Shown piece after piece: positions 1-64,000 of a stretch of DNA of 64,000 nt. The position numbers and the translations under genes were made by a program. The stretch's first letter is position 1; each line of letters starts with the position of its first letter. The stretch is taken from contig NZ_JAAGOB010000005.1 in assembly GCF_010550695.1 (NCBI RefSeq), forward strand, positions 121,547-185,546, written 5' to 3'. Origin of the DNA: Phytoactinopolyspora alkaliphila. Its GTDB lineage: Bacteria; Actinomycetota; Actinomycetes; Jiangellales; Jiangellaceae. The notes below the pieces were generated by a model. The model did not search any database. It had not been told where the DNA came from and saw only the letters and a program-made list of their open reading frames with translations.

Positions 1-927
1 CAGGCACAGCTGTTTCTCGGCTTGCACCAGGAGGCGCGGATCAGCGGGGAACAAGCCCTCGAGATCGCGCGGAGGACGGGCATCCGCCAGTTGCCCGGGC
101 AGGTCCACGCGACGTTGTCCAGGATCGCCGCCGTTGAAGGCGACGAAGAGAACTCCCGCGACCTGGCGCAACGGGCCTTGTCCGAGGGTCCGACCTCGAT
201 ACGCCAGTGGGCCGTGGGATCACGGGCATTGCTCGACCTCGGCCTCGGACGGGCCGAGGAGGCGATGGAACGGCTCAGCGAGGACGCACCAGGATGGCGC
301 ACCGTCGTCGGGCCCGCTCTCCTGGCAGATACGGTCGAGGCTTGCGCGAGGTCGGGTCACCGTAGCGCAGCCCGGGTACCGCTGGAGCGGCTCGACGAAG
401 CCGCCACGCACTCGGGTACGGAATGGATCCGCGCTGTCGCCCTACGTTGCCACGCCATGACAAGCGACGACGGAGCGGCGGGCGACCTGTTCGCGCAAGC
501 GGTGTTCCTGCACCGGCAAGCGCCCACGCGTCCGTTCGAACAGGCGCGCACGGAGTTGGCCTACGGAGAGTGGCTCCGGCGGAGCCGGAGGCGAACGGAC
601 GCGCGGGTGTACCTGCGTTCGGCGCTGGGTATCTTCGACCGGATCGGCGCGGCACCGTGGACGGATCGGGCCCGGGCGGAGTTGCGGGCTACGGGTGAGT
701 CCCGGCCGCAACCACGGGGCGAAGAGGTGGGAGGCCTGGCGACCCTCACCGCGCAGGAGCGCATGGTCACGCAACTGGCGGCCACCGGGCTGAGCAATCA
801 GGAGATCGCGGTCCGGATGTCCATCAGCCCGCGGACCGTCGGCTACCACCTCTACAAGGCCTATCCCAAGCTCGGGATCACCAAGCGGATCGAGCTGGCC
901 AGGCTGGATCTCGCCGCGTCAGCATGA
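1..927 (+). CDS. LuxR-family transcriptional regulator, C-terminal part (5' end outside window)
   Basis: The frame is open from the first base, so the true start lies upstream of the window. The visible part is a helical, TPR-like region (repeated Ala/Leu/Arg-rich helices) followed by a C-terminal LuxR-type helix-turn-helix. The HTH begins near LTAQERMVTQLAATGLS and continues NQEIAVRMSISPRTVGYHL. This order fits the large ATP-binding LuxR (LAL/MalT-like) regulators, whose AAA-type ATPase would lie in the missing N-terminal part; that part cannot be seen here. A TTG near base 22 could be read as a start, but nothing favours it over continuation from upstream. It ends about 37 bp from the convergent lactonase gene. 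Confidence 0.85.
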   Translation, partial: QAQLFLGLHQEARISGEQALEIARRTGIRQLPGQVHATLSRIAAVEGDEENSRDLAQRALSEGPTSIRQWAVGSRALLDLGLGRAEEAMERLSEDAPGWRTVVGPALLADTVEACARSGHRSAARVPLERLDEAATHSGTEWIRAVALRCHAMTSDDGAAGDLFAQAVFLHRQAPTRPFEQARTELAYGEWLRRSRRRTDARVYLRSALGIFDRIGAAPWTDRARAELRATGESRPQPRGEEVGGLATLTAQERMVTQLAATGLSNQEIAVRMSISPRTVGYHLYKAYPKLGITKRIELARLDLAASA

Positions 928-964
928 TCGCCTGTCACCAGCGTAACGGCCGAGTACAACGAGC

Positions 965-1996
965 TCAGCGGGGGTGCGCCCAGACGATGCAGGCCGGGCT
1001 CGGCGTACTGAACGGGGAGCCCACTTGCTGGGGCACACCGGAGCCCGGGTCGATCTCGAAGGATGTGATGGTGTCGCCGAACTGGTTGGCGGAGTAGAGG
1101 TACGCGCCGTCCGGAGAGAGGACGATGTCCCGCGGGTGGTCCCCACCGCACGGCACTCCCGTCACGAGACTGAGCTCCGGTCCGCTGACGGCCAGGACGG
1201 CTATCTCGTCGACGAAGCGATTGGCCACGTACAGGTACGAGCCGTCCGCCGAGATCCGGATGGCCGACGGGTGGCTCGCTTCGCCGGCGCCGTCCGGTCG
1301 GGTGGAGACCGTGGACAGCACCGAGCCAGCGGCAAGATCGATGACCGTCACCGTCGAGTCGAGTTCGTTGGCCACGTAGGCGTACTGGTCCCGGATCACC
1401 AGGTGGCGTGGGCCGGCTCCGGGCGGGGCGTGCAGTTCGTCGACGAGATCGAGCGTTCCGGTCGCTTCATCTAGGGCGTATCTGTACACGGTGTCCGTTC
1501 CCAGGTCCGCAGCGAGCACGTGCCCGCGGCCAGGGCCGGTGCCGGGATCGGTGACGATCATGTGCGCGTGCGCCCTCTCCTGGCGCTCGCTGTTGGGTCC
1601 CGTGCCGGTGTGCTGGATCGTGTCCGACGCGGGGGCCAGCGCTCCGTCGGCGAGAATCGGGTGCACGGCCAGCGTGCCGGAGCCGTAGGAGGCGGTGAGC
1701 AGGTAGCGCCCACTGGAATGGACGGACAGGTGGCACGGTCCACCCCCGGTCTCCTGCGGTTCCCCGAGCGCGGTGAGGCACTCGCCGTCGATCTTCCATG
1801 CCCGCACCTGCCCCTGGGCACGCTCCGCGAGTGAGTACAGGACGGTGCCGTCGGCCGAGAGCGCGAGATACATGGGGTCCGACGTCTCAGCGACGCCCAC
1901 CGGCGTGAACGTCGCGCCATCGATGTCCATCACGGTGATGCCGCTGGCTGGACTGCCTGGTCCTGTGGTCGAAGCTGCTCCCAGATATGCGCGCAT
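965..1996 (-). CDS. lactonase-family beta-propeller protein (6-phosphogluconolactonase-like)
   Basis: The 343-residue protein has the repeated blade motifs of the YbhE/lactonase propeller family: SADGTVLYSLA, HSSGRYLLTASY, SADGSYLYVANR and SPDGAYLYSANQ, each one blade apart. Family members include 6-phosphogluconolactonase of the pentose phosphate pathway, but many homologues have unknown substrates, so the reaction is inferred only at family level. I chose the ATG at 1996 (MRAYLGAAS) because family members begin right at the first blade strand; an upstream in-frame ATG at 2035 would add 13 unrelated residues. No signal peptide is seen, so it is probably cytoplasmic. It is divergent from the nucleotidyltransferase gene at 2184. 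Confidence 0.8.
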   Translation of the reverse strand: MRAYLGAASTTGPGSPASGITVMDIDGATFTPVGVAETSDPMYLALSADGTVLYSLAERAQGQVRAWKIDGECLTALGEPQETGGGPCHLSVHSSGRYLLTASYGSGTLAVHPILADGALAPASDTIQHTGTGPNSERQERAHAHMIVTDPGTGPGRGHVLAADLGTDTVYRYALDEATGTLDLVDELHAPPGAGPRHLVIRDQYAYVANELDSTVTVIDLAAGSVLSTVSTRPDGAGEASHPSAIRISADGSYLYVANRFVDEIAVLAVSGPELSLVTGVPCGGDHPRDIVLSPDGAYLYSANQFGDTITSFEIDPGSGVPQQVGSPFSTPSPACIVWAHPR

Positions 1997-2183
1997 GGCA
2001 CGTATCCTGCCCGATGCGGGGCTCGCGGAGAACACTCGGGTCCGTGCCCGGGCAGGGACGTGACGGCCCGCGTCTACCGTCGTGCATTAGGGTCGTGGAC
2101 GGCATGTGCCGGCGAACGAACGGTGAACGCATCGGCAGCCGAGCGCGTGGCCGCGACGCAGCCGAACGAGGGGAAGAGAGACC

Positions 2184-2900
2184 GTGACAACGGCCCGAGA
2201 TCATATGGTCCGGCAGGCTGTGATCCTGGCCGGGGGCCAGGGATCGCGTCTCAAACCGCTCACCGACACCATCCCCAAGGCGATGATCGAGATCGATGGA
2301 CGGTGCATCATCGACCATCAGATCGGGTGGCTCGCCGAGTCAGGCGTCACCGACGTCGTCGTGTCGGCAGGTCACCTGCATGAGCGTCTCGCCGAGCACC
2401 TGGCGGCCTCGTCCCAGCCCTTGCGCACCCAGACCGTCGTCGAAGAGGAGCCGCTCGGGCGAGGCGGCGGGCTGAAGTACGCGGGCAGGCACCTGCCGGA
2501 CCATGACGCGCCCTGGTATGCCCTCAACGGCGATATCTGGACCCGGTTCAACCTCCTCGACATGACGGCCTACCACGCCGAGCGTGGGGCTACGGCCACC
2601 ATCGGACTGGCTCGCCCACGTATCCCGTGGGGTGTCGTGGACCTCGACGAGTTCGGGCGGGTCACGGACTTCGTGGAAGCGCCGCCATCGCCCTACCCGG
2701 TGAACGGCGGTGTCTACGTCTTCTCCCAGGAGATGCTCGAGCTCTTGCCCGAGGTCGGAGACCATGAACGGGCGACGTTCCCCATGCTGGCCAAGCAACG
2801 CCGGCTGGCCGGATACCCCATCGAGGGATACTGGCGTGCCATCGATACGGCCAAGGACGTGTCCGAGGCGGCGAAGGAGCTGAGGTCCTCGCAGCCGTGA
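2184..2900 (+). CDS. sugar-phosphate nucleotidyltransferase
   Basis: The N-terminus carries the nucleotide-binding signature of the NTP_transferase family, AVILAGGQGSRLKPLTD, followed by PKAMIEI, a classic sugar-1-phosphate nucleotidyltransferase start. An acidic metal site is visible as ALNGDIW, and NGGVYVF follows in the second half. At 238 residues it is the short single-domain type, without a left-handed beta-helix acyltransferase or an isomerase domain. It probably makes an NDP-sugar such as GDP-mannose or a heptose derivative; the sugar cannot be told from sequence. GTG at 2184 follows a purine-rich stretch (GGGGAAGAGAG). An internal ATG at 2205 is the alternative. No glycosyltransferase or sugar-modifying neighbour is present to fix the pathway. 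Confidence 0.85.
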   Translation: MTTARDHMVRQAVILAGGQGSRLKPLTDTIPKAMIEIDGRCIIDHQIGWLAESGVTDVVVSAGHLHERLAEHLAASSQPLRTQTVVEEEPLGRGGGLKYAGRHLPDHDAPWYALNGDIWTRFNLLDMTAYHAERGATATIGLARPRIPWGVVDLDEFGRVTDFVEAPPSPYPVNGGVYVFSQEMLELLPEVGDHERATFPMLAKQRRLAGYPIEGYWRAIDTAKDVSEAAKELRSSQP

Positions 2901-2998
2901 GGGCTACCGCACCGGCCCGGCGTAAGGTTCGCCAAACCTTGTGAAGGCTAGTCATGGCTTCGTGGAAATCGCAGGTGAGCTGGGCTAACGTCGGCTCT

Positions 2999-3505
2999 AT
3001 GATGCTTAACGACACGCTAGCCAAAGCCTTTTCCGACCAGATCACCCTCGAGATCGAGTCCTCGGTCGCCTACCTTCAGCTGGCCATCGCTCTGGAGGAT
3101 GCCAACTTGCCGGGTATGGCCTCCTGGATGCGGATTCAGTCCGACGAGGAGCGAGTCCACGCCGCGAAGTTCATCGACCACGTGACGGCCCGTGGCAACC
3201 GGCCGCAGATCGGTGACATCTCGGCTCCGCAAGACCCTGGCGCCGAGGTTGTCACCGCCTTCGAAGCGGCATTGGTCCACGAGCAGAAGGTGTCCGAGTC
3301 GATCCGTGCGCTCTACCGGTTGGCGCAGGCCGAAGGCGACATCGACAGCTTGCCGTTGCTGAGCTGGTTCATCGAGGAGCAGATCGAAGAGGAGTCCACC
3401 GTCTCGGAGATCCTCGGCCGGCTGCATCTTATCGGTGACGACGGCCCGGGCTTGCTGCGCCTTGACGGTGAACTGGGCGCTCGCTCCCCGGGCTCCGACG
3501 CCTAG
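2999..3505 (+). CDS. ferritin
   Basis: This is a four-helix-bundle ferritin-like protein of about 168 residues, the usual size for a 24-mer iron-storage ferritin. The first helix carries EIESSVAYLQLAIALE. The second has the EExxxA-H type iron ligands as DEERVHAAKFIDHV. A later Glu-rich helix, FIEEQIEEESTVSEI, completes the ferroxidase-type set. No heme-binding Met that would mark a bacterioferritin is obvious. Function: oxidises and stores iron in the cytoplasm. The start is at one of two tandem ATGs (2999 or 3002); an in-frame ATG at 2954 would add 15 residues not typical of the family. The stop overlaps the stop region of the convergent membrane gene by 3 bases. Confidence 0.88.
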   Translation: MMLNDTLAKAFSDQITLEIESSVAYLQLAIALEDANLPGMASWMRIQSDEERVHAAKFIDHVTARGNRPQIGDISAPQDPGAEVVTAFEAALVHEQKVSESIRALYRLAQAEGDIDSLPLLSWFIEEQIEEESTVSEILGRLHLIGDDGPGLLRLDGELGARSPGSDA

Positions 3506-4671
3506 AGTCTCGACGTCCAGGCGGTCAGCTTCCGCATCGATCGCACGGCGCTGGCCGTGACTGCTTCCAGCGGCCCGCGGCCGGCGTACCGACGCCACGG
3601 GACGGCTATGGCCAGCGCCACCGCCATGTGCAGCCCCGCCGCATACTCCACGTTCCCCGGGATAGCGGTGGCGAGCAGCAGCACGTGGACCGAGTAGAGG
3701 GTGAACGTCATACTGCCGACGGCCGCGAGTGGCGAGAGCAGACCGCTGAACCGGCTGGCGAGGAGCAGCGTCAGACCGAGGACGGCTGCCGCTGTGCCGA
3801 TGGTGTGCAGCATGTCGAACGGCGTGGCAGTGTGGGGTGACGCCACCGTGAGCCACCACGCCGTAGTGGTGGGCGTCGTTCCGTAGAACGACGTGTTCAG
3901 GACGCCGTCGGTGAACGGCCGGCTGGTGGGATGCCCGCCGGTGCCGGCCTCGGTCAAGCGGTCCATCACACCCTGTCGGAGCAGCACCCAGGACAGCACG
4001 TAGGTTCCGACAGCCAGGGCGGCCCCGCCGGCGAAGATCCTGGCGGCCACGCTGGTCGACGCGAGGGTCAGCCTGCCGAGCGCAAGCCCGGCGAGGACAT
4101 ACGCGAGCCAGGGCAGCACCGGATAGTAGCCGGTGACCGTGAGCTGCCAGAACAAGCCGACCGGATCGGCGAGGGACTCCGTCGTGACGTTGCCACTGGT
4201 TCGCGGCAGCCCCTGGAGCCTGAGGACATGGCTCAGCACAGGTGCTGTGAGAGCCCAGAATCCGGCGAGTGCGAAGAGCGCAGGCGCGCGGAGCCCGAGA
4301 AACGGTATGGCTGCCAGGAACAGGACCCCGTAGTAGACGAGGATCACGGCCACGCCGGAGTCCGGGAGCCCGATGGCTAGGCCGACTACCACGAGGAAGC
4401 CGGCGCGCACGGCCGTGGCTGCCCGTGCTTGGCGCGGCGCCGTCCCCCTGGGCTCGGTGGAGCCTCCGCTGGCCAGTGCCAGCCCGACGCCGGCGAGCAC
4501 AGCGAAGAGAGCCGAGGCTCGTCCACTGGCGACTAGATGGGCGGCGGTCGATCCGCCGTCAGCACCTACGGACGGGGTGACATGGACGGCGATCATGCCG
4601 AAGAGCGCCAGCCCGCGGGCGGCGTCGACGCCGACCAGCCGCCTCGGCTGCTGGCGCGTGGCCTCGTCCAC
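3502..4671 (-). CDS. multi-pass membrane protein, DUF418/heparan-alpha-glucosaminide N-acetyltransferase-like
   Basis: The 389-residue protein opens with VGVDAARGLALFGMIAVH, the N-terminal signature shared by the DUF1624/HGSNAT and DUF418 (YeiB) membrane families. About ten hydrophobic segments follow, for example ALFAVLAGVGLALA and FLVVVGLAIGLPDSG. A conserved-looking His-rich stretch, PHTATPFDMLHTIG, lies in the second half. Such proteins are thought to move acyl groups across the membrane, but no substrate is known for bacterial members. The 3' end overlaps the convergent ferritin gene by a few bases. It is followed upstream (at 4685) by a tiny membrane protein gene on the same strand, probably co-transcribed. 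Confidence 0.75.
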   Translation of the reverse strand: MDEATRQQPRRLVGVDAARGLALFGMIAVHVTPSVGADGGSTAAHLVASGRASALFAVLAGVGLALASGGSTEPRGTAPRQARAATAVRAGFLVVVGLAIGLPDSGVAVILVYYGVLFLAAIPFLGLRAPALFALAGFWALTAPVLSHVLRLQGLPRTSGNVTTESLADPVGLFWQLTVTGYYPVLPWLAYVLAGLALGRLTLASTSVAARIFAGGAALAVGTYVLSWVLLRQGVMDRLTEAGTGGHPTSRPFTDGVLNTSFYGTTPTTTAWWLTVASPHTATPFDMLHTIGTAAAVLGLTLLLASRFSGLLSPLAAVGSMTFTLYSVHVLLLATAIPGNVEYAAGLHMAVALAIAVPWRRYAGRGPLEAVTASAVRSMRKLTAWTSRL

Positions 4672-4684
4672 GCCCTGCCTCGCT

Positions 4685-4804
4685 TTAGAAGACCAGGGAA
4701 GCGATGAACGGCGCCATTGTCAGCACCAGGCAGGCAACCAGGACGATGGCGACCAGGCGCTTGCGCGGGTCGGTCGGCCGCGGGGTGTCATCGGTCTCAC
4801 GCAT
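4685..4804 (-). CDS. small single-span membrane protein (39 aa)
   Basis: A short ORF starting at the ATG at 4804 encodes a charged N-terminus (MRETDDTPRPTDPRKR) followed by one strong membrane segment, LVAIVLVACLVLTMAPFIA. This is the usual layout of tiny actinobacterial membrane proteins. The frame can be extended upstream to 4924, but that part is Arg/Pro-rich and would run into the dnaK promoter region and its HspR operators, so I reject the extension. It lies 13 bp upstream of the DUF418-like gene on the same strand and may be co-transcribed with it. No family is recognised; function unknown. Confidence 0.5.
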   Translation of the reverse strand: MRETDDTPRPTDPRKRLVAIVLVACLVLTMAPFIASLVF

Positions 4805-4914
4805 GCGATCCACCTTATGCGGTAGGTGTGATCCGGGGGAGGGCACGCGCTGCCAGGATGTGGCCGGACGCGGGAACACGCCGGACCGGCGGGGCGTTGT
4901 CTCGTGTGTGAGAA

Positions 4915-4935
4915 GTTGAGTCACCTACACTCAAC
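4915..4935. promoter_or_regulatory. HAIR element 1 (HspR operator) upstream of dnaK
   Basis: The sequence is GTTGAGT, seven bases, then ACTCAAC: a perfect inverted repeat with 7-bp arms. It matches the HspR-associated inverted repeat CTTGAGT-N7-ACTCAAG at 12 of 14 arm positions, the two differences being a matched outer G:C pair. It lies 52 bp (centre to centre) upstream of the second, consensus HAIR, close to five helical turns, which would put two HspR dimers on the same face of DNA. Confidence 0.8.
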
Positions 4936-4940
4936 ACAGT

Positions 4941-4968
4941 TTGACAACCATGACAGCAGGACCATACT
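4941..4968 (+). promoter_or_regulatory. dnaK promoter (-35 TTGACA, -10 CATACT)
   Basis: TTGACA at 4941-4946 is followed after 16 bases by CATACT at 4963-4968, one mismatch from TATACT. The -10 overlaps the left arm of the downstream HAIR by two bases, and the -35 lies just after the upstream HAIR. HspR binding would therefore occlude RNA polymerase, which agrees with known HspR repression of housekeeping-type heat-shock promoters in actinobacteria. The same CATACTTGAGT block occurs in front of clpB. Confidence 0.7.
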
Positions 4969-4987
4969 TGAGTCTGAGTGACTCAAG
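4967..4987. promoter_or_regulatory. HAIR element 2 (consensus HspR operator) at the dnaK promoter
   Basis: CTTGAGT at 4967-4973, seven bases, then ACTCAAG at 4981-4987: an exact match to the published HAIR consensus CTTGAGT-N7-ACTCAAG. It overlaps the -10 hexamer of the dnaK promoter, and the regulator gene hspR is the last gene of the same operon, so this is an autoregulatory operator. Confidence 0.92.
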
Positions 4988-5029
4988 AGTCTCAAGGTTT
5001 TCACTACGCAGTATCTAGGAGGAAGCGCC

Positions 5030-6898
5030 ATGGCACGAGCTGTCGGCATTGACCTCGGCACCACGAACTCGGTCGTCGCCGTCCTGGAGGGCGGCGAGCC
5101 CGCGGTGATCGCGAATGCCGAAGGTGCCCGTACCACCCCGTCCGTCGTCGCGTTCGCGAAGAATGGCGAGGTTCTCGTCGGTGAGGTCGCGAAACGCCAG
5201 GCCGTCACCAACGTCGAGCGGACCATCCGTTCGGTGAAGCGGCACATGGGCACGGACTGGTCCACGGAGATCGACAGCAAGGCGTTCACGCCGCAGCAGA
5301 TCTCCGCCTTCGTCCTGCAGAAGCTGAAGCGGGACGCCGAGGCCTACCTTGGTGAGACCATCACCGACGCCGTGGTCACGGTGCCCGCGTACTTCAGTGA
5401 TGCTCAGCGGCAGGCGACCAAGGAAGCCGGCGAGATCGCCGGGTTGAACGTGCTGCGCATCGTCAACGAGCCCACGGCCGCCGCTCTCGCCTACGGCCTG
5501 GACAAGGGCGACAGCGAGCACACCATTCTGGTCTTCGACCTCGGTGGTGGCACGTTCGACGTGTCCCTGCTGGAGATCGGCGAGGGCGTCGTCGAGGTGA
5601 AGGCCACCAGCGGTGACAACCACCTCGGTGGTGACGACTGGGACCAGAAGGTTGTCGACTGGCTGGTCGATCGGGTGAAGTCCACCCACGGCCTGGACCT
5701 GTCCAAGGACAAGATCGCCATGCAGCGTGTCCGCGAGGCCGCGGAGCGGGCCAAGATCGAGCTGTCGTCGAGCACCCAGACGTCGATCTCCCTCCCTTAC
5801 ATCGCGCAGGATGCCGAGAAGAACCCGGTTCACGTCGACGAGAGCCTGTCACGCGCGCAATTCGAGCAGATGACCGCCGATTTGCTGGCGCGTACCAAGT
5901 CGCCGTTCGAGTCGGTCATCCGGGACGCAGGCGTCTCGGTCGACCAGATCGACCACGTGGTGCTGGTGGGCGGTTCCACCCGGATGCCCGCGGTGGTCAA
6001 TCTGGTCAAGGAGCTCTCCGGCAAGGACCCGCACAAGGGTGTCAACCCGGACGAGGTCGTCGCCGTCGGCGCCAGCCTTCAGGCCGGTGTGCTGCGCGGT
6101 GAGGTCAAGGACGTCCTGCTTCTCGACGTCACCCCCCTGTCGCTCGGAATCGAGACCAAGGGCGGCGTCATGACCAAGCTGATCGAGCGCAACACCACCA
6201 TCCCCACCAAGCGGTCGGAGATCTTCACCACCGCGGAGGACAACCAGCCCACTGTGGGCATCCAGGTGTACCAGGGTGAGCGCGAGATCGCGGCGTACAA
6301 CAAGAAGCTCGGCACCTTCGACCTGACCGGTCTGCCGCCTGCGCCGCGTGGCGTCCCCCAGATCGAGGTCACCTTCGACATCGACGCGAACGGTATCGTC
6401 CACGTCTCCGCGAAGGATCTCGGCACCGGCCGAGAGCAGTCCATGACCATCACCGGTGGCTCGGCCCTGGCCAAGGAAGACATCGACCAGATGGTCAAGG
6501 ACGCCGAGCAGTACGCCGAGGAGGACCGTAAGCGGCGAGAGGCGGCCGAGAACCGTAACCAGGCGGAGTCGCTGGTCTACCAGACGGAGAAGTTCCTCGC
6601 CGACAACACCGAGAAGGTGGAGACTCTCTCCGCCGAGGTCCGGGATGACGTGAACTCCGCACTGGCCGACGCTAAGAAGGCGCTCGAGGGTGCCGACGAC
6701 GCTGCCATCAAGTCGAGCTCGGAGCGGTTGCAGACCGCGTTCCAGTCATTGGGCGCGGCGATCTACGCCACCGCCGAGCCGCCGAGCGGCGATCCGGGAG
6801 CACAGGCCGATGCCGGTGCCGGTGAGAGCGCCGAGCCCACCGCCGACGAGGATGTCGTCGAGGCCGAGATCGTGGACGAGGAGAAGGACGACAAGTGA
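5030..6898 (+). CDS. dnaK: molecular chaperone DnaK (Hsp70)
   Basis: Full-length 622-residue Hsp70. The N-terminal ATPase domain has the phosphate-1 motif [17 protein letters not shown], the phosphate-2 motif [17 protein letters not shown] and the adenosine motif [15 protein letters not shown]. The substrate-binding domain begins near [18 protein letters not shown] helical lid and an acidic, Ala-rich C-terminal tail ending EEKDDK follow. It folds and refolds cytoplasmic proteins with DnaJ and GrpE, whose genes follow. The start is fixed by AGGAGG at 5017-5022, seven bases before the ATG. It is the first gene of the dnaK-grpE-dnaJ-hspR operon and lies under two HAIR operators; grpE overlaps its stop codon by 4 bases. 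Confidence 0.98.
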
Positions 6899-7590
6899 CC
6901 GACCACGAGCACGACTCGGAGGAGTACGTCGAGGCCCCGGTTGTCCGGGACCGGCGGCGCATCGATCCGCAGACGGGCCAGCGGCGGGAACCTGACGACG
7001 TCCCTGAGCCCGAGCCGCCGCTTGCCCATGCGGCAGCGGCGGCGCCGGAAGACTACGCGCCGTCCGGTTCCGGCGATGACGCAGAGCTCACCCAGGCTCG
7101 AGCCGAAGCGGCGGAGCGGCTGGACGATTTGCGGCGGGTGCAGGCCGAATACACCAACTACCGGCGCCGGGTGGAGCGCGACCGGGAAGCGGTGCGCGAA
7201 GCCGCGAGAGTCGAGGTGCTGTCGGGAATGCTCAGCGTTCTCGACGACATCGGCAGAGCGCGCGAGCACGGTGACCTGACCGGGGCGTTCCGTGCCGTCG
7301 GCGAGGCACTCGAGGCGGCGGTCACCAAGGCCGGCCTTGAGCAGTACGGCGAGGTGGGCGACGAGTTCGATCCCACCGTGCACGAGGCGCTCATGCACGG
7401 TTATGCGGACGACATCACGGTGCCCACGTGTACGCAGATTCTGCAGCCTGGGTATCGCGTCGGCGAGCGGATCGTGCGTCCGGCCAGGGTTGCCGTGGCC
7501 GAGCCGACCGAGGCGCTTGGGCAAGCCGACTCTGACGCCGGTGCCGGAAACGCTGGAGATGCGGCAGAGCCCAGTTCAGAGGAAGAATAG
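6895..7590 (+). CDS. grpE: nucleotide exchange factor GrpE
   Basis: The 231-residue protein has an acidic, disordered N-terminal region, then a long coiled coil ([20 protein letters not shown]) and the GrpE core [13 protein letters not shown]. It ends in the beta domain with the family signature near [16 protein letters not shown]. It speeds ADP release from DnaK and works as a dimer in the cytoplasm. GTG at 6895 overlaps the dnaK stop by 4 bases, so translation is probably coupled. The C-terminal tail after [12 protein letters not shown] is low-complexity and acidic. Regulation is through the HAIR operators upstream of dnaK. Confidence 0.96.
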
Positions 7591-7623
7591 CTTCAACAGC
7601 GTGAGAAGGGAGGGGCGCAGCAC

Positions 7624-8775
7624 GTGAGTACCAAGGACTGGATCGAGAAGGACTACTACAAGATCCTCGGTGTGCCGAAGGACGCCGACGCGGCAACGGT
7701 GAAGAAGGCCTACCGCACCTTGGCTCGCGAGCTGCACCCCGACCGCAACAAGGACGACAAGACCGCCGAGGACCGGTTCAAGGACGTCTCCGAGGCATAC
7801 TCGGTGCTCTCCGACCCGGAGAAGCGCAAGCAGTACGACGAGGCGCGGACCCTGTTCGGCAGCGGCATGCGCGTGCCCGGCGGCAGTGGTGGCTCGTTCA
7901 ATTTCGATCTTGGGGACATCTTCACCGGCACTGGTTCCGGCCAGGGCGGCCTGGGGGATGTCTTCGGTGGGCTTTTCGGTCAGCGCACCCGTTCTCGGGG
8001 CACCGGAGCCCGCCGCGGCGCCGACGTCGAGACGAACGTGTCGATCGAGTTCGAAGAAGCCGTCGACGGCAAGACCGTGCCGCTGCGGATGACCAGCTCG
8101 TCGGCCTGCACGTCGTGCGCCGGGACCGGTGCTCGCGCCGGCACGGTTCCGCGGGTCTGTCCCACGTGCACCGGGACCGGATACACGAGTACCGACTCGG
8201 GTGGCTTCGGGATGGCCGAGCCGTGCCGCGACTGCATGGGCCGCGGCCTGGTGGTCGACGATCCTTGCCCGGTGTGCAGCGGCTCCGGTCGCGGCACCAC
8301 CAGCAAGGTCATGAACGTGCGGATTCCAGCCGGCGTGGTGGACGGCCAGCGTATCCGGTTGCGCGGCAAGGGTGCGCCCGGTGAACGCGGAGGGCCGGCG
8401 GGTGACCTCTACGTCACCGTCAAGGTGGGCGAACATCCGGTGTTCGGCCGCAAGGCGGAACACCTGACTGTCACCGTCCCCGTGACGTTCCCCGAGGTCA
8501 CTCTGGGCGCCGACATCAAGGTTCCCACGCTGAACGGCGTACCTGTCACGTTGAAGCTCCCGCCCGGCACTCCCAATGGACGCACCTTCCGGGTTCGCGG
8601 CCGAGGAGCCACCCGGCGGGACGGTACTCGCGGTGACCTGTTGGTCACGGTGGAGGTCGTCGTTCCACAGCGCGTCGAGCAGCCCGCCAAGGAGGCCCTG
8701 GAGGCCTTCCAGTCCGCAACATCGGGTGACGATATCCGCGCAGAGCTGATGCGCGAGGCTTCGAAGCGAGGTTGA
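7624..8775 (+). CDS. dnaJ: chaperone DnaJ (DnaJ1 type)
   Basis: The 383-residue Hsp40 begins with a J domain (DYYKILGVPKDADAATVKKA) with the essential HPD triad at residues 38-40. A Gly/Phe-rich linker follows. The zinc-binding domain has all four CxxCxGxG repeats: CTSCAGTG, CPTCTGTG, CRDCMGRG and CPVCSGSG. The C-terminal substrate-binding barrels follow. It delivers substrates to DnaK and stimulates its ATPase. The N-terminal DWIEKDYY is typical of the actinobacterial copy inside the dnaK operon. GTG at 7624 follows a purine-rich GAAGGGAGGGG site. It is 33 bp after grpE and 1 bp before hspR. Confidence 0.97.
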   Translation: MSTKDWIEKDYYKILGVPKDADAATVKKAYRTLARELHPDRNKDDKTAEDRFKDVSEAYSVLSDPEKRKQYDEARTLFGSGMRVPGGSGGSFNFDLGDIFTGTGSGQGGLGDVFGGLFGQRTRSRGTGARRGADVETNVSIEFEEAVDGKTVPLRMTSSSACTSCAGTGARAGTVPRVCPTCTGTGYTSTDSGGFGMAEPCRDCMGRGLVVDDPCPVCSGSGRGTTSKVMNVRIPAGVVDGQRIRLRGKGAPGERGGPAGDLYVTVKVGEHPVFGRKAEHLTVTVPVTFPEVTLGADIKVPTLNGVPVTLKLPPGTPNGRTFRVRGRGATRRDGTRGDLLVTVEVVVPQRVEQPAKEALEAFQSATSGDDIRAELMREASKRG

Positions 8776-8776
8776 C

Positions 8777-9217
8777 GTGGACGAACGCACAAGATTCGTC
8801 GTGGCGATGTCGGGCGCTGCCCGGCGGGTCCGCGACGACGAGCCGTTGTACGTGATCTCTGTCGCCGCCGAGATGGCCGGCATGCACCCTCAGACGTTGC
8901 GTCAGTACGACCGTCTGGGCCTGGTCTCCCCGCGTCGTACAGGCGGAGGCGGTCGCCGGTATTCACTCCGCGATGTCGAGCAGCTCCGTGAGGTCCAGCG
9001 CTTGTCCCAGGAGGAGGGCGTCAACCTGGTGGGGATCAAGCGCATCCTTGAACTTGAGTCGCAGGTCGAGGCGCTCCGGGCGCAGCTGGAGATTCTGATC
9101 GAAGCCCAGGAGGAGAGCGGCTATCTTCCGGGCGGGCGTGGAAGCTCCGATTACCTTCCGGTACCGGCCTTCCACACCACCGCCCTGGCGATCTACCGCA
9201 CCCGTTTGGCCACCTGA
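8777..9217 (+). CDS. hspR: heat-shock repressor HspR (MerR family)
   Basis: The 146-residue MerR-type repressor has an N-terminal winged HTH (LYVISVAAEMAGMHPQTLRQ, then YDRLGLVSPRRTGGGGRRYS) and a short coiled coil (LELESQVEALRAQLEILIEA). It represses the dnaK operon and clpB by binding HAIR sites, using DnaK as co-repressor in characterised actinobacteria. Three HAIR-type sites are visible in this window, two at dnaK and one at clpB. GTG at 8777 is only 1 bp after the dnaJ stop. The last codons and the TGA stop lie inside the first arm of a two-hairpin repeat that starts at 9208, so the 3' end of this gene is part of that element. Confidence 0.95.
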   Translation: MDERTRFVVAMSGAARRVRDDEPLYVISVAAEMAGMHPQTLRQYDRLGLVSPRRTGGGGRRYSLRDVEQLREVQRLSQEEGVNLVGIKRILELESQVEALRAQLEILIEAQEESGYLPGGRGSSDYLPVPAFHTTALAIYRTRLAT

Positions 9218-9373
9218 TCGTCGATTGCGCATCTGATCGATCCCTGATTGGTGATCAGGTGACCTGAATCGCGGCGCGAGGCCAGTGTCGGTCACCTGAT
9301 CATCTCCACTATGTGGACGGGAAATGATCAGGTGACCGACCGGCGCATTTACTGGCGGTTCGCGCATCTGATC
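9208..9373. repeat. two-hairpin intergenic repeat, copy 1 (behind hspR)
   Basis: This 166-bp element has two stem-loops. Hairpin A: arms 9208-9219 and 9253-9264 (GGCCACCTGATC/GATCAGGTGACC, one mismatch), loop 33 nt. Hairpin B: arms 9290-9303 and 9324-9337 (GGTCACCTGATCAT/ATGATCAGGTGACC, perfect 14 bp), loop 20 nt with an inner TCCAC/GTGGA pair at 9305-9309 and 9313-9317. A 36-nt tail ends in CATCTGATC at 9373. A homologue with the same loop lengths and tail length lies behind clpB at 14545. The left arm of hairpin A includes the hspR stop codon. Possible roles are terminator, mRNA 3' end stabiliser, or a dispersed repeat. Confidence 0.85.
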
Positions 9374-9380
9374 CATGGTC

Positions 9381-9436
9381 CGCCCAGCCGCCCAGCCGCC
9401 CAGCCGCCCAGCCGCCCAGCCGCCCAGCCGCCCAGC
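9381..9436. repeat. tandem repeat, seven copies of 8-bp CGCCCAGC
   Basis: Seven perfect head-to-tail copies of CGCCCAGC fill 9381-9436 and end exactly at the stop codon of the minus-strand membrane protein gene (9437). On the minus strand the unit reads GCTGGGCG. Because the unit is 8 bp, gain or loss of a copy would shift any frame reading through it. It looks like a slippage-prone microsatellite rather than a protein-coding repeat. Confidence 0.9.
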
Positions 9437-9847
9437 TCACGCTGCCAGCAGGCCGATGCCCAGTGCGACGAGACCGGAGGCCAGGACGACGGCGCCGAGC
9501 CAGACCAGCGCGATCAACCCGTTGGGCTTAGTGCGTCCGGCGCCCATGGAGGAGAAGAAGAAGCCGGCCGGCATGAGGATCGCTGCCACCGCGACGCCGC
9601 TGCGCGCCAGCCATGCCGCAAACCCGTCGAGATCCGTGGCATCGGTCAGGACGGCAGCGATGATCCCAAGTGTCAGGAACATGCCTGCGTGACCGTGACC
9701 GGCACGCGCGAACGACTGCTGGAAGTCCGTGGCCGGCACCATTCGGCGGGCGATCCGAGTGAGGTACCAGCCGCCAGTCTCCACCGTGACAAGTGCCAGC
9801 AGCAGGATGCCGATCAACCGGCTGGCTTCCGCGCTCAATTCGAGCAT
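9437..9847 (-). CDS. four-span membrane protein of unknown function
   Basis: The 136-residue protein has four hydrophobic segments: LIGILLLALVTVETGGWYL, MFLTLGIIAAVL, SGVAVAAILMPAGFFF and ALVWLGAVVLASGLVALGIG. A short basic loop (RIARRM) lies after the first, and a His/Ala-rich stretch, ARAGHGHAGMF, before the second. I do not recognise a named family. The start at 9847 is chosen because AAGGAG lies six bases upstream; an ATG-like start at 9871 would fall in the regulatory region. It is divergent from the TetR gene at 9967, so it is the likely target of that regulator. Its stop codon abuts the 8-bp tandem repeat. Confidence 0.7.
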   Translation of the reverse strand: MLELSAEASRLIGILLLALVTVETGGWYLTRIARRMVPATDFQQSFARAGHGHAGMFLTLGIIAAVLTDATDLDGFAAWLARSGVAVAAILMPAGFFFSSMGAGRTKPNGLIALVWLGAVVLASGLVALGIGLLAA

Positions 9848-9878
9848 GGCGATCTCCTTGAAGCGGGACAATGTTTAC

Positions 9879-9903
9879 TAACGCTGTTATAAAACACTGT
9901 TAC
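9879..9903. promoter_or_regulatory. candidate TetR operator in the divergent promoter region
   Basis: TAACGCTGTTA (9879-9889) contains an inverted TAAC/GTTA pair. An 11-base word AACRCTGTTAY occurs twice as a direct repeat, at 9880-9890 and 9893-9903, 13 bp apart. The region is also AT-rich against a GC-rich background. It lies between the TetR gene and the divergent membrane protein gene, the usual place for the operator of a TetR regulator controlling both. Confidence 0.5.
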
Positions 9904-9966
9904 GATACTCTGTGTCAAGCCGGTGCGGAGCTGCTGAACTCTCGCCGCTGGGAGACGGAAGAACGA

Positions 9967-10578
9967 ATGAGGGCGACGATGGCTAGACCGCGGATACACG
10001 ACGACGCGATGGCGGGCAGACTTCTTGATCATGCCGCTCAGACACTCTCCACCGAGGGGGCGCGTGCGCTGAGTCTGCGGGCGCTGGCGAGAGAGGCAGG
10101 CACGTCGACGGCTGCGGTCTACTCCCTGTTCGGCGGCAAGTCAGGCCTGCTGGCCGCTCTGTACAAGAAGGCCTTCGCCCGGCTGGGTGACGCGCAGGTG
10201 GCGGTGGGTGAGAGTGAGGACCCGCTGGAGGACATCGTGCGCCTCGGCCTGGCCTACCGGAGCGTCGCGGTCAGCGATCCGCACGGTTACCGGGTCATGT
10301 TCGGCGACGAGTTGGTTCCCTCGGATCTGGATGCGGCGGCGGCGCGGATGGGAGCTCGTACGTTCGATCCGTTGCTCGCGGCCGTGCGCCGGGCGGTGTC
10401 TTCCGGGAGCTTTCCCACGTCGCCTGCGCCGGAGTCGATCGCCACCGCTCTGTGGGCAAACGTCCATGGTCTCGTCTCCCTGGAGCTTGGCCGCTTCATG
10501 CCGCCACAGGCCGGCGAGCCGGGCATGGTATTCGAGGCGTCGATCCGCGCCATGGTCCGCGGATGGGCCAAGGCTTGA
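9967..10578 (+). CDS. TetR/AcrR-family transcriptional regulator
   Basis: The 203-residue protein has a typical N-terminal TetR HTH: LLDHAAQTLSTEGARALSLR, then ALAREAGTSTAAVYSLFGGK, where AVYSLFGGK is the recognition-helix signature. A helical ligand/dimerisation domain follows, with the TetR_C_13-type pattern around AYRSVAVSDPHGYRVMFG. I chose ATG 9967 (GGAAG a few bases upstream); the in-frame ATG at 9979 (MARPRIHD) is equally plausible, and starts further upstream fall in the operator. It probably represses the divergent four-span membrane protein gene and itself. The ligand is unknown. Confidence 0.88.
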   Translation: MRATMARPRIHDDAMAGRLLDHAAQTLSTEGARALSLRALAREAGTSTAAVYSLFGGKSGLLAALYKKAFARLGDAQVAVGESEDPLEDIVRLGLAYRSVAVSDPHGYRVMFGDELVPSDLDAAAARMGARTFDPLLAAVRRAVSSGSFPTSPAPESIATALWANVHGLVSLELGRFMPPQAGEPGMVFEASIRAMVRGWAKA

Positions 10579-10600
10579 TCGGCCACAGCCGCCGCCACGG

Positions 10601-11335
10601 TCAGCGGGCACGGTCAGTGGCATCGAATCGCGGCCTCGTGGACAGCAGGTGACTCAGATCGGTGCCCGGTGAGATGTCGCGTGGCTCGGCACCGCGCTGG
10701 AAGAGTCTGGCGCCCGCATCGATCCCGCCCAGGGTGAGCTTTGCGTCGCTACGTTCCAGCCAGGTGCCCTCGCGCAGGCCGACCACCGGCACGTCGTTCT
10801 CCTCGAGGAACTGCAGCAGCCGTTCCTCGCGTGTCTCGCCCATATGGACGCGATCCGGCGGAGGGTCGATGTAGTGCGGGTTGATCTGAACGGGCACCAG
10901 ATTCAGTGTCTCGAAGCTTGGCGGCTGGACGATGGGCATGTCGTTGGTGGTGCGCATGGTCGGTCCGGCCACGTTGGTGCCCGCGCTAGAGCCGATGTAG
11001 GGCAGGCCATCGGCCACCCGGGCTTTGATGATCTCCATGAGTCCGGTTCGGTACAGCGCTTGAACCAGCCGGAACGTGTTTCCGCCACCGACGAACACCG
11101 CCTCGGCGCGACGGACGAGATCGGCGGGCTTCGCCGTGTGCGCGCCGATCACCTTTACCCCCAATGGCCTGAGCCCGGTGGCGATGATCTCGGTGTAGGC
11201 ATCGTGATCCTTCAGTGCGAACGGAATGAAGGTCACGGCGCCTACTCCGCCCAGTGTCTCGGTCAGCACCTCGTGTGCATGCTCGAGGTAGCCGCGTCCA
11301 GGCGCGATGGAGTTGGACATCAAAAGCAGTCTCAT
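10601..11335 (-). CDS. pepE: peptidase E (alpha-aspartyl dipeptidase, family S51)
   Basis: The 244-residue protein matches the S51 family: an N-terminal MRLLLMSNSIAPGRGYLEHA, then AVFVGGGNTFRLVQAL, and the nucleophile motif YIGSSAGTNVAGPTM, where the second Ser of GSSAG is the catalytic residue. The region NPHYIDPPP follows with the likely catalytic His. Family enzymes hydrolyse dipeptides with N-terminal Asp in the cytoplasm. The ATG at 11335 has a GGGGGATC ribosome site just upstream; the frame extends to 11365, but the extra residues are not family-like. It is convergent with the TetR gene and divergent from the KTSC gene. Confidence 0.9.
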   Translation of the reverse strand: MRLLLMSNSIAPGRGYLEHAHEVLTETLGGVGAVTFIPFALKDHDAYTEIIATGLRPLGVKVIGAHTAKPADLVRRAEAVFVGGGNTFRLVQALYRTGLMEIIKARVADGLPYIGSSAGTNVAGPTMRTTNDMPIVQPPSFETLNLVPVQINPHYIDPPPDRVHMGETREERLLQFLEENDVPVVGLREGTWLERSDAKLTLGGIDAGARLFQRGAEPRDISPGTDLSHLLSTRPRFDATDRAR

Positions 11336-11519
11336 CAGGATCCCCCTTGTCATCCCGGCGATCATGGTACCGAGTGCCGGACAGGGCTGCGTGCGTGTGG
11401 ACGAGGAGCCCGTGTGGGAGTCAGGACCCAGAGACGACGAGTGACGCGGGCAGTGTGAACCGGCCGCTGGCGGGGCATCGTAGGTGACACGGTGGACCAG
11501 AAGAAGGGGGTGCCGGGCC

Positions 11520-11738
11520 GTGAAGCGCCAACCAGTGTCGTCGCAGGCGATCGTGTCGCTCGGCTACGACACGGACACCCACACCCTGGAAGTCGAGTTC
11601 CGCTCGGGCTACGTCTACCAGTACTACGACGTGCCCCCGCCCGAGTTCCTCCGCCTGGTCAACTCCCCGAGTGTCGGCGGCTACATCAACACCCGCATCA
11701 AACCGCTGTACCAGTACGAATGCATACACACCCCGTAG
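11520..11738 (+). CDS. KTSC-domain protein
   Basis: The 72-residue protein is a single KTSC domain: SSQAIVSLGYDTDTHTLEVE, FRSGYVYQYYDVPPPEF, and a C-terminal GGYINTRIKPLYQYECI. The family is widespread, small and uncharacterised; it is sometimes found fused to nucleases or lysyl-tRNA synthetase-like proteins. GTG at 11520 is preferred because AAGGGGG lies nine bases upstream; a start at 11484 would add 12 Arg-rich residues outside the domain. It sits alone between peptidase E and clpB, before the clpB promoter. Confidence 0.78.
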   Translation: MKRQPVSSQAIVSLGYDTDTHTLEVEFRSGYVYQYYDVPPPEFLRLVNSPSVGGYINTRIKPLYQYECIHTP

Positions 11739-11864
11739 AGCACACCGCCCGAGAACCACCGACTCGAGTACCGTCACTTGAGTGACGTCGAGCTCCATTC
11801 ATTCTGCTGCTCGACTCGTGCACCGGATGACTGGCTGCTTCAGCGGATGCCGGTGCTCGTCGGA

Positions 11865-11889
11865 CATACTTGAGTGGAATAGACTCAAC
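11865..11889 (+). promoter_or_regulatory. clpB promoter -10 and HAIR element
   Basis: CTTGAGT at 11869-11875, seven bases, then ACTCAAC at 11883-11889, matching the HAIR consensus at 13 of 14 arm positions. It is overlapped by CATACT (11865-11870), the same -10-like hexamer and arrangement (CATACTTGAGT) seen at dnaK. No convincing -35 is visible. An isolated CTTGAGT half-site also occurs at 11777-11783. HspR control of clpB is known in several actinobacteria. Confidence 0.85.
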
Positions 11890-11947
11890 TTTAGATGCGT
11901 TGTTCTGGATGGCAGGAACGCGGACGTGAGGGGAGAAACGGACCCAG

Positions 11948-14530
11948 ATGAATGACCAGCTGACCACCAAGGCGCAAGAAGCGCTGTCGGTTGCCGTCCG
12001 GAGCGCGGCTACCGCGGGCAATCCGGATGTCGAGCCGGTTCACCTTCTGCGGGCTCTGCTCATCCAGCAAGAAGGCCTGACCGGGCCGCTACTCGAGGCT
12101 GCAGGAGCCGATCTGGGGGCTGTTCGCAGAGATGTGGACGCCGCGTTCGACGCGTTGCCGTCCGCATCGGGATCTACCGTCGCCTCGCCCAATCTCGCGA
12201 GGCCGACCTACGCCGCGCTGTCGCATGCCGGTGAGGTGGCCCGGGAGCTCGAGGACCAGTACATCTCCACCGAGCATCTCCTCGTGGGTCTGGCCCATGC
12301 CGAGTCCCCCGTACGGGACCTGCTCACCAGGCACGGCGCCACCGCGGACAAGATCCGGGCCGCCTTCCGCGACGTGCGCGGCTCGGGCAAGGTCACCAGC
12401 CCGGACCCCGAGGGCACCTACGACGCACTGAACAAGTACGGCGTCGATCTCACCGAACGCGCCCGCGACGGCAAGATCGATCCGGTGATCGGCCGTGACT
12501 CGGAGATCCGGCGAGTCGTCCAGGTCCTGTCCCGGCGGACGAAGAACAATCCTGTACTCATCGGCGAGCCGGGCGTCGGGAAGACCGCCGTCGTCGAAGG
12601 ACTCGCTCAACGCATGGTCGCCGGTGACGTCCCCGAGTCCTTGCGGGGCAAGCGCCTCGTCGCTCTCGACATCGGCGCGATGCTGGCGGGCGCCAAGTAC
12701 CGCGGCGAGTTCGAGGAGCGGCTCAAGGCCGTTCTCGACGAGATCAAGGCCAGCGAGGGGCAGGTTGTCACATTCATCGACGAGCTGCACACAGTGGTCG
12801 GCGCGGGCGCGTCCGGCGACTCCGCGTTGGACGCCGGGAACATGCTCAAGCCGATGCTCGCCCGGGGTGAACTCCGCATGGTCGGGGCTACCACGCTGGA
12901 CGAGTACCGGGAGCGGATCGAGAAGGATCCAGCCCTGGAGCGCCGGTTCCAGCAGGTCTACGTCGGTGAGCCCAGCGTCGAGGACACCATCGCGATCCTC
13001 CGCGGGCTGAAGGAGCGTTACGAGGCACACCACAAGGTGCAGATCTCCGATGCGGGTCTGGTGGCCGCCGCATCGCTGTCCAACCGGTACATCACCGGCC
13101 GGCAGCTGCCGGACAAGGCCATCGACCTGGTCGACGAGGCTGCCTCCCGGCTGCGGATGGAGATTGACTCCTCGCCCGTCGAGATCGACACGCTGCGCCG
13201 TCAGGTCGATCGGCTCAAGATGGAGGAGCTGGCCCTCGAAAAGGAGCAGGACGACCCGTCGCGGGAACGGCTGGCGGCGTTGCGCGCGGAACTGGCCGAC
13301 CGTGAGGAAGACCTCCGCGCACTGGAAGCACGGTGGGAACAGGAGAAGTCCAACCTGAACCGAGTGGGCTCTCTCAAAGAGCGCATCGACGAGCTGCGCG
13401 GCCAGGCGGAGCGTGCCCAGCGCGACGGCGACCTCGCCGGAGCCAGCGAAATCCTGTATGGGCAGATACCTGAGCTGGAGAAGGAGCTGGCCGCATCCGA
13501 GGTGGTCGAGAGCCCCACCGCGGAGACGATGGTCAAGGATGAGGTCGGTCCCGACGACGTTGCTGACGTCGTCGCGGCCTGGACCGGTATTCCCGCCGGG
13601 CGCCTTCTGGAAGGTGAGACCGGCAAGCTGCTGCGGATGGAGGACGAGCTAGGTCGCCGGGTGGTCGGGCAGCCGAAAGCCGTGGCCGCTGTCTCGGATG
13701 CCGTCCGGCGTGCCCGAGCCGGCGTGTCCGACCCGGACCGGCCCACCGGCACCTTCCTGTTCCTCGGTCCTACCGGCGTCGGTAAGACGGAGCTGGCCAA
13801 AGCACTCGCCGACTTCCTCTTCGACGACGAGCGGGCGATGGTCCGCATCGACATGAGCGAGTACAGCGAGAAGCACAGTGTGGCACGGCTCGTCGGTGCC
13901 CCGCCCGGTTACGTCGGCTACGAGGAAGGCGGGCAGCTCACCGAGTCGGTGCGCCGTCGCCCCTACTCGGTGGTCCTGCTCGACGAGGTGGAGAAGGCGC
14001 ATCCCGAGGTCTTCGACATCCTGCTGCAGGTGTTCGACGACGGCCGGCTCACCGACGGACAGGGCCGTACGGTGGACTTCCGCAACACCATCCTGATCCT
14101 CACCTCCAACCTGGGGTCGGCGTTCCTCGCTGATCCGGCGCTGGACGACCAAGCCAGAGAGAAGGCGGTGATGGACGTCGTCCGGGCGTCGTTCAAGCCC
14201 GAGTTCCTGAATCGGTTGGACGACGTGGTCATGTTCCAGGCTCTCGGCACCGGAGAGCTCGCGCGGATCGTGGACCTGCAAGTGGACCGGCTGGCCGGAC
14301 GGCTCGCCGACCGCAGGCTGGTGCTGCAGGTGACCGACGGCGCCAAGGAGTGGCTGGCGTTGACCGGTTACGACCCGGTCTACGGGGCGCGACCGCTGCG
14401 GCGGCTTGTGCAGACAGCCATCGGCGACCAGCTGGCCCGGGCCATCCTGGCCGGAGAGATCAGGGACGGCGACGTCGTGGCCGTCGATCTCGACGACGCC
14501 GCCGACAAGCTCACCGTCCGCGCCGCCTAG
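11948..14530 (+). CDS. clpB: ATP-dependent disaggregase ClpB
   Basis: Full-length 860-residue Hsp100. It begins with a Clp-N double repeat ([20 protein letters not shown]), followed by the first AAA+ module with Walker A GEPGVGKT near residues 206-213 and [13 protein letters not shown] long coiled-coil M domain (around [20 protein letters not shown]) separates it from the second AAA+ module, with Walker A GPTGVGKT near 607-614 and [14 protein letters not shown]. The M domain distinguishes ClpB from ClpA/ClpC. It extracts polypeptides from aggregates together with the DnaK system. The promoter carries a HAIR site, so it belongs to the HspR regulon. A two-hairpin repeat starts 14 bp after its stop. 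Confidence 0.98.
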
Positions 14531-14544
14531 TCCGCTCGCCGTTC

Positions 14545-14753
14545 GGTCACCTGATCATCGAGTTCGCATCTGATCCGCCCGTGCTGGGCGATCAGGTGAC
14601 CAAACCGCAGCGTGACGACCGTGGCGGTCATCTGATCGTCTCCACGATGTGGACGGAAAACGATCAGGTGACCAAACAGGGCATCTCCCGCCGGTTACGC
14701 CATCTGATCATCCCGGACCCGGCTGGTCATCCCGCCGGTTACGCCATCTGATC
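14545..14753. repeat. two-hairpin intergenic repeat, copy 2 (behind clpB)
   Basis: Hairpin A: arms 14545-14556 and 14590-14601 (GGTCACCTGATC/GATCAGGTGACC, perfect), loop 33 nt. Hairpin B: arms 14626-14639 and 14660-14673 (GGTCATCTGATCGT/ACGATCAGGTGACC, one G:T), loop 20 nt with the same inner TCCAC/GTGGA pair. The 36-nt tail ends at 14709. A 24-bp tail segment (14686-14709) is then repeated exactly at 14730-14753 with a 44-bp period. Relative to copy 1 at 9208, both loop lengths and the tail length are identical and the linker differs by one base. Confidence 0.85.
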
Positions 14754-14787
14754 CTCGCCAGGATCCGCGTCCGAGCGCCGAAGAGCG

Positions 14788-15564
14788 CTAGTCGGGCGAT
14801 CCGGAGCGGCCGAGTCGCCAGTAACCGTACGCGTGGATATCGGGGCGGGCCACGCCGCGCTCCGCGGCGGCGAACCGGCGCACCGCACGGACCTCCGAGG
14901 CTTCCCCGGCGACCCAGATCTCGACGCGCCCCTCCGGCCACGACAGTCTCCGCAGCGCACCCTCCAACGCACCGGTGGTACCGGCGGGCGCGCCGTCGCG
15001 AGGCAGCCAACGCAGGTCGACGTCGGCCGCTGACGCCAGCGTCTGCCGCTCCGCGTCGTCGTCTATCTCGATGAACGCGTACACGCGCAGCCCGCGGGGG
15101 GCTGCCTCCAGCAACGCCGCCACCGCGGGCAGACCGGTCTCGTCGCTCACCATCAACAGCGCGTCGCCCTGGAACGACGGCACCGCGTGGGGCCGGGGAC
15201 CGGTGAACGCGATGGTGTCACCAGGCTGAGCCGACGATGCCCACCGCACGAACGGTCCCTCACCGTGGAGGACGACGTCGATGTCCAGGCTGGCCGACGC
15301 CTGGTCGTACCGCCGGATCGTGTAGGTCCGGCTCGGCGGGCGTGCGCCACTGGTGGGTCCGTCCGGGATCGCTGACGGCGGTGACAGCCGCAGCACCTGG
15401 TTCGGGCACGCCGGGTCCACCGCCAGATGGGATTCCTCGACGACGAGGGTCAGCCGCAGCATCTTCGGTGTTATCGGCTCCGCGCCGACGACGCGGAGCA
15501 GCCCGGCCGTCTGGCGTGCCTCTCTCCCGGAGGCCCGTCGCGTATCCACCACGTCAGGGAGCAT
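14788..15564 (-). CDS. siderophore-interacting protein (FAD-binding, ViuB-like)
   Basis: The 258-residue protein has the two-domain layout of siderophore-interacting ferric reductases. An N-terminal FAD-binding barrel carries SRTYTIRRYD, which supplies the family's R-x-Y-T flavin motif. The C-terminal NAD(P)H domain carries [20 protein letters not shown] and EIWVAGEASEVRAVRR. The C-terminus ends in the family-typical YGYWRLGRSG. It reduces ferric siderophores in the cytoplasm to release iron. The ATG at 15564 gives MLPDVVDTRR; 15582 is an alternative. It is upstream of no iron-uptake genes here, so its siderophore partner is elsewhere. Confidence 0.88.
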   Translation of the reverse strand: MLPDVVDTRRASGREARQTAGLLRVVGAEPITPKMLRLTLVVEESHLAVDPACPNQVLRLSPPSAIPDGPTSGARPPSRTYTIRRYDQASASLDIDVVLHGEGPFVRWASSAQPGDTIAFTGPRPHAVPSFQGDALLMVSDETGLPAVAALLEAAPRGLRVYAFIEIDDDAERQTLASAADVDLRWLPRDGAPAGTTGALEGALRRLSWPEGRVEIWVAGEASEVRAVRRFAAAERGVARPDIHAYGYWRLGRSGSPD

Positions 15565-15636
15565 AGCCAGCAAGCGGCGCACGTCGCATGGCAGGCCGCC
15601 GAGCCGCCGCCCCGTCGAGCCGTGGGCCCAGAGCCG

Positions 15637-17055
15637 TCAGCGCAGGGGCGTGCCGACGGAGACGCGCTCAAGGGTCTCGGCCGCGGCGGTGATCCGCTCG
15701 ATCGGGTACGACGTCGTCGCGCTTCCGCCGCGAACCGACTCCACACCGTGGTCGCCGAAGACGTACTCCAGCGTCTCGCCGAACGAGCCGTAGCCGATGC
15801 CCCCGGCGATGCGCAGTGTGTGATCGCCTTCGACGGTCAACGGCGCGGCGCCCTGAGTGGGATCGTCCGACGTGGGGCGCAGGAGAAAGAGCTTGTGCCC
15901 CAGGCGCACGACGTCGACGACGCCCCACAGGGTGGCGAACCGGCCGGTGAATCGGTCTAGCCCGGCAGACTCACGACCGTCCCCGGCGCGGCCCTCGCCG
16001 CCTTGCTCGACGGCGAGATTGACCAGCCGCACCAGTCCAGCCGCCAGCGTCTCGGCTGGGCCGTCGATGGCGTTGGTGAGTACCGAGACCGCAAGGCGGT
16101 CGTGTGGATCGAACAGCGTCTTCGTGATGTGCCCGGGATAGCCTCCGCCATGTCCCAGGACCAGCCGGTCACCGATCTCGACTCGGGCCAGACCCAGGCC
16201 GTACTCGCCGTCGGCGCCTTTCACAGTCCACTCGGCGCGCTGCATCAGACGCTTCGAGGCGTCCGAAAGAAGGCGGGTGTCGCCGAAGAAATGCGCCGAG
16301 ACATAGCGGACGACGTCCTCCGCCGTGCTGTAGAAACCCGTGGCCGCGGCCATGGCGGCGGTGTCGACGTGATCGATCGGTACTCGCCGGTCCGAGTAGG
16401 CGAGCGCGCTGTACCCGGTGGCGTACTCGTCCGCCCGGCTCGGGTCGTACTCCGGACCGGTGTCCTCCAAGCCGAGCCTGGCCACGATCTGCTCGCTGAC
16501 ATAGCGGTTGTACGGCATTCCGGACGCGGCGGCGATGATCTGGCCGAGCAGCGAGTAGCCGATGTTGGAGTATTTGAAGCGCTCGTTGGCCGGCAGGACG
16601 TCTGCCCGGTCCGTGGCGATCTTGCGCAGTGTGTCGTCGTCGGGAAATGCGTGGTAAAGCTGCCAGAAGTCCCCGTCGTGGCCGTCGCGGACGACGCCGG
16701 CGCCGTGGCCGAGGAGCTCCCGGATGGTCGCGGCCGCCAGCGGCGTGCCATCGAGGTAGGACAGCCATTGCCCGGCGGTGTCGTCGAGGCGAAGCTTGCC
16801 GAGCTCGGCAAGCTGAAGCACCGCGGTAGCGGTGAACGTCTTCGAGTGCGACGCGATACGGAACAGGTGCCGCGTCGTCAGGCGAGTCCCGGCGCCGATG
16901 TCAGCCTGGCCGTGTGCCGTCGACAGCAGAAGCTCATCGTCCAGCAGCACGGCGGCTTGTACGCCGGGTACACGCGAATAGCGCTGGCGGAAGGCGAGCC
17001 ACGAGTCGAAATAGGCAACGGCGCTCTTAACGGCGGTCATCGACAGTTCGGTCAC
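15637..17055 (-). CDS. class C beta-lactamase-related serine hydrolase
   Basis: The 472-residue protein has the beta-lactamase/PBP-like fold motifs: SxxK in FRIASHSKTFTATAVLQ, the tyrosine motif in ERFKYSNIGYSLLGQI (YSN), and a C-terminal HGGGYPGHITK in place of KTG. A beta-rich C-terminal extension (about 100 residues after DRFTGRFATLWG) resembles those of esterase- or peptidase-type members. No signal peptide is visible, so it is likely cytoplasmic and acts as an esterase or D-aminopeptidase rather than an antibiotic-resistance enzyme; the substrate is unknown. GTG at 17055 is taken as the start. It ends about 70 bp from the siderophore-interacting protein gene on the same strand. Confidence 0.82.
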   Translation of the reverse strand: MTELSMTAVKSAVAYFDSWLAFRQRYSRVPGVQAAVLLDDELLLSTAHGQADIGAGTRLTTRHLFRIASHSKTFTATAVLQLAELGKLRLDDTAGQWLSYLDGTPLAAATIRELLGHGAGVVRDGHDGDFWQLYHAFPDDDTLRKIATDRADVLPANERFKYSNIGYSLLGQIIAAASGMPYNRYVSEQIVARLGLEDTGPEYDPSRADEYATGYSALAYSDRRVPIDHVDTAAMAAATGFYSTAEDVVRYVSAHFFGDTRLLSDASKRLMQRAEWTVKGADGEYGLGLARVEIGDRLVLGHGGGYPGHITKTLFDPHDRLAVSVLTNAIDGPAETLAAGLVRLVNLAVEQGGEGRAGDGRESAGLDRFTGRFATLWGVVDVVRLGHKLFLLRPTSDDPTQGAAPLTVEGDHTLRIAGGIGYGSFGETLEYVFGDHGVESVRGGSATTSYPIERITAAAETLERVSVGTPLR

Positions 17056-17066
17056 GACGCCTCACC

Positions 17067-17165
17067 CTATGGCATGTCGCTCACGCCGAAAGCCCGGCGG
17101 TATGCCGACGGAGACGTGCGAATCGCCCGGCTGAAGTGACGGCGGAACGTGACGGCCGCTGGCAC
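17067..17165 (-). pseudogene. remnant of an AraC-family regulator (C-terminal HTH only)
   Basis: Read on the minus strand and ending at the stop at 17067-17069, the translation contains AVTFRRHFSRAIRTSPSAYR followed by RAFGVSDMP. This is the second helix-turn-helix and C-terminus of an AraC regulator of the GlxA-like type. Upstream of about 17165 the similarity ends abruptly and no start codon or first HTH is seen. The sequence there belongs instead to a plus-strand transporter remnant, so the gene is a 3' fragment left by a deletion or rearrangement. Confidence 0.6.
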
Positions 17166-17167
17166 CT

Positions 17168-17440
17168 GGTGTGCTCGGCGCGGTGGCGCTCTCCGCCGTC
17201 ACGTACGGTCCTGCCTTCATGGCCGTGTCCGCATTGCTCGCCATATGGAGCTATCAGACCTTCCCCGATCGGCCTACCGCTGGGTTCAGTGCCACTGTCT
17301 TCTTCCTCGGCGCCGGCACCATCGCCGGACCGGCCATGGTGGGGGTGATCGCCGAGCGCCACGGGCTGAGGGCCGCGCCCCTGCTGGCCGCCGTCGTCGC
17401 CCTTCTGACCGTGCTGGTGCGGATGGATAGGTCCAGGACG
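17168..17440 (+). pseudogene. remnant of an MFS transporter (C-terminal membrane segments)
   Basis: The translation shows three hydrophobic segments typical of the last helices of a major facilitator: AVALSAVTYGPAFMAVSALL, then SATVFFLGAGTIAGPAMVGV, and APLLAAVVALLTVLVRM. The order, with FPDRPTAGFSAT between segments, resembles YbfB/YjiJ-type MFS proteins. The N-terminal two-thirds is missing, and the frame continues past 17440 into the 3' end of the opposite gene before stopping at 17578. It abuts the AraC remnant head to head, marking a deletion junction near 17165. Confidence 0.6.
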
Positions 17441-17448
17441 CCGTCTCG

Positions 17449-18120
17449 CTACCAGCATTTGCCGTCGCCACGATCAGTGGTCCAGCTGCCGTCCGCCCTC
17501 GTCATCGAACGCACCTGCAGGCTCTTGTACTCCTCGATGAATGGCCCAGCCACCCATCGGCCCGTACGGGCGCTGTAGTGACGGCCCCTTTGGATGCCAT
17601 GCCAGGAGCGGTACTCATTTACAGACTCAGTGAGCGCGTCGAACATCCAGTCACCGAGTTTGCCGAGGTTCGTCGTGCTGTGGCTCCACGAGTGTGAGAC
17701 GTTCCGCACCGTTGAGCCATTGCCCTCCCAGTACTTTTCGACCGTGAATCGAAAGAGCCTGTGACCAAGCATGTTGTTATGGTCGCGCCGGGAGGTCAGC
17801 GTGCACCCGCGGTACGTCGAGTTGATAGTGGCCGAGTCGATGTGTTTGCTCTCCACGGCATCTTCGGCCACGACTTCCACCGGAACAGTCAGCACCAGGT
17901 CTGGATCGTGGTACGCAGCCCGAGCGTCAGACTCGGAGAGACCGCCGACTTCCATGGCTCCTACAACGAACTCTTCTTCACTCATCGGGACTTGCACCTC
18001 GGCGACATCGCCTCCTTCAACCCCCGCTGCGGCGATTGGAGCTGCAACCGTGCCGACTCCGACCGTCATAACCACGGCAAGCCCACACGCAGCCATCCTG
18101 GACTTGAGTTTGTTAGACAT
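17449..18120 (-). CDS. secreted protein of unknown family
   Basis: The 223-residue protein starts with a clear signal peptide: a basic N-terminus (MSNKLKSRM), a hydrophobic core (AACGLAVVMTVGVGTVAAPI) and AAAG as a likely cleavage site. The mature part has an acidic first section (VPMSEEEFVVGAMEVGGLSE) and a Trp/His/Arg-rich second half. Two cysteines, in STYRGCTLTSR and in the terminal GKCW, could form a disulfide. I do not recognise the family. ATG 18120 follows AGGGAGACGACAC, a good ribosome site; an ATG at 18138 is less likely. It lies next to decayed genes in an accessory stretch. Confidence 0.72.
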   Translation of the reverse strand: MSNKLKSRMAACGLAVVMTVGVGTVAAPIAAAGVEGGDVAEVQVPMSEEEFVVGAMEVGGLSESDARAAYHDPDLVLTVPVEVVAEDAVESKHIDSATINSTYRGCTLTSRRDHNNMLGHRLFRFTVEKYWEGNGSTVRNVSHSWSHSTTNLGKLGDWMFDALTESVNEYRSWHGIQRGRHYSARTGRWVAGPFIEEYKSLQVRSMTRADGSWTTDRGDGKCW

Positions 18121-18384
18121 GTGTCGTCTCCCTTGCATTGTTGGCGACCCGCCGCCTCGTGGGCCGCACGATCGCCTGACCAGCCTGAAGCCTCAGCCTG
18201 CGTCAAGATCAACAACGCCGCATCCGTCACATGACTGGTGCGTGGCGCCACTCGCGACGGGGGCCGACCAGAGCGGCCGCCGCAGTAGGCGCTCGTTCAG
18301 GAGGCTCACGAGGTGGCGACCGGCACCTTCATCGGTGCCGGCAACCCGGAGCAGCACCGGGGTGCCGGAGTTTAGGGTTGGCCC

Positions 18385-19149
18385 ATGCCTACAGCTTTGG
18401 TGACCGGACCCACCGCGGGGATCGGGCTGGCGTTCGCGCGCAAGCTCGCCGCGCGCGGCTTCGATCTCGTCCTCGTCTCCAGAGACGCGGACCGGCTGAG
18501 CTCTGTGGCCGATGAGCTGAGGGCCGGCCACGGCACGGCGGCCGAGGTGCTGCCGGCTGATCTGGCGAGCGACACCACCGCGGTGGAGGAGCGGCTGCGC
18601 GACACCGCGCGACCGGTCGACTTCCTGGTCAACAACGCTGGTCACGGCTTGCGTAAGCCCTTCCTGGCTAACGACATCGCTGACGAGGAAGGCCTGCTCG
18701 ACGTGCACGTGCGTGCGGTGCTGCGGCTGACACACGCGGTTCTGCCCGGCATGATCGAACGGCGGCGCGGCGCGGTGGTCAATGTCAGCTCGGTGGCCGC
18801 TTGGGTGCCACGCGGCACGTACAGCGCGGCCAAGGCTTGGGCCACGTCCTTCTCCGAAGGTCTTGCCTCCCAGGTCGACGGCTCCGGCGTCAGGGTGATG
18901 GCGCTGGCCCCGGGTTTCACCCGGACCGAGTTCCACGAACGAGCCGAGATGTCCATGAGCGGCCTGCCATCATGGCTGTGGCTCGACGCCGACAAGCTCG
19001 TCGACGCCGCACTGCGGGATCTCAACCGCGGGAAGGCCGTCTCCGTGCCCGGAGCGGTGTACAAAGCCGCTGCCGCGGCGCTGCCCCGGCTTCCGCGCCG
19101 GCTGGTGCGGGCCACCGGCCGGCGCCATCCGGACCGGCATCGTCGGTGA
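18385..19149 (+). CDS. short-chain dehydrogenase/reductase (SDR)
   Basis: The 254-residue classical SDR has an N-terminal NAD(P)-binding motif, ALVTGPTAGIGLAFARKLA (TGxxxGIG), and LVNNAGHG after the fourth strand. The catalytic set is Ser in VVNVSSVAAW and YxxxK in GTYSAAKAWATS. An Arg after the second strand (LVSRDADRL) suggests NADPH preference. The C-terminus is basic (RRHPDRHRR). The substrate is unknown; similar proteins are annotated as DltE-like or ketoacyl reductase-like enzymes. It ends 22 bp from the convergent alpha/beta-hydrolase-like gene. Confidence 0.88.
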   Translation: MPTALVTGPTAGIGLAFARKLAARGFDLVLVSRDADRLSSVADELRAGHGTAAEVLPADLASDTTAVEERLRDTARPVDFLVNNAGHGLRKPFLANDIADEEGLLDVHVRAVLRLTHAVLPGMIERRRGAVVNVSSVAAWVPRGTYSAAKAWATSFSEGLASQVDGSGVRVMALAPGFTRTEFHERAEMSMSGLPSWLWLDADKLVDAALRDLNRGKAVSVPGAVYKAAAAALPRLPRRLVRATGRRHPDRHRR

Positions 19150-19171
19150 CAGCAGAACACATTCGCCAGCA

Positions 19172-19891
19172 CTAGCCCGGCAGGTGGTCGAGGCTCGCTC
19201 GGACTCCCTGCAGAGGATCAGGCTCCTCGGTCACCGGCCAGCCACGCGACCGCGCGGACCGGGCCCAGAAATCCACGTCGCCGCAGCCCGGGGCGGGCTG
19301 GCCGGTGTGCACATATGCGCAAGGCGCGTCCGGCCAGTCGATCGCCGGCGGCAGAGTCTCGGACCAGAACTGGTGGTCCCGGGGGCGAGCCTGCGGCAAT
19401 CCTTGCGCCGGCCCCTGAGCTGTGTGCGGCACTGTTCCCCGCGACTCTCCTGGAAACGGCTTCTCGGAATCTGCGAGCGCCGGCCACACGCCACCAGGAG
19501 CGTGCAGATGCTCGTGCGCCAGCCGCTCCTCGTCCGGTGCTGCCGCCTTGAGGAGGTCGAGATGGCTCGTGGGTCCCGGCCGGGGGAGGGTGGCGTCGAC
19601 GAAGACATAACCGGCGATGTGCCGTCCTCCGGCGCGCTGGGTTCTGGCGAGCGCGGGAAGCAGCGGACCGGCACTGCCGTGACCAACGACGACGAGTGGG
19701 TCGGCGGGCGCCGCCAGCTGTAGGTGTTGCGCCACCGAGGCTATCCACGCGACGCTGAACGGAGGCGCGTGGCAGGCGTCGACCGGAGTGATGACCGGAA
19801 ATCCGGGGCGATTCGGCGAGTCTCCCTCATGATTCCACCAGTCCGCCGGATCGAGGGGTCCACTTACGAGAATCACTGCGCCAGGTTTCAC
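19172..19891 (-). CDS. alpha/beta-hydrolase-fold protein with altered nucleophile motif
   Basis: The 239-residue protein shows the alpha/beta hydrolase order: a first strand GAVILVSGPLDP, an elbow region PLVVVGHGSAGPLLPALA, and YVFVDATLPRPGPTS. The elbow reads GHGSAG rather than the usual GHSxG, so the Ser is displaced by one residue and normal catalysis is uncertain. The long in-frame extension up to 20740 is antisense to pyrE and is not family-like, so I take GTG at 19891 (VKPGAVILV), which has GGAG just upstream. It is divergent from pyrE. Function unknown. Confidence 0.65.
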   Translation of the reverse strand: MKPGAVILVSGPLDPADWWNHEGDSPNRPGFPVITPVDACHAPPFSVAWIASVAQHLQLAAPADPLVVVGHGSAGPLLPALARTQRAGGRHIAGYVFVDATLPRPGPTSHLDLLKAAAPDEERLAHEHLHAPGGVWPALADSEKPFPGESRGTVPHTAQGPAQGLPQARPRDHQFWSETLPPAIDWPDAPCAYVHTGQPAPGCGDVDFWARSARSRGWPVTEEPDPLQGVRASLDHLPG

Positions 19892-19990
19892 GTCTCCACT
19901 CTGCCGCACATCAGTGATCACCGGCACGTCGCCTCGGCCGTTGCCGGGGCCGTCCACTTTCACCTTCCTGCGCTCCTCTACTCTCGGCGT

Positions 19991-20530
19991 GTGGACGCGC
20001 GCGACGAACTCAGACGGCACATCATCGACAAGGCCATCATCCGTGGCAAGATCACGCTCTCCTCGGGCCGGGAGGCCGACTACTACGTCGACCTCCGGCG
20101 AATCACTCTGGATGGCGCGGCGGCACCGCTCGTCGGGGACGTGATGCTGGAGCTCGCCGACGGTCTGCCTTTCGACGCCGTGGGCGGCCTGACGCTGGGC
20201 GCCGACCCGGTGGCGACGGCCATGGTGCATGCCGCCTACCATCGCGGGCGCCGGATCGACGCCTTCGTCGTCCGCAAGGGCGAGAAGCAGCACGGCCTGC
20301 GCCGGCAGATCGAGGGTCCCGACGTCGCAGGGCGGCGGGTACTGGCGGTCGAGGACACGTCGACCACGGGCGGCAGTGTCCTGACCGCGGTGGAGGCTCT
20401 GCGTGCCGCCGGGGCGAACGTGGTGGCGGTGGCCGTCATCGTCGACCGTGACACCGGCGCCCGGGAGCGGGTCGAGGCAGAGGGCCTGGAATATCGGGCC
20501 GCGTACGGTCTGACCGATCTCGGCCTGTAG
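19991..20530 (+). CDS. pyrE: orotate phosphoribosyltransferase
   Basis: The 179-residue protein has the features of OPRTase: an N-terminal helix followed by GKITLSSGREADYYVDLR, then GGLTLGADPVATAM, VRKGEKQHGLRRQIEG in the flexible loop, and the PRPP-binding motif VLAVEDTSTTGGSVLTA. It joins orotate and PRPP to make OMP in de novo pyrimidine synthesis. GTG at 19991 is chosen because the preceding in-frame residues to 19724 are unlike the family and lie over the opposite gene. In actinobacteria pyrE often stands apart from the main pyr operon, as here. Confidence 0.93.
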   Translation: MDARDELRRHIIDKAIIRGKITLSSGREADYYVDLRRITLDGAAAPLVGDVMLELADGLPFDAVGGLTLGADPVATAMVHAAYHRGRRIDAFVVRKGEKQHGLRRQIEGPDVAGRRVLAVEDTSTTGGSVLTAVEALRAAGANVVAVAVIVDRDTGARERVEAEGLEYRAAYGLTDLGL

Positions 20531-20589
20531 GCGCGCTTCGACGGCTGCCGAACAAGCCGGCACCCACCTGCGACGCGCACAGGGGCACG

Positions 20590-21279
20590 TCAGTCGCCGA
20601 TGGCTCGGCGGCAGGCCTTCTCCAGTTGACGCTGCTGGCGCAGCCGTTGCCTTACGCCGGGTACCGGCTCGAGCGTGGTCCGGCTGGGCCGGTCGGTGAC
20701 CCGGATGGTTCCGCTCTCCAGGTGACCGCGCGTGACCCACGGCGTCCAGCGTTCGAGGTCCGGAACCGAGAAGTCATGTCCGAGCAGCGCGGCTGTGCCT
20801 TCGGGCAGCTCGTCGCCGGCCAGGCTGCGCAGGGTGAGCGCCGCCGCGTCGCCGGTGCTGGATGCGACGTCAACGGTGTCGACGACGAGCCGGTGGTGCG
20901 ACACGACCGCGAGGACCTGATGTGTAGGGGAGACCCTCGGTGGCAGCGGCGCGGACGAGGCGTCGTCGAGGAGAATCAGCAGTCGCGGTAGATACCACCA
21001 GTGCTCACGGCGGAGCAGGGGCGAATCGGCGAGGGCGCGCGACGGTGGGTACTTCCGGAGTTCCTGGTCGAGCAGCTGCGCCGAGAACACATCGCCGTCC
21101 CGGTCCGCAACGAGACGCGGTTTACCGGTGATGGCCAGTGATCGCCAGCTCGACCCGGTCATTCTGGTGTCGGTAAGGGTCAGGGCGGCGTCCGGCGACG
21201 CGGCGAGAACCCGTGCCAGGTCCTCGTACGCAAACGGGAGAGCCAGCACCGGCTGCCCGGCGAGGACAAGGGGCGTCAC
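20590..21279 (-). CDS. pyridoxamine-phosphate-oxidase-like (PPOX/FMN-binding split barrel) protein
   Basis: The readable part is 229 residues from GTG 21279 (MTPLVLAGQPVLALPF). The first strands resemble PPOX-type FMN-binding proteins. Family-like sequence continues upstream of this GTG without a stop: ATVAEIAWTEAGRPDVHPVT is encoded in the same frame. The only stop upstream is a TAG near 21380, and between them lie no ATG, GTG or TTG. A CTG at 21370-21372, seven bases after AGGA, would give a 260-residue protein and may be the true start. The C-terminus is Arg/Gln-rich. The substrate is unknown. It is convergent with pyrE and divergent from cstA. Confidence 0.55.
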   Translation of the reverse strand: MTPLVLAGQPVLALPFAYEDLARVLAASPDAALTLTDTRMTGSSWRSLAITGKPRLVADRDGDVFSAQLLDQELRKYPPSRALADSPLLRREHWWYLPRLLILLDDASSAPLPPRVSPTHQVLAVVSHHRLVVDTVDVASSTGDAAALTLRSLAGDELPEGTAALLGHDFSVPDLERWTPWVTRGHLESGTIRVTDRPSRTTLEPVPGVRQRLRQQRQLEKACRRAIGD

Positions 21280-21514
21280 CGGATGGACGTCGGGTCGGCC
21301 GGCTTCGGTCCAGGCGATCTCGGCAACGGTGGCCGACTGGATCGCCCGCTGTACTTCAACGTTGGATAACAGTATGACGTCCTAGGGTTTCGGAGCGGCG
21401 TCGTTAGGTGAAGACTCTAATCACGCAGGATAATGTGAGCCACGTCATATCGGTACGTCACAAGTCCAACCGCACGCGGCCCTGGGGAGGCCGGGTTCGA
21501 TCTTGGGAGGCCGG

Positions 21515-23278
21515 ATGCCCGCCGTCGTCGTCGCCATCACCGTGTTCGCTCTCTTCGCGCTCGGCTACATCTACTATTCGCGATATCTCGCGGAGAAGGT
21601 CTACGCGCTGGATCCCGCGTTCGTGACTCCGGCGCACGAGCTGGCTGACGGGATCGACTACGTGCCCACGAACAAGCACGTGCTGTTCGGGCACCACTTC
21701 ACGTCCATCGCCGGCGCCGCGCCGATCGTGGGGCCCGCCATCGCCGTCTTCTGGGGCTGGGTGCCGGCGTTGCTCTGGATCGTCATCGGCACGATCTTCG
21801 CGGCCGGTGTTCACGACTTCGGCGCGCTCGCCGTCTCGGTTCGGCACAAGGCGCGCAACATCGGCTCGCTCACCGCCGACGTGATCAGCCCGCGATCCAG
21901 AATTCTGTTCCTCTGCATCATCTTCTTCCTACTCACACTGGTGAACGCCGTGTTCGCGGTGGTGATCGGCAACCTGTTCGTCGCCTTCCCGGGCGCCGTC
22001 ATCCCGATCTTCGTGGAGATACCGCTCGCGATCGCCATCGGGCAGTACATTTACCGGACGAAGTCGCCTGCGCTCGTGCCGTCGATCGTCGGGGTCATCG
22101 CGCTGTACTTCCTGATCTGGGTGGGGCATCACAATCCGATCGAGCTCACGGCACTGGCGGATGCGCTGGGCATGGCGCCGCGAGACGTGTGGATCGTGAT
22201 CATGTTCGTCTACACCTTCATCGCCTCCCGGCTGCCGGTGTGGCTCCTGCTCCAGCCGCGGGACTACATCAACTCGCACCAGCTCTTCATCGCTCTGGGC
22301 GTGACCTTCATCGGCGTGCTCGTCGGCATGGACCGGATCGTGGCGCCCGCCTTCCGCGGCGACCTTCCGGAGGGTTCGCCGAACATCTTCCCGTTCCTGT
22401 TCATCACCATCGCCTGCGGGGCGATCTCCGGCTTCCACTCATTGGTGTCGTCGGGGACCACGTCCAAGCAATTGGACAAGGAGACCGATGCTCGTCACGT
22501 CGGCTACGTCGGCGCCCTCGGTGAGGGCAGCCTGGCGATGGCCTCCGTGCTGGCGGTCAGCGCCGGTGTGGCGGCCACCCGAGTCGAGTGGGACGCCCTC
22601 TATCCCACCTACGGCGACGCGTCGGCTGGAGCTACCAGCAATTTCGTCAACGGGATAGCGCAGTTCGCCAGCAACCTCGGCGTCGAGTTCACGCTGGCGA
22701 CGGTGTTCGCGGCCGTCGTCGTCGTGTCCTTCGCTGCCACCACCATGGACACCGGGGTGCGGCTCCAGCGCTATATCGTGCAGGAGATCGCCACGATCCT
22801 GAACTGGAAGCGGCTGTCGCGAAGTCTCACGGCGGCGGGATTGATCGCCGTGGCCGTTCCGCTTCTGCTCGCGCTGATGCCGGGCAGCGACGATCGAGGG
22901 TTCGCCTTCGGTACCCTGTGGCGGCTCTTCGGCACCACCAACCAGCTCACCGCGGGCCTGGCTCTCGCGGTGGTGGCCGTCTGGGTGACCAAGCGGATGC
23001 GCAACCCCATCGCCATCCTCGCGCCGATGGTGTTCTTGCTGGTGATGACCACCTGGGCTCTGATCATCCAGCTCGGCGAGTTCTGGGACGCCCCGGAACG
23101 CTGGGTTCTGGTTCCGTTGGACCTGGTGATCCTCGTCTTGGCCTTGTGGCTGATCGTCGAGGCGGGAATTGCTCTTCGGCGCTCACTGGCGGACCGGCGA
23201 ACCGGCCCACGGGCCGACGCGGGCGAGGGCGACGCGATGGACACGACTCGCCCCTCCGCACGGGACGATCAGGGATGA
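21515..23278 (+). CDS. cstA: CstA-family carbon starvation transporter
   Basis: The 587-residue protein has about 16 membrane segments and the family motifs: YIYYSRYLAEKVYALDPAFV, PTNKHVLFGHHFTSIAGAAP, and GPAIAVFWGWVPALLWIVIG. SGFHSLVSSGTTSKQL appears further on. CstA proteins import pyruvate or peptides during carbon starvation. The ATG at 21515 follows GGGAGG; a TTG at 21503 lies inside that ribosome site and is less likely. The C-terminal tail is hydrophilic. The next gene begins inside its stop codon (ATGA overlap), so the two are translationally coupled. Confidence 0.93.
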   Translation: MPAVVVAITVFALFALGYIYYSRYLAEKVYALDPAFVTPAHELADGIDYVPTNKHVLFGHHFTSIAGAAPIVGPAIAVFWGWVPALLWIVIGTIFAAGVHDFGALAVSVRHKARNIGSLTADVISPRSRILFLCIIFFLLTLVNAVFAVVIGNLFVAFPGAVIPIFVEIPLAIAIGQYIYRTKSPALVPSIVGVIALYFLIWVGHHNPIELTALADALGMAPRDVWIVIMFVYTFIASRLPVWLLLQPRDYINSHQLFIALGVTFIGVLVGMDRIVAPAFRGDLPEGSPNIFPFLFITIACGAISGFHSLVSSGTTSKQLDKETDARHVGYVGALGEGSLAMASVLAVSAGVAATRVEWDALYPTYGDASAGATSNFVNGIAQFASNLGVEFTLATVFAAVVVVSFAATTMDTGVRLQRYIVQEIATILNWKRLSRSLTAAGLIAVAVPLLLALMPGSDDRGFAFGTLWRLFGTTNQLTAGLALAVVAVWVTKRMRNPIAILAPMVFLLVMTTWALIIQLGEFWDAPERWVLVPLDLVILVLALWLIVEAGIALRRSLADRRTGPRADAGEGDAMDTTRPSARDDQG

Positions 23279-23766
23279 CGCCGGCGATGCCGAACTCGCC
23301 CGGGACGTCGCCGTCACACCGGATCCTGCTGGTCCGGCCGTGGAACATGCCGGATGGTGTGGGCGCCGGGTGCTGCGGCGGCGGTTCCACGAAGGGCTTG
23401 TGCGTGGCGACTGGCCACGAAGCGCCGCATGGTGACCCGCGGTTCCGTGAGCGGGCCGGATGGGACGCGTTCGCCGAGATGTACCTGGCGGTGAAGGACA
23501 CCGTGCGCGGGCGGGCGGATCTGGAGGTGGTCGACCCGCGCAACCATCTCTATCTGCTTCCCGTGCTGTTCGGCGATGCTCGTCGCCGCGGCGTGGAACG
23601 GTGGCAGGCGCTGCGGTCGGCGCTGCGCTCGCCGGGCTATGCCGCGATCATCGTCGACGGTCGCACCGTCAGCTCGGGGACGCTGCGCACGCCGGAGGAG
23701 GCGGTCAGGCTCATCGAGGCGGCGTTGGCCGACGCCCTGGCAGCCGGGGACCGGCGCCGGGTCTAG
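23275..23766 (+). CDS. uncharacterised cysteine-motif protein coupled to cstA
   Basis: The 163-residue protein starts at the ATG overlapping the cstA stop. A first strand, HRILLVRPWNMP, leads into GAGCCGGGSTKGLC, a three-cysteine motif. Later predicted elements alternate helix and strand: FAEMYLAVKDTV, DLEVVDPRNHLYLLP, GVERWQALRSALR, YAAIIVDGRTVSSG, TPEEAVRLIEAAL. This order resembles a thioredoxin-like fold, but that is inference. It is not the short YbdD/YjiX protein that usually accompanies CstA. Tight coupling implies a role with the transporter, for instance redox control or metal binding. Long upstream frame extensions are antisense-like shadows of cstA and are rejected. Confidence 0.7.
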   Translation: MTPAMPNSPGTSPSHRILLVRPWNMPDGVGAGCCGGGSTKGLCVATGHEAPHGDPRFRERAGWDAFAEMYLAVKDTVRGRADLEVVDPRNHLYLLPVLFGDARRRGVERWQALRSALRSPGYAAIIVDGRTVSSGTLRTPEEAVRLIEAALADALAAGDRRRV

Positions 23767-23821
23767 AGTGCATGCTGGCGGGCGCGAGCCACGGCGCTAC
23801 CGGCGATGATCGGCGGCTACG

Positions 23822-24523
23822 GTGTGTGCTGTGACTGTAGAACGCGAGCCCCCACCGGGTTCGAGCCGGCCGCCCGGGGCCGTCGGCACCGCACCCGAGC
23901 TCGCCGCCGACGAGCTTCCCCACGGCGTCGGCCCCTGGGCGGGACCGTGGCCCGACGATCCCCGCTACGACCCCGAGCTCCTTGCGAAGGGAGACCGGCG
24001 CAATGTCGTGGATCGCTACCGCTACTGGCGGCGCGAGGCGATCGTCGAGGATCTCGATCTGCGGCGGCACGGGTTCCACGTCGCGATCGAGAACTGGCAG
24101 CACGACTTCAACATCGGCTCGGTGGTGCGTACCGCCAACGCCTTTCTCGCCGCGGAGGTGCACATCGTCGGCCGTCGTCGCTGGAACCGGCGCGGCGCGA
24201 TGGTCACCGACAGATACCAGCACGTACGCCACCACCCGGACATCGCCGCCTTGGTGTCATGGGCGCACGAGCACGAGCTGCCGGTGATCGGCATCGACAA
24301 CCTGCCGGGCGCGGTTCCCCTGGAGACCTATGAGCTGCCAGCGGCATGTGTGCTGCTCTTCGGCCAGGAAGGGCCAGGATTGTCCGACGACGCGCGCCAG
24401 CAGGTCGACGTCTACCTGTCGATCGCCCAGTTCGGGTCGACGCGTTCGATCAACGCCGGCGCGGCGGCCGCCATCGCGATGCACGCCTGGATACGCCGGC
24501 ACGCGACGCCCGGCGGCCGGTAA
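23822..24523 (+). CDS. SpoU-family RNA 2'-O-methyltransferase
   Basis: The 233-residue protein contains the SPOUT (TrmH) motifs: motif 1 in WQHDFNIGSVVRTANAFLAA, motif 2 in CVLLFGQEGPGLSDDARQ, and motif 3 in STRSINAGAAAAIAMHAWIR. The deep trefoil knot and S-adenosylmethionine binding are properties of this family. It methylates a ribose 2'-hydroxyl in tRNA or rRNA; the target base is not evident. The N-terminal 45 residues are Pro/Gly-rich and probably disordered. GTG at 23822 is used; a second GTG at 23831 is possible. It is convergent with the SIS-domain gene, 34 bp away. Confidence 0.88.
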   Translation: MCAVTVEREPPPGSSRPPGAVGTAPELAADELPHGVGPWAGPWPDDPRYDPELLAKGDRRNVVDRYRYWRREAIVEDLDLRRHGFHVAIENWQHDFNIGSVVRTANAFLAAEVHIVGRRRWNRRGAMVTDRYQHVRHHPDIAALVSWAHEHELPVIGIDNLPGAVPLETYELPAACVLLFGQEGPGLSDDARQQVDVYLSIAQFGSTRSINAGAAAAIAMHAWIRRHATPGGR

Positions 24524-24557
24524 CGACGACGGGCCGTGTCGTCTGAGGTGGCCGGAG

Positions 24558-25610
24558 CTACGCCGCCGGGTCCGTCTGGGTGACCTTCGACAGGCCACGC
24601 GGCGCGTCCGGGTTGAGCCCGAGGCGGCGAGCCAATGCCTCCACGATGAGCTGGGCCGGCACGATCAGCCCGAGGGGCGCTACGAGTTCGGGGAGGTCCG
24701 GACCAGGCACGGCCACGTCGACGGCGCCGGCGAAACCGGAGTCGCCCCCGATTCCAATCGTGGCCGCCGCGCCGCGCCGGCGAAGATCGTGGGCGAGGTC
24801 GGTCATGCCGGAGACCATCGGACCGTCAGCGGCGGACACCAGGAGCGCGACGTGGTCGGCATCGACAACGGCGATCGGCCCATGCCGGAGGTCTGCGTAG
24901 GACAGCCCGCGCACCGGACGCAGGCAGGTCTCCTCGAGCTTGAGAGCTGCTTCCAGTGCAGTTCCGAACGCGATGCCGCGCCCGCTGACCAGGGCTTCCG
25001 CTGTGGACGACAGCCGCTCGGCAGCCTCCGCCACCCCTGCCCGTGTCTCGATGAGCCGCTCGACCTCGCCGGGCACGCGGTCGAGGACCGGGTCGAGGGC
25101 CGTGGGCTCGGGGGCCAGGGCTCCGGCCAGGATGGTCATCGCGGCAAGCTGGGCGGTGTAGGACTTGGTGGCGGGTACGGCTAGCTCAGCACCGGCAGGA
25201 GTGACGAGCGCGACGTCCGCGGCGTTGGCCAGCGAGCTGCCGCCGTCGTTGGTCACGGCAACCGTCCGCGCGCCGCGCTGCGCGGCCCAGCTCTGGGTCT
25301 CGACGATCTCCTGGGTTTCTCCCGACTGCGACACACTCACGACGAGTGCATCGGTGAGGTCGAGATCGGCGTGGTAGTGCGTGGCGACGCTCGGGGCGGC
25401 GAGGCCGCTCGCCCGGCCGGCGTGCACTTCCAGCAGGTACCGGCCGTACACAGCGGCGTTGTCCGACGAACCGCGGGCGACGAACAGCACGACCCGCCGG
25501 TCTTCGGCCAGTTTGCGCAGTGCCGCGCGCTCGGGCCGCAGCGAGCTGAGGGTGCGGGCGAGGGCCGCCGGCTGCTCGGCGATCTCGCGGGCCATGGTCG
25601 TCTCGGTCAC
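24558..25610 (-). CDS. SIS-domain sugar-phosphate isomerase/deaminase (GlmS-isomerase-like)
   Basis: The 350-residue protein has two SIS domains. The first has VVLFVARGSSDNAAVYGRYL and SVSQSGETQEIVETQ. The second has GRGIAFGTALEAALKLEETC and SYADLRHGPIAVVD. These match the isomerase half of GlmS without the glutaminase half, as in aminosugar deaminases/isomerases of the AgaS/NagB2 type. It probably converts an amino-sugar phosphate in the cytoplasm. GTG at 25610 follows AAGGGG. The divergent GntR regulator at 25772 is the likely regulator; actinobacterial pairs of this type respond to N-acetylglucosamine. Confidence 0.85.
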   Translation of the reverse strand: MTETTMAREIAEQPAALARTLSSLRPERAALRKLAEDRRVVLFVARGSSDNAAVYGRYLLEVHAGRASGLAAPSVATHYHADLDLTDALVVSVSQSGETQEIVETQSWAAQRGARTVAVTNDGGSSLANAADVALVTPAGAELAVPATKSYTAQLAAMTILAGALAPEPTALDPVLDRVPGEVERLIETRAGVAEAAERLSSTAEALVSGRGIAFGTALEAALKLEETCLRPVRGLSYADLRHGPIAVVDADHVALLVSAADGPMVSGMTDLAHDLRRRGAAATIGIGGDSGFAGAVDVAVPGPDLPELVAPLGLIVPAQLIVEALARRLGLNPDAPRGLSKVTQTDPAA

Positions 25611-25727
25611 GAGGTTCCCCTTCGGGTCAGGGCGAGGTGAACGGCCGGGCAGCCGCTCACACTCCGCGCGCCTAGCCGTGCCCGGGCGGCATGGTACGGC
25701 CCGGCGGCATTGAAGTGCGCCTACATC

Positions 25728-25756
25728 TTGACATCGGCTGTGCGCGGACTCATCGT
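25728..25756 (+). promoter_or_regulatory. candidate promoter of the GntR gene
   Basis: TTGACA at 25728-25733 is followed, after 17 bases, by CATCGT at 25751-25756, a weak actinobacterial -10. It lies 16 bp before the GntR start codon. The -35 is perfect but the -10 is poor, so confidence is limited. Confidence 0.4.
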
Positions 25757-25771
25757 AAGGGGCACCTGAAG

Positions 25772-26596
25772 ATGTCAGAACCAGTCCAGACCACTGTCTC
25801 GGCGGCCGGGTTGCGGTACTTCCGGCGGCCGCGACCTATCAGGAGGGATCCGCGAGAGGTGAACGTCGTCGACGGTCCGGTCCCCAAGCATCGCCAGCTG
25901 CGACAGATTCTCCTGGCGATGGTCGAGGGAGAGCTCGTGCCAGACGCGCCGATCCCGTCGGAGCGTGAGCTGGTCACCAGGTTCGGAGTCAGCCGGGCCA
26001 CCGTGCGCGAGGCGGTCGGCCGTCTCGTCGCGGAAGGCCGCCTCTACCGAGTCCGCGGCAAGGGCACGTTCGTGGCCGCGCCGAAGGTCGAGTCGCAGAT
26101 GCATCTGGCGTCGTTCACCGAGGACATGCGCCGCCGGGGGCACAAGCCCTCGACGGTGGTGCTCGGGGCGGACGAGACTGTGGCGCCGCCGCCGGCACGG
26201 GCCGCCCTGGGCATCGACGTCACCGACCGGGCGTTCCGGGTGGAGCGGCTGCGTTCCGCCGATGGCGCGCCGATGGCGCACGAGGTGTCCTGGCTGCCGG
26301 CGGCGCCCTTGCCGGGCATGCTGGAGCGGGACCTGACGAGCTCCATCTACTCGATCCTCGCTCACGACTACGGCCGTGTCCTGGACTCCGCGGCGCAGAC
26401 CGTCTGGGCGGAGGGCGCCGACCCGCTGCGGGCCCGGCTTCTCCGGGTGCCGCCCGCGGCGCCGCTGCTCGTGTTCCGGAAGACGTCGTATGCCGCTGGC
26501 CGCCCGCTCGAGCACGTCACCTCCTGGTATCGAGCAGACCGATACCAGGTGCACATGACCCTGGACAGCGCCTTGCACGGTCACCGCCAGCACTGA
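25772..26596 (+). CDS. GntR-family (HutC/DasR-like) transcriptional regulator
   Basis: The 274-residue protein has an N-terminal GntR winged HTH (KHRQLRQILLAMVEGELVPD, then PIPSERELVTRFGVSRATVR) and a C-terminal UTRA ligand domain ending VTSWYRADRYQVHM, the HutC/DasR pattern. UTRA domains of this kind bind sugar phosphates such as glucosamine-6-phosphate. ATG 25772 is taken because it follows a purine-rich AAGGGG; the frame extends further upstream into the promoter. A 16-bp sequence with 12 matches to the DasR operator lies at 25780-25795, inside the first codons, suggesting autoregulation. Its neighbour, the SIS-domain gene, is the likely target. Confidence 0.87.
   Translation: MSEPVQTTVSAAGLRYFRRPRPIRRDPREVNVVDGPVPKHRQLRQILLAMVEGELVPDAPIPSERELVTRFGVSRATVREAVGRLVAEGRLYRVRGKGTFVAAPKVESQMHLASFTEDMRRRGHKPSTVVLGADETVAPPPARAALGIDVTDRAFRVERLRSADGAPMAHEVSWLPAAPLPGMLERDLTSSIYSILAHDYGRVLDSAAQTVWAEGADPLRARLLRVPPAAPLLVFRKTSYAAGRPLEHVTSWYRADRYQVHMTLDSALHGHRQH
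25780..25795. promoter_or_regulatory. possible DasR-type operator (dre-like) inside the start of the GntR gene
   Basis: ACCAGTCCAGACCACT matches the Streptomyces dre consensus ACTGGTCTAGACCAGT at 12 of 16 positions, keeping the central GTC...AGAC core. It overlaps codons 3-8 of the regulator. The match could be chance, and no second copy is seen by the SIS gene. Confidence 0.3.
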
Positions 26597-26718
26597 ATTC
26601 GCTCCCACCACGGCCCGCGCGGTCCCACTGCCCGCCGGCTTGCGGCTCCGCCTGCCTATGAGGCCAGGTGCGAACCGACCTGTCGGCTGCGCTCGTGCAC
26701 GTGAGAGGCTTGTCTTCC

Positions 26719-27759
26719 ATGGGCTTATTTCGACGTAGGGTCAACCGCGTCGCCGACCCACGACCGGCGATCACTCAGTTCTGGTCCTGGTGGGCCGGAC
26801 ACCGCGGTGACGTCGTCAAAGCGGTCGATGAGCACCGCATCGACGATGCCCTGCGGATGCTGCAGGAGCCGGTCACGACGATCGACGCCAGGCTCAACTG
26901 GGAGATCACCGGTGGTCGGGACAAGAAGTTCGGTCTGGTTGTCTCCGGCGCGGGCGAGCTGGACCTGCGATCCGTGGCCGAGCGGTGGGTCCTGGCGGCA
27001 CCGGACGACCCGGAGGTCGAGTTCATCTCCTCCCGCCGTCGTGACCCTGAGTTCCTCGCGTCCGGTGTGCAGAAGGTCGACGACTACGACTTCGCCATGA
27101 GTGAGCTCGTCGCCGGGGTTCGGGCGGATGCCTCAGCCGGCAAGGTGCACGTCGTCGTGCATCACCCTCTGTTCACCCTGATCGACCATGATCATCGGCT
27201 GCACGTGGCGTTCCTCGGGCTCGACGCGGCGCTCGGCGAGGAAGGCGTACAGCGCTGGATCGGCTCCATCGAGGTGTCCGTCGACCTTCCTATCGACGCG
27301 ATCCAGCTCGGCTCGTTGTACGACGTCGTGGAACAGCTACGTGCGCCCGGTGGCGGTGAGTGGGCCGCGATGGAAGGCCGTGGCCCGCGCGGGCCGGTGT
27401 TCGCGATCGTGCGCAGGGCGGCCAGCCGTTACACCCATCCGCTGGTGGACACGCACGTGGCCGTCGTGCTCGGCTACGACGCCGAGGGCAACGGCATGCC
27501 CGCCGACACGTCCATCTCGGCCGAGGTCGAGGAACTGGAATCCACGATCATGGCGGCATTCGGCGGAGACGGCCCGCATGCGGTGCATGTCGGCCACATC
27601 ACCGGAGGTGGTCACGTGGTCGCGCACTTCTACGTGGACGGTTTGGAGGTCCAGCCGGAGGTGGCCAGGCCACTGCTGGACACCTGGAGCCGGGGGAAGG
27701 CCACGCTGGCCACGGCACACGACCCGGGATGGGAACACGTCGCGGCCTTCATGGGCTAG
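26719..27759 (+). CDS. DUF695-domain protein
   Basis: The 346-residue protein begins with FWSWWAGHRGDVVKAVDEHR, an N-terminal domain typical of proteins with a C-terminal DUF695. The C-terminal section (YTHPLVDTHVAVVLGYDAEG through GHVVAHFYVDGLEV) fits that domain. No catalytic motif, signal peptide or membrane segment is visible, so it is probably cytoplasmic. DUF695 has no known function. ATG 26719 gives MGLFRRRVN; a start at 26668 would add 17 residues. Its neighbours (GntR upstream, holin-like gene downstream) do not suggest a role. Confidence 0.62.
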   Translation: MGLFRRRVNRVADPRPAITQFWSWWAGHRGDVVKAVDEHRIDDALRMLQEPVTTIDARLNWEITGGRDKKFGLVVSGAGELDLRSVAERWVLAAPDDPEVEFISSRRRDPEFLASGVQKVDDYDFAMSELVAGVRADASAGKVHVVVHHPLFTLIDHDHRLHVAFLGLDAALGEEGVQRWIGSIEVSVDLPIDAIQLGSLYDVVEQLRAPGGGEWAAMEGRGPRGPVFAIVRRAASRYTHPLVDTHVAVVLGYDAEGNGMPADTSISAEVEELESTIMAAFGGDGPHAVHVGHITGGGHVVAHFYVDGLEVQPEVARPLLDTWSRGKATLATAHDPGWEHVAAFMG

Positions 27760-27947
27760 CTTCGCTTGTGTCCCGCACCGGAACCATGGGCGCCCATCCG
27801 GGCGAGTTGTGCGCCTCTGCCGGTCGCGTGCTCTAGAGTCGCCTAGAGGCCGACAATCTCGGTGAGCTTGAGCAGCGCTCCTCCTGCTCAGCTCAGCATC
27901 GGCCGCGAACAGACTGACTGAGGAACCCAAGCAACAGGAGACTCGGG

Positions 27948-28355
27948 ATGACCACCAGGTCGACTACCGACGGCGTTGAGATGTCCACCGGTCAACTGGT
28001 CAACGCGATCAAGGACGACGTCACCGGGCTTCTCCGGGACGAAATCGATCTCGCCAAGGCGGAGTTGCGCGAGGATGCCAAGGCCGTGGGGACGGGCGTC
28101 GCGCTCGTCGCCGTGGCGGCGGTGCTCGTCATCCTCGTGGTGATCTTGCTGTCCATCGCGCTCGCGTACGGCCTGACCGCCTTGGGCCTGGCGCCCGGCT
28201 GGGCGTTCCTGATCGTCGCGGGCGTGTATCTGCTCGCTGCGGGGGCCCTCGGCCTGGTGGCCAAGGCCAGGATCTCGGGCATGAGCGGGACCACTCGAGC
28301 GAAGCAGGGCGCGCAGAAGATCGCGCAGACGATACGGACGTCATCAGAGTCGTGA
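27948..28355 (+). CDS. phage-holin-family (holin superfamily III-like) membrane protein
   Basis: The 135-residue protein has an amphipathic N-terminal helix region (LVNAIKDDVTGLLRDEIDLA, then KAELREDAKAVG), followed by two membrane spans, VALVAVAAVLVILVVILLSI and GWAFLIVAGVYLLAAGALGL, and a basic tail. It matches the actinobacterial holin-X family, which is chromosomal and not evidence of a prophage. AGGAG seven bases before ATG 27948 supports the start. Its stop overlaps the GTG of the next alpha/beta hydrolase gene. The same membrane-protein/hydrolase order precedes marP in mycobacteria (Rv3669-Rv3670), where it is not understood. Confidence 0.82.
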   Translation: MTTRSTTDGVEMSTGQLVNAIKDDVTGLLRDEIDLAKAELREDAKAVGTGVALVAVAAVLVILVVILLSIALAYGLTALGLAPGWAFLIVAGVYLLAAGALGLVAKARISGMSGTTRAKQGAQKIAQTIRTSSES

Positions 28356-29272
28356 GCCAGATCGCAGAAGTGTTCGACGACAGAGTCGAGGTCGCGGGGC
28401 CGTGGAGCCATCGCCGAGTCTCGGCGAACGGTGCCCAGTTCCACGTCGCCGAGCTGGGGGACGGGCCGCTGGTCCTGCTCCTGCACGGCTTCCCGGAGTT
28501 CTGGTGGGCCTGGCGGCATCAGCTGCCGCGGCTCGCGGAGGCCGGCTGGCGGGCGGTCGCCATGGACCTACGCGGATATGGCGGAAGCGACAAGCCTCCG
28601 CGTGGCTACGACCCGGCGACGTTCGCCGCAGACATCACCGGAGTCATCCAGTCGATCGGCGAGCGGAGTGCCGTCCTGGTCGGACATGGGTGGGGCGCTT
28701 TCGGCGCCTGGACGGCGGCGACCTTCCGGCCGGCGCACGTGCGCGGCGTGGCGGCGCTGTCGATGCCGCACCCGGTCACCCTGCGCAGGCATTTGATGCG
28801 CGGACACGTGATCCACGCCGGTGGTCTGCTGGGCGCTCAGACGCCATGGGTCCCGGAGCGCCGGATGATGGCGAACGAGGCGGCGGTGGTCGAGGACTTG
28901 CTGCGCAGCTGGGCATCACCCGGTAGCGGTTTCCCCGATGAGGAGGCCAGCGCCCGGTACCGCGCGGCGATGCGCATCTGGCCCGCGCCGCACTGCGCGC
29001 TGGAGTACCAGCGGTGGGCGGTGCGGTCTCTCTTCCGCAGTGACGGCAGGCGCTTCGCCAAGCGAATGGAGGCGTCGATCGACGTTCCGGTACTCCAGAT
29101 TCACGGCGGTCAGGACCGTAACTTCTCCTCGGCGCTGGCGAAGTCATCGAAGCGGCGTGTGTCCGGCCCGCACCAGTGGGTGCAGCTTGAGGGCGTGGGA
29201 CATTTTCCGCACGAGGAAGCGCCTGAGCTCACCAGCGACATTCTGGTGGAGTGGCTGACCCGGTTCCGCTGA
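28352..29272 (+). CDS. alpha/beta hydrolase (epoxide-hydrolase-like, atypical nucleophile)
   Basis: The 306-residue protein has the epoxide hydrolase layout: an oxyanion-region motif LLHGFPEFWWAWRHQLPRLA, MDLRGYGGSDKPP, a nucleophile elbow VLVGHGWGAFGAW, and a C-terminal catalytic His in GVGHFPHEEAPE. The elbow reads GHGWG, where active epoxide hydrolases have Asp and lipases Ser, so the nucleophile position is Gly. It may be inactive or use another mechanism. GTG at 28352 overlaps the holin-like gene. In mycobacteria the equivalent position is held by the EphE-type gene. It ends 9 bp from the mrp operon's last gene, which is convergent. Confidence 0.82.
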   Translation: MSQIAEVFDDRVEVAGPWSHRRVSANGAQFHVAELGDGPLVLLLHGFPEFWWAWRHQLPRLAEAGWRAVAMDLRGYGGSDKPPRGYDPATFAADITGVIQSIGERSAVLVGHGWGAFGAWTAATFRPAHVRGVAALSMPHPVTLRRHLMRGHVIHAGGLLGAQTPWVPERRMMANEAAVVEDLLRSWASPGSGFPDEEASARYRAAMRIWPAPHCALEYQRWAVRSLFRSDGRRFAKRMEASIDVPVLQIHGGQDRNFSSALAKSSKRRVSGPHQWVQLEGVGHFPHEEAPELTSDILVEWLTRFR

Positions 29273-29281
29273 GCGAGTGAG

Positions 29282-29638
29282 TCACCCGTCGTCGGCCACT
29301 GGTGCGGACGCTTCGCCGGTGGCGAGCTCGTCGTAATTGGTCTGTGCGGCCAGCGGGCTCTTCGATCGATACGCCGCCCGGCCGAGCGCGAACCCCCCGA
29401 CGGGGGCGGTGAGGAACTGGAGCGCCGCCGCAAGAGCAAGGGTGATGAACGCGGTCCACGACGGTTTGAGAAAGAACGCGCCCGCGAGTATGAGCACGAC
29501 ACCCAGGGTGGCGGCCTTGGTCACCGCGCTCAGCCTGGAGTAGACGTCGGGCAGACGCAGCAGCCCTACGGCCGACATGATGATGAAGAACACGCCTAGC
29601 GCGACGAACACGCTCCCGACGACGTCCCAGCCGTTCAT
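29282..29638 (-). CDS. mnhG: Na+/H+ antiporter subunit MrpG
   Basis: The 118-residue protein has three membrane spans (WDVVGSVFVALGVFFIIMSA; TLGVVLILAGAFFL; AFITLALAAALQFLTAPVGG) and the MnhG signature LLRLPDVYSRLSAVTKA. It is the smallest regulatory subunit of the Mrp antiporter complex. ATG 29638 overlaps the mrpF stop by 4 bp. It is the last gene of the operon. A longer same-frame ORF reaching 29941 is a shadow of mrpF and mrpE. Confidence 0.93.
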   Translation of the reverse strand: MNGWDVVGSVFVALGVFFIIMSAVGLLRLPDVYSRLSAVTKAATLGVVLILAGAFFLKPSWTAFITLALAAALQFLTAPVGGFALGRAAYRSKSPLAAQTNYDELATGEASAPVADDG

Positions 29639-29892
29639 CGGTCCCTCCGATCCACCAGCCGCGCCAGAAACACAGTGCCGAGAAACCCGACCAGGGTGGC
29701 GATCAAGACAACGTCGAAGAGCATGGGCGTGTCCAGCCGCACTCCGAGGAGCGCCGCCACGGCGACGAACAGGAAGAAGGCGAAGTCGCCGGCGGTGGCG
29801 CGGTCCGCGTCGGTGGGGCCCCTGACGATCCGCCATATCGCGGGCAGGAACGCGAGCGCGAGGGCGGCTAAGGCCAAGTCGACAAGTGTCAC
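29635..29892 (-). CDS. mnhF: Na+/H+ antiporter subunit MrpF
   Basis: The 85-residue protein has three hydrophobic helices (LVDLALAALALAFLPAIWRI; DFAFFLFVAVAALLGVRL; FDVVLIATLVGFLGTVFLA) and the conserved RGPTDADRATAGDF of MnhF/MrpF. It is part of the membrane Mrp complex that exchanges Na+ for H+. Its GTG start overlaps mrpE by 4 bp and its stop overlaps mrpG by 4 bp, showing translational coupling. Confidence 0.92.
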   Translation of the reverse strand: MTLVDLALAALALAFLPAIWRIVRGPTDADRATAGDFAFFLFVAVAALLGVRLDTPMLFDVVLIATLVGFLGTVFLARLVDRRDR

Positions 29893-30281
29893 GAGACCTC
29901 TCCGTTCGGCACGTGCCGGTCCTTGAGCCGGACGGCCGCAAGCATGCGCCGCTCGAACGTGCTGAGCTCTTTCCGGAAGGCCTCGGGATCTTCCGCGTAC
30001 ATTCCGTGTACGTAGAGGACTCCTGGATCCCGATTCACGGTGACCGTCAGCGTTCCGGGAGTCAGGGACACCAGGTTCGTCAGCAGCGTCATCTCGACCG
30101 GCGTGCGGCTTGCCAGCGGAAGCGCGACGATGCCGGGTTGTAGGCGGCTTCGCGGAGTGAGAACATCCCAGGCGACCTCCAGGCTTGCGACGACCAGCTG
30201 ATAGCTGAAGTAACCGCCGAAGTAGACGAGGCGGCCCGCTCGTGCCAGCTCGGCGCCGAACCGCCGCAGAACGTTGTTCAT
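29889..30281 (-). CDS. mnhE: Na+/H+ antiporter subunit MrpE
   Basis: The 130-residue protein is a MnhE subunit: VYFGGYFSYQLVVASLEVAW near the N-terminus, then SRLQPGIVALPLASRTPVEM, and TLTVTVNRDPGVLYVHGMYA, all family motifs. The C-terminal region is cytoplasmic and charged. It helps assemble the Mrp complex. It overlaps mrpD and mrpF by 4 bp each. Confidence 0.92.
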   Translation of the reverse strand: MNNVLRRFGAELARAGRLVYFGGYFSYQLVVASLEVAWDVLTPRSRLQPGIVALPLASRTPVEMTLLTNLVSLTPGTLTVTVNRDPGVLYVHGMYAEDPEAFRKELSTFERRMLAAVRLKDRHVPNGEVS

Positions 30282-31789
30282 CGCCCTATCACCGCCTCCA
30301 CGTATCGAGTGGTGTCGACCAGCCCCTCCGCGGCCGTCTCGACCAGGGAGAGCAAGATCTCCGCGCCCACGCCGAGTGAGACTGTCACCAGGGCGAGGAC
30401 GACGCCAGGGATGATCAGGGTGCGGCGGATCCGGGTCCGGGTGGTGGTCATGGCGCCGCCCTTGGACGCGTCGTTAATGGCCATGTCTGCGGTGCCGGCT
30501 GGAACATCCGGACCCCAGAAGGTGGAGTTCCAGATCTTGAGCATTGACAGCAAAGTGAACAGGCTTACCGCCACCGCCACTCCAGCGGCGAGGTACTCCC
30601 CGGCATCCATGGACGCCCGGATGAGCGTGAACTTGGCGAAGAAACCCGAGAACGGCGGGATCCCGGCCAACGAGAGCGCGGCGGCCAGGAAGGCGGCGGC
30701 CAGCAGCGGTTCCCGGCGAGCCAGACCACCGAGACGGTCGAGCCGGTCGGTGCCGTAGTGAGTCTCGATGGCTCCCGCGGACAGGAACAGACTTGCCTTC
30801 ACGATGGTGTGGTGCAGTAGGTAGAAGATCGACGCGGCCATGCCCGCGACGCCGAAGAATCCGAGACCCAGTGCGATGTATCCGACCTGGCTCACCATGT
30901 GGAAGGCGAGGATGGCACGCATGGAGTTCTCACCCAGCGCGCCGAAGACGCCCACGACCATCGTCACCACGGTGACCGCGAGAATGATGCTCTGCACCTG
31001 GCTGGCGCCCTCGAAGTACACGGAGAAGACCCGGAAGAGGCCGTAGATGCCGATCTTGGTGAGGAGACCCGAGAACAGCGCGGTGACGGCGGGCGACGCG
31101 TGCGGATACGTCCGGGGAAGCCAGCCGTGCAAGGGAACGAGGGCACCTTTCAGCGCCAGGGCGAGCAGGATGATCCCGCCAGCGAAGGCCGCGATTCCAC
31201 TCGCCTGCCCGGCACCGGCGAGTTCGGCCAGATTGACGCTGCCGTTCACCGCGTACACCAGCGCGATACCGCCCAGCAAGAGCGACGAGCCGAACAGATT
31301 CACCGTCAGGTACACCCGGCCGGCAGCGAGCGACGCGGGCCGCCCCGATTTCGACATGAGGACGTAACTGGGGATCAGCGCGACCTCGATCATGACGAAC
31401 AGGTTGAACAGGTCCGTGGTCAGGAGCGCGCCGAACACCCCGCCCGACAGTACGAGGACAAGAGGTGCCATCAGAGGGTCGTCGTCGTCCCCGGCCGCGA
31501 CGACGAATGTCGAGCAAACCAGCGTGAGAAGTGACATCACCACTAGAACCAGCGCGCTGAAGAGGTCGGCGGCGAACGCGATGGCGATTCCGGCTTCCCA
31601 TCCGGCGACCTGTTCCACCAGGACGTCGCCGTCACGCGTCTCGATCACCAGCAGGATGCCGAAGGCCAGCACCAGGGCGGGTGTCCCCAGCAAAAGTGTC
31701 CGGCTGAGGCCTTTGCTCTCCCGGGTCAAGGGTGTGGCCGCCGCGGCCAGCAATGGCAGCGCGACGACGAAGGGGAGCAGGTTGTTCAT
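30278..31789 (-). CDS. mnhD: Na+/H+ antiporter subunit MrpD (complex-I-like)
   Basis: The 503-residue protein has about 14 membrane spans and belongs to the NuoN/NuoM-like proton-pumping subunits. Characteristic parts are LFNLFVMIEVALIPSYVLMS, ALKGALVPLHGWLPRTYPHA (the Lys- and His-bearing proton path) and AGIPPFSGFFAKFTLI. It forms one of the two ion-translocating channels of Mrp. ATG 31789 gives MNNLLPFVVALP; a much longer ORF upstream in this frame is a read-through of the mrpC and mrpA region and is rejected. It overlaps mrpC and mrpE by 4 bp. Confidence 0.95.
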   Translation of the reverse strand: MNNLLPFVVALPLLAAAATPLTRESKGLSRTLLLGTPALVLAFGILLVIETRDGDVLVEQVAGWEAGIAIAFAADLFSALVLVVMSLLTLVCSTFVVAAGDDDDPLMAPLVLVLSGGVFGALLTTDLFNLFVMIEVALIPSYVLMSKSGRPASLAAGRVYLTVNLFGSSLLLGGIALVYAVNGSVNLAELAGAGQASGIAAFAGGIILLALALKGALVPLHGWLPRTYPHASPAVTALFSGLLTKIGIYGLFRVFSVYFEGASQVQSIILAVTVVTMVVGVFGALGENSMRAILAFHMVSQVGYIALGLGFFGVAGMAASIFYLLHHTIVKASLFLSAGAIETHYGTDRLDRLGGLARREPLLAAAFLAAALSLAGIPPFSGFFAKFTLIRASMDAGEYLAAGVAVAVSLFTLLSMLKIWNSTFWGPDVPAGTADMAINDASKGGAMTTTRTRIRRTLIIPGVVLALVTVSLGVGAEILLSLVETAAEGLVDTTRYVEAVIGR

Positions 31790-32100
31790 GTCGGAGGCTC
31801 CTCTTCCGGCACGTCGTCGGCACCGGAGCGGGCCAGGCCGAGGAGATAGACGGTGATGCCGAACGTGATGACGATGGCGGTGAGCGCGAATGCCTGGGGC
31901 AGAGGATCGGCGGCCTGGTCCGGCTCGGACGTGCCGATGAACGACACGGCCCGCCAACCCATGCCGCCCGCCGCCACCAAAAGGCTGTTGAGCGCATGCC
32001 CGATCATGACGAAGCCGATGGTCACCCGGATGAGACCTGGTTGCAGAACCAGGTAAACGCCGCCGGCCACAAGAAGACCGACGATGATCGCGGCGGTCAT
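31786..32100 (-). CDS. mnhC: Na+/H+ antiporter subunit MrpC
   Basis: The 104-residue protein resembles NuoK: three spans (IIVGLLVAGGVYLVLQPGLI; RVTIGFVMIGHALNSLLVA; ALTAIVITFGITVYLLGLA) and the conserved DPLPQAFALTAIVI. The C-terminal tail is acidic. It overlaps mrpA and mrpD by 4 bp. Function: small subunit of the Mrp antiporter, needed for assembly. Confidence 0.93.
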   Translation of the reverse strand: MTAAIIVGLLVAGGVYLVLQPGLIRVTIGFVMIGHALNSLLVAAGGMGWRAVSFIGTSEPDQAADPLPQAFALTAIVITFGITVYLLGLARSGADDVPEEEPPT

Positions 32101-34889
32101 CTCTGGTCACCTCCGTGCAGCTCCAGCACCCGTTCCGGGCCCGGCCGGTGGGATGCCTCCGCGACGCCGCGGCTGAGTCGTTCAATCGCGGCCACCGTCA
32201 TGCCGAGCACCACCAGGAAGATGCCGAGATCGAAGACGAGGGACGAGGACAGCGAGAGGTCTGCGGCGCCGATGCTGAGATATCCGCGCATCGGCCGGAG
32301 GAAAGAGCCCTCGAGTAAGCCCAGGGCTCCCACCAGAACCGCGAGGGCCAGACCACTCTGGATGAGTGGAATCGCTTGCAGCCTGGGCGGGCGGTCGAGC
32401 CCGTGCGGAAGCTGGACAACGGCGACAGCGACGCCTGCTACCAGGGCCGCGATGAACCCGCCCCCGGGCATGTAATGGCCGCGCAGCAGCAGATATGCCG
32501 ATACAGCGGCTATGCCGGGCAGGAGCAGACGCGAGGCGACCTGGAAGATCACCATGTTGCCTTCACGGTCTGACGGTGGGAGCGAGGAGTCGTCTCTCCC
32601 GGCTGTTTCGGGGGTGCGGGTCCCGCGGAGCAAAGCGATGAGGCCCAGGCCCGCGATCGCCAGCACGGTGACCTCCCCCAGAGTGTCGAGGCCTCGGAAG
32701 TCGACCAGGACGGTGTTCACGACGTTGCGGCCGCCGCTGTCCTCCTCAGCCTCGGACATCAGATAGCCGGCGGCGGGAGAGCGCTCGCGCCGGCCGGTGA
32801 GCAAGAACGTCGCGGCTCCAGCGACCAGACCGCTGGCGACGGCGATCGCCGCCGTGGCCAGCGTCCTGCTGCGCCGCACCTGGCGGAACACGGGCGGCAG
32901 CCGGCGGAGCACGAGGACTGCGACGACGACGGTGAGAATCTCGACTAGCAGTTGCGTGATGGCCAGATCAGGAGCACCGGCGATCAGGAACCAGATGCCC
33001 ACGACGAATCCCACCACGCCGAGCAGGACGATGGCGGTCAGCCGTGATTTGGCCAGACACAACGCGAGGATGGCGGCAGCCAGGACGCCGACTACGGCCC
33101 AGTCCTCGGGCCGTGTGGTGGGCAGGGCGGGCGGCGCGACATCAGGCCACAGCGCCACACCGGTGACGCCGATTACCAGTAGTGCCCCGAGCGGCCACGC
33201 GATGTGTGCGGCGATTCCGCTGGCACGGGTGGGTGCGCCGGTCCACTCGCCCAACCTGAGGGCGCCGCCGTAGGCGGCGTCGAACACCTTCGCGCCCGTG
33301 GCGGGGAACTGGTGCCGGTAGAGCAGCCGGTCGACCGGCTCGCGGAGGAAGAACAGCAACAAGCCGGTGAGGATGGTCACCATGGAGAGCACCAGCGTGG
33401 TGCTGATCCCGTGCCACAGGCTCAGGGTCGCGTCGACATCGGTGAGCATGGTGTCTTTCACCGTGCGGTTGATCAGGGGAGACAAGATGCCCACGCTCAG
33501 GCCGAAGAGCAAGCCCAACCCCGCCGGAATCGCGGCAGGAGCGAGAAAGGACGGGCGGGGTTCGTACAGGCCTCGCTGCGTGGTGGGCCCCGCGAAAGCG
33601 CCGTAGAAGATGCGGAATCCGTAGGCGAAGGTGAGACCGGCGGCAGCGACCGCGGTGCCGGCGGCCAGCCAGCCCGTCCAATCCGCTCCGGGCGCGTCGA
33701 GCAGCGAGTCGAACGCTTCCTCCTTGCTGACGAAACCGATGAACGGCGGTATCCCGGCCATGGACATGGCAGCCAGCCCGGTGAGGGTGGCCGTGACCGG
33801 CATCACCCGGCGCAGACCGCCGAGCTCGCGGACGTCCCGGCTACCGGCCTCCCGGTCGATGATGCCGACCAGCATGAAGAGGGTGGCCTTGAACAGGGCG
33901 TGAGCGAAGGTATGCAGGGCTGCGGCGGCGAGCGCTTCAGGGGTGCCCACTCCGACAAGCGCGATAAGAAAGCCGAGCTGGCTGACGGTGGAGTAGGCGA
34001 GCAGCGACTTGAGGTCGTGTTGCTTCAGGGCGATCGCCGCACCATACACCGCCGTGACGAGGCCTACCGACATAAGTGTCGCGGTCCACAGAGCTGACTC
34101 GGCGAACAGCGGCGAGAACCGCATGAGCAGGTAGATGCCGCCCTTGACCAGGGTCGCCGCGTGGAGGTAGGCGCTCACCGGCGTGATCGCCACCATGGCG
34201 TCGGGCAGCCAGAAATGGAAAGGTAGCTGCGCCGACTTGGTGAACGCGGCGACGATGACCAGCACCGCGATCACCGGCGCCTGAGGCGAATCGATCACCC
34301 GGCTGGGGTCGTCCATGATCACGGAGATGTTCGTGGTGCCGGCAGCCAGGCTCATCAAAATGACTGCAGCCAGCAGCGAGAGTCCGCCTGCTGCGGTCAC
34401 CACGAACGCGCGGGTAGCGGGCAGGCTGGACTTGCGTCCCGTACCTCCGATGAGGAGGAACGACGAGATGGTGGTCATCTCCCAGAAGACGACGAGCAAC
34501 AGCAAATCCCGGGCGAAGACCAGCCCGAGCATCGACGTGGCGAAGAGGGTCAGCAGGGCATAGAACCGGCCGTGCCGCTCGTTGTCCTCCAGATACCGGG
34601 GGCAGTACGCGAGGATCAGCGAGCCGACACCGAGGACGAGCGAGGCGAACAGCAGAGATACGCCGTCGAGGTGGAGCCGGAAGTCCACGCCGATGCTGGG
34701 CATCCACGCCCAGTCCACGGCGACGGTGCCACCCGCCAGCACGCCGGAAGCCTGACTGGCGATCAGCCCGCCGACGATCAGGAAGACCGCGGCGATGGGA
34801 TATCCCGTATTCCTCCCGAGACGACGGGCGAGGCCCGGTGCGATGACGGCCGTGGTCGCCAGGGCCGCAAGGGCGAAGGCGAGAATCAT
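32097..34889 (-). CDS. mnhA: Na+/H+ antiporter subunit MrpA fused to MrpB
   Basis: The 930-residue protein begins with a NuoL-like MrpA core: FWEMTTISSFLLIGG, AYLHAATLVKGGIYLLMRF, and GIPPFIGFVSKEEAFDSLL are family motifs. A DUF4040-type region (AITQLLVEILTVVVAVLVLR) and an MrpE/B-like segment (DTLGEVTVLAIAGLGLIALL) follow. A full MrpB domain (VASRLLLPGIAAVSAYLLLR, GHYMPGGGFIAALVAGVAVA) ends the protein, so A and B are one chain and no separate mrpB gene exists. This fusion is common in actinobacteria. ATG 34889 is used; the frame extends 29 residues upstream without family similarity. First gene of the operon. Confidence 0.95.
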   Translation of the reverse strand: MILAFALAALATTAVIAPGLARRLGRNTGYPIAAVFLIVGGLIASQASGVLAGGTVAVDWAWMPSIGVDFRLHLDGVSLLFASLVLGVGSLILAYCPRYLEDNERHGRFYALLTLFATSMLGLVFARDLLLLVVFWEMTTISSFLLIGGTGRKSSLPATRAFVVTAAGGLSLLAAVILMSLAAGTTNISVIMDDPSRVIDSPQAPVIAVLVIVAAFTKSAQLPFHFWLPDAMVAITPVSAYLHAATLVKGGIYLLMRFSPLFAESALWTATLMSVGLVTAVYGAAIALKQHDLKSLLAYSTVSQLGFLIALVGVGTPEALAAAALHTFAHALFKATLFMLVGIIDREAGSRDVRELGGLRRVMPVTATLTGLAAMSMAGIPPFIGFVSKEEAFDSLLDAPGADWTGWLAAGTAVAAAGLTFAYGFRIFYGAFAGPTTQRGLYEPRPSFLAPAAIPAGLGLLFGLSVGILSPLINRTVKDTMLTDVDATLSLWHGISTTLVLSMVTILTGLLLFFLREPVDRLLYRHQFPATGAKVFDAAYGGALRLGEWTGAPTRASGIAAHIAWPLGALLVIGVTGVALWPDVAPPALPTTRPEDWAVVGVLAAAILALCLAKSRLTAIVLLGVVGFVVGIWFLIAGAPDLAITQLLVEILTVVVAVLVLRRLPPVFRQVRRSRTLATAAIAVASGLVAGAATFLLTGRRERSPAAGYLMSEAEEDSGGRNVVNTVLVDFRGLDTLGEVTVLAIAGLGLIALLRGTRTPETAGRDDSSLPPSDREGNMVIFQVASRLLLPGIAAVSAYLLLRGHYMPGGGFIAALVAGVAVAVVQLPHGLDRPPRLQAIPLIQSGLALAVLVGALGLLEGSFLRPMRGYLSIGAADLSLSSSLVFDLGIFLVVLGMTVAAIERLSRGVAEASHRPGPERVLELHGGDQR

Positions 34890-35001
34890 CGGCCGTCCTC
34901 GCGTGCGATTGCCTCGGTCACCGGGCCTTACCTTTCGTGCATGAGCGCGCTCGGGCATCGACTGGCGGACGCCCACCGATGTACCCGCAGGGTGCAGAAA
35001 G

Positions 35002-35033
35002 ACAACGGGCGTCAGTTTCCTGACGCCCGTTGT
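35002..35033 (-). terminator. rho-independent-type terminator after marP
   Basis: A perfect 13-bp stem (ACAACGGGCGTCA at 35002-35014 and TGACGCCCGTTGT at 35021-35033) closes a 6-nt loop. On the minus strand the stem is followed by CTTTCTG, a short T-rich run. It lies 75 bp after the marP stop and separates the nth-Nudix-marP operon from the mrp operon, which is transcribed in the same direction. Confidence 0.8.
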
Positions 35034-35107
35034 GCTTCACGATGTGGCCACAATTCTACATGTCTGGTCAGCGGTGCGATGGCCGGTCGGCGGTGTGCGA
35101 GCGCCAG

Positions 35108-36301
35108 TCACGTGCACCGGCCCGTGTCCACGGCTTCCGTGGCCTCCGGGGCCTGGGTGATCAGGTCTTCGACCTCGCTGAGTGCGAGCGCGTAGCCGGT
35201 GTCCGGGTCGGTCAGCGATGCGGCGAAAATCACACCGTAGACGGTGCCGTCGGGGGAGACGACAGGGCCGCCGGAGTTGCCCGGCCGGACCCGGCCGCGC
35301 AGGCCGACCACTTCCCGGTTCACCTGCCCCTGGCCGTAGATGTCATGGCCCAGCAGCTCGTACTGACCTCGAACCCGGACGGCGGTGGCCGTGAGCGGAT
35401 TCCCGCCGGGGAAACCGACCGCGACCGCGTCGTCACCCTGGCCGGGATCGTCCTCGGCGAGCTCCAGCGCGGACAGCGGAAGGTCGGGCACGGCGAGGAC
35501 GGCGACGTCCGTATCCGGATCGAAGAGGACTACCTGCGCTGCCAGTGGATCACCGTCGGGAAAGGTGATCACGGGTTCGCTGACGCCGGCTACGACGTGC
35601 GCGTTGGTCATGACCCGCTCCGGGGCGATGACGAACGCCGTGCCTTCGAGCACTCGGGCACATTCTGACGCGCGCCCGGTGACCTTCACGACGCTCTGTG
35701 TGGCGGCACGGACCTCAGGATCACGCGGCAGGGTTCCTGACGGCGGATCCACGCCCTGGATGGGTTCCGGGACCCAGGGGACGACGACCTCGGGGAACCC
35801 GCCGGCAACCACTACCTCCTGGAAGGCCTGGCGCAGGTTGTCCGGCGACACGGGAACGACATCGTCGACGGCGCGCAGAATGGCCGATTCGCGCACCGAC
35901 TTGGAGGCGTAGGGGATGGCGGCCGTCGAGATCGCCAGTCCGCAGGCCCACGCCGCAAGGAGCAGGCCGGCGACGGCCAGCAAGGTGCCGCCCACGGCAT
36001 CGACGTGCCGTGCCGGCCGGGAGGAGACCTTCGACCGGACCCAGCCGCCTGCCCAGGCGAGCACACCCTGGCCGATGGAGGCGATGGCGAGGACAAGGAG
36101 CACGGCGAGGATCGAGACGCCCAGGCCTGGCTCGAACCCTCCCAGAAGGACAGGTACCAGGAACAGTCCCGCGGCCGCTCCGCCGACGAAACCGGCGAAG
36201 GACAGCAAGCCCACCACGAATCCGTGGACCCAGCCCGTGTAGCCGACGACGATCGCCAGGGCTATGACGATGAAGTCGACTACGTTCAATCCGAAGATCA
36301 C
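35108..36301 (-). CDS. marP: MarP-type membrane serine protease (CvpA plus trypsin-like domain)
   Basis: The 397-residue protein has four N-terminal membrane spans of the CvpA type (FIVIALAIVVGYTGWVHGF, VSILAVLLVLAIASIGQGVL and two more) and a periplasmic chymotrypsin-like protease domain. The catalytic triad is His in VMTNAHVVAG, Asp in DPDTDVAVLAV, and Ser in VRPGNSGGPVV. The orthologue in mycobacteria (Rv3671c) protects against acid and oxidative stress by activating a peptidoglycan hydrolase. Two Cys, in ASECARVLEG and the C-terminal GRCT, match the disulfide seen in that protein. Its ATG overlaps the Nudix stop by 4 bp: last gene of the nth operon. Confidence 0.93.
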   Translation of the reverse strand: MIFGLNVVDFIVIALAIVVGYTGWVHGFVVGLLSFAGFVGGAAAGLFLVPVLLGGFEPGLGVSILAVLLVLAIASIGQGVLAWAGGWVRSKVSSRPARHVDAVGGTLLAVAGLLLAAWACGLAISTAAIPYASKSVRESAILRAVDDVVPVSPDNLRQAFQEVVVAGGFPEVVVPWVPEPIQGVDPPSGTLPRDPEVRAATQSVVKVTGRASECARVLEGTAFVIAPERVMTNAHVVAGVSEPVITFPDGDPLAAQVVLFDPDTDVAVLAVPDLPLSALELAEDDPGQGDDAVAVGFPGGNPLTATAVRVRGQYELLGHDIYGQGQVNREVVGLRGRVRPGNSGGPVVSPDGTVYGVIFAASLTDPDTGYALALSEVEDLITQAPEATEAVDTGRCT

Positions 36302-36945
36302 TGCTCACCTCGCCGCTGTCTCACCAGAGCCACGTCTGGATGGATACGCGTACGATCCCACGGTTTGTCCATTCCGGCGACCTTGAACAGGCGGGCCAGA
36401 ACCCCGGCCGTAAAGCCCCACACGAGCAGGGCGCCGACCTGAAAGGCCGGTCCGATCATGCCGCTGGGATGCCGGATCTGGAACCGATTGGCGGGGTCGA
36501 GGAGGTCGTCGAGGCGAATTCTGTGCACCGACGCGACCTCGGCCGGGTCCACGACCCGCACAGGAGACGGCTCGCGCCACCACGCCAGCACCGGTGTGAC
36601 GGCGTAGTTGGTGACGGGTATCCATTGGGTCGGCAGCGTACCCAGAACGTGGACTCCGGCGGGCTCGAGCCCGGTCTCCTCGGCCGCCTCCCGGAGCGCG
36701 GCGGCGGCCGGTCCGTCGTCGTCCGGGTCGATGGCACCGCCCGGAAATGACACCTGGCCAGCGTGACTGCGCAGGCCACTCGCTCGCTCGGTGAGGAGGA
36801 CATCCGGGGCACCGTCCGACTCACCGAACAGCAGTAGCACCGCTGACGGGCGGGCAGTGGCGCCGGGTGGCAGCGAGTAACGGCGGAACTGCTGAGTACG
36901 GCTCTGAGCGGCGATGACAGGGCGGAGCCAGTCCGGCACGGTCAT
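36298..36945 (-). CDS. Nudix hydrolase (CoA pyrophosphatase-like)
   Basis: The 215-residue protein has the Nudix box in [17 protein letters not shown] followed by [13 protein letters not shown], with the REAAEE core binding the metal. An upstream CoA-type element ([13 protein letters not shown]) identifies the CoA pyrophosphatase (NudL/YeaB) group. It would hydrolyse CoA or related dinucleotides. ATG 36945 overlaps the nth stop (ATGA), and its own stop overlaps marP by 4 bp. The same trio occurs in mycobacteria (Rv3672c). Confidence 0.9.
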
Positions 36946-37652
36946 CTCCGGGGGCCATCCCGGACGAGCTTTGCGGCCTCCGCGGGATCCGTGGGGCCTT
37001 CGCCGTAGGAGGGACACAGCCGGGCCAGCGGGCATGCTCCGCATGCCGGCCGGCGGGCGTGGCAACGACGCCGGCCATGCCAGATGACGCGATGCGACAG
37101 CATGGTCCAGTCCCGCTTCGGGAACAGTGCGGCGACGTCGGCCTCGATCCGGTCAGGGTCGGTGTTCTCGGTCCAGTTCCACCGCCTGACCAAGCGATTG
37201 AAATGCGTGTCGACGGTGATGCCGGGGACGTCGAAAGCGTTGCCGAGGACCACGTTGGCGGTCTTTCGGCCGACTCCCGGCAGAGTCACCAGATCCGCGA
37301 GCGTGCCGGGTACGTCGCCGCCGAACCGATCGGTCAATGCCTGCGACAGCCCGATCACCGACTTGGTCTTGGCCCGGAAGAAGCCGGTGGGCTGAATCAA
37401 GGCCTCGACCTGGGAGGGATCCGCCACGGCGAGGGCGGGCGCGTCGGGGTATGCGGCGAACAGTGCCGGCGTGACCGAGTTGACGCGCACGTCGGTGGTT
37501 TGGGCGGACAGCACCGTGGCGATCAGCAGCTCGAAGGGCGTGGAGAAATCCAGCTCACAATGGGCGTCGGGATAGGTAACCGCCAGCTCCCGATTGATCT
37601 TGCGGGCTCGTCGAACGAGCGCGGTACGAGTTTCAGCGTTGGCCGAGGACAC
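36942..37652 (-). CDS. nth: endonuclease III (DNA glycosylase/AP lyase)
   Basis: The 236-residue protein has the helix-hairpin-helix region [17 protein letters not shown], the catalytic Lys in GVGRKTANV and the catalytic Asp in [11 protein letters not shown]. The C-terminal 4Fe-4S ligands are [17 protein letters not shown] (C-x6-C-x2-C-x5-C). It excises oxidised pyrimidines from DNA and cleaves at the abasic site. The N-terminal helix region and [14 protein letters not shown] are family-typical. First gene of the nth-Nudix-marP operon, divergent from crp. Confidence 0.95.
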
Positions 37653-37910
37653 ATGGTCACCCTATGTGCACCCTCCGACATCTGCGGGGACCAGATGACA
37701 CGTACGTCGCGTGAGGGCGCACATCGGTCACCGGATCCAGGGAGTTCCGGGTCCGCTGCGGCTGGGACGCGGGGGGCGAATCATGGGTCATGATGGTGTC
37801 CGGGCACAATAGGTGTCGGCATAACGTGAGACGGAACACTCAGCCTTGCGGCTGTGTTGACAGGGAGCACGGTGGACGAGTTCGACCAGCTGACTAGAAG
37901 GAGCCAGGTA

Positions 37911-38588
37911 GTGGTTGACGAGGCGCTGCGGAGCGCACCGCTGTTCCGGGAGCTCAACGACGAGGCCGCCGCGGCATTGCGTGCCTCCATGATCGAGGTT
38001 CACCTCGATCGGAGCGAGGTGCTGTTCCGCGAGGGTGACGAGGGCGACCGGGTGTACGTCGTCACAGCCGGCAAGATCAAGCTGGGGCGCACCGCACAGG
38101 ATGGCCGCGAGAACCTGCTGGCGCTGCTGGGTCCTGGCCAGATGTTCGGTGAGCTCTCCCTGTTCGACCCTGGGCCGCGCTCGGCCACAGCCACCGCTGT
38201 CACCGAGACGAGCCTGCTGGGTCTCGGCCACACAGATCTCGTCCCGCTGCTCTCGGGCCGCCCGGAGGTGGCCCGTGGCCTGCTCCTTCAGCTGGCATCC
38301 CGGCTTCGCAGGTCCAACGACACATTGGCGGACCTGGTGTTCTCCGACGTCCCGGGCCGTGTCGCCAAGCAACTTCTGGACCTCTCCAGCCGGTTCGGCG
38401 TTCCGTCGGACGAGGGCGTGCGCGTCGTCCATGACCTGACTCAGGAAGAGCTGGCCCAGCTGGTGGGCGCCTCCCGGGAGACGGTCAACAAGGCGTTGGC
38501 GGATTTCGTCGGGCGGGGGTGGATCCGGCTTGAGCAACGCTCAGTCGTCCTGCTCGATGTGGAACGCATCCGCCGCCGGGCGCGTTGA
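37911..38588 (+). CDS. crp: Crp/Fnr-family transcriptional regulator (Crp)
   Basis: The 225-residue protein has a cyclic-nucleotide-binding barrel with FGELSLFDPGPRSATATAV, where the GEL...R-S motif contacts cAMP in Crp. The C-terminal HTH includes LTQEELAQLVGASRETVNKA. Size and motifs match the mycobacterial Crp (Rv3676). GTG 37911 is decided by AAGGAG seven bases upstream (37898-37903); the longer frame from 37854 is upstream leader. A GTG-N6-CAC sequence at 37796-37807 in the nth-crp intergenic region could be a weak Crp site. Global regulator responding to cAMP. Confidence 0.93.
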   Translation: MVDEALRSAPLFRELNDEAAAALRASMIEVHLDRSEVLFREGDEGDRVYVVTAGKIKLGRTAQDGRENLLALLGPGQMFGELSLFDPGPRSATATAVTETSLLGLGHTDLVPLLSGRPEVARGLLLQLASRLRRSNDTLADLVFSDVPGRVAKQLLDLSSRFGVPSDEGVRVVHDLTQEELAQLVGASRETVNKALADFVGRGWIRLEQRSVVLLDVERIRRRAR

Positions 38589-38597
38589 GTCGCCGCT

Positions 38598-40037
38598 GTG
38601 AGTAAAAGCCGCTTTCCATGGAGCTCGGCCGAATCCGAACGCAAGAGTGCGCACGACTCCGGTATCTGGCGCACCGGTCCCATCTGGATGGCCAGCGACC
38701 GTAAGCTTGCCCGCTTCGTAGGCCGCCCCGTAGCCGCTTTCCTCCGGGTCGAGGCGTCCGGGGGGATCCTTCTCCTTGCAGCCGCGTTGATCGCCTTGTT
38801 CTGGGCGAACTCAGCGTGGGCAGAGTCCTACGAGGCGTTCTGGCACACCGAGTTCTCGGTGCAGTTCGGCACGTTCGAGCTGTCGGAGGACCTGCGCCAC
38901 TGGGTCAACGACGCCTTGATGGCCATCTTCTTCTTCGTGGTCGGCTTGGAGATCAAGTACGAGATGGCCGCGGGGGAGCTTCGCGACCCCAAGGCCGCGG
39001 CTGTGCCGATCTTCGCCGCGTTCGGTGGCATGGTGGTCCCGGCGGCGATCTACTTCGCCTTCACCATGGGAACCGAAGGAGAGGCCGGCTGGGGTATCCC
39101 CATGGCCACGGACATCGCCTTCGCCCTGGGTGTCCTGGCGGTGCTGGACAAGCGGATTCCGTCGGCGGCGCGGGTCTTCTTGCTCACCCTGGCCATCGTC
39201 GACGACATCGGTGCCATCACGGTCATCGCCATCTTCTATACCGACGAGCTGTCGGTGCCCTGGCTCGGCATCGCCGCTCTGGCGATCCTCGTGATTCTGG
39301 CGCTGCGCCGGGTTCAGGTGTGGTCCGCGTACGTCTACGTCCTCCTCGGTATCTTCGTGTGGCTGGCGACCTATCAGTCCGGCGTGCACGCGACCATAGC
39401 GGGTGTGATCCTGGGTCTGCTGACGCCGGCCAAACCGCTGCTCGACCAGGAACAGGCACGCTCCTACGCCAAGAATTCGATGCCGGAACAGCTCGGGCCC
39501 GACGAGCTGAGACGCTATAGGTTCCTGCTCGGCGAATCCGTGTCCATAGCCGAGCGTCTCGAGCGGTCGCTTCATCCGTGGAGTAGCTACGTCGTCCTTC
39601 CCATCTTCGCCCTCGCCAATGCGGGCATCGACCTGCGTGGTGGCGTCCTGGGTGACGCCCTGGGATCTCCGGTGACTCTCGGGGTCGCGGCGGGCCTGGT
39701 GATCGGGAAGGCCGTCGGCGTGACGTTGACCTCGTGGATCGCGGTGAGATTCGGTTGGGGGAGACTGCCGGTCGGCGCCTCATGGCTGACTATCGTCGGG
39801 CTAGCGATGGTTGCCGGTATCGGATTTACCGTCTCCCTGTTCATCACCGGCCTGGCGTTCGGGGACGGCACGCTGCTCAGCAACGACGCCAAGGTAGGCG
39901 TTCTCGGCGGCTCGATCATCGCCGCCGCGCTAGGCGCGCTCTTCCTGGTCTTCGCGCACAAGCGGCAGCCGGTAGTGATAGGGCCGCGGCCGGTGGAATC
40001 CGGGAACCAGAGAGTGGAGTCCGAGGATCAGGCGTAG
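38598..40037 (+). CDS. nhaA: Na+/H+ antiporter NhaA
   Basis: The 479-residue protein has about 12 membrane spans and NhaA signatures: GILLLAAALIALFWANS, AIFFFVVGLEIKYEMAAGEL, and ATDIAFALGVLAVL, which contains the essential Asp pair region. VFLLTLAIVDDIGAITVIAI includes the two adjacent Asp residues that bind Na+ or H+. It expels Na+ in exchange for protons at the cytoplasmic membrane. GTG 38598 lies 9 bp after crp. Hydrophilic ends flank the core. A CPA2 antiporter and an Mrp complex are also in this window. Confidence 0.94.
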   Translation: MSKSRFPWSSAESERKSAHDSGIWRTGPIWMASDRKLARFVGRPVAAFLRVEASGGILLLAAALIALFWANSAWAESYEAFWHTEFSVQFGTFELSEDLRHWVNDALMAIFFFVVGLEIKYEMAAGELRDPKAAAVPIFAAFGGMVVPAAIYFAFTMGTEGEAGWGIPMATDIAFALGVLAVLDKRIPSAARVFLLTLAIVDDIGAITVIAIFYTDELSVPWLGIAALAILVILALRRVQVWSAYVYVLLGIFVWLATYQSGVHATIAGVILGLLTPAKPLLDQEQARSYAKNSMPEQLGPDELRRYRFLLGESVSIAERLERSLHPWSSYVVLPIFALANAGIDLRGGVLGDALGSPVTLGVAAGLVIGKAVGVTLTSWIAVRFGWGRLPVGASWLTIVGLAMVAGIGFTVSLFITGLAFGDGTLLSNDAKVGVLGGSIIAAALGALFLVFAHKRQPVVIGPRPVESGNQRVESEDQA

Positions 40038-40119
40038 CTGAGCCGGCCGGGATGCTCGTCAGCGAATGGTCAACGCTGAGCGGCGCTGTGAGCCCGCCGG
40101 GGCGCCTAGTGTCACAACC

Positions 40120-40692
40120 ATGGAACCAGTGATACGCCACGCGTGGCGGACAGAACGCCGTTCGGTCGGGCGGGTAACCACCCTGCTTGCCATGTCGCTG
40201 GGCCTCGCCCTCAGCTCCTGTGCCGGTGACGACGCACCGCCGTCGACCGAGTCCGTCGCCACCGCTGAATCTCCAGCAGAGACGGAAGAGCCGATGGACG
40301 ACGAGCCGACGGACGACGAGCCGGCGGCCGACGAGTCGATGGATGACCAGCCGACGGACGAGTCGGCAGACGACACGGCCGACGGCGTGTATCGCGCCTA
40401 TTCCGACGAGGCGGTGGCCGAAGCTGGATACCCGACGACCATTCTCTTCTTCCACGCGTCCTGGTGCCCTGAATGCCGCGCGTTCGAGCAGGCCATCGAG
40501 GATTCGGAGATTCCGGCCGGAGTTCAGATCCTGAAGGTCGACTACGACTCCGCCACGGAACTGAAGCAACGCTACGACGTCACCATGCAGACCACGTTCG
40601 TTCGCGTGGACGACGGGGGCGAAGCCCAGGGAACGTGGGTCGGCTACGGCAAGGACAGGTCCCTCGAGGCCATTCTGACCGAGCTGGGCTGA
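40120..40692 (+). CDS. thioredoxin-like lipoprotein
   Basis: The 190-residue protein has a signal segment (LLAMSLGLALSSCAGDDAP) with a lipobox LSSC, so it is anchored in the outer leaflet of the membrane. A low-complexity acidic spacer of about 50 residues (EEPMDDEPTDDEPAADE and similar) follows. The thioredoxin domain carries the active site WCPEC in ILFFHASWCPECRAFEQ. A thiol-disulfide role on the cell surface is likely. It is 4 bp ahead of a CcdA-like gene, which would supply reducing power across the membrane. Confidence 0.85.
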   Translation: MEPVIRHAWRTERRSVGRVTTLLAMSLGLALSSCAGDDAPPSTESVATAESPAETEEPMDDEPTDDEPAADESMDDQPTDESADDTADGVYRAYSDEAVAEAGYPTTILFFHASWCPECRAFEQAIEDSEIPAGVQILKVDYDSATELKQRYDVTMQTTFVRVDDGGEAQGTWVGYGKDRSLEAILTELG

Positions 40693-40696
40693 TCGA

Positions 40697-41416
40697 GTGC
40701 CCTTCGTCGTCGTCGCGGTCGTCGCCGGCGCGGTCTCGGTCCTGGCGCCGTGTGTCATCGGTCTGCTGCCCATACTCGTCGGCCGGTCGGTCGGCCCGGA
40801 GAGCCGGTCACGGAACGCGTGGCTCGTGGTGGTCGGGCTGTGTGCCTCCATCTTCGTGTTCTCGCTGCTTCTCAAAGCGTCGACGTTGCTCATCGCGGTG
40901 CCGCAACAGGTGTGGCAGACGGTGGCCGGCGTGATCCTCGTGCTCTTCGGGGTGATCACGCTGGCACCGGGGCTCTGGGACGCCGTGGCGGGGCGGCTGC
41001 GTCTGGCCGAGCTCGGCGGCAGGGGTGCACAATACGGCTCGGAACGCAGCGGCGTCGTCGGCGACCTTGTTCTGGGCGCCAGTCTCGGTCCCGTCTTCAG
41101 CGCATGCAGCCCCACCTATGCGGTGATCATCGCCGGGATCCTGCCCGCGGAACCGTTGGAAGGCATGCTGTACCTCGCCGCCTTCCTGGCCGGGCTCGCC
41201 GCGATGATGCTGGTGGTGGTGATGGGCGGCCGGGGGATGGTGGCTCGGCTCGGCTGGGGGGTCAACCCGCACGGCTGGTTCAAGCGTGCATTGGGAGTCC
41301 TGTTCATCGTGATCGGTGTCGCCATCGCCACAGGACTCGACAAGGAGCTTCTGGGATGGTTGGTGCAGAACGGCTGGTTCGACTGGCAGCTCGACCTTGA
41401 GGACAGCCTCCGGTGA
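40697..41416 (+). CDS. CcdA/DsbD-type transmembrane electron carrier
   Basis: The 239-residue protein has six membrane spans and conserved Cys in LAPCVIGLLPILVG and FSACSPTYAVIIAGI, the redox pair used by CcdA/DsbD to pass electrons from cytoplasmic thioredoxin to surface proteins. GTG 40697 follows the lipoprotein gene by 4 bp, so they form one unit. Its partner would be the thioredoxin lipoprotein, not a cytochrome c maturation system, as no ccs/ccm genes are visible nearby. Confidence 0.86.
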   Translation: MPFVVVAVVAGAVSVLAPCVIGLLPILVGRSVGPESRSRNAWLVVVGLCASIFVFSLLLKASTLLIAVPQQVWQTVAGVILVLFGVITLAPGLWDAVAGRLRLAELGGRGAQYGSERSGVVGDLVLGASLGPVFSACSPTYAVIIAGILPAEPLEGMLYLAAFLAGLAAMMLVVVMGGRGMVARLGWGVNPHGWFKRALGVLFIVIGVAIATGLDKELLGWLVQNGWFDWQLDLEDSLR

Positions 41417-41460
41417 CAACTGGTTGCGGCCGCGGCCCGACAGGTGGACGCTGAACGGTG

Positions 41461-42186
41461 ATGGATACCTCTCGGGTGCTGATCGTCGACGACGACCTCA
41501 CGGTCTCGTCGGTCGTCTCGGCCTACCTGCGGCGGGCCGGGATCGACTCCCGGACGGTCTCCGACGGAAGCACGGCCGAGCGGGCCTGGCAGGAGTGGAA
41601 ACCACATCTGGTCGTGCTCGACGTGATGCTGCCGGGGATCTCCGGTCTCGAGTTGCTGCGCCGGCGACGGGCCGACGCCGACCACACACTGGTGGTGGTG
41701 CTGAGCGCCCGTGGCGACGAGGACCACCGCATCGAGGGTTTTGAGGTCGGCGCGGACGACTACGTCGCCAAGCCGTTCAGTCCTCGCGAGCTTGTGCTGC
41801 GTATCTCGGGGCTGCTACGCCGCGACGACCGGATGCGCAGCCCTGCCGGGCTGCCGCCGGAACTGCGAGCCGGGCCGTTGTTCATCGACACGGCCGCACG
41901 GTCGGTCCGGCTGCGCGGCGAAGCCGTGCCGCTCACCACTCGTGAGTACGACCTCCTCGTCTTCCTCGCCGCTCATGCGGGGCAGACGTTCGGCAAGCGA
42001 GAACTCCTGCGCCGTGTCTGGGGATGGGACTACGGCGACAACTCCACTGTCTTCGTGCACATCCGGCGAGTGCGCGAGAAGATCGAGCTCGATCCGTCCG
42101 ATCCGCGGATGGTGCTGACCGTGCGGGGTGTCGGATACCGCTTCGCCACTCCGGACGAGATCGATGTTCCGGATGTGCCGGTGTGA
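41461..42186 (+). CDS. OmpR/PhoB-family response regulator
   Basis: The 241-residue protein has a receiver domain (RVLIVDDDLTVSSVVSAYLR, phosphoacceptor Asp in LVVLDVMLPGISGLELL, Lys in VAKPFSPRELVLRI) and a C-terminal winged HTH (LTTREYDLLVFLAAHAGQTF, then VHIRRVREKIELDP and GVGYRF). ATG 41461 is used; GTG 41458 just before it is possible. It overlaps the kinase gene by 4 bp. It lies 44 bp after the CcdA gene, so the pair may control the thiol system. Confidence 0.92.
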   Translation: MDTSRVLIVDDDLTVSSVVSAYLRRAGIDSRTVSDGSTAERAWQEWKPHLVVLDVMLPGISGLELLRRRRADADHTLVVVLSARGDEDHRIEGFEVGADDYVAKPFSPRELVLRISGLLRRDDRMRSPAGLPPELRAGPLFIDTAARSVRLRGEAVPLTTREYDLLVFLAAHAGQTFGKRELLRRVWGWDYGDNSTVFVHIRRVREKIELDPSDPRMVLTVRGVGYRFATPDEIDVPDVPV

Positions 42187-43328
42187 ACGCCGACATGTGG
42201 TTCATGCTCTCCGCCACCGCGGTGAGCTGCGTCGGCGTGGGAGCTCTGGGCCTGCTGGCCTTGCGCGCGCTCCGTCGCCACTCGATCGTGCTGTCCCTGG
42301 TCGTCTGCGCGCTGATTCCCGTGATCGCCGTCATCGTGGCGGTTCAGGTCAACGTGCGGGCGATGTTCATCTCGGACCACGATGCCGACGTCATCGCGAT
42401 CGTCTCCACCACGGCCGGCGTGCTCGCCGTGCTGATAGGCGTGGTGATGGGCCGCCGGCTGGCGGCCGGCTCCCGCATGGTGGGCCGGGGCCTGAGCCGC
42501 CTGACCGAGGTCTACGAGAACGCGGACGGGGACGGCGGCCCGGCCCGTCGCCGGCGCTCCCCGGGCGGCCGGCCGGTCTCGGCGGAGATCGCTCAGCTCA
42601 CGACCCAGCTCGACGACGTCCGGCGTCGCCTCGAGGAGTCGAGAAACCGTGAACGTGCCCTTGAAACCGGGCGCCGGCAGCTGCTCGTGGCAATGAGCCA
42701 TGACCTGCGTACTCCGCTGGCCGGACTGCGGGCTCTTGCGGAAGGGCTCGAAGACGGCCTTCTGGACGACCCGGACGCCGCCTATGCGCAGATCCGTACC
42801 ACCGTCGAACGGATGACGGCGATGGTCGACGACCTGTTCGAGCTGTCCCGGCTCCAAGGCATGCCGTCGCAACGCGCCCGGGCACGCGTGAGCGTACGCG
42901 AGATCATCGAGGACGTGACGGCCGAGGCGCTCGCGGCGGCCCGGGCCCGTGGCGTGCGCCTGGATGTCGACGCGGGCGGCCGGCTGCCGATGCGGGGAGA
43001 CGGAGACGCATTGGCCAGAGCGCTGTCGAACCTGGTGGCCAATGCGGTGCGCTACACCCCCTCCGGAGGATCGGTGCGGGTCACCGGTACCGCGCGCAAC
43101 GGCGAGGTGAGCGTCGAAGTGGCCGACGATTGCGGAGGCATCCCCGAGGAGCACATGCCCCGGGTGTTCGACACGGGATGGCGTGGAGAGCCGCAACGCA
43201 GCCCTGGTGAGCACGCCGGGCTCGGCCTGGCCATCGTGCGTGGGGTCGCCGATTCGCACGGCGGCACGGTCTCGGTCCGCAACACCGGGCGCGGGTGTGC
43301 GTTCGAGCTGGTGCTGCCGGCGGGATGA
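42183..43328 (+). CDS. sensor histidine kinase
   Basis: The 381-residue kinase has three hydrophobic segments near the N-terminus (MLSATAVSCVGVGALGLLAL; SIVLSLVVCALIPVIAVIVA; VSTTAGVLAVLIGVVMG) with a very short external loop, so it may sense within the membrane. The H box is LLVAMSHDLRTPLAGLRALA, the N box is ALSNLVANAVRYTP, and the G boxes are VADDCGGIP and GEHAGLGLAIVRGV. It phosphorylates the preceding response regulator. GTG at 42183 overlaps that gene's stop; the longer frame upstream is a shadow of it. Confidence 0.92.
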   Translation: MNADMWFMLSATAVSCVGVGALGLLALRALRRHSIVLSLVVCALIPVIAVIVAVQVNVRAMFISDHDADVIAIVSTTAGVLAVLIGVVMGRRLAAGSRMVGRGLSRLTEVYENADGDGGPARRRRSPGGRPVSAEIAQLTTQLDDVRRRLEESRNRERALETGRRQLLVAMSHDLRTPLAGLRALAEGLEDGLLDDPDAAYAQIRTTVERMTAMVDDLFELSRLQGMPSQRARARVSVREIIEDVTAEALAAARARGVRLDVDAGGRLPMRGDGDALARALSNLVANAVRYTPSGGSVRVTGTARNGEVSVEVADDCGGIPEEHMPRVFDTGWRGEPQRSPGEHAGLGLAIVRGVADSHGGTVSVRNTGRGCAFELVLPAG

Positions 43329-43343
43329 TGACGACGGTGTCGC

Positions 43344-44159
43344 TCACCGGGGTTGCCCGGTCTCACGCAGGTACTCGAGCGCGGCCGCGACGGTGCGTTC
43401 GGCGGCCGGCCATACCGACCGGTCCACGTCGGCGTAGACGATCGCCACCACCTCGGCCGCGGTTCGTGCTCCGGCTACCAGCGCAGAGCGCACCTCGTCC
43501 AAGCGCGCGTACCGGTGCTCCAGGTATCCGGAGACCACGCCGGCCGCGGCGGTTCGGACCGGCCCATGGGCGGGCAGCAGGGTCCACTCGTCGGTGAGCC
43601 GGTCCCGAAGCCGCTCGAGCGTTCTCAAGTAGTCGGCGAGCCGGCCGTCCGGATGGGCCACGACCGTCGTTCCCCGGCCGAGCACGGTGTCCCCGCTGAG
43701 CAGGCCTCTCCATGGGGCGAGCCCGGTTACCGCAGGCGGCCCCGACACCTCGAAACACACCGAGTCCGCAGTGTGTCCTGGCGTGTGCAGGACCCGCAGC
43801 TCCAGCTCCGGCACATCGATGAGGGCGTCGTCGTCGGCGAGAGGCGGGGCGTCGATGCACAGCTCGGGCTCGCGAGCCCGCACGGGTGCGCCCGTCAGCT
43901 GATGGAACCGGGCCGCACCTTCGCAATGGTCGAGGTGATGATGTGTCAGGAGGGTCAGCAGCACCGGCCCGAGCTCCGCCACCGTGGAGAGATGCTCGTC
44001 GAGCAACGGACCCGGGTCGACGACGACATTCCCGCCGACGGTGGCGAGCACATAGGTGTTGGTCCCGTCGAGCGTCATCGGCCCCGGATTGGCGGCGCGT
44101 ACGGTCCGGCACCACGGTGGCAGCGCCGCCCCATGATCCTCGACGATCGACCGCGTCAT
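43344..44159 (-). CDS. metallo-beta-lactamase-fold hydrolase
   Basis: The 271-residue protein has the MBL metal motif HxHxDH as LLTHHHLDHCEGAARFHQ, and later HTPGHTADSVCFEV and LLPAHGPVR carry the other metal ligands. The N-terminus includes NPGPMTLDGTNTYVL, as in glyoxalase II-like/LACTB2-type members. It likely hydrolyses thioesters or RNA, but the substrate is unknown. A winged-helix-like C-terminal section follows (TVAAALEYLRETGQP), as in LACTB2. ATG 44159 overlaps the Nudix stop by 4 bp. Mycobacteria have the same MBL-RidA neighbourhood (Rv3677c-Rv3678c). Confidence 0.9.
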   Translation of the reverse strand: MTRSIVEDHGAALPPWCRTVRAANPGPMTLDGTNTYVLATVGGNVVVDPGPLLDEHLSTVAELGPVLLTLLTHHHLDHCEGAARFHQLTGAPVRAREPELCIDAPPLADDDALIDVPELELRVLHTPGHTADSVCFEVSGPPAVTGLAPWRGLLSGDTVLGRGTTVVAHPDGRLADYLRTLERLRDRLTDEWTLLPAHGPVRTAAAGVVSGYLEHRYARLDEVRSALVAGARTAAEVVAIVYADVDRSVWPAAERTVAAALEYLRETGQPR

Positions 44160-44902
44160 GGCCCGGTCCGTCGTCGACGACCATGGGAAGGGGTAGGGTC
44201 GTCGCCGGGGTATCGCGGGTCGTCGGGAGGCAGGGAGTAGACGTGTTCGCCGTCGTCGATCCAGCCCGGCGTGATCGTGTCGATGCGCCGCTCCGCCCCG
44301 AGGACGGCCCCGGCCGAGGAGTATGCGGACAGCTCCTCCAGAACGGTCCAGGTCGGTAGCAGCATCAGCCACTCGCCCCGTACAGCGCGATCAAGCGCCT
44401 CCCGCGGAGCGATCCACGCCACCGCCGACGCCTCACCAGAGATGTCCTGCGGCTCCTGGTCACGCGGTGCAGCGGCCACGAAGAACCAGGTGTCGTACCG
44501 GCGCGTCTCGAATCGCGGCGTGATCCAATGGGCCCAGGGGCGCAGCGCCGACGCGTGGAGCCGTACGCCGGTCTCCTCCGTCGTCTCCCGGAGAGCGGCG
44601 TTCACGAAACCGGTAGCCGCCTGTGGTGTGGTGCCCAGCCGTCGAGCCCAGTGGTGCTGATCGAGGTCGGCCGGAGCGACCGTGTCCGCGGGATCGACAC
44701 GTCCGCCCGGGAACGCCACCATCCCGCTGGCAAAGGCCATGCTCGTGTGCCTGCGCTGGGTGTACACCTCGAGGCCTTCGGCGCCGTCCCGCACCAGGAC
44801 GACGGTGGAAGCCGGCCGGGCCGGTACCGGGGCGGTGCCCGTGGCGAGGAACGCCCGGGCGCGCTTACTGGCGTCGTCCGGCAGCCGGCCGCGATCGGTC
44901 AA
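44156..44902 (-). CDS. Nudix hydrolase
   Basis: The 248-residue protein has a Nudix fold with GGRVDPADTVAP and the helix AALRETTEETGV (consensus REx2EExGU), separated by a longer-than-usual insertion. Such spaced boxes occur in the NUDT19/acyl-CoA-type group. The N-terminus (RPASTVVLVRDGAEGLEVYT) is family-typical. The substrate could be a CoA derivative. It overlaps MBL and RidA genes by 4 bp each, so the three are co-transcribed. Confidence 0.87.
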   Translation of the reverse strand: MTDRGRLPDDASKRARAFLATGTAPVPARPASTVVLVRDGAEGLEVYTQRRHTSMAFASGMVAFPGGRVDPADTVAPADLDQHHWARRLGTTPQAATGFVNAALRETTEETGVRLHASALRPWAHWITPRFETRRYDTWFFVAAAPRDQEPQDISGEASAVAWIAPREALDRAVRGEWLMLLPTWTVLEELSAYSSAGAVLGAERRIDTITPGWIDDGEHVYSLPPDDPRYPGDDPTPSHGRRRRTGP

Positions 44903-45372
44903 CGGACCTCGACCACCAACTCGATCTCCACCGGCGCGTCGAGTGGCAGCACAGCCACGCCGACCGCACTGCGAGCGTGCCGGCCGGCATCACCGAAGAC
45001 CTTCCCGAGCAGTTCGCTCGCTCCGTTGACGACCTGTGCCTGCGCGGTGAAGCCGGGAGCGGACGCTACGAAGCCCACCACCTTCACGACACGGGTCACG
45101 GTGGACAGCTCGCCGACCTCAGCGCGGATCGCCGCTAGGCCGTTGAGCAGGCATTGCTGTGCGCAGTCGTATGCCTCCTCCGGGCTGACTTCCGCGCCGA
45201 CCTTGCCGGTGCGGATCAGGTCTCCGTCGCGTAGGGGCAACTGTCCCGACGTGTAGACGTAGGATCCGGTGCGCAGCGCCGGGACGTAGGCCGCTATCGG
45301 CGCGGCCACCACGGGCAGTTCCATCCCCAGTTCGACCAGGCGCTTCTCGGGCGTGATCGCTTCATCGCTCAT
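44899..45372 (-). CDS. RidA-family (YjgF) protein
   Basis: The 157-residue protein contains the RidA signature motifs: YVYTSGQLPLRDGDLI, then GAEVSPEEAYDCAQQCLLNG and TVTRVVKVVGFVASAPGFTA. RidA enzymes hydrolyse reactive enamine/imine intermediates of amino acid metabolism. The extended N-terminus (EKRLVELGMELPVVAAPIAA) matches the longer RidA subfamily of actinobacteria. Its mycobacterial equivalent lies next to an MBL gene. Its GTG/ATG start at 45372 lies 13 bp after a small DUF4177 gene. Confidence 0.88.
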   Translation of the reverse strand: MSDEAITPEKRLVELGMELPVVAAPIAAYVPALRTGSYVYTSGQLPLRDGDLIRTGKVGAEVSPEEAYDCAQQCLLNGLAAIRAEVGELSTVTRVVKVVGFVASAPGFTAQAQVVNGASELLGKVFGDAGRHARSAVGVAVLPLDAPVEIELVVEVR

Positions 45373-45385
45373 GGTGCGCTCCTGT

Positions 45386-45544
45386 TCAGGCGGCCTTGGG
45401 ACGTTTGAAGTATGCGACCAGATTCTCCGGGTTGGCGCCCGGAACGATCTGGACGAGCTCCCAGCCGTCCTCGCCCCAGTTGTCGAGGATCTGCTTGGTC
45501 GCGTGGATAAGGACAGGTGCCGTTGCGTATTCCCACTTGGTCAT
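45386..45544 (-). CDS. DUF4177 small protein (52 aa)
   Basis: A short ORF from ATG 45544 encodes 52 residues: MTKWEYATAPVLIHATKQI, then LDNWGEDGWELVQIVPG, and ANPENLVAYFKRPKAA. The WGEDGWELVQIVPG stretch and the terminal AYFKR are the DUF4177 hallmarks. It is common in actinobacteria upstream of RidA/MBL genes, and it is easily missed because it is short. Function unknown; cytoplasmic. It is the first gene of this operon. Confidence 0.85.
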   Translation of the reverse strand: MTKWEYATAPVLIHATKQILDNWGEDGWELVQIVPGANPENLVAYFKRPKAA

Positions 45545-45650
45545 GGCGCCGAGCCTACTGGCGTGCCATAGGGTGCGTCTCGCGGCTGCCCTAGTCAGAT
45601 CTGGCGGCGTTGGTGCGACGACCGTCCGGCACCCCGGCGTCGTGGTCTGA

Positions 45651-46166
45651 TCAGGTGCCCCACGGCGCGCCGCGGCCGTCGTGTTCGTCGAAGATCAGCC
45701 AGGTCCTGGTACTGCGAACCCCTGGAATCTCGTGGATGCGCTCGAGGACGACGTGCCGCAGTTCCGCGTTGTCCGGAGTGCGTACCAGGGTAAGCACGTC
45801 GAAATCTCCGCCGACCAGCGCGTAGTGCTCGACGAACGGCAGCGTGGCCAGCGCGTCTGCCACCTCGCGCCAGGTGTTCTGCTCGATGGAGAGCAGGACG
45901 TAGGCGCTGGTACCCAGACCGGCTCGCTCGGCCTCGATCTCGGCGGTGAAGCCGGTGATGACGCCATCGGCGAGGAGGCGGTTGATCCGGGCGTAGGCGT
46001 TGGCTCTGGACACGTGAACGCGGTCGGCGAGCGTCCGGATCGAAAGCCGGCCGTCTTGGCGGAGTTCAGCCAGGATCGACCGGTCGATGTCGTCCAGGGC
46101 GCTCGGCGATCTGTGCCCGGTGCGCCAATTGTGACGCGTGTCATGTTGAGATGTTCGGTCGCCCAT
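45651..46166 (-). CDS. Lrp/AsnC-family transcriptional regulator
   Basis: The 171-residue protein has an AsnC-type HTH (DDIDRSILAELRQDGRLSIR, then VSRANAYARINRLLADGVI) and a C-terminal RAM domain (FVEHYALVGGDFDVLTLVRT). Such regulators sense amino acids as oligomers. ATG 46166 follows AGGAG; the in-frame start at 46226 would add 20 Arg-rich residues. No amino-acid operon lies beside it, so its target is unknown. The upstream intergenic region is shared with the DMT transporter. Confidence 0.9.
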   Translation of the reverse strand: MGDRTSQHDTRHNWRTGHRSPSALDDIDRSILAELRQDGRLSIRTLADRVHVSRANAYARINRLLADGVITGFTAEIEAERAGLGTSAYVLLSIEQNTWREVADALATLPFVEHYALVGGDFDVLTLVRTPDNAELRHVVLERIHEIPGVRSTRTWLIFDEHDGRGAPWGT

Positions 46167-46502
46167 GCCCGATCTCCTCAGCCGAATGTCGTCCATTCTG
46201 CGCGAATGGCGAGAAGCCCATCTCACCGAGCAGGCGAATTGAAGTCAAGGCCAGAGCAGTGTGTGATTTTCACCGCCTTCGCGGCCGGTTACGTCCCGGG
46301 ATCGCCTCCGCGCGCTTCCAGCATGGGTCCGAGCCTTGCCGCGCGCGCCGTCTGACCTGATAACGCGTGCTCTCGGGCCAGTGCAAAGGAGCTGGCGTGG
46401 CCACTCGTAAACCCACAGATTCACAAGTTTGTGAAAGTACTGTAACTTCTCCGGTATGGAGTCGGCGGCGACCGAGCAATGGCGTGGTGAAAGGATTGCC
46501 GC
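46167..46502. other. 336-bp intergenic region between Lrp and DMT transporter genes
   Basis: No coding gene is supported here. Near its right end lies a likely promoter with a perfect inverted repeat (46420-46435) that leads to the DMT gene, and AAAGGA just before the GTG start at 46503. The left part presumably holds the promoter of the Lrp gene; I see no clear operator or riboswitch there. Confidence 0.6.
46420..46448 (+). promoter_or_regulatory. DMT gene promoter with overlapping operator
   Basis: TTCACAAGTTTGTGAA (46420-46435) is a perfect inverted repeat, TTCACAA/TTGTGAA with a 2-bp centre. Its first six bases (TTCACA) can serve as a -35, followed after 17 bases by TAACTT (46443-46448), an actinobacterial -10. 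The site resembles TTCACAAAAATATGAA at the GbsR/MarR-linked ABC promoter (12 of 16 identical), with the same position relative to the -10. Confidence 0.6.
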
Positions 46503-47387
46503 GTGGATGCCTGGGGGGTAGCGGTCGTGCTCTCGTTCGGCGCGGCCCTGGTTCATGCCGTCGCGGCGGTTTTCCAGGAGCGCATGGTGAGCCGGTCGCG
46601 AGGGGCCATGCCGAGACGGCTTGGGACGCTTCGCGTGCTCTGGCTGCCCCAGTGGTGGTGGGCGGTCGTACTGACGGGTCTGGCCTCGTTGCTTCACGTC
46701 GCGGCACTGAAGTTCGGGCCGCTGACGGTTGTCCAGCCACTAGGCGCCCTGACTCTGGTCCTTGCCCTGTCCCTCTCAGCCGTGCTGGCCGGCCGGCGAG
46801 TCACTCGCACGGAATGGTGGGGCTTGGCGTTGACGGTGGCCGGGCTCGCTGCCCTTCTCCTCGTGACCTCGTCCGACGCGCCGAGCGTCACGCTCTCGCC
46901 GCGTCAGGTTTTGTGGGTCAGCCTGGCGACCTGCGTGATCATGGTCGGCTTGGTCGGATCGGCCACGCGCTCACGCAGGCTGGTGTCCCGCAGCCTGCTG
47001 CACGCCGCCGCGGCCGGGGTGGCTTTCGGTGCCGCGTCGGCCCTGGTGCAGACGGTGACGTTGCGCATGTCCGCCTCCGGATGGGGGGAGATGATCACAC
47101 CGGCCGCGGCCGTCGTCGTCGTTCTGGCATTCGGCGGATTGCTCCTGGCTCAGGCTGCGTATCGGGCCGGGATCGGTGCGCCGCTGGCAACGCTGACCAT
47201 CGTCAACCCGATCGTGGCCGCGGCGATCGGGCTCCGGCTGCTCGGCGAGCGCCTGGAAGGCGGGGTTGGCGGCGCGATCCTGGCCGTCATGGCGGCGGCG
47301 GTAGCTGCCACCGGCGTGACCCTCCTGGCCCGCGCCCGCCAGAAGACGAAGGCGCCCGCGCCCGAGCCGGCCCTCGTCGGCACGTAG
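46503..47387 (+). CDS. DMT-family (EamA-like) membrane transporter
   Basis: The 294-residue protein has about ten membrane spans arranged as a tandem of two five-helix EamA-like halves. The first half carries ASLLHVAALKFGPLTVVQPL, the second GAPLATLTIVNPIVAAAIGL with GERLEG, the typical DMT ends. The substrate is unknown; metabolite or drug export is usual. GTG 46503 follows AAAGGA with seven bases between. It is convergent with the CPA2 antiporter gene, 16 bp away. Confidence 0.87.
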   Translation: MDAWGVAVVLSFGAALVHAVAAVFQERMVSRSRGAMPRRLGTLRVLWLPQWWWAVVLTGLASLLHVAALKFGPLTVVQPLGALTLVLALSLSAVLAGRRVTRTEWWGLALTVAGLAALLLVTSSDAPSVTLSPRQVLWVSLATCVIMVGLVGSATRSRRLVSRSLLHAAAAGVAFGAASALVQTVTLRMSASGWGEMITPAAAVVVVLAFGGLLLAQAAYRAGIGAPLATLTIVNPIVAAAIGLRLLGERLEGGVGGAILAVMAAAVAATGVTLLARARQKTKAPAPEPALVGT

Positions 47388-47403
47388 TCCGTTGCCGGAG
47401 ATA

Positions 47404-48987
47404 TCAGCGTTGGGGGCCGTGCCGGACGATCTCGATGGCGCTGTCCGCGAGAGCCAGGCCGGCCTCCTCGTAGAGGTTGAAAACCGCATGAGCACCTTGC
47501 TCGCTGAGCCGGTCGATCTCCTCCGCACGGGTCACGATGGCCGCGATGATGCCAGGGAACTCCCGGTGGCGTAGCTGGTCCAGGGCGAACACGTTCCCGG
47601 CGTGATGTGGCATGGCAAGAAGCACCAGCTCGACCCGGCCGGAAAGCAGCAGCTTCTCCCAGAAGTCGGCGTCGGTGGCGTCGCCCTCGATGACGCTGTA
47701 ACCGCGTGATCGCAGATCGGAGATCTTGGCCGGATCGGTGTCGATGCCCAGCACGGCCATGCCGTGCTGATCGGTGAGCCGATCGTAGGCTCCCTGACCC
47801 ACCCGGCCCATCCCCAGGATCACCGTTCGGGCATCGCCCAGCACGATCGGCTGGTCGCTGGGGTGGAGATTGGCGGGATCGCGTTCCGGAAGCAGCCCGT
47901 CGGTGCGCCGGTGCAGGGACGCGCTACGTGCGTTGAGCAGTGCCGCCACGACGAAGCTCAATGCCACCGTCAACGAGAGCACCACCAGCCATTCGTCGTC
48001 CATCCACCCCAGCCCTGCCGCGAGCACGGCGACGATCAGGCCGAACTCGGAGTAGTTGCTCAAGCTGAGCGTGGCCAGCAACGACGTCCGGTAGCGGAGC
48101 CGGAAACCGGATAAGAGGAAGAGGAACACGATGCTCTTCAAGGGGACCAGCGCCACCAGGATCGCCGCCAGCGCCACCGATTCCCACGTAGGCAGGGCGG
48201 TCAGGCCGATGGAGACGAAGAACCCCACGAGGAACAGTTCCTTGATGTTGAACAGCGCTTTCGACAGCTCGTTCGCCGCGGGGTGGGAGGCGAGCAGCAT
48301 GCCGGCGATCAAGGCACCGAGGTCACCTTTGATGCCCACCTGTTCGAAGAGGGCGTATCCGAGGACGAGAGCGAGGACGACGCCGTAGAGAATCTGCATC
48401 TCCCCGCGGCCCAGCCGAGCCAGGATTCCGCGCAGCACCGGTGCGGCCGGGATCAACAGCACCAGCCCGAGGGCCCAGGCGCTGGGCAACTCGCCCGTCG
48501 ACGCGGTGAGGAACACCACCGCGAAGATGTCCTGCATGATGAGGATACCGATGGCTGTGCGGCCGTAGAGTGACCGGCTTTCGTTCCGCTCCTCCAGGAT
48601 CTTCACCGCGAAAACGGTGCTGGAGAAGGACAGCGCGAAGGCGAGCACGGCGAACGTCTGCAGATTCGCCGTCTGCAGGAGGGCGATCCCAAGGATTTTC
48701 AAGACCGCAAGGAGGGCGGCGAATGTGACGGCCGAGGTGATCATGTGTAGCGACGCTGTTCCCCACACCTCGCGTCGCAGCAGGGTCCGAATGTTCAGCT
48801 TGAGGCCGATGGTGAACAGCAAGAGCGTGACGCCGAGGTCGGCGACCACCTCCAGTGCGGGGATGGACTCATAGTCCATGGCCTTGAGCGTGAAGCCTGC
48901 GGCGAGGAAACCGACGAGCGGCGGCAGGCGAAGCGCCATGGCGACGAGGCCGCCGAGGAAGGGTGCTAGCAGGTATACAGGCTCCAC
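47404..48987 (-). CDS. CPA2-type cation:proton antiporter with RCK domain
   Basis: The 527-residue protein has about 12 membrane spans of the KefB/KefC type (PPLVGFLAAGFTLKAM, ALSFSSTVFAVKIL, and GDLGALIAGMLLASHP). A C-terminal NAD-binding RCK/TrkA-N domain (TVILGMGRVGQGAYDRL, then GDATDADFWEKL) follows. It exchanges K+ or Na+ for H+ under nucleotide or redox control. The gene is on its own, upstream of the MarR regulator on the same strand, separated by 79 bp. It is the third kind of antiporter in this window. Confidence 0.9.
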   Translation of the reverse strand: MEPVYLLAPFLGGLVAMALRLPPLVGFLAAGFTLKAMDYESIPALEVVADLGVTLLLFTIGLKLNIRTLLRREVWGTASLHMITSAVTFAALLAVLKILGIALLQTANLQTFAVLAFALSFSSTVFAVKILEERNESRSLYGRTAIGILIMQDIFAVVFLTASTGELPSAWALGLVLLIPAAPVLRGILARLGRGEMQILYGVVLALVLGYALFEQVGIKGDLGALIAGMLLASHPAANELSKALFNIKELFLVGFFVSIGLTALPTWESVALAAILVALVPLKSIVFLFLLSGFRLRYRTSLLATLSLSNYSEFGLIVAVLAAGLGWMDDEWLVVLSLTVALSFVVAALLNARSASLHRRTDGLLPERDPANLHPSDQPIVLGDARTVILGMGRVGQGAYDRLTDQHGMAVLGIDTDPAKISDLRSRGYSVIEGDATDADFWEKLLLSGRVELVLLAMPHHAGNVFALDQLRHREFPGIIAAIVTRAEEIDRLSEQGAHAVFNLYEEAGLALADSAIEIVRHGPQR

Positions 48988-49066
48988 CGACGGTTCATCG
49001 CTCCTCAGCCGCGGGATTCACGACCTGAGATTACCGACCGGCGGGGCGGGGAGACGGCGGCGGGGC

Positions 49067-49633
49067 TCAGTCTTGGCCCGGCTCGGTGGCCGCGTCGTCC
49101 TGCTGCTCTAGCCAGCGGCGCCGATGTTCTCTCCAGCGCTCGATCAACAGCAGCAGGTCCTCGTTCATGAAGCGATAGAACTCCAGTGTCTCCTCGACTC
49201 GCCGCCCGCCTCGCCGGTCACGACCCAGCTGTGCGACGCCCTCGGCCATGACCTCTTCGTAGCGGTCCAGTACCGGCCGCCGTTGCAGCATGATGGCCGA
49301 CCAGACGTCGTCGTCGTAGACTCGATAGTGATCTACCCGGCTGCCGGGATCACGCTCTTTGGCGAGCATGCCGGCCTGGACGAGCATCCGGACCGCCCCC
49401 GAGATGGCCGCGGGGCTCACCCGCAGTCCTTCGGCGAGCTCGCGGGCGCTGTAGCTCTCGGCGTCGTCGGCCAGCACATAGGCGAACACCCGCGCCGACA
49501 TCCGGGGGAGACCTGCCTCATTCAGCAGCAGCGCGAACCGTTCGACGAAGCGCAGCACGGCATCGTCGTGAGCCGACGTGCTCTTCGGTGTGGTGCCGTA
49601 CATGCGACGGGTTGGTGCGCCCTCATGAGACAT
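49067..49633 (-). CDS. GbsR/MarR-family transcriptional regulator
   Basis: The 188-residue protein has the GbsR-type MarR winged HTH: FVERFALLLNEAGLPRMSAR, then VFAYVLADDAESYSARELAE and VSPAAISGAVRMLVQAGMLA. The C-terminus is a charged coiled coil (FYRFMNEDLLLLIERWREHR) likely for dimerisation. The start is uncertain: ATG 49633 gives a family-like length, while the frame runs to 49771 with a His/Arg-rich extension. It is divergent from the ABC exporter it probably represses, through a TTCACAA...TGAA site at 49807. Confidence 0.85.
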   Translation of the reverse strand: MSHEGAPTRRMYGTTPKSTSAHDDAVLRFVERFALLLNEAGLPRMSARVFAYVLADDAESYSARELAEGLRVSPAAISGAVRMLVQAGMLAKERDPGSRVDHYRVYDDDVWSAIMLQRRPVLDRYEEVMAEGVAQLGRDRRGGRRVEETLEFYRFMNEDLLLLIERWREHRRRWLEQQDDAATEPGQD

Positions 49634-49806
49634 CTCGACGGTAACCCCCACGTGCTTGTGCTCGCGTTCATGAAACTGCCTGACAGGCGTGTGATCGGCG
49701 TGCGACGACTTGTCGTCGCTCCCGTGCCGGCGGCGACGATCTGAGCCGATCACGGCTTCGCTGACCTTCATTGTCTCAGGAGCCGAGAATACCGCGATTC
49801 AGCTCT

Positions 49807-49835
49807 TTCACAAAAATATGAATCTTGTGTATTGT
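49807..49835 (+). promoter_or_regulatory. leaderless promoter of the ABC exporter with candidate MarR operator
   Basis: TTCACA (49807-49812) lies 17 bp ahead of TATTGT (49830-49835), and the ATG of the ATPase gene begins seven bases after it, the classic actinobacterial leaderless spacing. The 16-mer TTCACAAAAATATGAA (49807-49822) overlaps the -35 and is an imperfect inverted repeat. It resembles the perfect repeat in front of the DMT gene at 46420. Confidence 0.7.
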
Positions 49836-49842
49836 GTCCGGC

Positions 49843-50802
49843 ATGACAACAGCGATCGATGTGGCCGGGGTGGTCAAGACCTTCGGTCAGACACGTGCCC
49901 TGAACGGCTTAAACTTGCAGGTGGCGACAGGTGAGGTGCATGGATTCCTCGGGCCGAACGGTGCGGGCAAGTCCACCACCATCCGGGTGCTGCTCGGCCT
50001 GCTTCGAGCTGACGCGGGCCGTGCAGTCCTTCTCGGCGGCGATCCCTGGGACGACGCGGTCGAGCTGCACAAGCGGCTGGCATACGTGCCGGGCGATGTC
50101 GATCTCTGGCCGAACCTCACCGGAGGCGAAGCCATCGACCTCCTGGCTCGTCTGCGCGGCGGACTCGACGAGCGGCGCCGCAAGGATCTGATCGAGCGGT
50201 TCGACCTCGACCCCACCAAGAAGGGCCGGACATACTCCAAGGGCAATCGCCAGAAGGTGGCGATCATCGCCGCTCTCGCCTCCGACGTGGAGCTGCTCAT
50301 CATGGACGAGCCCACGGCGGGCCTGGACCCCCTCATGGAGACGGTCTTCCAGGACTTCATCGGCGAGGCGAGGAAAGAAGGCAAGACCGTCCTCCTGTCC
50401 AGCCACATCCTTGCGCAGGTGGAGAAGCTCTGCGACAAGATCAGCATCATCCGGCGAGGTGAGGTCGTCCAGAGCGGCACACTGGCGGAGATGCGAGCGC
50501 TAACCCGGACCACGGTCGAGGCCGAGACGAGCACCGATGCCACTGGCCTGGGGGAACTGCCCGGTGTGCACGGGCTGGAGCAGCTGGATGGCCGGGTGCG
50601 TTTCGCCGTGGACGGCGAGCACCTCGACGTGGCCGTGCGCAAGCTCGGCGAACTCGGTGTGCGCAGCCTCCAGGCACACCCGCCGACACTCGAGGAGCTC
50701 ATGCTTCGCCACTACGGTGACGAACTCAAGGAGAACGGAAGTGAGACCGGTGCACAGGCTGCCGACCGTGCCGGCGCGCAGGACTCGGGGGTCTCCCGAT
50801 GA
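49843..50802 (+). CDS. ABC exporter ATP-binding protein (DrrA-type)
   Basis: The 319-residue ATPase has Walker [21 protein letters not shown], Walker [17 protein letters not shown], and a signature written as [15 protein letters not shown] rather than LSGGQ, as in tetronasin-type exporters. The H-loop follows in [15 protein letters not shown]-terminal regulatory section follows. ATG 49843 follows a -10 by seven bases, so the mRNA is probably leaderless. It overlaps the permease start by 4 bp. Exports an unknown hydrophobic compound; GbsR/MarR controls it. Confidence 0.93.
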
Positions 50803-52454
50803 CCACAGCCACAGCAGCACCGGCGGCGCCGGAGGTGAGCTCGGGCCGCGGCAAGACCCTCGCCGGCACCGGCACCATGGTCCGGTTCATGCTGCGTCGC
50901 GACCGGATCCGGATCCCGGTGTGGATCGCTGCCCTGGGGATCAGCTCGATCTCGACCTTGAGCAGCTTCGAGACGACGTATCCGACGGCGGCTGACCGGG
51001 AGTCGGCGGCCGAGATGCTCGAGCTCCCGGCCATGGTGGCCATGGTGGGGAGGAACTACGCACCAGATAACTACACGTTCGGCGCCATGGTCGGCCACCA
51101 GATGTTCATCATGGTGGCTGCGGTCTTCGCGCTGATGAGCGTCTTGCTCTTCGTCCGGCACACCCGCGCGGAAGAAGAGGCCGGCCGGAGTGAGCTGATC
51201 CGCTCCAGCGTCCTCGGCCGCCACGCCCAGATGACAGCGGCGATCATCGTCGTCGTCGGGACAAACCTGCTCGCCGGCCTGTTCACGGCCGTGGGCCTGG
51301 GGAGTTCCGAACTCGAAGGCGTGACGATGGAGAGTGCGTTCCTGTACGGGACGAGCCTGGCGCTTGTGGGCAGCACCTTCGTCGGCATCGCGGCGGTGAC
51401 CGCACAGATCACCGAGTACGGGCGAGGTGCCTCCGGAATGGCGCTCGCCGCCTTGGGCCTGGCGTACGTCGTGCGTGCGGTGGGCGACGTCGCCGACAAC
51501 GGCCTGTCCTGGCTTTCCCCGTTGTATTGGGGGTTCACCACCAGATCGTTCTCCGAAGGTCAACGGTGGTGGCCGCTGCTCCTGCTCGTCGGGCTTACGG
51601 TGGTGCTCATCGCGCTGGCCGTGAACCTGAGCACGCGGCGCGACGTGGGTGCGGGCCTCCGCCCTTCACGCCTGGGCTCCCCGACAGCGTCCCATGCCCT
51701 CAGCACGCCGCTGGGACTGGCCGTCCGGCTGCAGCGGGGCAGCATCATCGGCTGGGGTGTGGCGATGATCGTCTTCGGTATCGCCTACGGATCGGTGCTC
51801 GACGGCGCCGAGGAGATGTTCGCCCAGATCTCGGCGCTGGAGGACATGATTCCGGACATCGAGGGTGCGGGCCTGGTCGAGTCGTGGGTGTCGAACCTCA
51901 TGAGCTTCCTCGCCATGATCGTCTCCATCTTCGCGATACTCGCGGTGCTGCGACTGCGCACCGAGGAGGTCGGTCGCCGGGCCGAACCGGTGCTCTCAAC
52001 GGCCGTCTCGCGGCAGCAGTGGGTCGGCAGCCACCTCACGGTCGCCTTCGGCGGCAGCGCGGTGGTGATGCTTCTGGCCGGGGCGAGCTTCGGTCTCTCC
52101 GGTGCCATCGTCACGGAGGACGGTGGGTTGTTCGGCCGGATTCTCGGCGCCACGGCAGCTCAGATCCCGGCCGTCTGGGTAGCCGCCGGCCTGGCCGTCG
52201 CGCTGTTCGGCCTGATCCCGCGGTTCATCAATGTCGCCTGGATCATCCCGGTGTATGGCGTTGTCGTGGTCTACATGGGCGGACTGTTCGGGCTCGACCC
52301 GTGGACACGCAACCTCTCCCCGTCAGGCCACGTGCCCGAGCTGCCCGCGGCAGACTTCGAGGCGCTGCCCCTGGCGATACTCCTCGTCATCGCCGCAGCC
52401 TTGACGTGGTTGGGGCTCGCCGGATTCAAGCGACGTGATCTTACGACGACGTGA
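50799..52454 (+). CDS. ABC exporter permease (ABC-2 type, 12-span)
   Basis: The 551-residue protein has about twelve membrane spans in two halves, each opening with a basic segment ([17 protein letters not shown] and [17 protein letters not shown]). A motif [20 protein letters not shown] after the second span is seen in tetronasin-resistance type permeases, and a matching [18 protein letters not shown] occurs in the second half, indicating internal duplication. It pairs with the preceding ATPase to export a small hydrophobic molecule. ATG 50799 overlaps the ATPase stop. Confidence 0.9.
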
Positions 52455-52492
52455 ACGGGCATATCGACAGCTTGTAGGGGAAGATAGGCGGC

Positions 52493-53329
52493 GTGACTGT
52501 TACAGAAGAGAGCCCCGGCCCGGTGCTGGAGGAGGTTTCTCCGGCACCGGGTCGCCCGCCATCCTCGGCATGGAGGCGCGTGCTCAGCCACGTCCGAACG
52601 CCGCGTCGGCCAGCTCTGATCGCGGAGTTGCTTCTGGTCGGTGTCACGTACATCGTGTATTCGCTCATTCGCAATTCCGTGCCGGAGCAGGCCGGAGAGG
52701 CGATGCGGCGCGGCCTGGAGCTGTGGCGCTTTCAGCAGGGCATCAACGTCGATGCCGAGCTCTGGATCAACCACACCGTCAACGGCGTCCAGTGGCTCGT
52801 CGTCCCGATGAACTATTTCTATGCGGTCATGCACTTCCTCGTCACCGGTGCCGTCCTGGTGTGGCTCTACTGGCGGCACCCGGGGCGGTACAGCCCGGCG
52901 CGGACTGTTCTGGCCATCACGACGGTGCTGGCCCTGATCGGCTACTACCTCTTCCCGCTGGCACCGCCCCGGCTCCTTCCCGGTGAGGGCTTCGTCGACA
53001 CCCTTCGGGTCCACGAGACGTGGGGCTCATTGACCTCCGGTGACCTGCAGGCACTGTCCAATCAGTATGCGGCGATGCCGTCCATGCACGCCGGCTGGTC
53101 GCTGTGGTGCGGCATCTTCATCGTGATCTTCGCGCGACGACGCTGGATCCAGACGCTGGGGGTGTTGTACCCGCTGGCCACGCTCGTGGTCATCATGGCC
53201 ACGGCCAACCACTTCGTCCTGGATGCCGTGGGCGGATGGGCCACGCTCGGTATCGGCTTCCTCCTGCAGCGGCTCCTTCACGGCAGGCTGCCCCACGGCT
53301 TCGCCCGTGAGGTGCCCGCACTTACGTAG
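52493..53329 (+). CDS. PAP2-family membrane phosphatase/transferase
   Basis: The 278-residue protein has about six membrane spans. The PAP2 catalytic motifs are visible as YLFPLAPPRLLPGEGFVD, AAMPSMHAGWSLWC, and TANHFVLDAVGGWATL (the last His and Asp form the phosphatase centre). It resembles the inositol-phosphorylceramide-synthase-like PAP2_3 group. It may move or remove phosphate head groups of lipids. GTG 52493 starts about 40 bp after the permease gene, and the ArsA-like gene follows 10 bp after its stop. Confidence 0.86.
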   Translation: MTVTEESPGPVLEEVSPAPGRPPSSAWRRVLSHVRTPRRPALIAELLLVGVTYIVYSLIRNSVPEQAGEAMRRGLELWRFQQGINVDAELWINHTVNGVQWLVVPMNYFYAVMHFLVTGAVLVWLYWRHPGRYSPARTVLAITTVLALIGYYLFPLAPPRLLPGEGFVDTLRVHETWGSLTSGDLQALSNQYAAMPSMHAGWSLWCGIFIVIFARRRWIQTLGVLYPLATLVVIMATANHFVLDAVGGWATLGIGFLLQRLLHGRLPHGFAREVPALT

Positions 53330-53339
53330 GCTTTCGGGT

Positions 53340-54320
53340 ATGGGCGACTGGGAAGGCGTGCGGCTGCACGTGGTCACCGGCAAGGGCGGAACCGGCAAGA
53401 CCACGGTGGCCTCGGCGCTGGCGCTGGCGCTGGCCGGCGGAGGACGCAAAGTCTTGCTGGCCGAGGTCGAGGAACGTCAGGGCCTGGCCCAGCTGTTCGA
53501 CGTGGCGCCGCTGACGTATGCGGAGCGGCGAATCGCTCCCGCAAGCGGGGGCGGCGAGGTCTACGGACTGGCTATCGACGCTCGTGAGGCGATGTACGAG
53601 TACCTGGCCATGTTCTACCGGCTGGGACGGGCCGGCCGAGCCCTGGACCGGGTGGGCTTCGTCGACTTCGCCACCACCATCGCGCCCGGGCTGCGGGACG
53701 TGCTGCTGACCGGGAAGACGTATGAGGCCGCACGCCGCAAGGACGCACGCGGCGAGCTCGTCTACGACGCCGTGGTGCTGGATGCTCCGCCCACGGGCCG
53801 CATCACCCGCTTCCTGGACGTCAACACGTCGGTTTCATCGCTCGCGAGGGTGGGGCCGATCCACCGCCAGGCCAACTCGATCACCACGCTGGTGCACAGC
53901 CCGTTGACCGCGGTGCACGTGGTGGCGCTACTCGAGGAGATGCCCGTGCAAGAGACCGTGGACGCCGTGGCCGAGCTGCGCGCGGCCAAGATCCCGCTGG
54001 GTGCCGTGATCGTGAACCAGGTTCGGGAGGCGCACCTGGCGGGTCGCGAGCGAACCGCGGCACGGAGCGGCAAGCTGGACCGGGACATGATCGCCGAGGG
54101 TCTCAAGGCAGCGGCGTTGCCCTTCTCCAACGTGCTCGTCGACCAGCTGTGCACCGAAGCGGCCGGACATGCTCGCCGGCTCGAGTCCGAGCGGAGGGCA
54201 CGGCAGGAACTGGCCGCCCTTGACCGGCCCATGTACACGCTGCCGCGCGTACCCGGCGGAATAGATCCCACGGCCGTATACGAGTTCGCGGAGACGTTGA
54301 CCGAGCAGGGCGCTTCGTGA
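53340..54320 (+). CDS. ArsA/Get3-like ATPase, first of a pair
   Basis: The 326-residue protein has a deviant Walker A, HVVTGKGGTGKTTVASALA, and later VLDAPPTGRITRFLDV, the switch II-like site of the ArsA/GET3 family. No arsenite-binding Cys triad is visible. Together with the next gene it matches the mycobacterial pair Rv3679-Rv3680. Its role there is not settled; it may bind membrane proteins or help survive toxic metabolites. ATG 53340 is used; the frame extends upstream over the PAP2 gene. Its stop overlaps the second ATPase start by 4 bp. Confidence 0.9.
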   Translation: MGDWEGVRLHVVTGKGGTGKTTVASALALALAGGGRKVLLAEVEERQGLAQLFDVAPLTYAERRIAPASGGGEVYGLAIDAREAMYEYLAMFYRLGRAGRALDRVGFVDFATTIAPGLRDVLLTGKTYEAARRKDARGELVYDAVVLDAPPTGRITRFLDVNTSVSSLARVGPIHRQANSITTLVHSPLTAVHVVALLEEMPVQETVDAVAELRAAKIPLGAVIVNQVREAHLAGRERTAARSGKLDRDMIAEGLKAAALPFSNVLVDQLCTEAAGHARRLESERRARQELAALDRPMYTLPRVPGGIDPTAVYEFAETLTEQGAS

Positions 54321-55468
54321 CCGCACATCATCCCCCGCGGCGGCGGGCGCGCCTCGACGTCGACCGGCTTCTCGACGACCCGCGCACCCATGTGATCGTC
54401 TGCTGTGGCTCAGGTGGGGTGGGAAAGACGACGACGGCGGCCGCTATGGCTCTCAGGGCCGCTGAGCGCGGCCGCAAGGCCGTAGTGCTGACGATCGATC
54501 CGGCCCGCCGGCTGGCACAGTCGATGGGCCTCGCCGAGCTCGACAACACGCCGCGTCCGGTGCGTGGCGTCGACTCCTCCCAGGGTGGCGGGCTCGACGC
54601 CATGATGCTCGACATGAAGCGGACGTTCGACGAGGTGGTGGAGGCACACACCACGCCGGACCGGGCCAGGCAGATCCTGGCCAACCCGTTCTATCAGGCG
54701 CTCTCCTCCTCGTTCGCCGGAACGCAGGAGTACATGGCCATGGAGAAGCTCGGCCAGTTGCGGCAGCGCGGACAGTGGGACCTCATCGTCGTCGACACAC
54801 CGCCCTCCAGATCGGCGCTCGACTTCCTCGACGCCCCGGAACGGCTGGGCTCATTCCTCGACGGCCGGCTCATCCGGCTTCTCGGCGGGCCGGCCAGAGC
54901 CGGTGGCAAGGCTTACCGGAAGGTCTTCCAGGCCGGCTTCAACGTCGTAACGGGCACACTCACGAAGGTGCTCGGCGGTGACCTCCTGCGCGACGTCCAG
55001 ACCTTCGTCAACGCACTGGACACGATGTTCGGGGGGTTCCGGGAACGCGCCGACCAGACATACGCCCTGCTGAAGCGACCCGAGACGGCGTTCGTGGTCG
55101 TGGCGGTACCGGAACAGGACGCGCTACGGGAGGCGTCGTACTTCGTCGACAGGCTGTCGGAGGACGCGATGCCGCTGGCGGGACTGGTGCTGAACCGGGT
55201 GCACCACGCCAGCGGCGGCATCAGTGAGGAGCAGGCCATCGCCGGAGCGGAACGGCTGGAGGAGGCCGGAGAACACCACCTCACCGCCTCCTTGCTCCGG
55301 CTGCACGCTGAACGGCTGGAGTCCGCGGCGCGGGACCAGCGCAGCGGGGATCGCTTCGTGGCGGCCCACCCGGAGGTGCCGGTGACGCATGCCGCCGCCC
55401 TGGCCGATGATGTTCACGACCTCGCCGGCCTGCGTCAGATCGGCGATCTGATGGCGACACCGACCTGA
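54317..55468 (+). CDS. ArsA/Get3-like ATPase, second of a pair
   Basis: The 383-residue protein has Walker A VIVCCGSGGVGKTTTAAAMA, then TIDPARRLAQSMGL and WDLIVVDTPPSRSALDFLDA as the family sites. A longer helical region after GSFLDGRLIRLLGG and a C-terminal substrate-binding part differ from the first copy, so the two may form a heterodimer. GTG 54317 overlaps the first gene by 4 bp. In mycobacteria the same pair lies beside whiB4 and ponA2, as here. Confidence 0.9.
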   Translation: MTAHHPPRRRARLDVDRLLDDPRTHVIVCCGSGGVGKTTTAAAMALRAAERGRKAVVLTIDPARRLAQSMGLAELDNTPRPVRGVDSSQGGGLDAMMLDMKRTFDEVVEAHTTPDRARQILANPFYQALSSSFAGTQEYMAMEKLGQLRQRGQWDLIVVDTPPSRSALDFLDAPERLGSFLDGRLIRLLGGPARAGGKAYRKVFQAGFNVVTGTLTKVLGGDLLRDVQTFVNALDTMFGGFRERADQTYALLKRPETAFVVVAVPEQDALREASYFVDRLSEDAMPLAGLVLNRVHHASGGISEEQAIAGAERLEEAGEHHLTASLLRLHAERLESAARDQRSGDRFVAAHPEVPVTHAAALADDVHDLAGLRQIGDLMATPT

Positions 55469-55538
55469 GGAGCCGACATCATGCTGCAACTGATCGACCT
55501 TGTCAGACCTCGTATTTCCCACACGGGCCGCTAGGACT

Positions 55539-56015
55539 ATGAGACCCGGATGGCGCACGGTGGCGGCACTCAGCGTTCTGAGCGCCGCCACGCTGTGTGC
55601 CTGCAGCTTGACAGAATCCGCGCTCGACGAGGCGACATCGAGCGCACGGTGGTCAGCGTCGAGTCTCCAGGCGAATCTGTCCGACGTTGCGCCACGCGGG
55701 CACGCGGAGATCAAGGACCACATAGAACGCCACAACCGCGCAGATCAGTCAATCCGGTACGGCGACTATCTGGAGATCAATCCGAAAACCGGCGCCGTCG
55801 ATGCCGTGGTCCCTTCCCGCACCCAAACCGGCGGCGGGTTGTTCGCAGAAGACGAGACTGTCGTGCTCTGCGTCACATTCCTCATCAACCTGGCCGCAGG
55901 TGAGGTTTCGATTGTCGACACCGCATGCCCAGATGAAATACGCGACCCCGGCTACGATAATCCTGGCGAGTACGATGTCGGCAGTGCTACTGAAGTGACC
56001 CTCGAGGACGAATGA
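55539..56015 (+). CDS. lipoprotein of unknown function
   Basis: The 158-residue protein has a signal peptide with a lipobox: VAALSVLSAATLCACSLTES, LCAC being the lipidation site. The mature part is acidic and has two Cys (VVLCVTFLINLA and VDTACPDEI). No known domain is recognised. ATG 55539 follows AGGA closely. It is convergent with the PBP gene, 45 bp away. Possibly it partners the PBP at the cell surface, but nothing proves it. Confidence 0.62.
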   Translation: MRPGWRTVAALSVLSAATLCACSLTESALDEATSSARWSASSLQANLSDVAPRGHAEIKDHIERHNRADQSIRYGDYLEINPKTGAVDAVVPSRTQTGGGLFAEDETVVLCVTFLINLAAGEVSIVDTACPDEIRDPGYDNPGEYDVGSATEVTLEDE

Positions 56016-56060
56016 TCGGACGGCCACGGCCTCGGCAGTGTCGGTTGATCAGCTAGTGCG

Positions 56061-58523
56061 TCAGTCCCAGCCGCCGTTGTCGTCATCGTCATCGTCGTCG
56101 TTGTTCCCGTTGTTTCCGTTGTCCCCGCCGTTGTTGTCGTTAGGCAGCCGTGGCTCCCGATCCTCCGGGATCCGGAACCTGTTGTCGTCGTCATCATCGT
56201 CGTCGTCATCGTTCTGGCCAGGCGGGACGCCGTTGCTGACGGATAGGCGGATGGTGGTTCCGGACGGGGCCTGCGAGCCTGCACCAGGGTTAGTGCGGAC
56301 GACGCGGCCCTCCGGTAAGTCCGATTGGATCCGCTCCGCCACGGTCGCCGAAAAACCCTCGTCCTGCAGGGTGCTGATCGCTTGGTCGGAACTCATTCCC
56401 CGCACGTCGGGAACGGTGAGCGAGATGCCCTGGATGACGCTGCCGTCGGGCTTCTTGAAGTCCTTCTTCGGCTCGTCGTCGAGGACGTCGTCCATGAACT
56501 GCTTCCACACCGGGCCGGGCAGGCAGCCACCACAGGCGTTGGCGACGACTTCGCCGTTGAAGCTCATGCCGTGGAGGCTTCGGAGCTGCCCGCCGTTGTC
56601 GGGGTCGCCGTCGACGTCGGCCACGGACACTGCGGTGGCCAGCTGAGGCGTGTATCCGACGAACCAGACGGCGATGGCGTCATTGGTGGTGCCGGTCTTG
56701 CCTGCCGCGCGGCGGCCGTCGTCGAGCTGCATCCGGCCACCGGTGCCGCCAGAGTTGTGGATGACACCTTCAAGCACGGAGTTGATTGCGTCGGCCACCG
56801 GCTTCTCCAGGACCCGTTCGCAGTTTGGTTCGGTGCGGTCGACCAGAACGTCGCCGTTCTTGTCCTTGACCCTCAGCACCGCCGTCGGCTCACAGTGCCG
56901 GCCCCGGTTGGCGAAGGTCCCGTATGCCTGGGCCATGCCGAGCGGCGAGGTTTCGTTGGTCCCGAGGACCATCGCGGGCATCACTTCGTAGTCTTTGCCG
57001 TCCGCTCGCCCCGCCCCCATCGCCTCGGCCAGCATGGCAGGCTCACACAGACCCGTTTGCACGGCGAGCTGAGCATAGTAGGTGTTGACGGAACCCTCCG
57101 TGGCCTCCGGCAGGTTGATGTTTCCGCGGGGGCCGTCGTAGTTCTTCGGTTCCCAGGGGGCCGAGACCGGGTACGGGCCGTCACAGTCCCGGAACTGGTT
57201 CTGCGGGATGCTGATCTGCGCTGGTGAGCTGAACCTGGTGTTCAGGCTGATGCCCTGGTTGATGGCCGCAGCCAGGAACCACGCCTTGGCGGCTGAGCCG
57301 GGCTGCATACCCACGCTGCCGCCCATGTTCCTGTTGACGGCGTAGTTGATGTTGCTGACGCCTTCGCCTTCGACGCCGTACTTGCGCGAGTTGGCGAGTG
57401 CCTTGATGTGCCCGGTCTCGGGCTCCACCGAGGCCAGGGAGCCGACGGCCGTGTCGGTGGGCGCCACCCTCTCCGAGACCGCCTTGTCGGCCGCCTTCTG
57501 GACGTCGCGGTCGAGCGTGGTCTCGATGGTCAGCCCGCCGTTGTACAGCGCGTGCTCGCGCTCCTCGGGTGTGTCGCCGAGCTCCTCCATCTGGCGGATC
57601 TCGTTGACCACGTAGTCGCAGAAAAACCCGGCGGAGGAGTCGACGCAGCCGTTGGAGATACTGGTGGGATCCAGGTTCAGGTCCGTCTGCCGCGCCTCGG
57701 CAGCATCAGCCTCGCTGATCTTCCCCGTTTCGGCCATCCGGCCCAGCACCACGTTGCGGCGCCCCAGTGCGGCCTCCGGGTTGCGGTTGGGATCGTACTG
57801 GTTCGGGCTCTGCACGATTCCGGCCAGCATGGCGGCCTGCGTGACCGTCAGCTTCTCCGCACTGGTGGAGAAGTAGGTGCGGGCCGCGGCCTCGACCCCG
57901 TACGCCCGGGAGCCGAAGTAGGCGATGTTGAGATAGCGCTCGAGGATCTCCTCCTTGGAGTACTCCTGCTCCACACTGATGGCCATCCGGAGCTCGTCGA
58001 GCTTGCGCTTGTAACCGTCGATGCCCTCGCTGGCCAGTACGCTGGCGCGCTCCTCGGAGGACTCCGCCTGGGAGAGTCGCACCTGCTTGACGTACTGCTG
58101 GGTGAGCGTGGAGCCACCGCCCTGGGTCTCACCGGCCTCGACGTTGCGGGCCAGGGCTCGCAGTGTGCCCTGGAAGTCGATGGGCCCGCGCTCGAAGAAG
58201 CGGTCGTCTTCGATGGCGAGGATGGCGTCGACCATGTTCTCGGAGATCTTGTCCAGCTCGACGTAGTGACGGTTCTCGTCGAAGAACCGCGCCAGGATCT
58301 TGCCGTCGGCATCCCGGATGCGCGACGTCTCGGACAGCTCGCCGGGTTCGAAGTCGAGCTCCATCTCCCGGAACCAGTCAGAGCTCTCCCGTGCGCCAAG
58401 GCCCAGCGCGCCCACCACCGGCAACGCGAGGCCGGCCATGAGGATGCCGCACAGGGCACTGACACCGATGACAAGGAAGATTCTGCGGATGTTGGACACC
58501 ACGGCAGCTGGACTGAACCCCAT
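56061..58523 (-). CDS. class A penicillin-binding protein (PonA2-like) with PASTA domain and poly-Asp tail
   Basis: The 820-residue protein has an N-terminal membrane anchor (FLVIGVSALCGILMAGLALP) and a GT51 glycosyltransferase domain (AILAIEDDRFFERGPIDFQG, then GGGSTLTQQYVKQ). The transpeptidase domain has SxxK in PGSAAKAWFLAAA, SxN in GSVNTYYAQ and KTG in RAAGKTGTTNDA. One PASTA domain (VPDVRGMSSDQAISTLQDEG) follows. The C-terminal 60 residues are Asp/Asn-rich, with runs of nine and seven Asp. It builds peptidoglycan at the membrane surface. ATG 58523 gives MGFSPAAV. It is divergent from whiB, as in mycobacterial ponA2-whiB4. Confidence 0.94.
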   Translation of the reverse strand: MGFSPAAVVSNIRRIFLVIGVSALCGILMAGLALPVVGALGLGARESSDWFREMELDFEPGELSETSRIRDADGKILARFFDENRHYVELDKISENMVDAILAIEDDRFFERGPIDFQGTLRALARNVEAGETQGGGSTLTQQYVKQVRLSQAESSEERASVLASEGIDGYKRKLDELRMAISVEQEYSKEEILERYLNIAYFGSRAYGVEAAARTYFSTSAEKLTVTQAAMLAGIVQSPNQYDPNRNPEAALGRRNVVLGRMAETGKISEADAAEARQTDLNLDPTSISNGCVDSSAGFFCDYVVNEIRQMEELGDTPEEREHALYNGGLTIETTLDRDVQKAADKAVSERVAPTDTAVGSLASVEPETGHIKALANSRKYGVEGEGVSNINYAVNRNMGGSVGMQPGSAAKAWFLAAAINQGISLNTRFSSPAQISIPQNQFRDCDGPYPVSAPWEPKNYDGPRGNINLPEATEGSVNTYYAQLAVQTGLCEPAMLAEAMGAGRADGKDYEVMPAMVLGTNETSPLGMAQAYGTFANRGRHCEPTAVLRVKDKNGDVLVDRTEPNCERVLEKPVADAINSVLEGVIHNSGGTGGRMQLDDGRRAAGKTGTTNDAIAVWFVGYTPQLATAVSVADVDGDPDNGGQLRSLHGMSFNGEVVANACGGCLPGPVWKQFMDDVLDDEPKKDFKKPDGSVIQGISLTVPDVRGMSSDQAISTLQDEGFSATVAERIQSDLPEGRVVRTNPGAGSQAPSGTTIRLSVSNGVPPGQNDDDDDDDDDNRFRIPEDREPRLPNDNNGGDNGNNGNNDDDDDDDNGGWD

Positions 58524-58739
58524 GTCAGAAAGAGTAGTCGTTGATCGTGCTATCACAAACCGCGCCCGGGCGCGCACTCGATATCACACCGGGGGGCTAT
58601 CGCGCAATGGTCCAACCGAATGACCGCAATCGGTGCGATCAGGGTCTAGCCGTGACTATGATCTTTGCATAGGGTCATACCTAGCAAGTAAAGGTGGCGA
58701 GTGGTTGGGCACTTGCCCAGATCACGGGGGTGGTTCTGG

Positions 58740-59033
58740 ATGACACTGGTGAAGGATTGGATGAGCGAGGCGGCGTGCCGAAGCACGGAGCCGGACGAGC
58801 TCTTCGTTCCAGGGGCCGCGCAGAACAGGGCGAAGGCGGTGTGCTTCGGATGCCCGGTGCGCACCGAGTGTCTCGCTGACGCGCTCGACAACCGGACGGA
58901 GTTCGGTATCTGGGGCGGCATGACGGAGCGAGAGCGGCGGGCGTTGCTGCGTCGTCGTCCCAACATCGACTCGTGGCGAGCGCTTCTCGACGAAGCGCGT
59001 AACCGCTACGAAGACATGAGCGTCGCCGGCTGA
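58740..59033 (+). CDS. WhiB-family iron-sulfur regulator (WhiB4-like)
   Basis: The 97-residue protein has the four conserved Cys of WhiB proteins: one in SEAACRSTEPDELF and three in AVCFGCPVRTECLADAL. The G[I/V]WGG turn (FGIWGGMTERERRALLRR) follows. These Cys bind a 4Fe-4S cluster sensitive to O2 or NO. Its position divergent to the PBP gene, beside the ArsA-like pair, matches whiB4. ATG 58740 is chosen because MTLVKDWMSEAACR is family-like; an upstream start at 58701 is less likely. It probably regulates redox or cell-wall genes. Confidence 0.9.
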   Translation: MTLVKDWMSEAACRSTEPDELFVPGAAQNRAKAVCFGCPVRTECLADALDNRTEFGIWGGMTERERRALLRRRPNIDSWRALLDEARNRYEDMSVAG

Positions 59034-59099
59034 GCGTAGTGAGTCCCCGCTCCCGGCGAGGGAGCGGGACCACTCAGCTGAATCGGCGCGCGTTTTGGA

Positions 59100-59798
59100 T
59101 CATCGCCGTCGTCCCGGGCGGGTGTCGCCAGGCTCACCGTGGCGGGCGTCCGCGTCGGCGTCGCTCAGCCGGGCATCCGGTTCCCTCGGGCGAGCGTCCG
59201 TTTCCGTCGCGCGTGCGTCCGCTCCACGATGCCGCGGGTCGGCGTCGTCGCCGCGCGGCCTGTGGTCGCGCTCGTCGGAGTGGGCCTCGTGCCGGCCGTG
59301 CCGATGCTCATCGATCGCAGCCGTCTCGGTGACGGCCACCGTCGGGCTTGCCATCCCGCCCCCGATCAGGCCTCCGACACCTGCAGCGATCAAACCGATC
59401 AACAGCGAGAGGAACGTCGCCCACAGGGTTCCCGCTCCGAGCTCAGGCAGCGGCGTGGTGAACGTGTCGAACAACCGCAGCGACTGGGGGATCGAGAACG
59501 CGGTCGCGACGACGAGAATCAGCCCCCAGACGAGCACGCCGTGCATCAGGCCGGTTCCCGCGCCGGGTGTGCCGGAAAGACCGCCGGCGATGATCCCGGC
59601 TACAAGCAGCGCGACCACCGCGGTTGCGAACGCGAACCAGTGCAGGTTGTCCGCTATGGCGTCGACGTTCCCGCCCTCGCCCCACGCGACCCAGAGAGAT
59701 GACAGCAGAATCATCAGCGCGAACCCGATGACGGCTCCCGCCAGGACCGCACTCCAGCGTACGAGGCTAGGTCCGATCAAGGGCTCTCTGATTGCCAT
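59100..59798 (-). CDS. four-span membrane protein with charged C-terminal tail
   Basis: The 232-residue protein has four hydrophobic spans: AVLAGAVIGFALMILLSSLW, FAFATAVVALLVAGIIAGG, GVLVWGLILVVATAFSI and FLSLLIGLIAAGVGGLIGGG. A highly charged tail (from ETAAIDEHRHGRHEAHSD to the end, rich in Arg, Asp and His) follows. I do not recognise a family. ATG 59798 follows AAGGAG; the longer frame from 59855 is less likely. It lies convergent to whiB with a 66-bp gap and divergent from the small LexA-box gene. Confidence 0.65.
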   Translation of the reverse strand: MAIREPLIGPSLVRWSAVLAGAVIGFALMILLSSLWVAWGEGGNVDAIADNLHWFAFATAVVALLVAGIIAGGLSGTPGAGTGLMHGVLVWGLILVVATAFSIPQSLRLFDTFTTPLPELGAGTLWATFLSLLIGLIAAGVGGLIGGGMASPTVAVTETAAIDEHRHGRHEAHSDERDHRPRGDDADPRHRGADARATETDARPREPDARLSDADADARHGEPGDTRPGRRR

Positions 59799-59915
59799 GT
59801 CGATCACGCTCCTTCGAAGTTCGCCAGAGCTGATGGAGGCGCAATACCCGTCCAAAATACGAACAAACGGGGACGTTACGGGATCTTAATTGGCTGTCAC
59901 GACTGGCGATCATGC

Positions 59916-59927
59916 GAACATATGTTC
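59916..59927. promoter_or_regulatory. LexA-like SOS box
   Basis: GAACATATGTTC is a perfect 12-bp palindrome. With flanks, GCGAAC-N4-GTTCTA, it matches the mycobacterial/Bacillus-type LexA box TCGAAC-N4-GTTCGA at 10 of 12 fixed positions. TATGTT (59921-59926) inside it could be a -10, so LexA would block transcription. It lies just ahead of the small gene at 59949 and 118 bp upstream of the divergent membrane gene's start. Confidence 0.55.
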
Positions 59928-59948
59928 TACAGTCCCGATATGCGGGGG

Positions 59949-60221
59949 ATGGAGGATCGGGAGCGACCACCACATCTCAAACACGAACAGGCCATACTCA
60001 ACCATCACTGGCCCAGCCGGCCGCGTGACTATGCGCTGCATGAACCAGGGATCGCGGTCCGGGTACGGCTCATCTGGGAACGTGACGGGGAGCAGTTCAT
60101 CGAGGGTGTGGCCCGCCGGTGGGATGCCGACCACGTGTATGTGGAGCTCAAAGACACCAGAAGTCAGGCCAACGGCGTCTGGCTGAAGCCGCAGGACGTC
60201 TACCGCCGCTCACCGGACTAG
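59949..60221 (+). CDS. small basic/acidic protein of unknown function (possible SOS gene)
   Basis: The 90-residue protein has a charged N-terminus (MEDRERPPHLKHEQAI) and a strand-rich core: GIAVRVRLIWERDGEQFIEG, then VARRWDADHVYVELKD and GVWLKPQDVYRRSPD. No family is recognised. No signal peptide or membrane segment is present. Starts at 59922 or 59940 lie within or near the LexA-like box and are less likely than ATG 59949. The SOS box suggests DNA-damage induction. Its stop overlaps the 3' end of the convergent beta-lactamase-like gene by 4 bp. Confidence 0.6.
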   Translation: MEDRERPPHLKHEQAILNHHWPSRPRDYALHEPGIAVRVRLIWERDGEQFIEGVARRWDADHVYVELKDTRSQANGVWLKPQDVYRRSPD

Positions 60222-61231
60222 TGGAAAAGCTCGGCCATCATCCGGATCACCGGCCAGGCGCCCTCCGAGCTGTTGCCGAGCACGCTGACGGTGGTCGACG
60301 TCTCAGGGTCGTGGGTGGACCGGAACGAGGCGCCCGCGTCGTAGCCCTCGATCACGATGGCCCGTCCCGTGCGGTGCAGCCAGAAGCCCATGCCGTATCG
60401 CAGATCCTCCGCGGGCACGTCGTGGCGGGGCTGGATCATGGTCGCGACGGTTGCACGCGACACGATGCGGCCGGACATCAACGCCTGCCAGAACCGATGC
60501 AGGTCTGCTGCGGATGTGTAGATGCCGCCGTCGCCGTTGCCGAGGACGGGAAGGTGGAGCAAGTTCGACCGATCACCCTCGGCATACAGGTAACCGAGCG
60601 CTGCATCGGCAGGCAACTCGTCGGAGCGGAGGAATCCGGTGCCGGCCAGGCCGGCCCGCTCGCACACGTCACGCTCGACGAGCTCATGGAACGGGCGGCC
60701 GGCGGCGCGTTCGGCGATGAGCGCCAGGACGACGTATCCACCGTTGCAGTAAGCGAAGCGCTCACCCGGGGTGAAGGACTGCGGATACCCGTCGATAACG
60801 GGAACGAACGCCTCGGTGCTGTCCAGCCGGTGTACCGGCACCGGCAGCACGTAGTCTTCGACTTCCCAGTCGGATTCTTCGTCGAGGTAATCGCCGATGC
60901 CCGAGGTGTGGGTGAGGAGATGTTCGACGGTGACCTCGTCGTCGATGAGTGGCAGATCGTCGGCGAGGAATCGCCGCACGCGGTCGTCAAGGCCGATGAC
61001 GTCGTCCTCGACGAGTCGCATCACGGCGAGCGCGGTGAATGCCTTGCTGCCGCTCGCTATCGCAAAGCGAGTGTCGACGGATATCGGGATCCGGTGTGCC
61101 CGATGGGCGAAACCGTACGCCCGATCGAAGACTCGCCGGCCATCGACATCGACGGCGACGACTCCGGTGAACGAGTCCTCCGCGGCGGCGGCCGCCAGCG
61201 CGTCCTCATCGATCAGCTCATAGCCGGACAA
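60218..61231 (-). CDS. class C beta-lactamase-like serine hydrolase
   Basis: The 337-residue protein has SxxK in RFAIASGSKAFTALAVM, YxN in GERFAYCNGGYVVLAL, and EGYDAGASFRS in the third motif position. It lacks a signal peptide and is likely an esterase-type member acting in the cytoplasm. ATG 61231 gives MSGYELIDEDAL. This is the second such enzyme in the window (the first, at 15637-17055, has an extra C-terminal domain). It has no obvious operon partner; tRNA-Pro lies 99 bp upstream on the same strand. Confidence 0.85.
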   Translation of the reverse strand: MSGYELIDEDALAAAAAEDSFTGVVAVDVDGRRVFDRAYGFAHRAHRIPISVDTRFAIASGSKAFTALAVMRLVEDDVIGLDDRVRRFLADDLPLIDDEVTVEHLLTHTSGIGDYLDEESDWEVEDYVLPVPVHRLDSTEAFVPVIDGYPQSFTPGERFAYCNGGYVVLALIAERAAGRPFHELVERDVCERAGLAGTGFLRSDELPADAALGYLYAEGDRSNLLHLPVLGNGDGGIYTSAADLHRFWQALMSGRIVSRATVATMIQPRHDVPAEDLRYGMGFWLHRTGRAIVIEGYDAGASFRSTHDPETSTTVSVLGNSSEGAWPVIRMMAELFH

Positions 61232-61328
61232 TATCTACCTCGCAGTCACGATCTACGCCACTTCGCTGACATGGAACAAGCGAAGGACCCCGACGATGCC
61301 GGAATCCTTCATTGACGTGCGAGAATAG

Positions 61329-61406
<78 letters not shown>

Positions 61407-61495
61407 AAACCTGCCGAGTCAGCATATCTGAGAAGGCCGCCGTTCCTGAAATCGGACCGGAAGCGCGCGATCCGGCCCTGCTCCAGGCGGTGGAC

Positions 61496-62416
61496 TCAGC
61501 CCTCGACCAGGGTCAGCAACGTTGCCTCAGGGGCGCAGGCGAAGCGCGCCGGTGCGTAGGGGGACGTGCCGAGGCCGGCCGAGACATGCATCCAGGCAGC
61601 GCCTGGGCCGCCCTCCGCCGGATGCCGGGACACGCCCTTGACCCGGGCCGGATCGAGATCACAGTTGGTCACGAGTGCGCCGTAGCCCGGGACGCAGAGC
61701 TGACCACCGTGCGTGTGCCCGGCCAGCAGGAGCCGGTAGCCGTCGTCGCTCATGGCGTCCAGCACACGCAGATACGGTGCGTGTGAGACCCCGACGGTGA
61801 GATCGGCGTCGCCGTCGGCTGTTCCTTCCGGATAGCGATCGCGGCGCAGGTGGGGATCGTCGACGCCGACGAAAGCGAGACGCCGGCCGTCCACGGTGAG
61901 CTTGCCGTGGCTGTTGGTCAGGTTCAGCCAGCCGGCGTCGGTGAAGGCGTCGCGTAGCTCTGTCCACGGCAGATCTGGCGCCTGGGGCCGGGCGACGGTG
62001 CCCTTCACCGGGAGGAGGTACGAGACGGGGTTCTTCGGCTGCGGGCCGTAATAGTCGTTGGAGCCGAAAACGAAGACTCCGGGCGTGGCGAGCAACGGCT
62101 CCAAGGCGTGCAGAACCGCCGGGACGGCCGCGCGGTGAGCCAGATTGTCCCCCGTGTTGACGACGACGTCCGGGTCGAGCGCCGCGAGCCGCCGGACCCA
62201 CTCGATCTTGCGCGACTGGTGGGGCGTGAGATGCAGATCCGAGATGTGCAGCACCCGCAACGGCCTGCTGCCCGGTGCCAGGACCGGGACGTCGAAACGA
62301 CGCAGGCGAAAGGCGCGCACCTCATAGCCGGCGGCGTAGGCCAGCCCCCCTGCCGCTAGTCCGGCGAGGCCAAGAGCTGTTCGTTTGGCGAATCCCACTC
62401 GCCAAGATTGCCACAT
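61496..62416 (-). CDS. membrane-anchored metallophosphoesterase
   Basis: The 306-residue protein has an N-terminal hydrophobic anchor (TALGLAGLAAGGLAYAAGY) and calcineurin-like motifs: HISDLHLTPHQ, VVVNTGDNLAH, FGSNDYYGP in place of GNHD, and LLLAGHTHGGQL. Such enzymes cleave phosphate esters outside or at the membrane (YkuE-like). The mycobacterial equivalent is Rv3683, next to ponA2. ATG 62416 is used. The gene is divergent from the GatB/YqeY gene, about 75 bp away. Confidence 0.9.
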   Translation of the reverse strand: MWQSWRVGFAKRTALGLAGLAAGGLAYAAGYEVRAFRLRRFDVPVLAPGSRPLRVLHISDLHLTPHQSRKIEWVRRLAALDPDVVVNTGDNLAHRAAVPAVLHALEPLLATPGVFVFGSNDYYGPQPKNPVSYLLPVKGTVARPQAPDLPWTELRDAFTDAGWLNLTNSHGKLTVDGRRLAFVGVDDPHLRRDRYPEGTADGDADLTVGVSHAPYLRVLDAMSDDGYRLLLAGHTHGGQLCVPGYGALVTNCDLDPARVKGVSRHPAEGGPGAAWMHVSAGLGTSPYAPARFACAPEATLLTLVEG

Positions 62417-62490
62417 GGACCGCGAGATCTTCGCATCCTCATTGTCGATCGATGAAGGTTACGGTCGGCTGACACGGCAGACTATGACGC

Positions 62491-62943
62491 ATGGCTTCTC
62501 TCAAAGATCGAATCAAAAGTGATTTGACCGACGCGATGCGCGCCCGCGACGACGTCCGCAAGGGCACGTTGCGGATGGTTCTCTCCGCCATCGGCACCGC
62601 GGAGGTCGCCGGACAGTCCGCGAAGGAACTCAGCGATGACGAGATCACGGCCGTCCTGACCCGCGAGCTCAAGCGTCGCAGGGAGGCGGCCGAGGCGTTC
62701 CGTTCCGGTGGCCGGGCGGACAGCGCCGACCAGGAGGAAGCTGAAGCGGCCATCATCGCCGAGTACCTTCCGACGCCTCTGTCCGACGCGGAGCTGGCCG
62801 ACTTGGTCGATCAGGCAGTGGCCGAGGCGGGCGCCGAATCGCCCCGTGACATGGGCAAGGTGATGAAGGTGCTGCAGCCGAAAGTGGCCGGCCGGGCTGA
62901 GGGACGCGTCGTCGCCGATGCCGTCAAGGCGCGCCTGAGCTGA
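62491..62943 (+). CDS. GatB/YqeY-domain protein
   Basis: The 150-residue protein is a single GatB/YqeY domain: SLKDRIKSDLTDAMRARDDV at the start, then SDDEITAVLTRELKRRREAA, and IIAEYLPTPLSDAELADLV. The C-terminal helical part, MGKVMKVLQPKVAGRAEGR, binds tRNA in GatB; YqeY alone has an uncertain role linked to tRNA-dependent amidotransferase. A hairpin at 62949-63000 follows its stop. It is convergent with asd. Confidence 0.93.
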   Translation: MASLKDRIKSDLTDAMRARDDVRKGTLRMVLSAIGTAEVAGQSAKELSDDEITAVLTRELKRRREAAEAFRSGGRADSADQEEAEAAIIAEYLPTPLSDAELADLVDQAVAEAGAESPRDMGKVMKVLQPKVAGRAEGRVVADAVKARLS

Positions 62944-62948
62944 CGCAT

Positions 62949-63000
62949 CGTTGCGTCCTGCAGAGCGAGGGCCCAGGGCCACGCTTTGCAGGACGCAACG
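62949..63000. terminator. long bidirectional hairpin between YqeY and asd genes
   Basis: Arms CGTTGCGTCCTGCA (62949-62962) and TGCAGGACGCAACG (62987-63000) form a perfect 14-bp stem. The 24-nt loop contains further pairing (AGCG/CGCT and GGCC/GGCC). It lies between convergent genes and fits a two-way terminator. No T-run follows; the plus side continues with AAAC. Confidence 0.65.
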
Positions 63001-63012
63001 AAACGGCTGCGG

Positions 63013-64000
63013 TCAGCTGGCGGTGGTCATCTCGGCGGCGACGAGCTCGGCGATCTGGGCGGTGTTCAGAGCGGCGCCCTTGCGCAGGTTGTCGCCGCAG
63101 ACGAACAGCTCCAGCGAATGCGGGTCATCCAGCGAGCGGCGGACCCTCCCCACCCAGGTGGGGTCGGTGCCCACCACGTCAGCCGGAGTGGGGAACTCGC
63201 CACGCGACGGGTCGTCGTACAACACCACGCCGGGAGCGTCACGGAGAATCTCCCACGCCTGCTCGGTGGTGACCTCCCGGGCGAACGTCGCGTGCATAGA
63301 GACCGAGTGGGTGGTGACGACCGGGACACGTACGCACGTGGCGGAGACCTTGAGATCGGGAAGGTCCAGGATTTTGCGAGACTCGTTTCGGATCTTCAGC
63401 TCTTCCGAACTCCAGCCGTCGTCCTTCAGCGATCCAGCCCAGGGCACGACGTTCAGCGCCAGGGGCGCGGGGAACGGTCCCAGATCATCGCCCACGACCC
63501 GGCGTACATCGCCGGGCTGCGATCCGACGTCGCGGTTGCCCGCCACCTTGCTCAGCTGATCGTGCAGGGTGTCGATACCGGCCTGCCCCGCGCCGGAGGC
63601 AGCCTGGTACGAGGAGGCGAAAAGCTGAGTCAGCTCGAGCTCGGCGTGCAGCGCGCCGAGCACCACGATCATGGACAGCGTGGTGCAGTTCGGGTTGGCG
63701 ATGATCCCCTTCGGGCGCGTGCGGGCCGCGCGTGCGTTCACCTCGGGGACCACCAGCGGGACGTCCGGATCCATCCGGAACGCGCCGGAATTGTCCACAG
63801 CGACAGCTCCGCGACTGGCCGCCACCGGGGCCCACTCGGCGGAGACTTCGTCCGGCACGTCGAACATCGCGACGTCCACACCGTCGAAGACCTCCGGTGA
63901 CAGCGCCAGGACCTCGACCTCTTCACCCCTGACTGGAAGCTTGCGGCCAGCCGAGCGCGGCGACGCGATGAGCCTGATCTCACCCCAGACGTTCTGCCGG
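63013..64000 (-). CDS. asd: aspartate-semialdehyde dehydrogenase, 5' end outside window
   Basis: The visible 329 residues include an N-terminal part reading [20 protein letters not shown], the dinucleotide-fold region [16 protein letters not shown], the catalytic Cys in [19 protein letters not shown], and [16 protein letters not shown] with the phosphate-binding site. The region [15 protein letters not shown] carries the catalytic His. It reduces aspartyl phosphate in the lysine/threonine/methionine pathway. The start lies beyond base 64000. Internal ATG at 63879 is not the start, since homologous sequence continues upstream. The aspartokinase gene commonly precedes it. Confidence 0.95.

Follow-up and report, generated by a model that had tools for sequence, protein, structure and literature searches.

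A predicted LexA-type operator precedes a small gene of an unnamed family in Phytoactinopolyspora alkaliphila and is kept in its Jiangellaceae relatives

We found that a small gene of Phytoactinopolyspora alkaliphila begins shortly behind a predicted LexA-type operator, and the reading of this gene as a LexA-controlled member of an unnamed protein family is supported and well backed by its sequence and that of its relatives. The gene has 93 codons and a stop (positions 59940..60221, forward strand) and is delimited by start-codon geometry, codon-position bias and a predicted fold. It lies in a stretch of 64,000 nucleotides, which we call the window; positions refer to the window unless a contig or locus is named.

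The core of the operator is the palindromic 12-mer GAACATATGTTC at 59916-59927 of the forward strand, and the sequence-only reading, which had reported a perfect palindrome there, was right in both respects. The predicted operator as a whole is the 16-mer GCGAACATATGTTCTA (59914..59929, forward strand), assigned on its conservation in relatives and on its match to 10 of the 12 fixed bases of TCGAAC-N4-GTTCGA, so that the near-consensus SOS-box context claimed earlier also holds. According to the description of the Streptomyces venezuelae LexA regulon in PMC9380542, the consensus in that organism, tCGAAC-N4-GNNCGa, is of the same type. At its 3′ end the window operator merges with a −10 hexamer of the TAnnnT kind, TACAGT (59928..59933, forward strand), the last two bases of the operator being the first two of the hexamer, which confirms the proposed overlap of box and −10. 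The hexamer TGGCGA (59904..59909, forward strand), 18 nt before the −10 and within a partly conserved TGGCGATCA element (59904-59912), is a putative −35. The motif of PafBC-type promoters stands at a spacing of 8 from the −10, and a RecA-independent damage promoter of this type was rejected by eye, as the −10 here follows TGGCGATCA after 15 nt. Divergent from the small gene is a membrane-protein-like open reading frame (59100-59855, reverse strand) with a sub-threshold DUF3792 match; it also adjoins the small gene in the related genome G001. Control of this frame by the same box was considered and dismissed, no −10 being visible by eye on that strand.

Taken by itself, the motif carries little weight. 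The loose pattern GAACNNNNGTTC (GAAC-N4-GTTC) occurs once in the 64,000 nt of the window and is expected 0.84 times from the mean of shuffled sequences, which makes the bare pattern alone uninformative. For a window of which not every gene is annotated, this single occurrence agrees with the earlier statement that no other SOS gene is nearby. Across the genome, TCGAACNNNNGTTCKA with at most one mismatch has 42+46 matches as compared to 22+26 in the control; with an excess of only about twofold, many of these matches are noise and a single site alone is unconvincing. Longer patterns stand out more clearly: the exact 12-mer GAACATATGTTC is found once in the window and not at all in 100 shuffles, and in the 5.5 Mb genome it is found at two places, with none in the control. 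GGCGATCANNNGAACNNNNGTTC with at most three mismatches has 41+35 matches in the genome of P. alkaliphila compared to 7+10 in the control, and its three exact sites there are the window gene, its paralogue on contig C32 and an unrelated small open reading frame on contig C33.

Conservation of the box was examined in relatives picked by the protein alone, with the box sought within 120 nt upstream and defined as at least 9 of the 12 bases, in place. The search gave 32 places in the Jiangellaceae, of which 31 were examined (G018:C1:4079840 was left unscored), and the box is in place in 30 of these 31 copies. The one boxless copy (L092, in G020), which stands outside the 30, is a frame-broken fragment with a score of 9 at the wrong place; a stop falls inside the matched stretch at eight of the 32 places, six of them among the 30. 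A score of at least 10 of 12 is reached by 28 of the 31 copies and by 16 of 1140 control stretches from the same loci (1.4%), and at the looser limit of at least 9 the control stretches pass too in 10.4% of cases. A score of just 9 is seen for two of the 30, and one of these, L070, has a damaged 5′ half-site. The 3′ half-site GTTC is invariant in all 30 boxed copies, with a looser 5′ half, and in every one of them the second base of the −10 is A and the sixth is T; unlike the T, this A also counts towards the box score. At −35 distance, 13 of the 30 have GCGAT among the 12 nt that precede the box on its 5′ side. The box is kept even in copies distantly related to the window protein. Because the copies share descent, the 30 boxed copies do not amount to 30 independent cases.

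The position of the box is also fixed with respect to the start of the gene. An in-frame start codon follows the box after 10 nt in 21 of the 30 copies and after 11 nt in another eight, that is in 29 of the 30, the exception being L089. In the window gene the distance is 10 nt and leads to ATG 59940, which lies six bases past the −10 hexamer and in frame with ATG 59949. The short distance in the relatives points to leaderless mRNAs and to ATG 59940 as the start. We therefore read the gene as probably starting at ATG 59940, with 93 residues, rather than at ATG 59949, with 90, and its mRNA as probably leaderless, beginning at or beside the start codon. The frame itself, proposed earlier as a 90-residue gene, is real as judged from codon-position bias, with a start that was probably placed too far downstream. 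When the gene is aligned with its syntenic counterpart in G001, the fractions of first, second and third codon positions that differ are 0.31, 0.20 and 0.51, and third positions are the most changed in five of five comparisons. This third-position excess indicates that the frame of the small gene is under constraint at the protein level.

The genome has the regulator that such a box calls for, with one match to PF01726 (94.6 bits, cut-off 23.7), and the lexA gene is itself preceded by three LexA-type boxes. The second genomic place of GAACATATGTTC is the very start of a DinB-type (Y-family) polymerase gene (PF00817, E 1e-49). LexA-type boxes also stand before open reading frames that by eye are ImuA-like, DUF222-like and HEPN-like; the ImuA-like frame reaches no Pfam family. 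In view of the boxes at lexA and the dinB-type gene, the fixed position and the conservation in 30 of 31 copies, it is highly improbable that the palindrome arose by chance or serves a different regulator, an explanation that draws on the expected 0.84 occurrences per window and on the modest genome-wide excess of similar-scoring sites. A chance palindrome is rejected by position and conservation, not by the bare motif, and we consider it very probable that LexA uses the box as an operator.

Two further places in the genome were recorded on the way. A perfect LexA-type 16-mer, TCGAACTTATGTTCGA, is found on contig C32 (C32:270871-270886, locus L147), about 100 nt before a 469-residue open reading frame that is DUF222-like by eye. 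On contig C33, a 70-residue frame unrelated to the small gene (C33:216832-217041; L140:9333-9542, reverse strand) has the same promoter plan, with GGCGATCA, the box GAACACATGTTC, GATAGT, 6 nt and ATG. It is matched in three of 21 other Jiangellaceae genomes, with a box in two of the three, one of them perfect.

The family is patchily distributed. Of 60 genomes searched with the protein, 14 had a match, and a profile built from 22 rows detected the family in 16 of the 22 Jiangellaceae genomes and, in a class sample of 393 genomes, in 22, P. alkaliphila being included in each count. The named loci belong to Phytoactinopolyspora, Haloactinopolyspora, Jiangella and one MAG, and P. alkaliphila itself has three diverged copies (the window copy and one each on contigs C31 and C32). 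Outside the Jiangellaceae, the box is absent from all six testable homologues, namely that of Brevibacterium phage AGM1, that of a Brevibacterium plasmid, L016, L099, L100 and L102, where L016, with 9 of 12 bases and both half-sites broken, was counted as boxless; the six do not include L101 (whose contig starts inside the gene), L103 (doubtful), L068, L163 and hit H2. A check of orthologues for the box was suggested together with the original observation, a lack of the box being named as refuting it; inside the family Jiangellaceae this check did not refute the reading, and beyond that family the box is absent from the six homologues. Whereas the operator type is shared with the S. venezuelae LexA regulon, boxed members of the small-gene family were found only in the Jiangellaceae. 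In S. venezuelae many SOS genes are of unknown function, and its plasmid pSVJI1 encodes a hypothetical protein and a DNA polymerase in one operon with a box in front, as reported in the regulon sections of PMC9380542. A literature search returned no LexA study in Jiangella, the single paper containing both words mentioning LexA once; for a nameless family this does not show absence from print.

Next we consider the protein. The window protein has no match in Pfam (best 12.3 bits against a cut-off of 27), nor any family in NCBIfam and PHROGs, in line with the earlier description of a gene of no known family. The best scores of 22 family members are likewise below use, both in Pfam (E 0.0046, fvmRadSAM-pep, three members) and in PHROGs (E 0.0016, phrog_12644, one member), and sequence searches of the PDB gave nothing of weight. 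An AlphaFold2 model (mean pLDDT 87.1, pTM 0.75) has five strands from residue 38 on, and on weak matches we predict an SH3/Tudor-like barrel from about this residue. In Foldseek searches of the PDB the best E was 0.13, with none below 0.1, and barrels of Tudor, retroviral integrase and myosin proteins are numerous among the matches. By VIA, the barrel can be aligned over about residues 32-93 with SH3-like and Tudor barrels (SGF29, PHF1, the C-terminal domain of retroviral integrase) at Z 6.1-6.5, although a Z under 8 may reflect only a common arrangement. Sequence similarity of weight to these barrels is lacking, the scores are weak, and a shared fold shows no function. One viral protein, from Arthrobacter phage Seahorse, matches the fold with E 0.0022.

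All 19 members measured are hydrophilic (GRAVY −0.33 to −1.10), with a net charge that varies in sign, and this disfavours a membrane checkpoint protein. A soluble SOS division inhibitor, which would act like SulA and delay septation during repair, fits the size of the protein and its predicted SOS control, and the weak fold matches include the cell-division regulator ZapC (E 0.29 and 0.69). However, many unrelated barrels in the Foldseek list match at least as well as ZapC, and the Gram-positive division inhibitors DivS, SidA, YneA and SosA are membrane proteins, whereas the small protein is hydrophilic. Three diverged copies in one genome and carriage by prophages would also be odd for a checkpoint, and we regard a division inhibitor as improbable.

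The surroundings of the copies are not fixed: among 41 loci compared, the neighbours of the window copy (WhiB and the membrane protein) are shared only by the G001 copy, and a conserved neighbourhood was therefore rejected. No repair gene adjoins the window copy. Five copies in four genomes of Jiangella (twice in G012, once each in G014, G017 and G018) lie head to head with dnaE2, with a single operator between dnaE2 and the small gene. The dnaE2 partner is complete in G017 (assigned by Pfam) and G018, cut by the contig end both times in G012, and a dnaE2-like remnant by eye in G014; the DnaE2 frames are at L172:5323-8676 (forward strand) and in L173, L189 and L190. The five linked rows form one supported group in the tree (100/99). 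The extra dnaE2 of G012, G017 and G018 is 70-75% identical to those of other genera and 55-57% to the resident dnaE2 of Jiangella, and this closeness to other genera suggests that it arrived jointly with the small gene. The dnaE2 loci L199-L201 were left out, since their flanks are short and their box scores possibly come from the wrong place. In G009, the small gene lies about 0.5 kb behind a dinB-type gene that has a box at its own start, which brings the polymerase-linked copies to six in all. One copy in G002 is about 1.7 kb from an SRAP gene.

The ImuA′-ImuB-DnaE2 mutasome is under SOS control, as the small gene is predicted to be, and one clade of the family stands head to head with an extra DnaE2. 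In contrast, the mutasome proteins have no similarity to the small protein in a Pfam scan, and the DnaE2 link is confined to that clade. The dnaE2 gene of P. alkaliphila (contig C3) is near none of its three copies of the small gene. A DnaE2-like match is present in 21 of the 22 Jiangellaceae genomes and the profile search found no copy of the small gene in six of the 22, which indicates that DnaE2 does not need the small protein in every genome. A QxxLN stretch, which we take to resemble a clamp-binding motif, was rejected as such, since it reads RDVLN in the five dnaE2-linked copies.

Other copies lie in prophage-like surroundings. The C31 copy of P. alkaliphila has an endolysin-like gene about 4 kb away, the C31 copy of G011 has a holin gene about 60 nt away and an endolysin gene one further, the C5 copy of G019 adjoins an integrase-like serine recombinase, one copy of G018 has a resolvase-type recombinase one open reading frame away, the copy at 724 kb in G014 has, about 4 kb away, a protein with a match to a PHROGs family that lacks an assigned function, and the C6 copy of G011 lies in a stretch identical to an IMG/VR viral contig. 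By eye, the prophage rows fall on several branches of the tree, and the C31 prophage copy of G011 pairs with the C3 copy of the same genome (support 96/95). A label test counted the prophage rows as one change, a result that holds only relative to the dnaE2 group, with 16 unlabelled rows left out and the bootstrap unsettled.

Among phages proper, gp29 of Brevibacterium phage AGM1 (L057:5905-6180, hypothetical protein) is a homologue with 49% identity over 55% of the query, and lies two genes from a short integrase and four from an immunity repressor. A single host strain accounts for the 32 phage records that contain homologues of the AGM1 type, and tblastn of the phage collection with the homologue L099 returned Brevibacterium phages only; viral contigs probed with the Jiangella type gave nothing. 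On the Brevibacterium plasmid NZ_CP093444.1 (L058, from 4965, forward strand), the homologue has no annotated gene in the PLSDB table.

These surroundings, together with the integrase and repressor near gp29, favour a phage-derived induction or lysogeny factor under host LexA, which would act on prophage repressors and of which the lone chromosomal copies would be leftovers. LexA-controlled antirepressors exist in Salmonella prophages, as reported in the account of PMC3121763. Against this origin, the window copy and the copies linked to dnaE2 and dinB are outside prophage surroundings (open reading frames judged by eye), the dnaE2-linked copies are open and boxed, and the AGM1 gene, although its protein is homologous, has no LexA box upstream. 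The prophage links make an induction factor our next choice of role, a doubtful one, after damage tolerance, which comes first because of the polymerase links.

Taken together, a regulation account that includes an SOS gene, a LexA operator and a leaderless start is likely. LexA would sit on an operator that covers the promoter spacer and the −10 and would keep the gene off. On DNA damage, RecA stimulates the self-cleavage of LexA, an established pathway, and this would free the promoter; RNA polymerase would then make an mRNA that begins at or next to ATG 59940. The product would be a hydrophilic protein of 93 residues with a small SH3/Tudor-like barrel. As to its role, and here our weighting is a matter of judgement, we tentatively favour an accessory factor in damage tolerance, an adaptor or DNA-binding protein that may work beside the error-prone DnaE2 and DinB and may have been spread by prophages and transfer. 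A more specific version, rather unlikely as it stands, is a small SH3-like adaptor of actinobacterial damage-induced mutagenesis that would travel with extra dnaE2 genes and with prophages, be shared by host and phage, and be controlled by the LexA of the host at a single compact promoter with a leaderless start.

Our results provide 30 LexA-boxed genes, all from a single unnamed protein family of the Jiangellaceae, as a list open to testing. The combined layout of operator, −10 and probable leaderless start is compact and could be used as a search pattern to extend SOS regulons. Since an extra dnaE2 shares the operator of one clade and prophages carry other copies, the family may connect mutagenesis in the host with phage biology.
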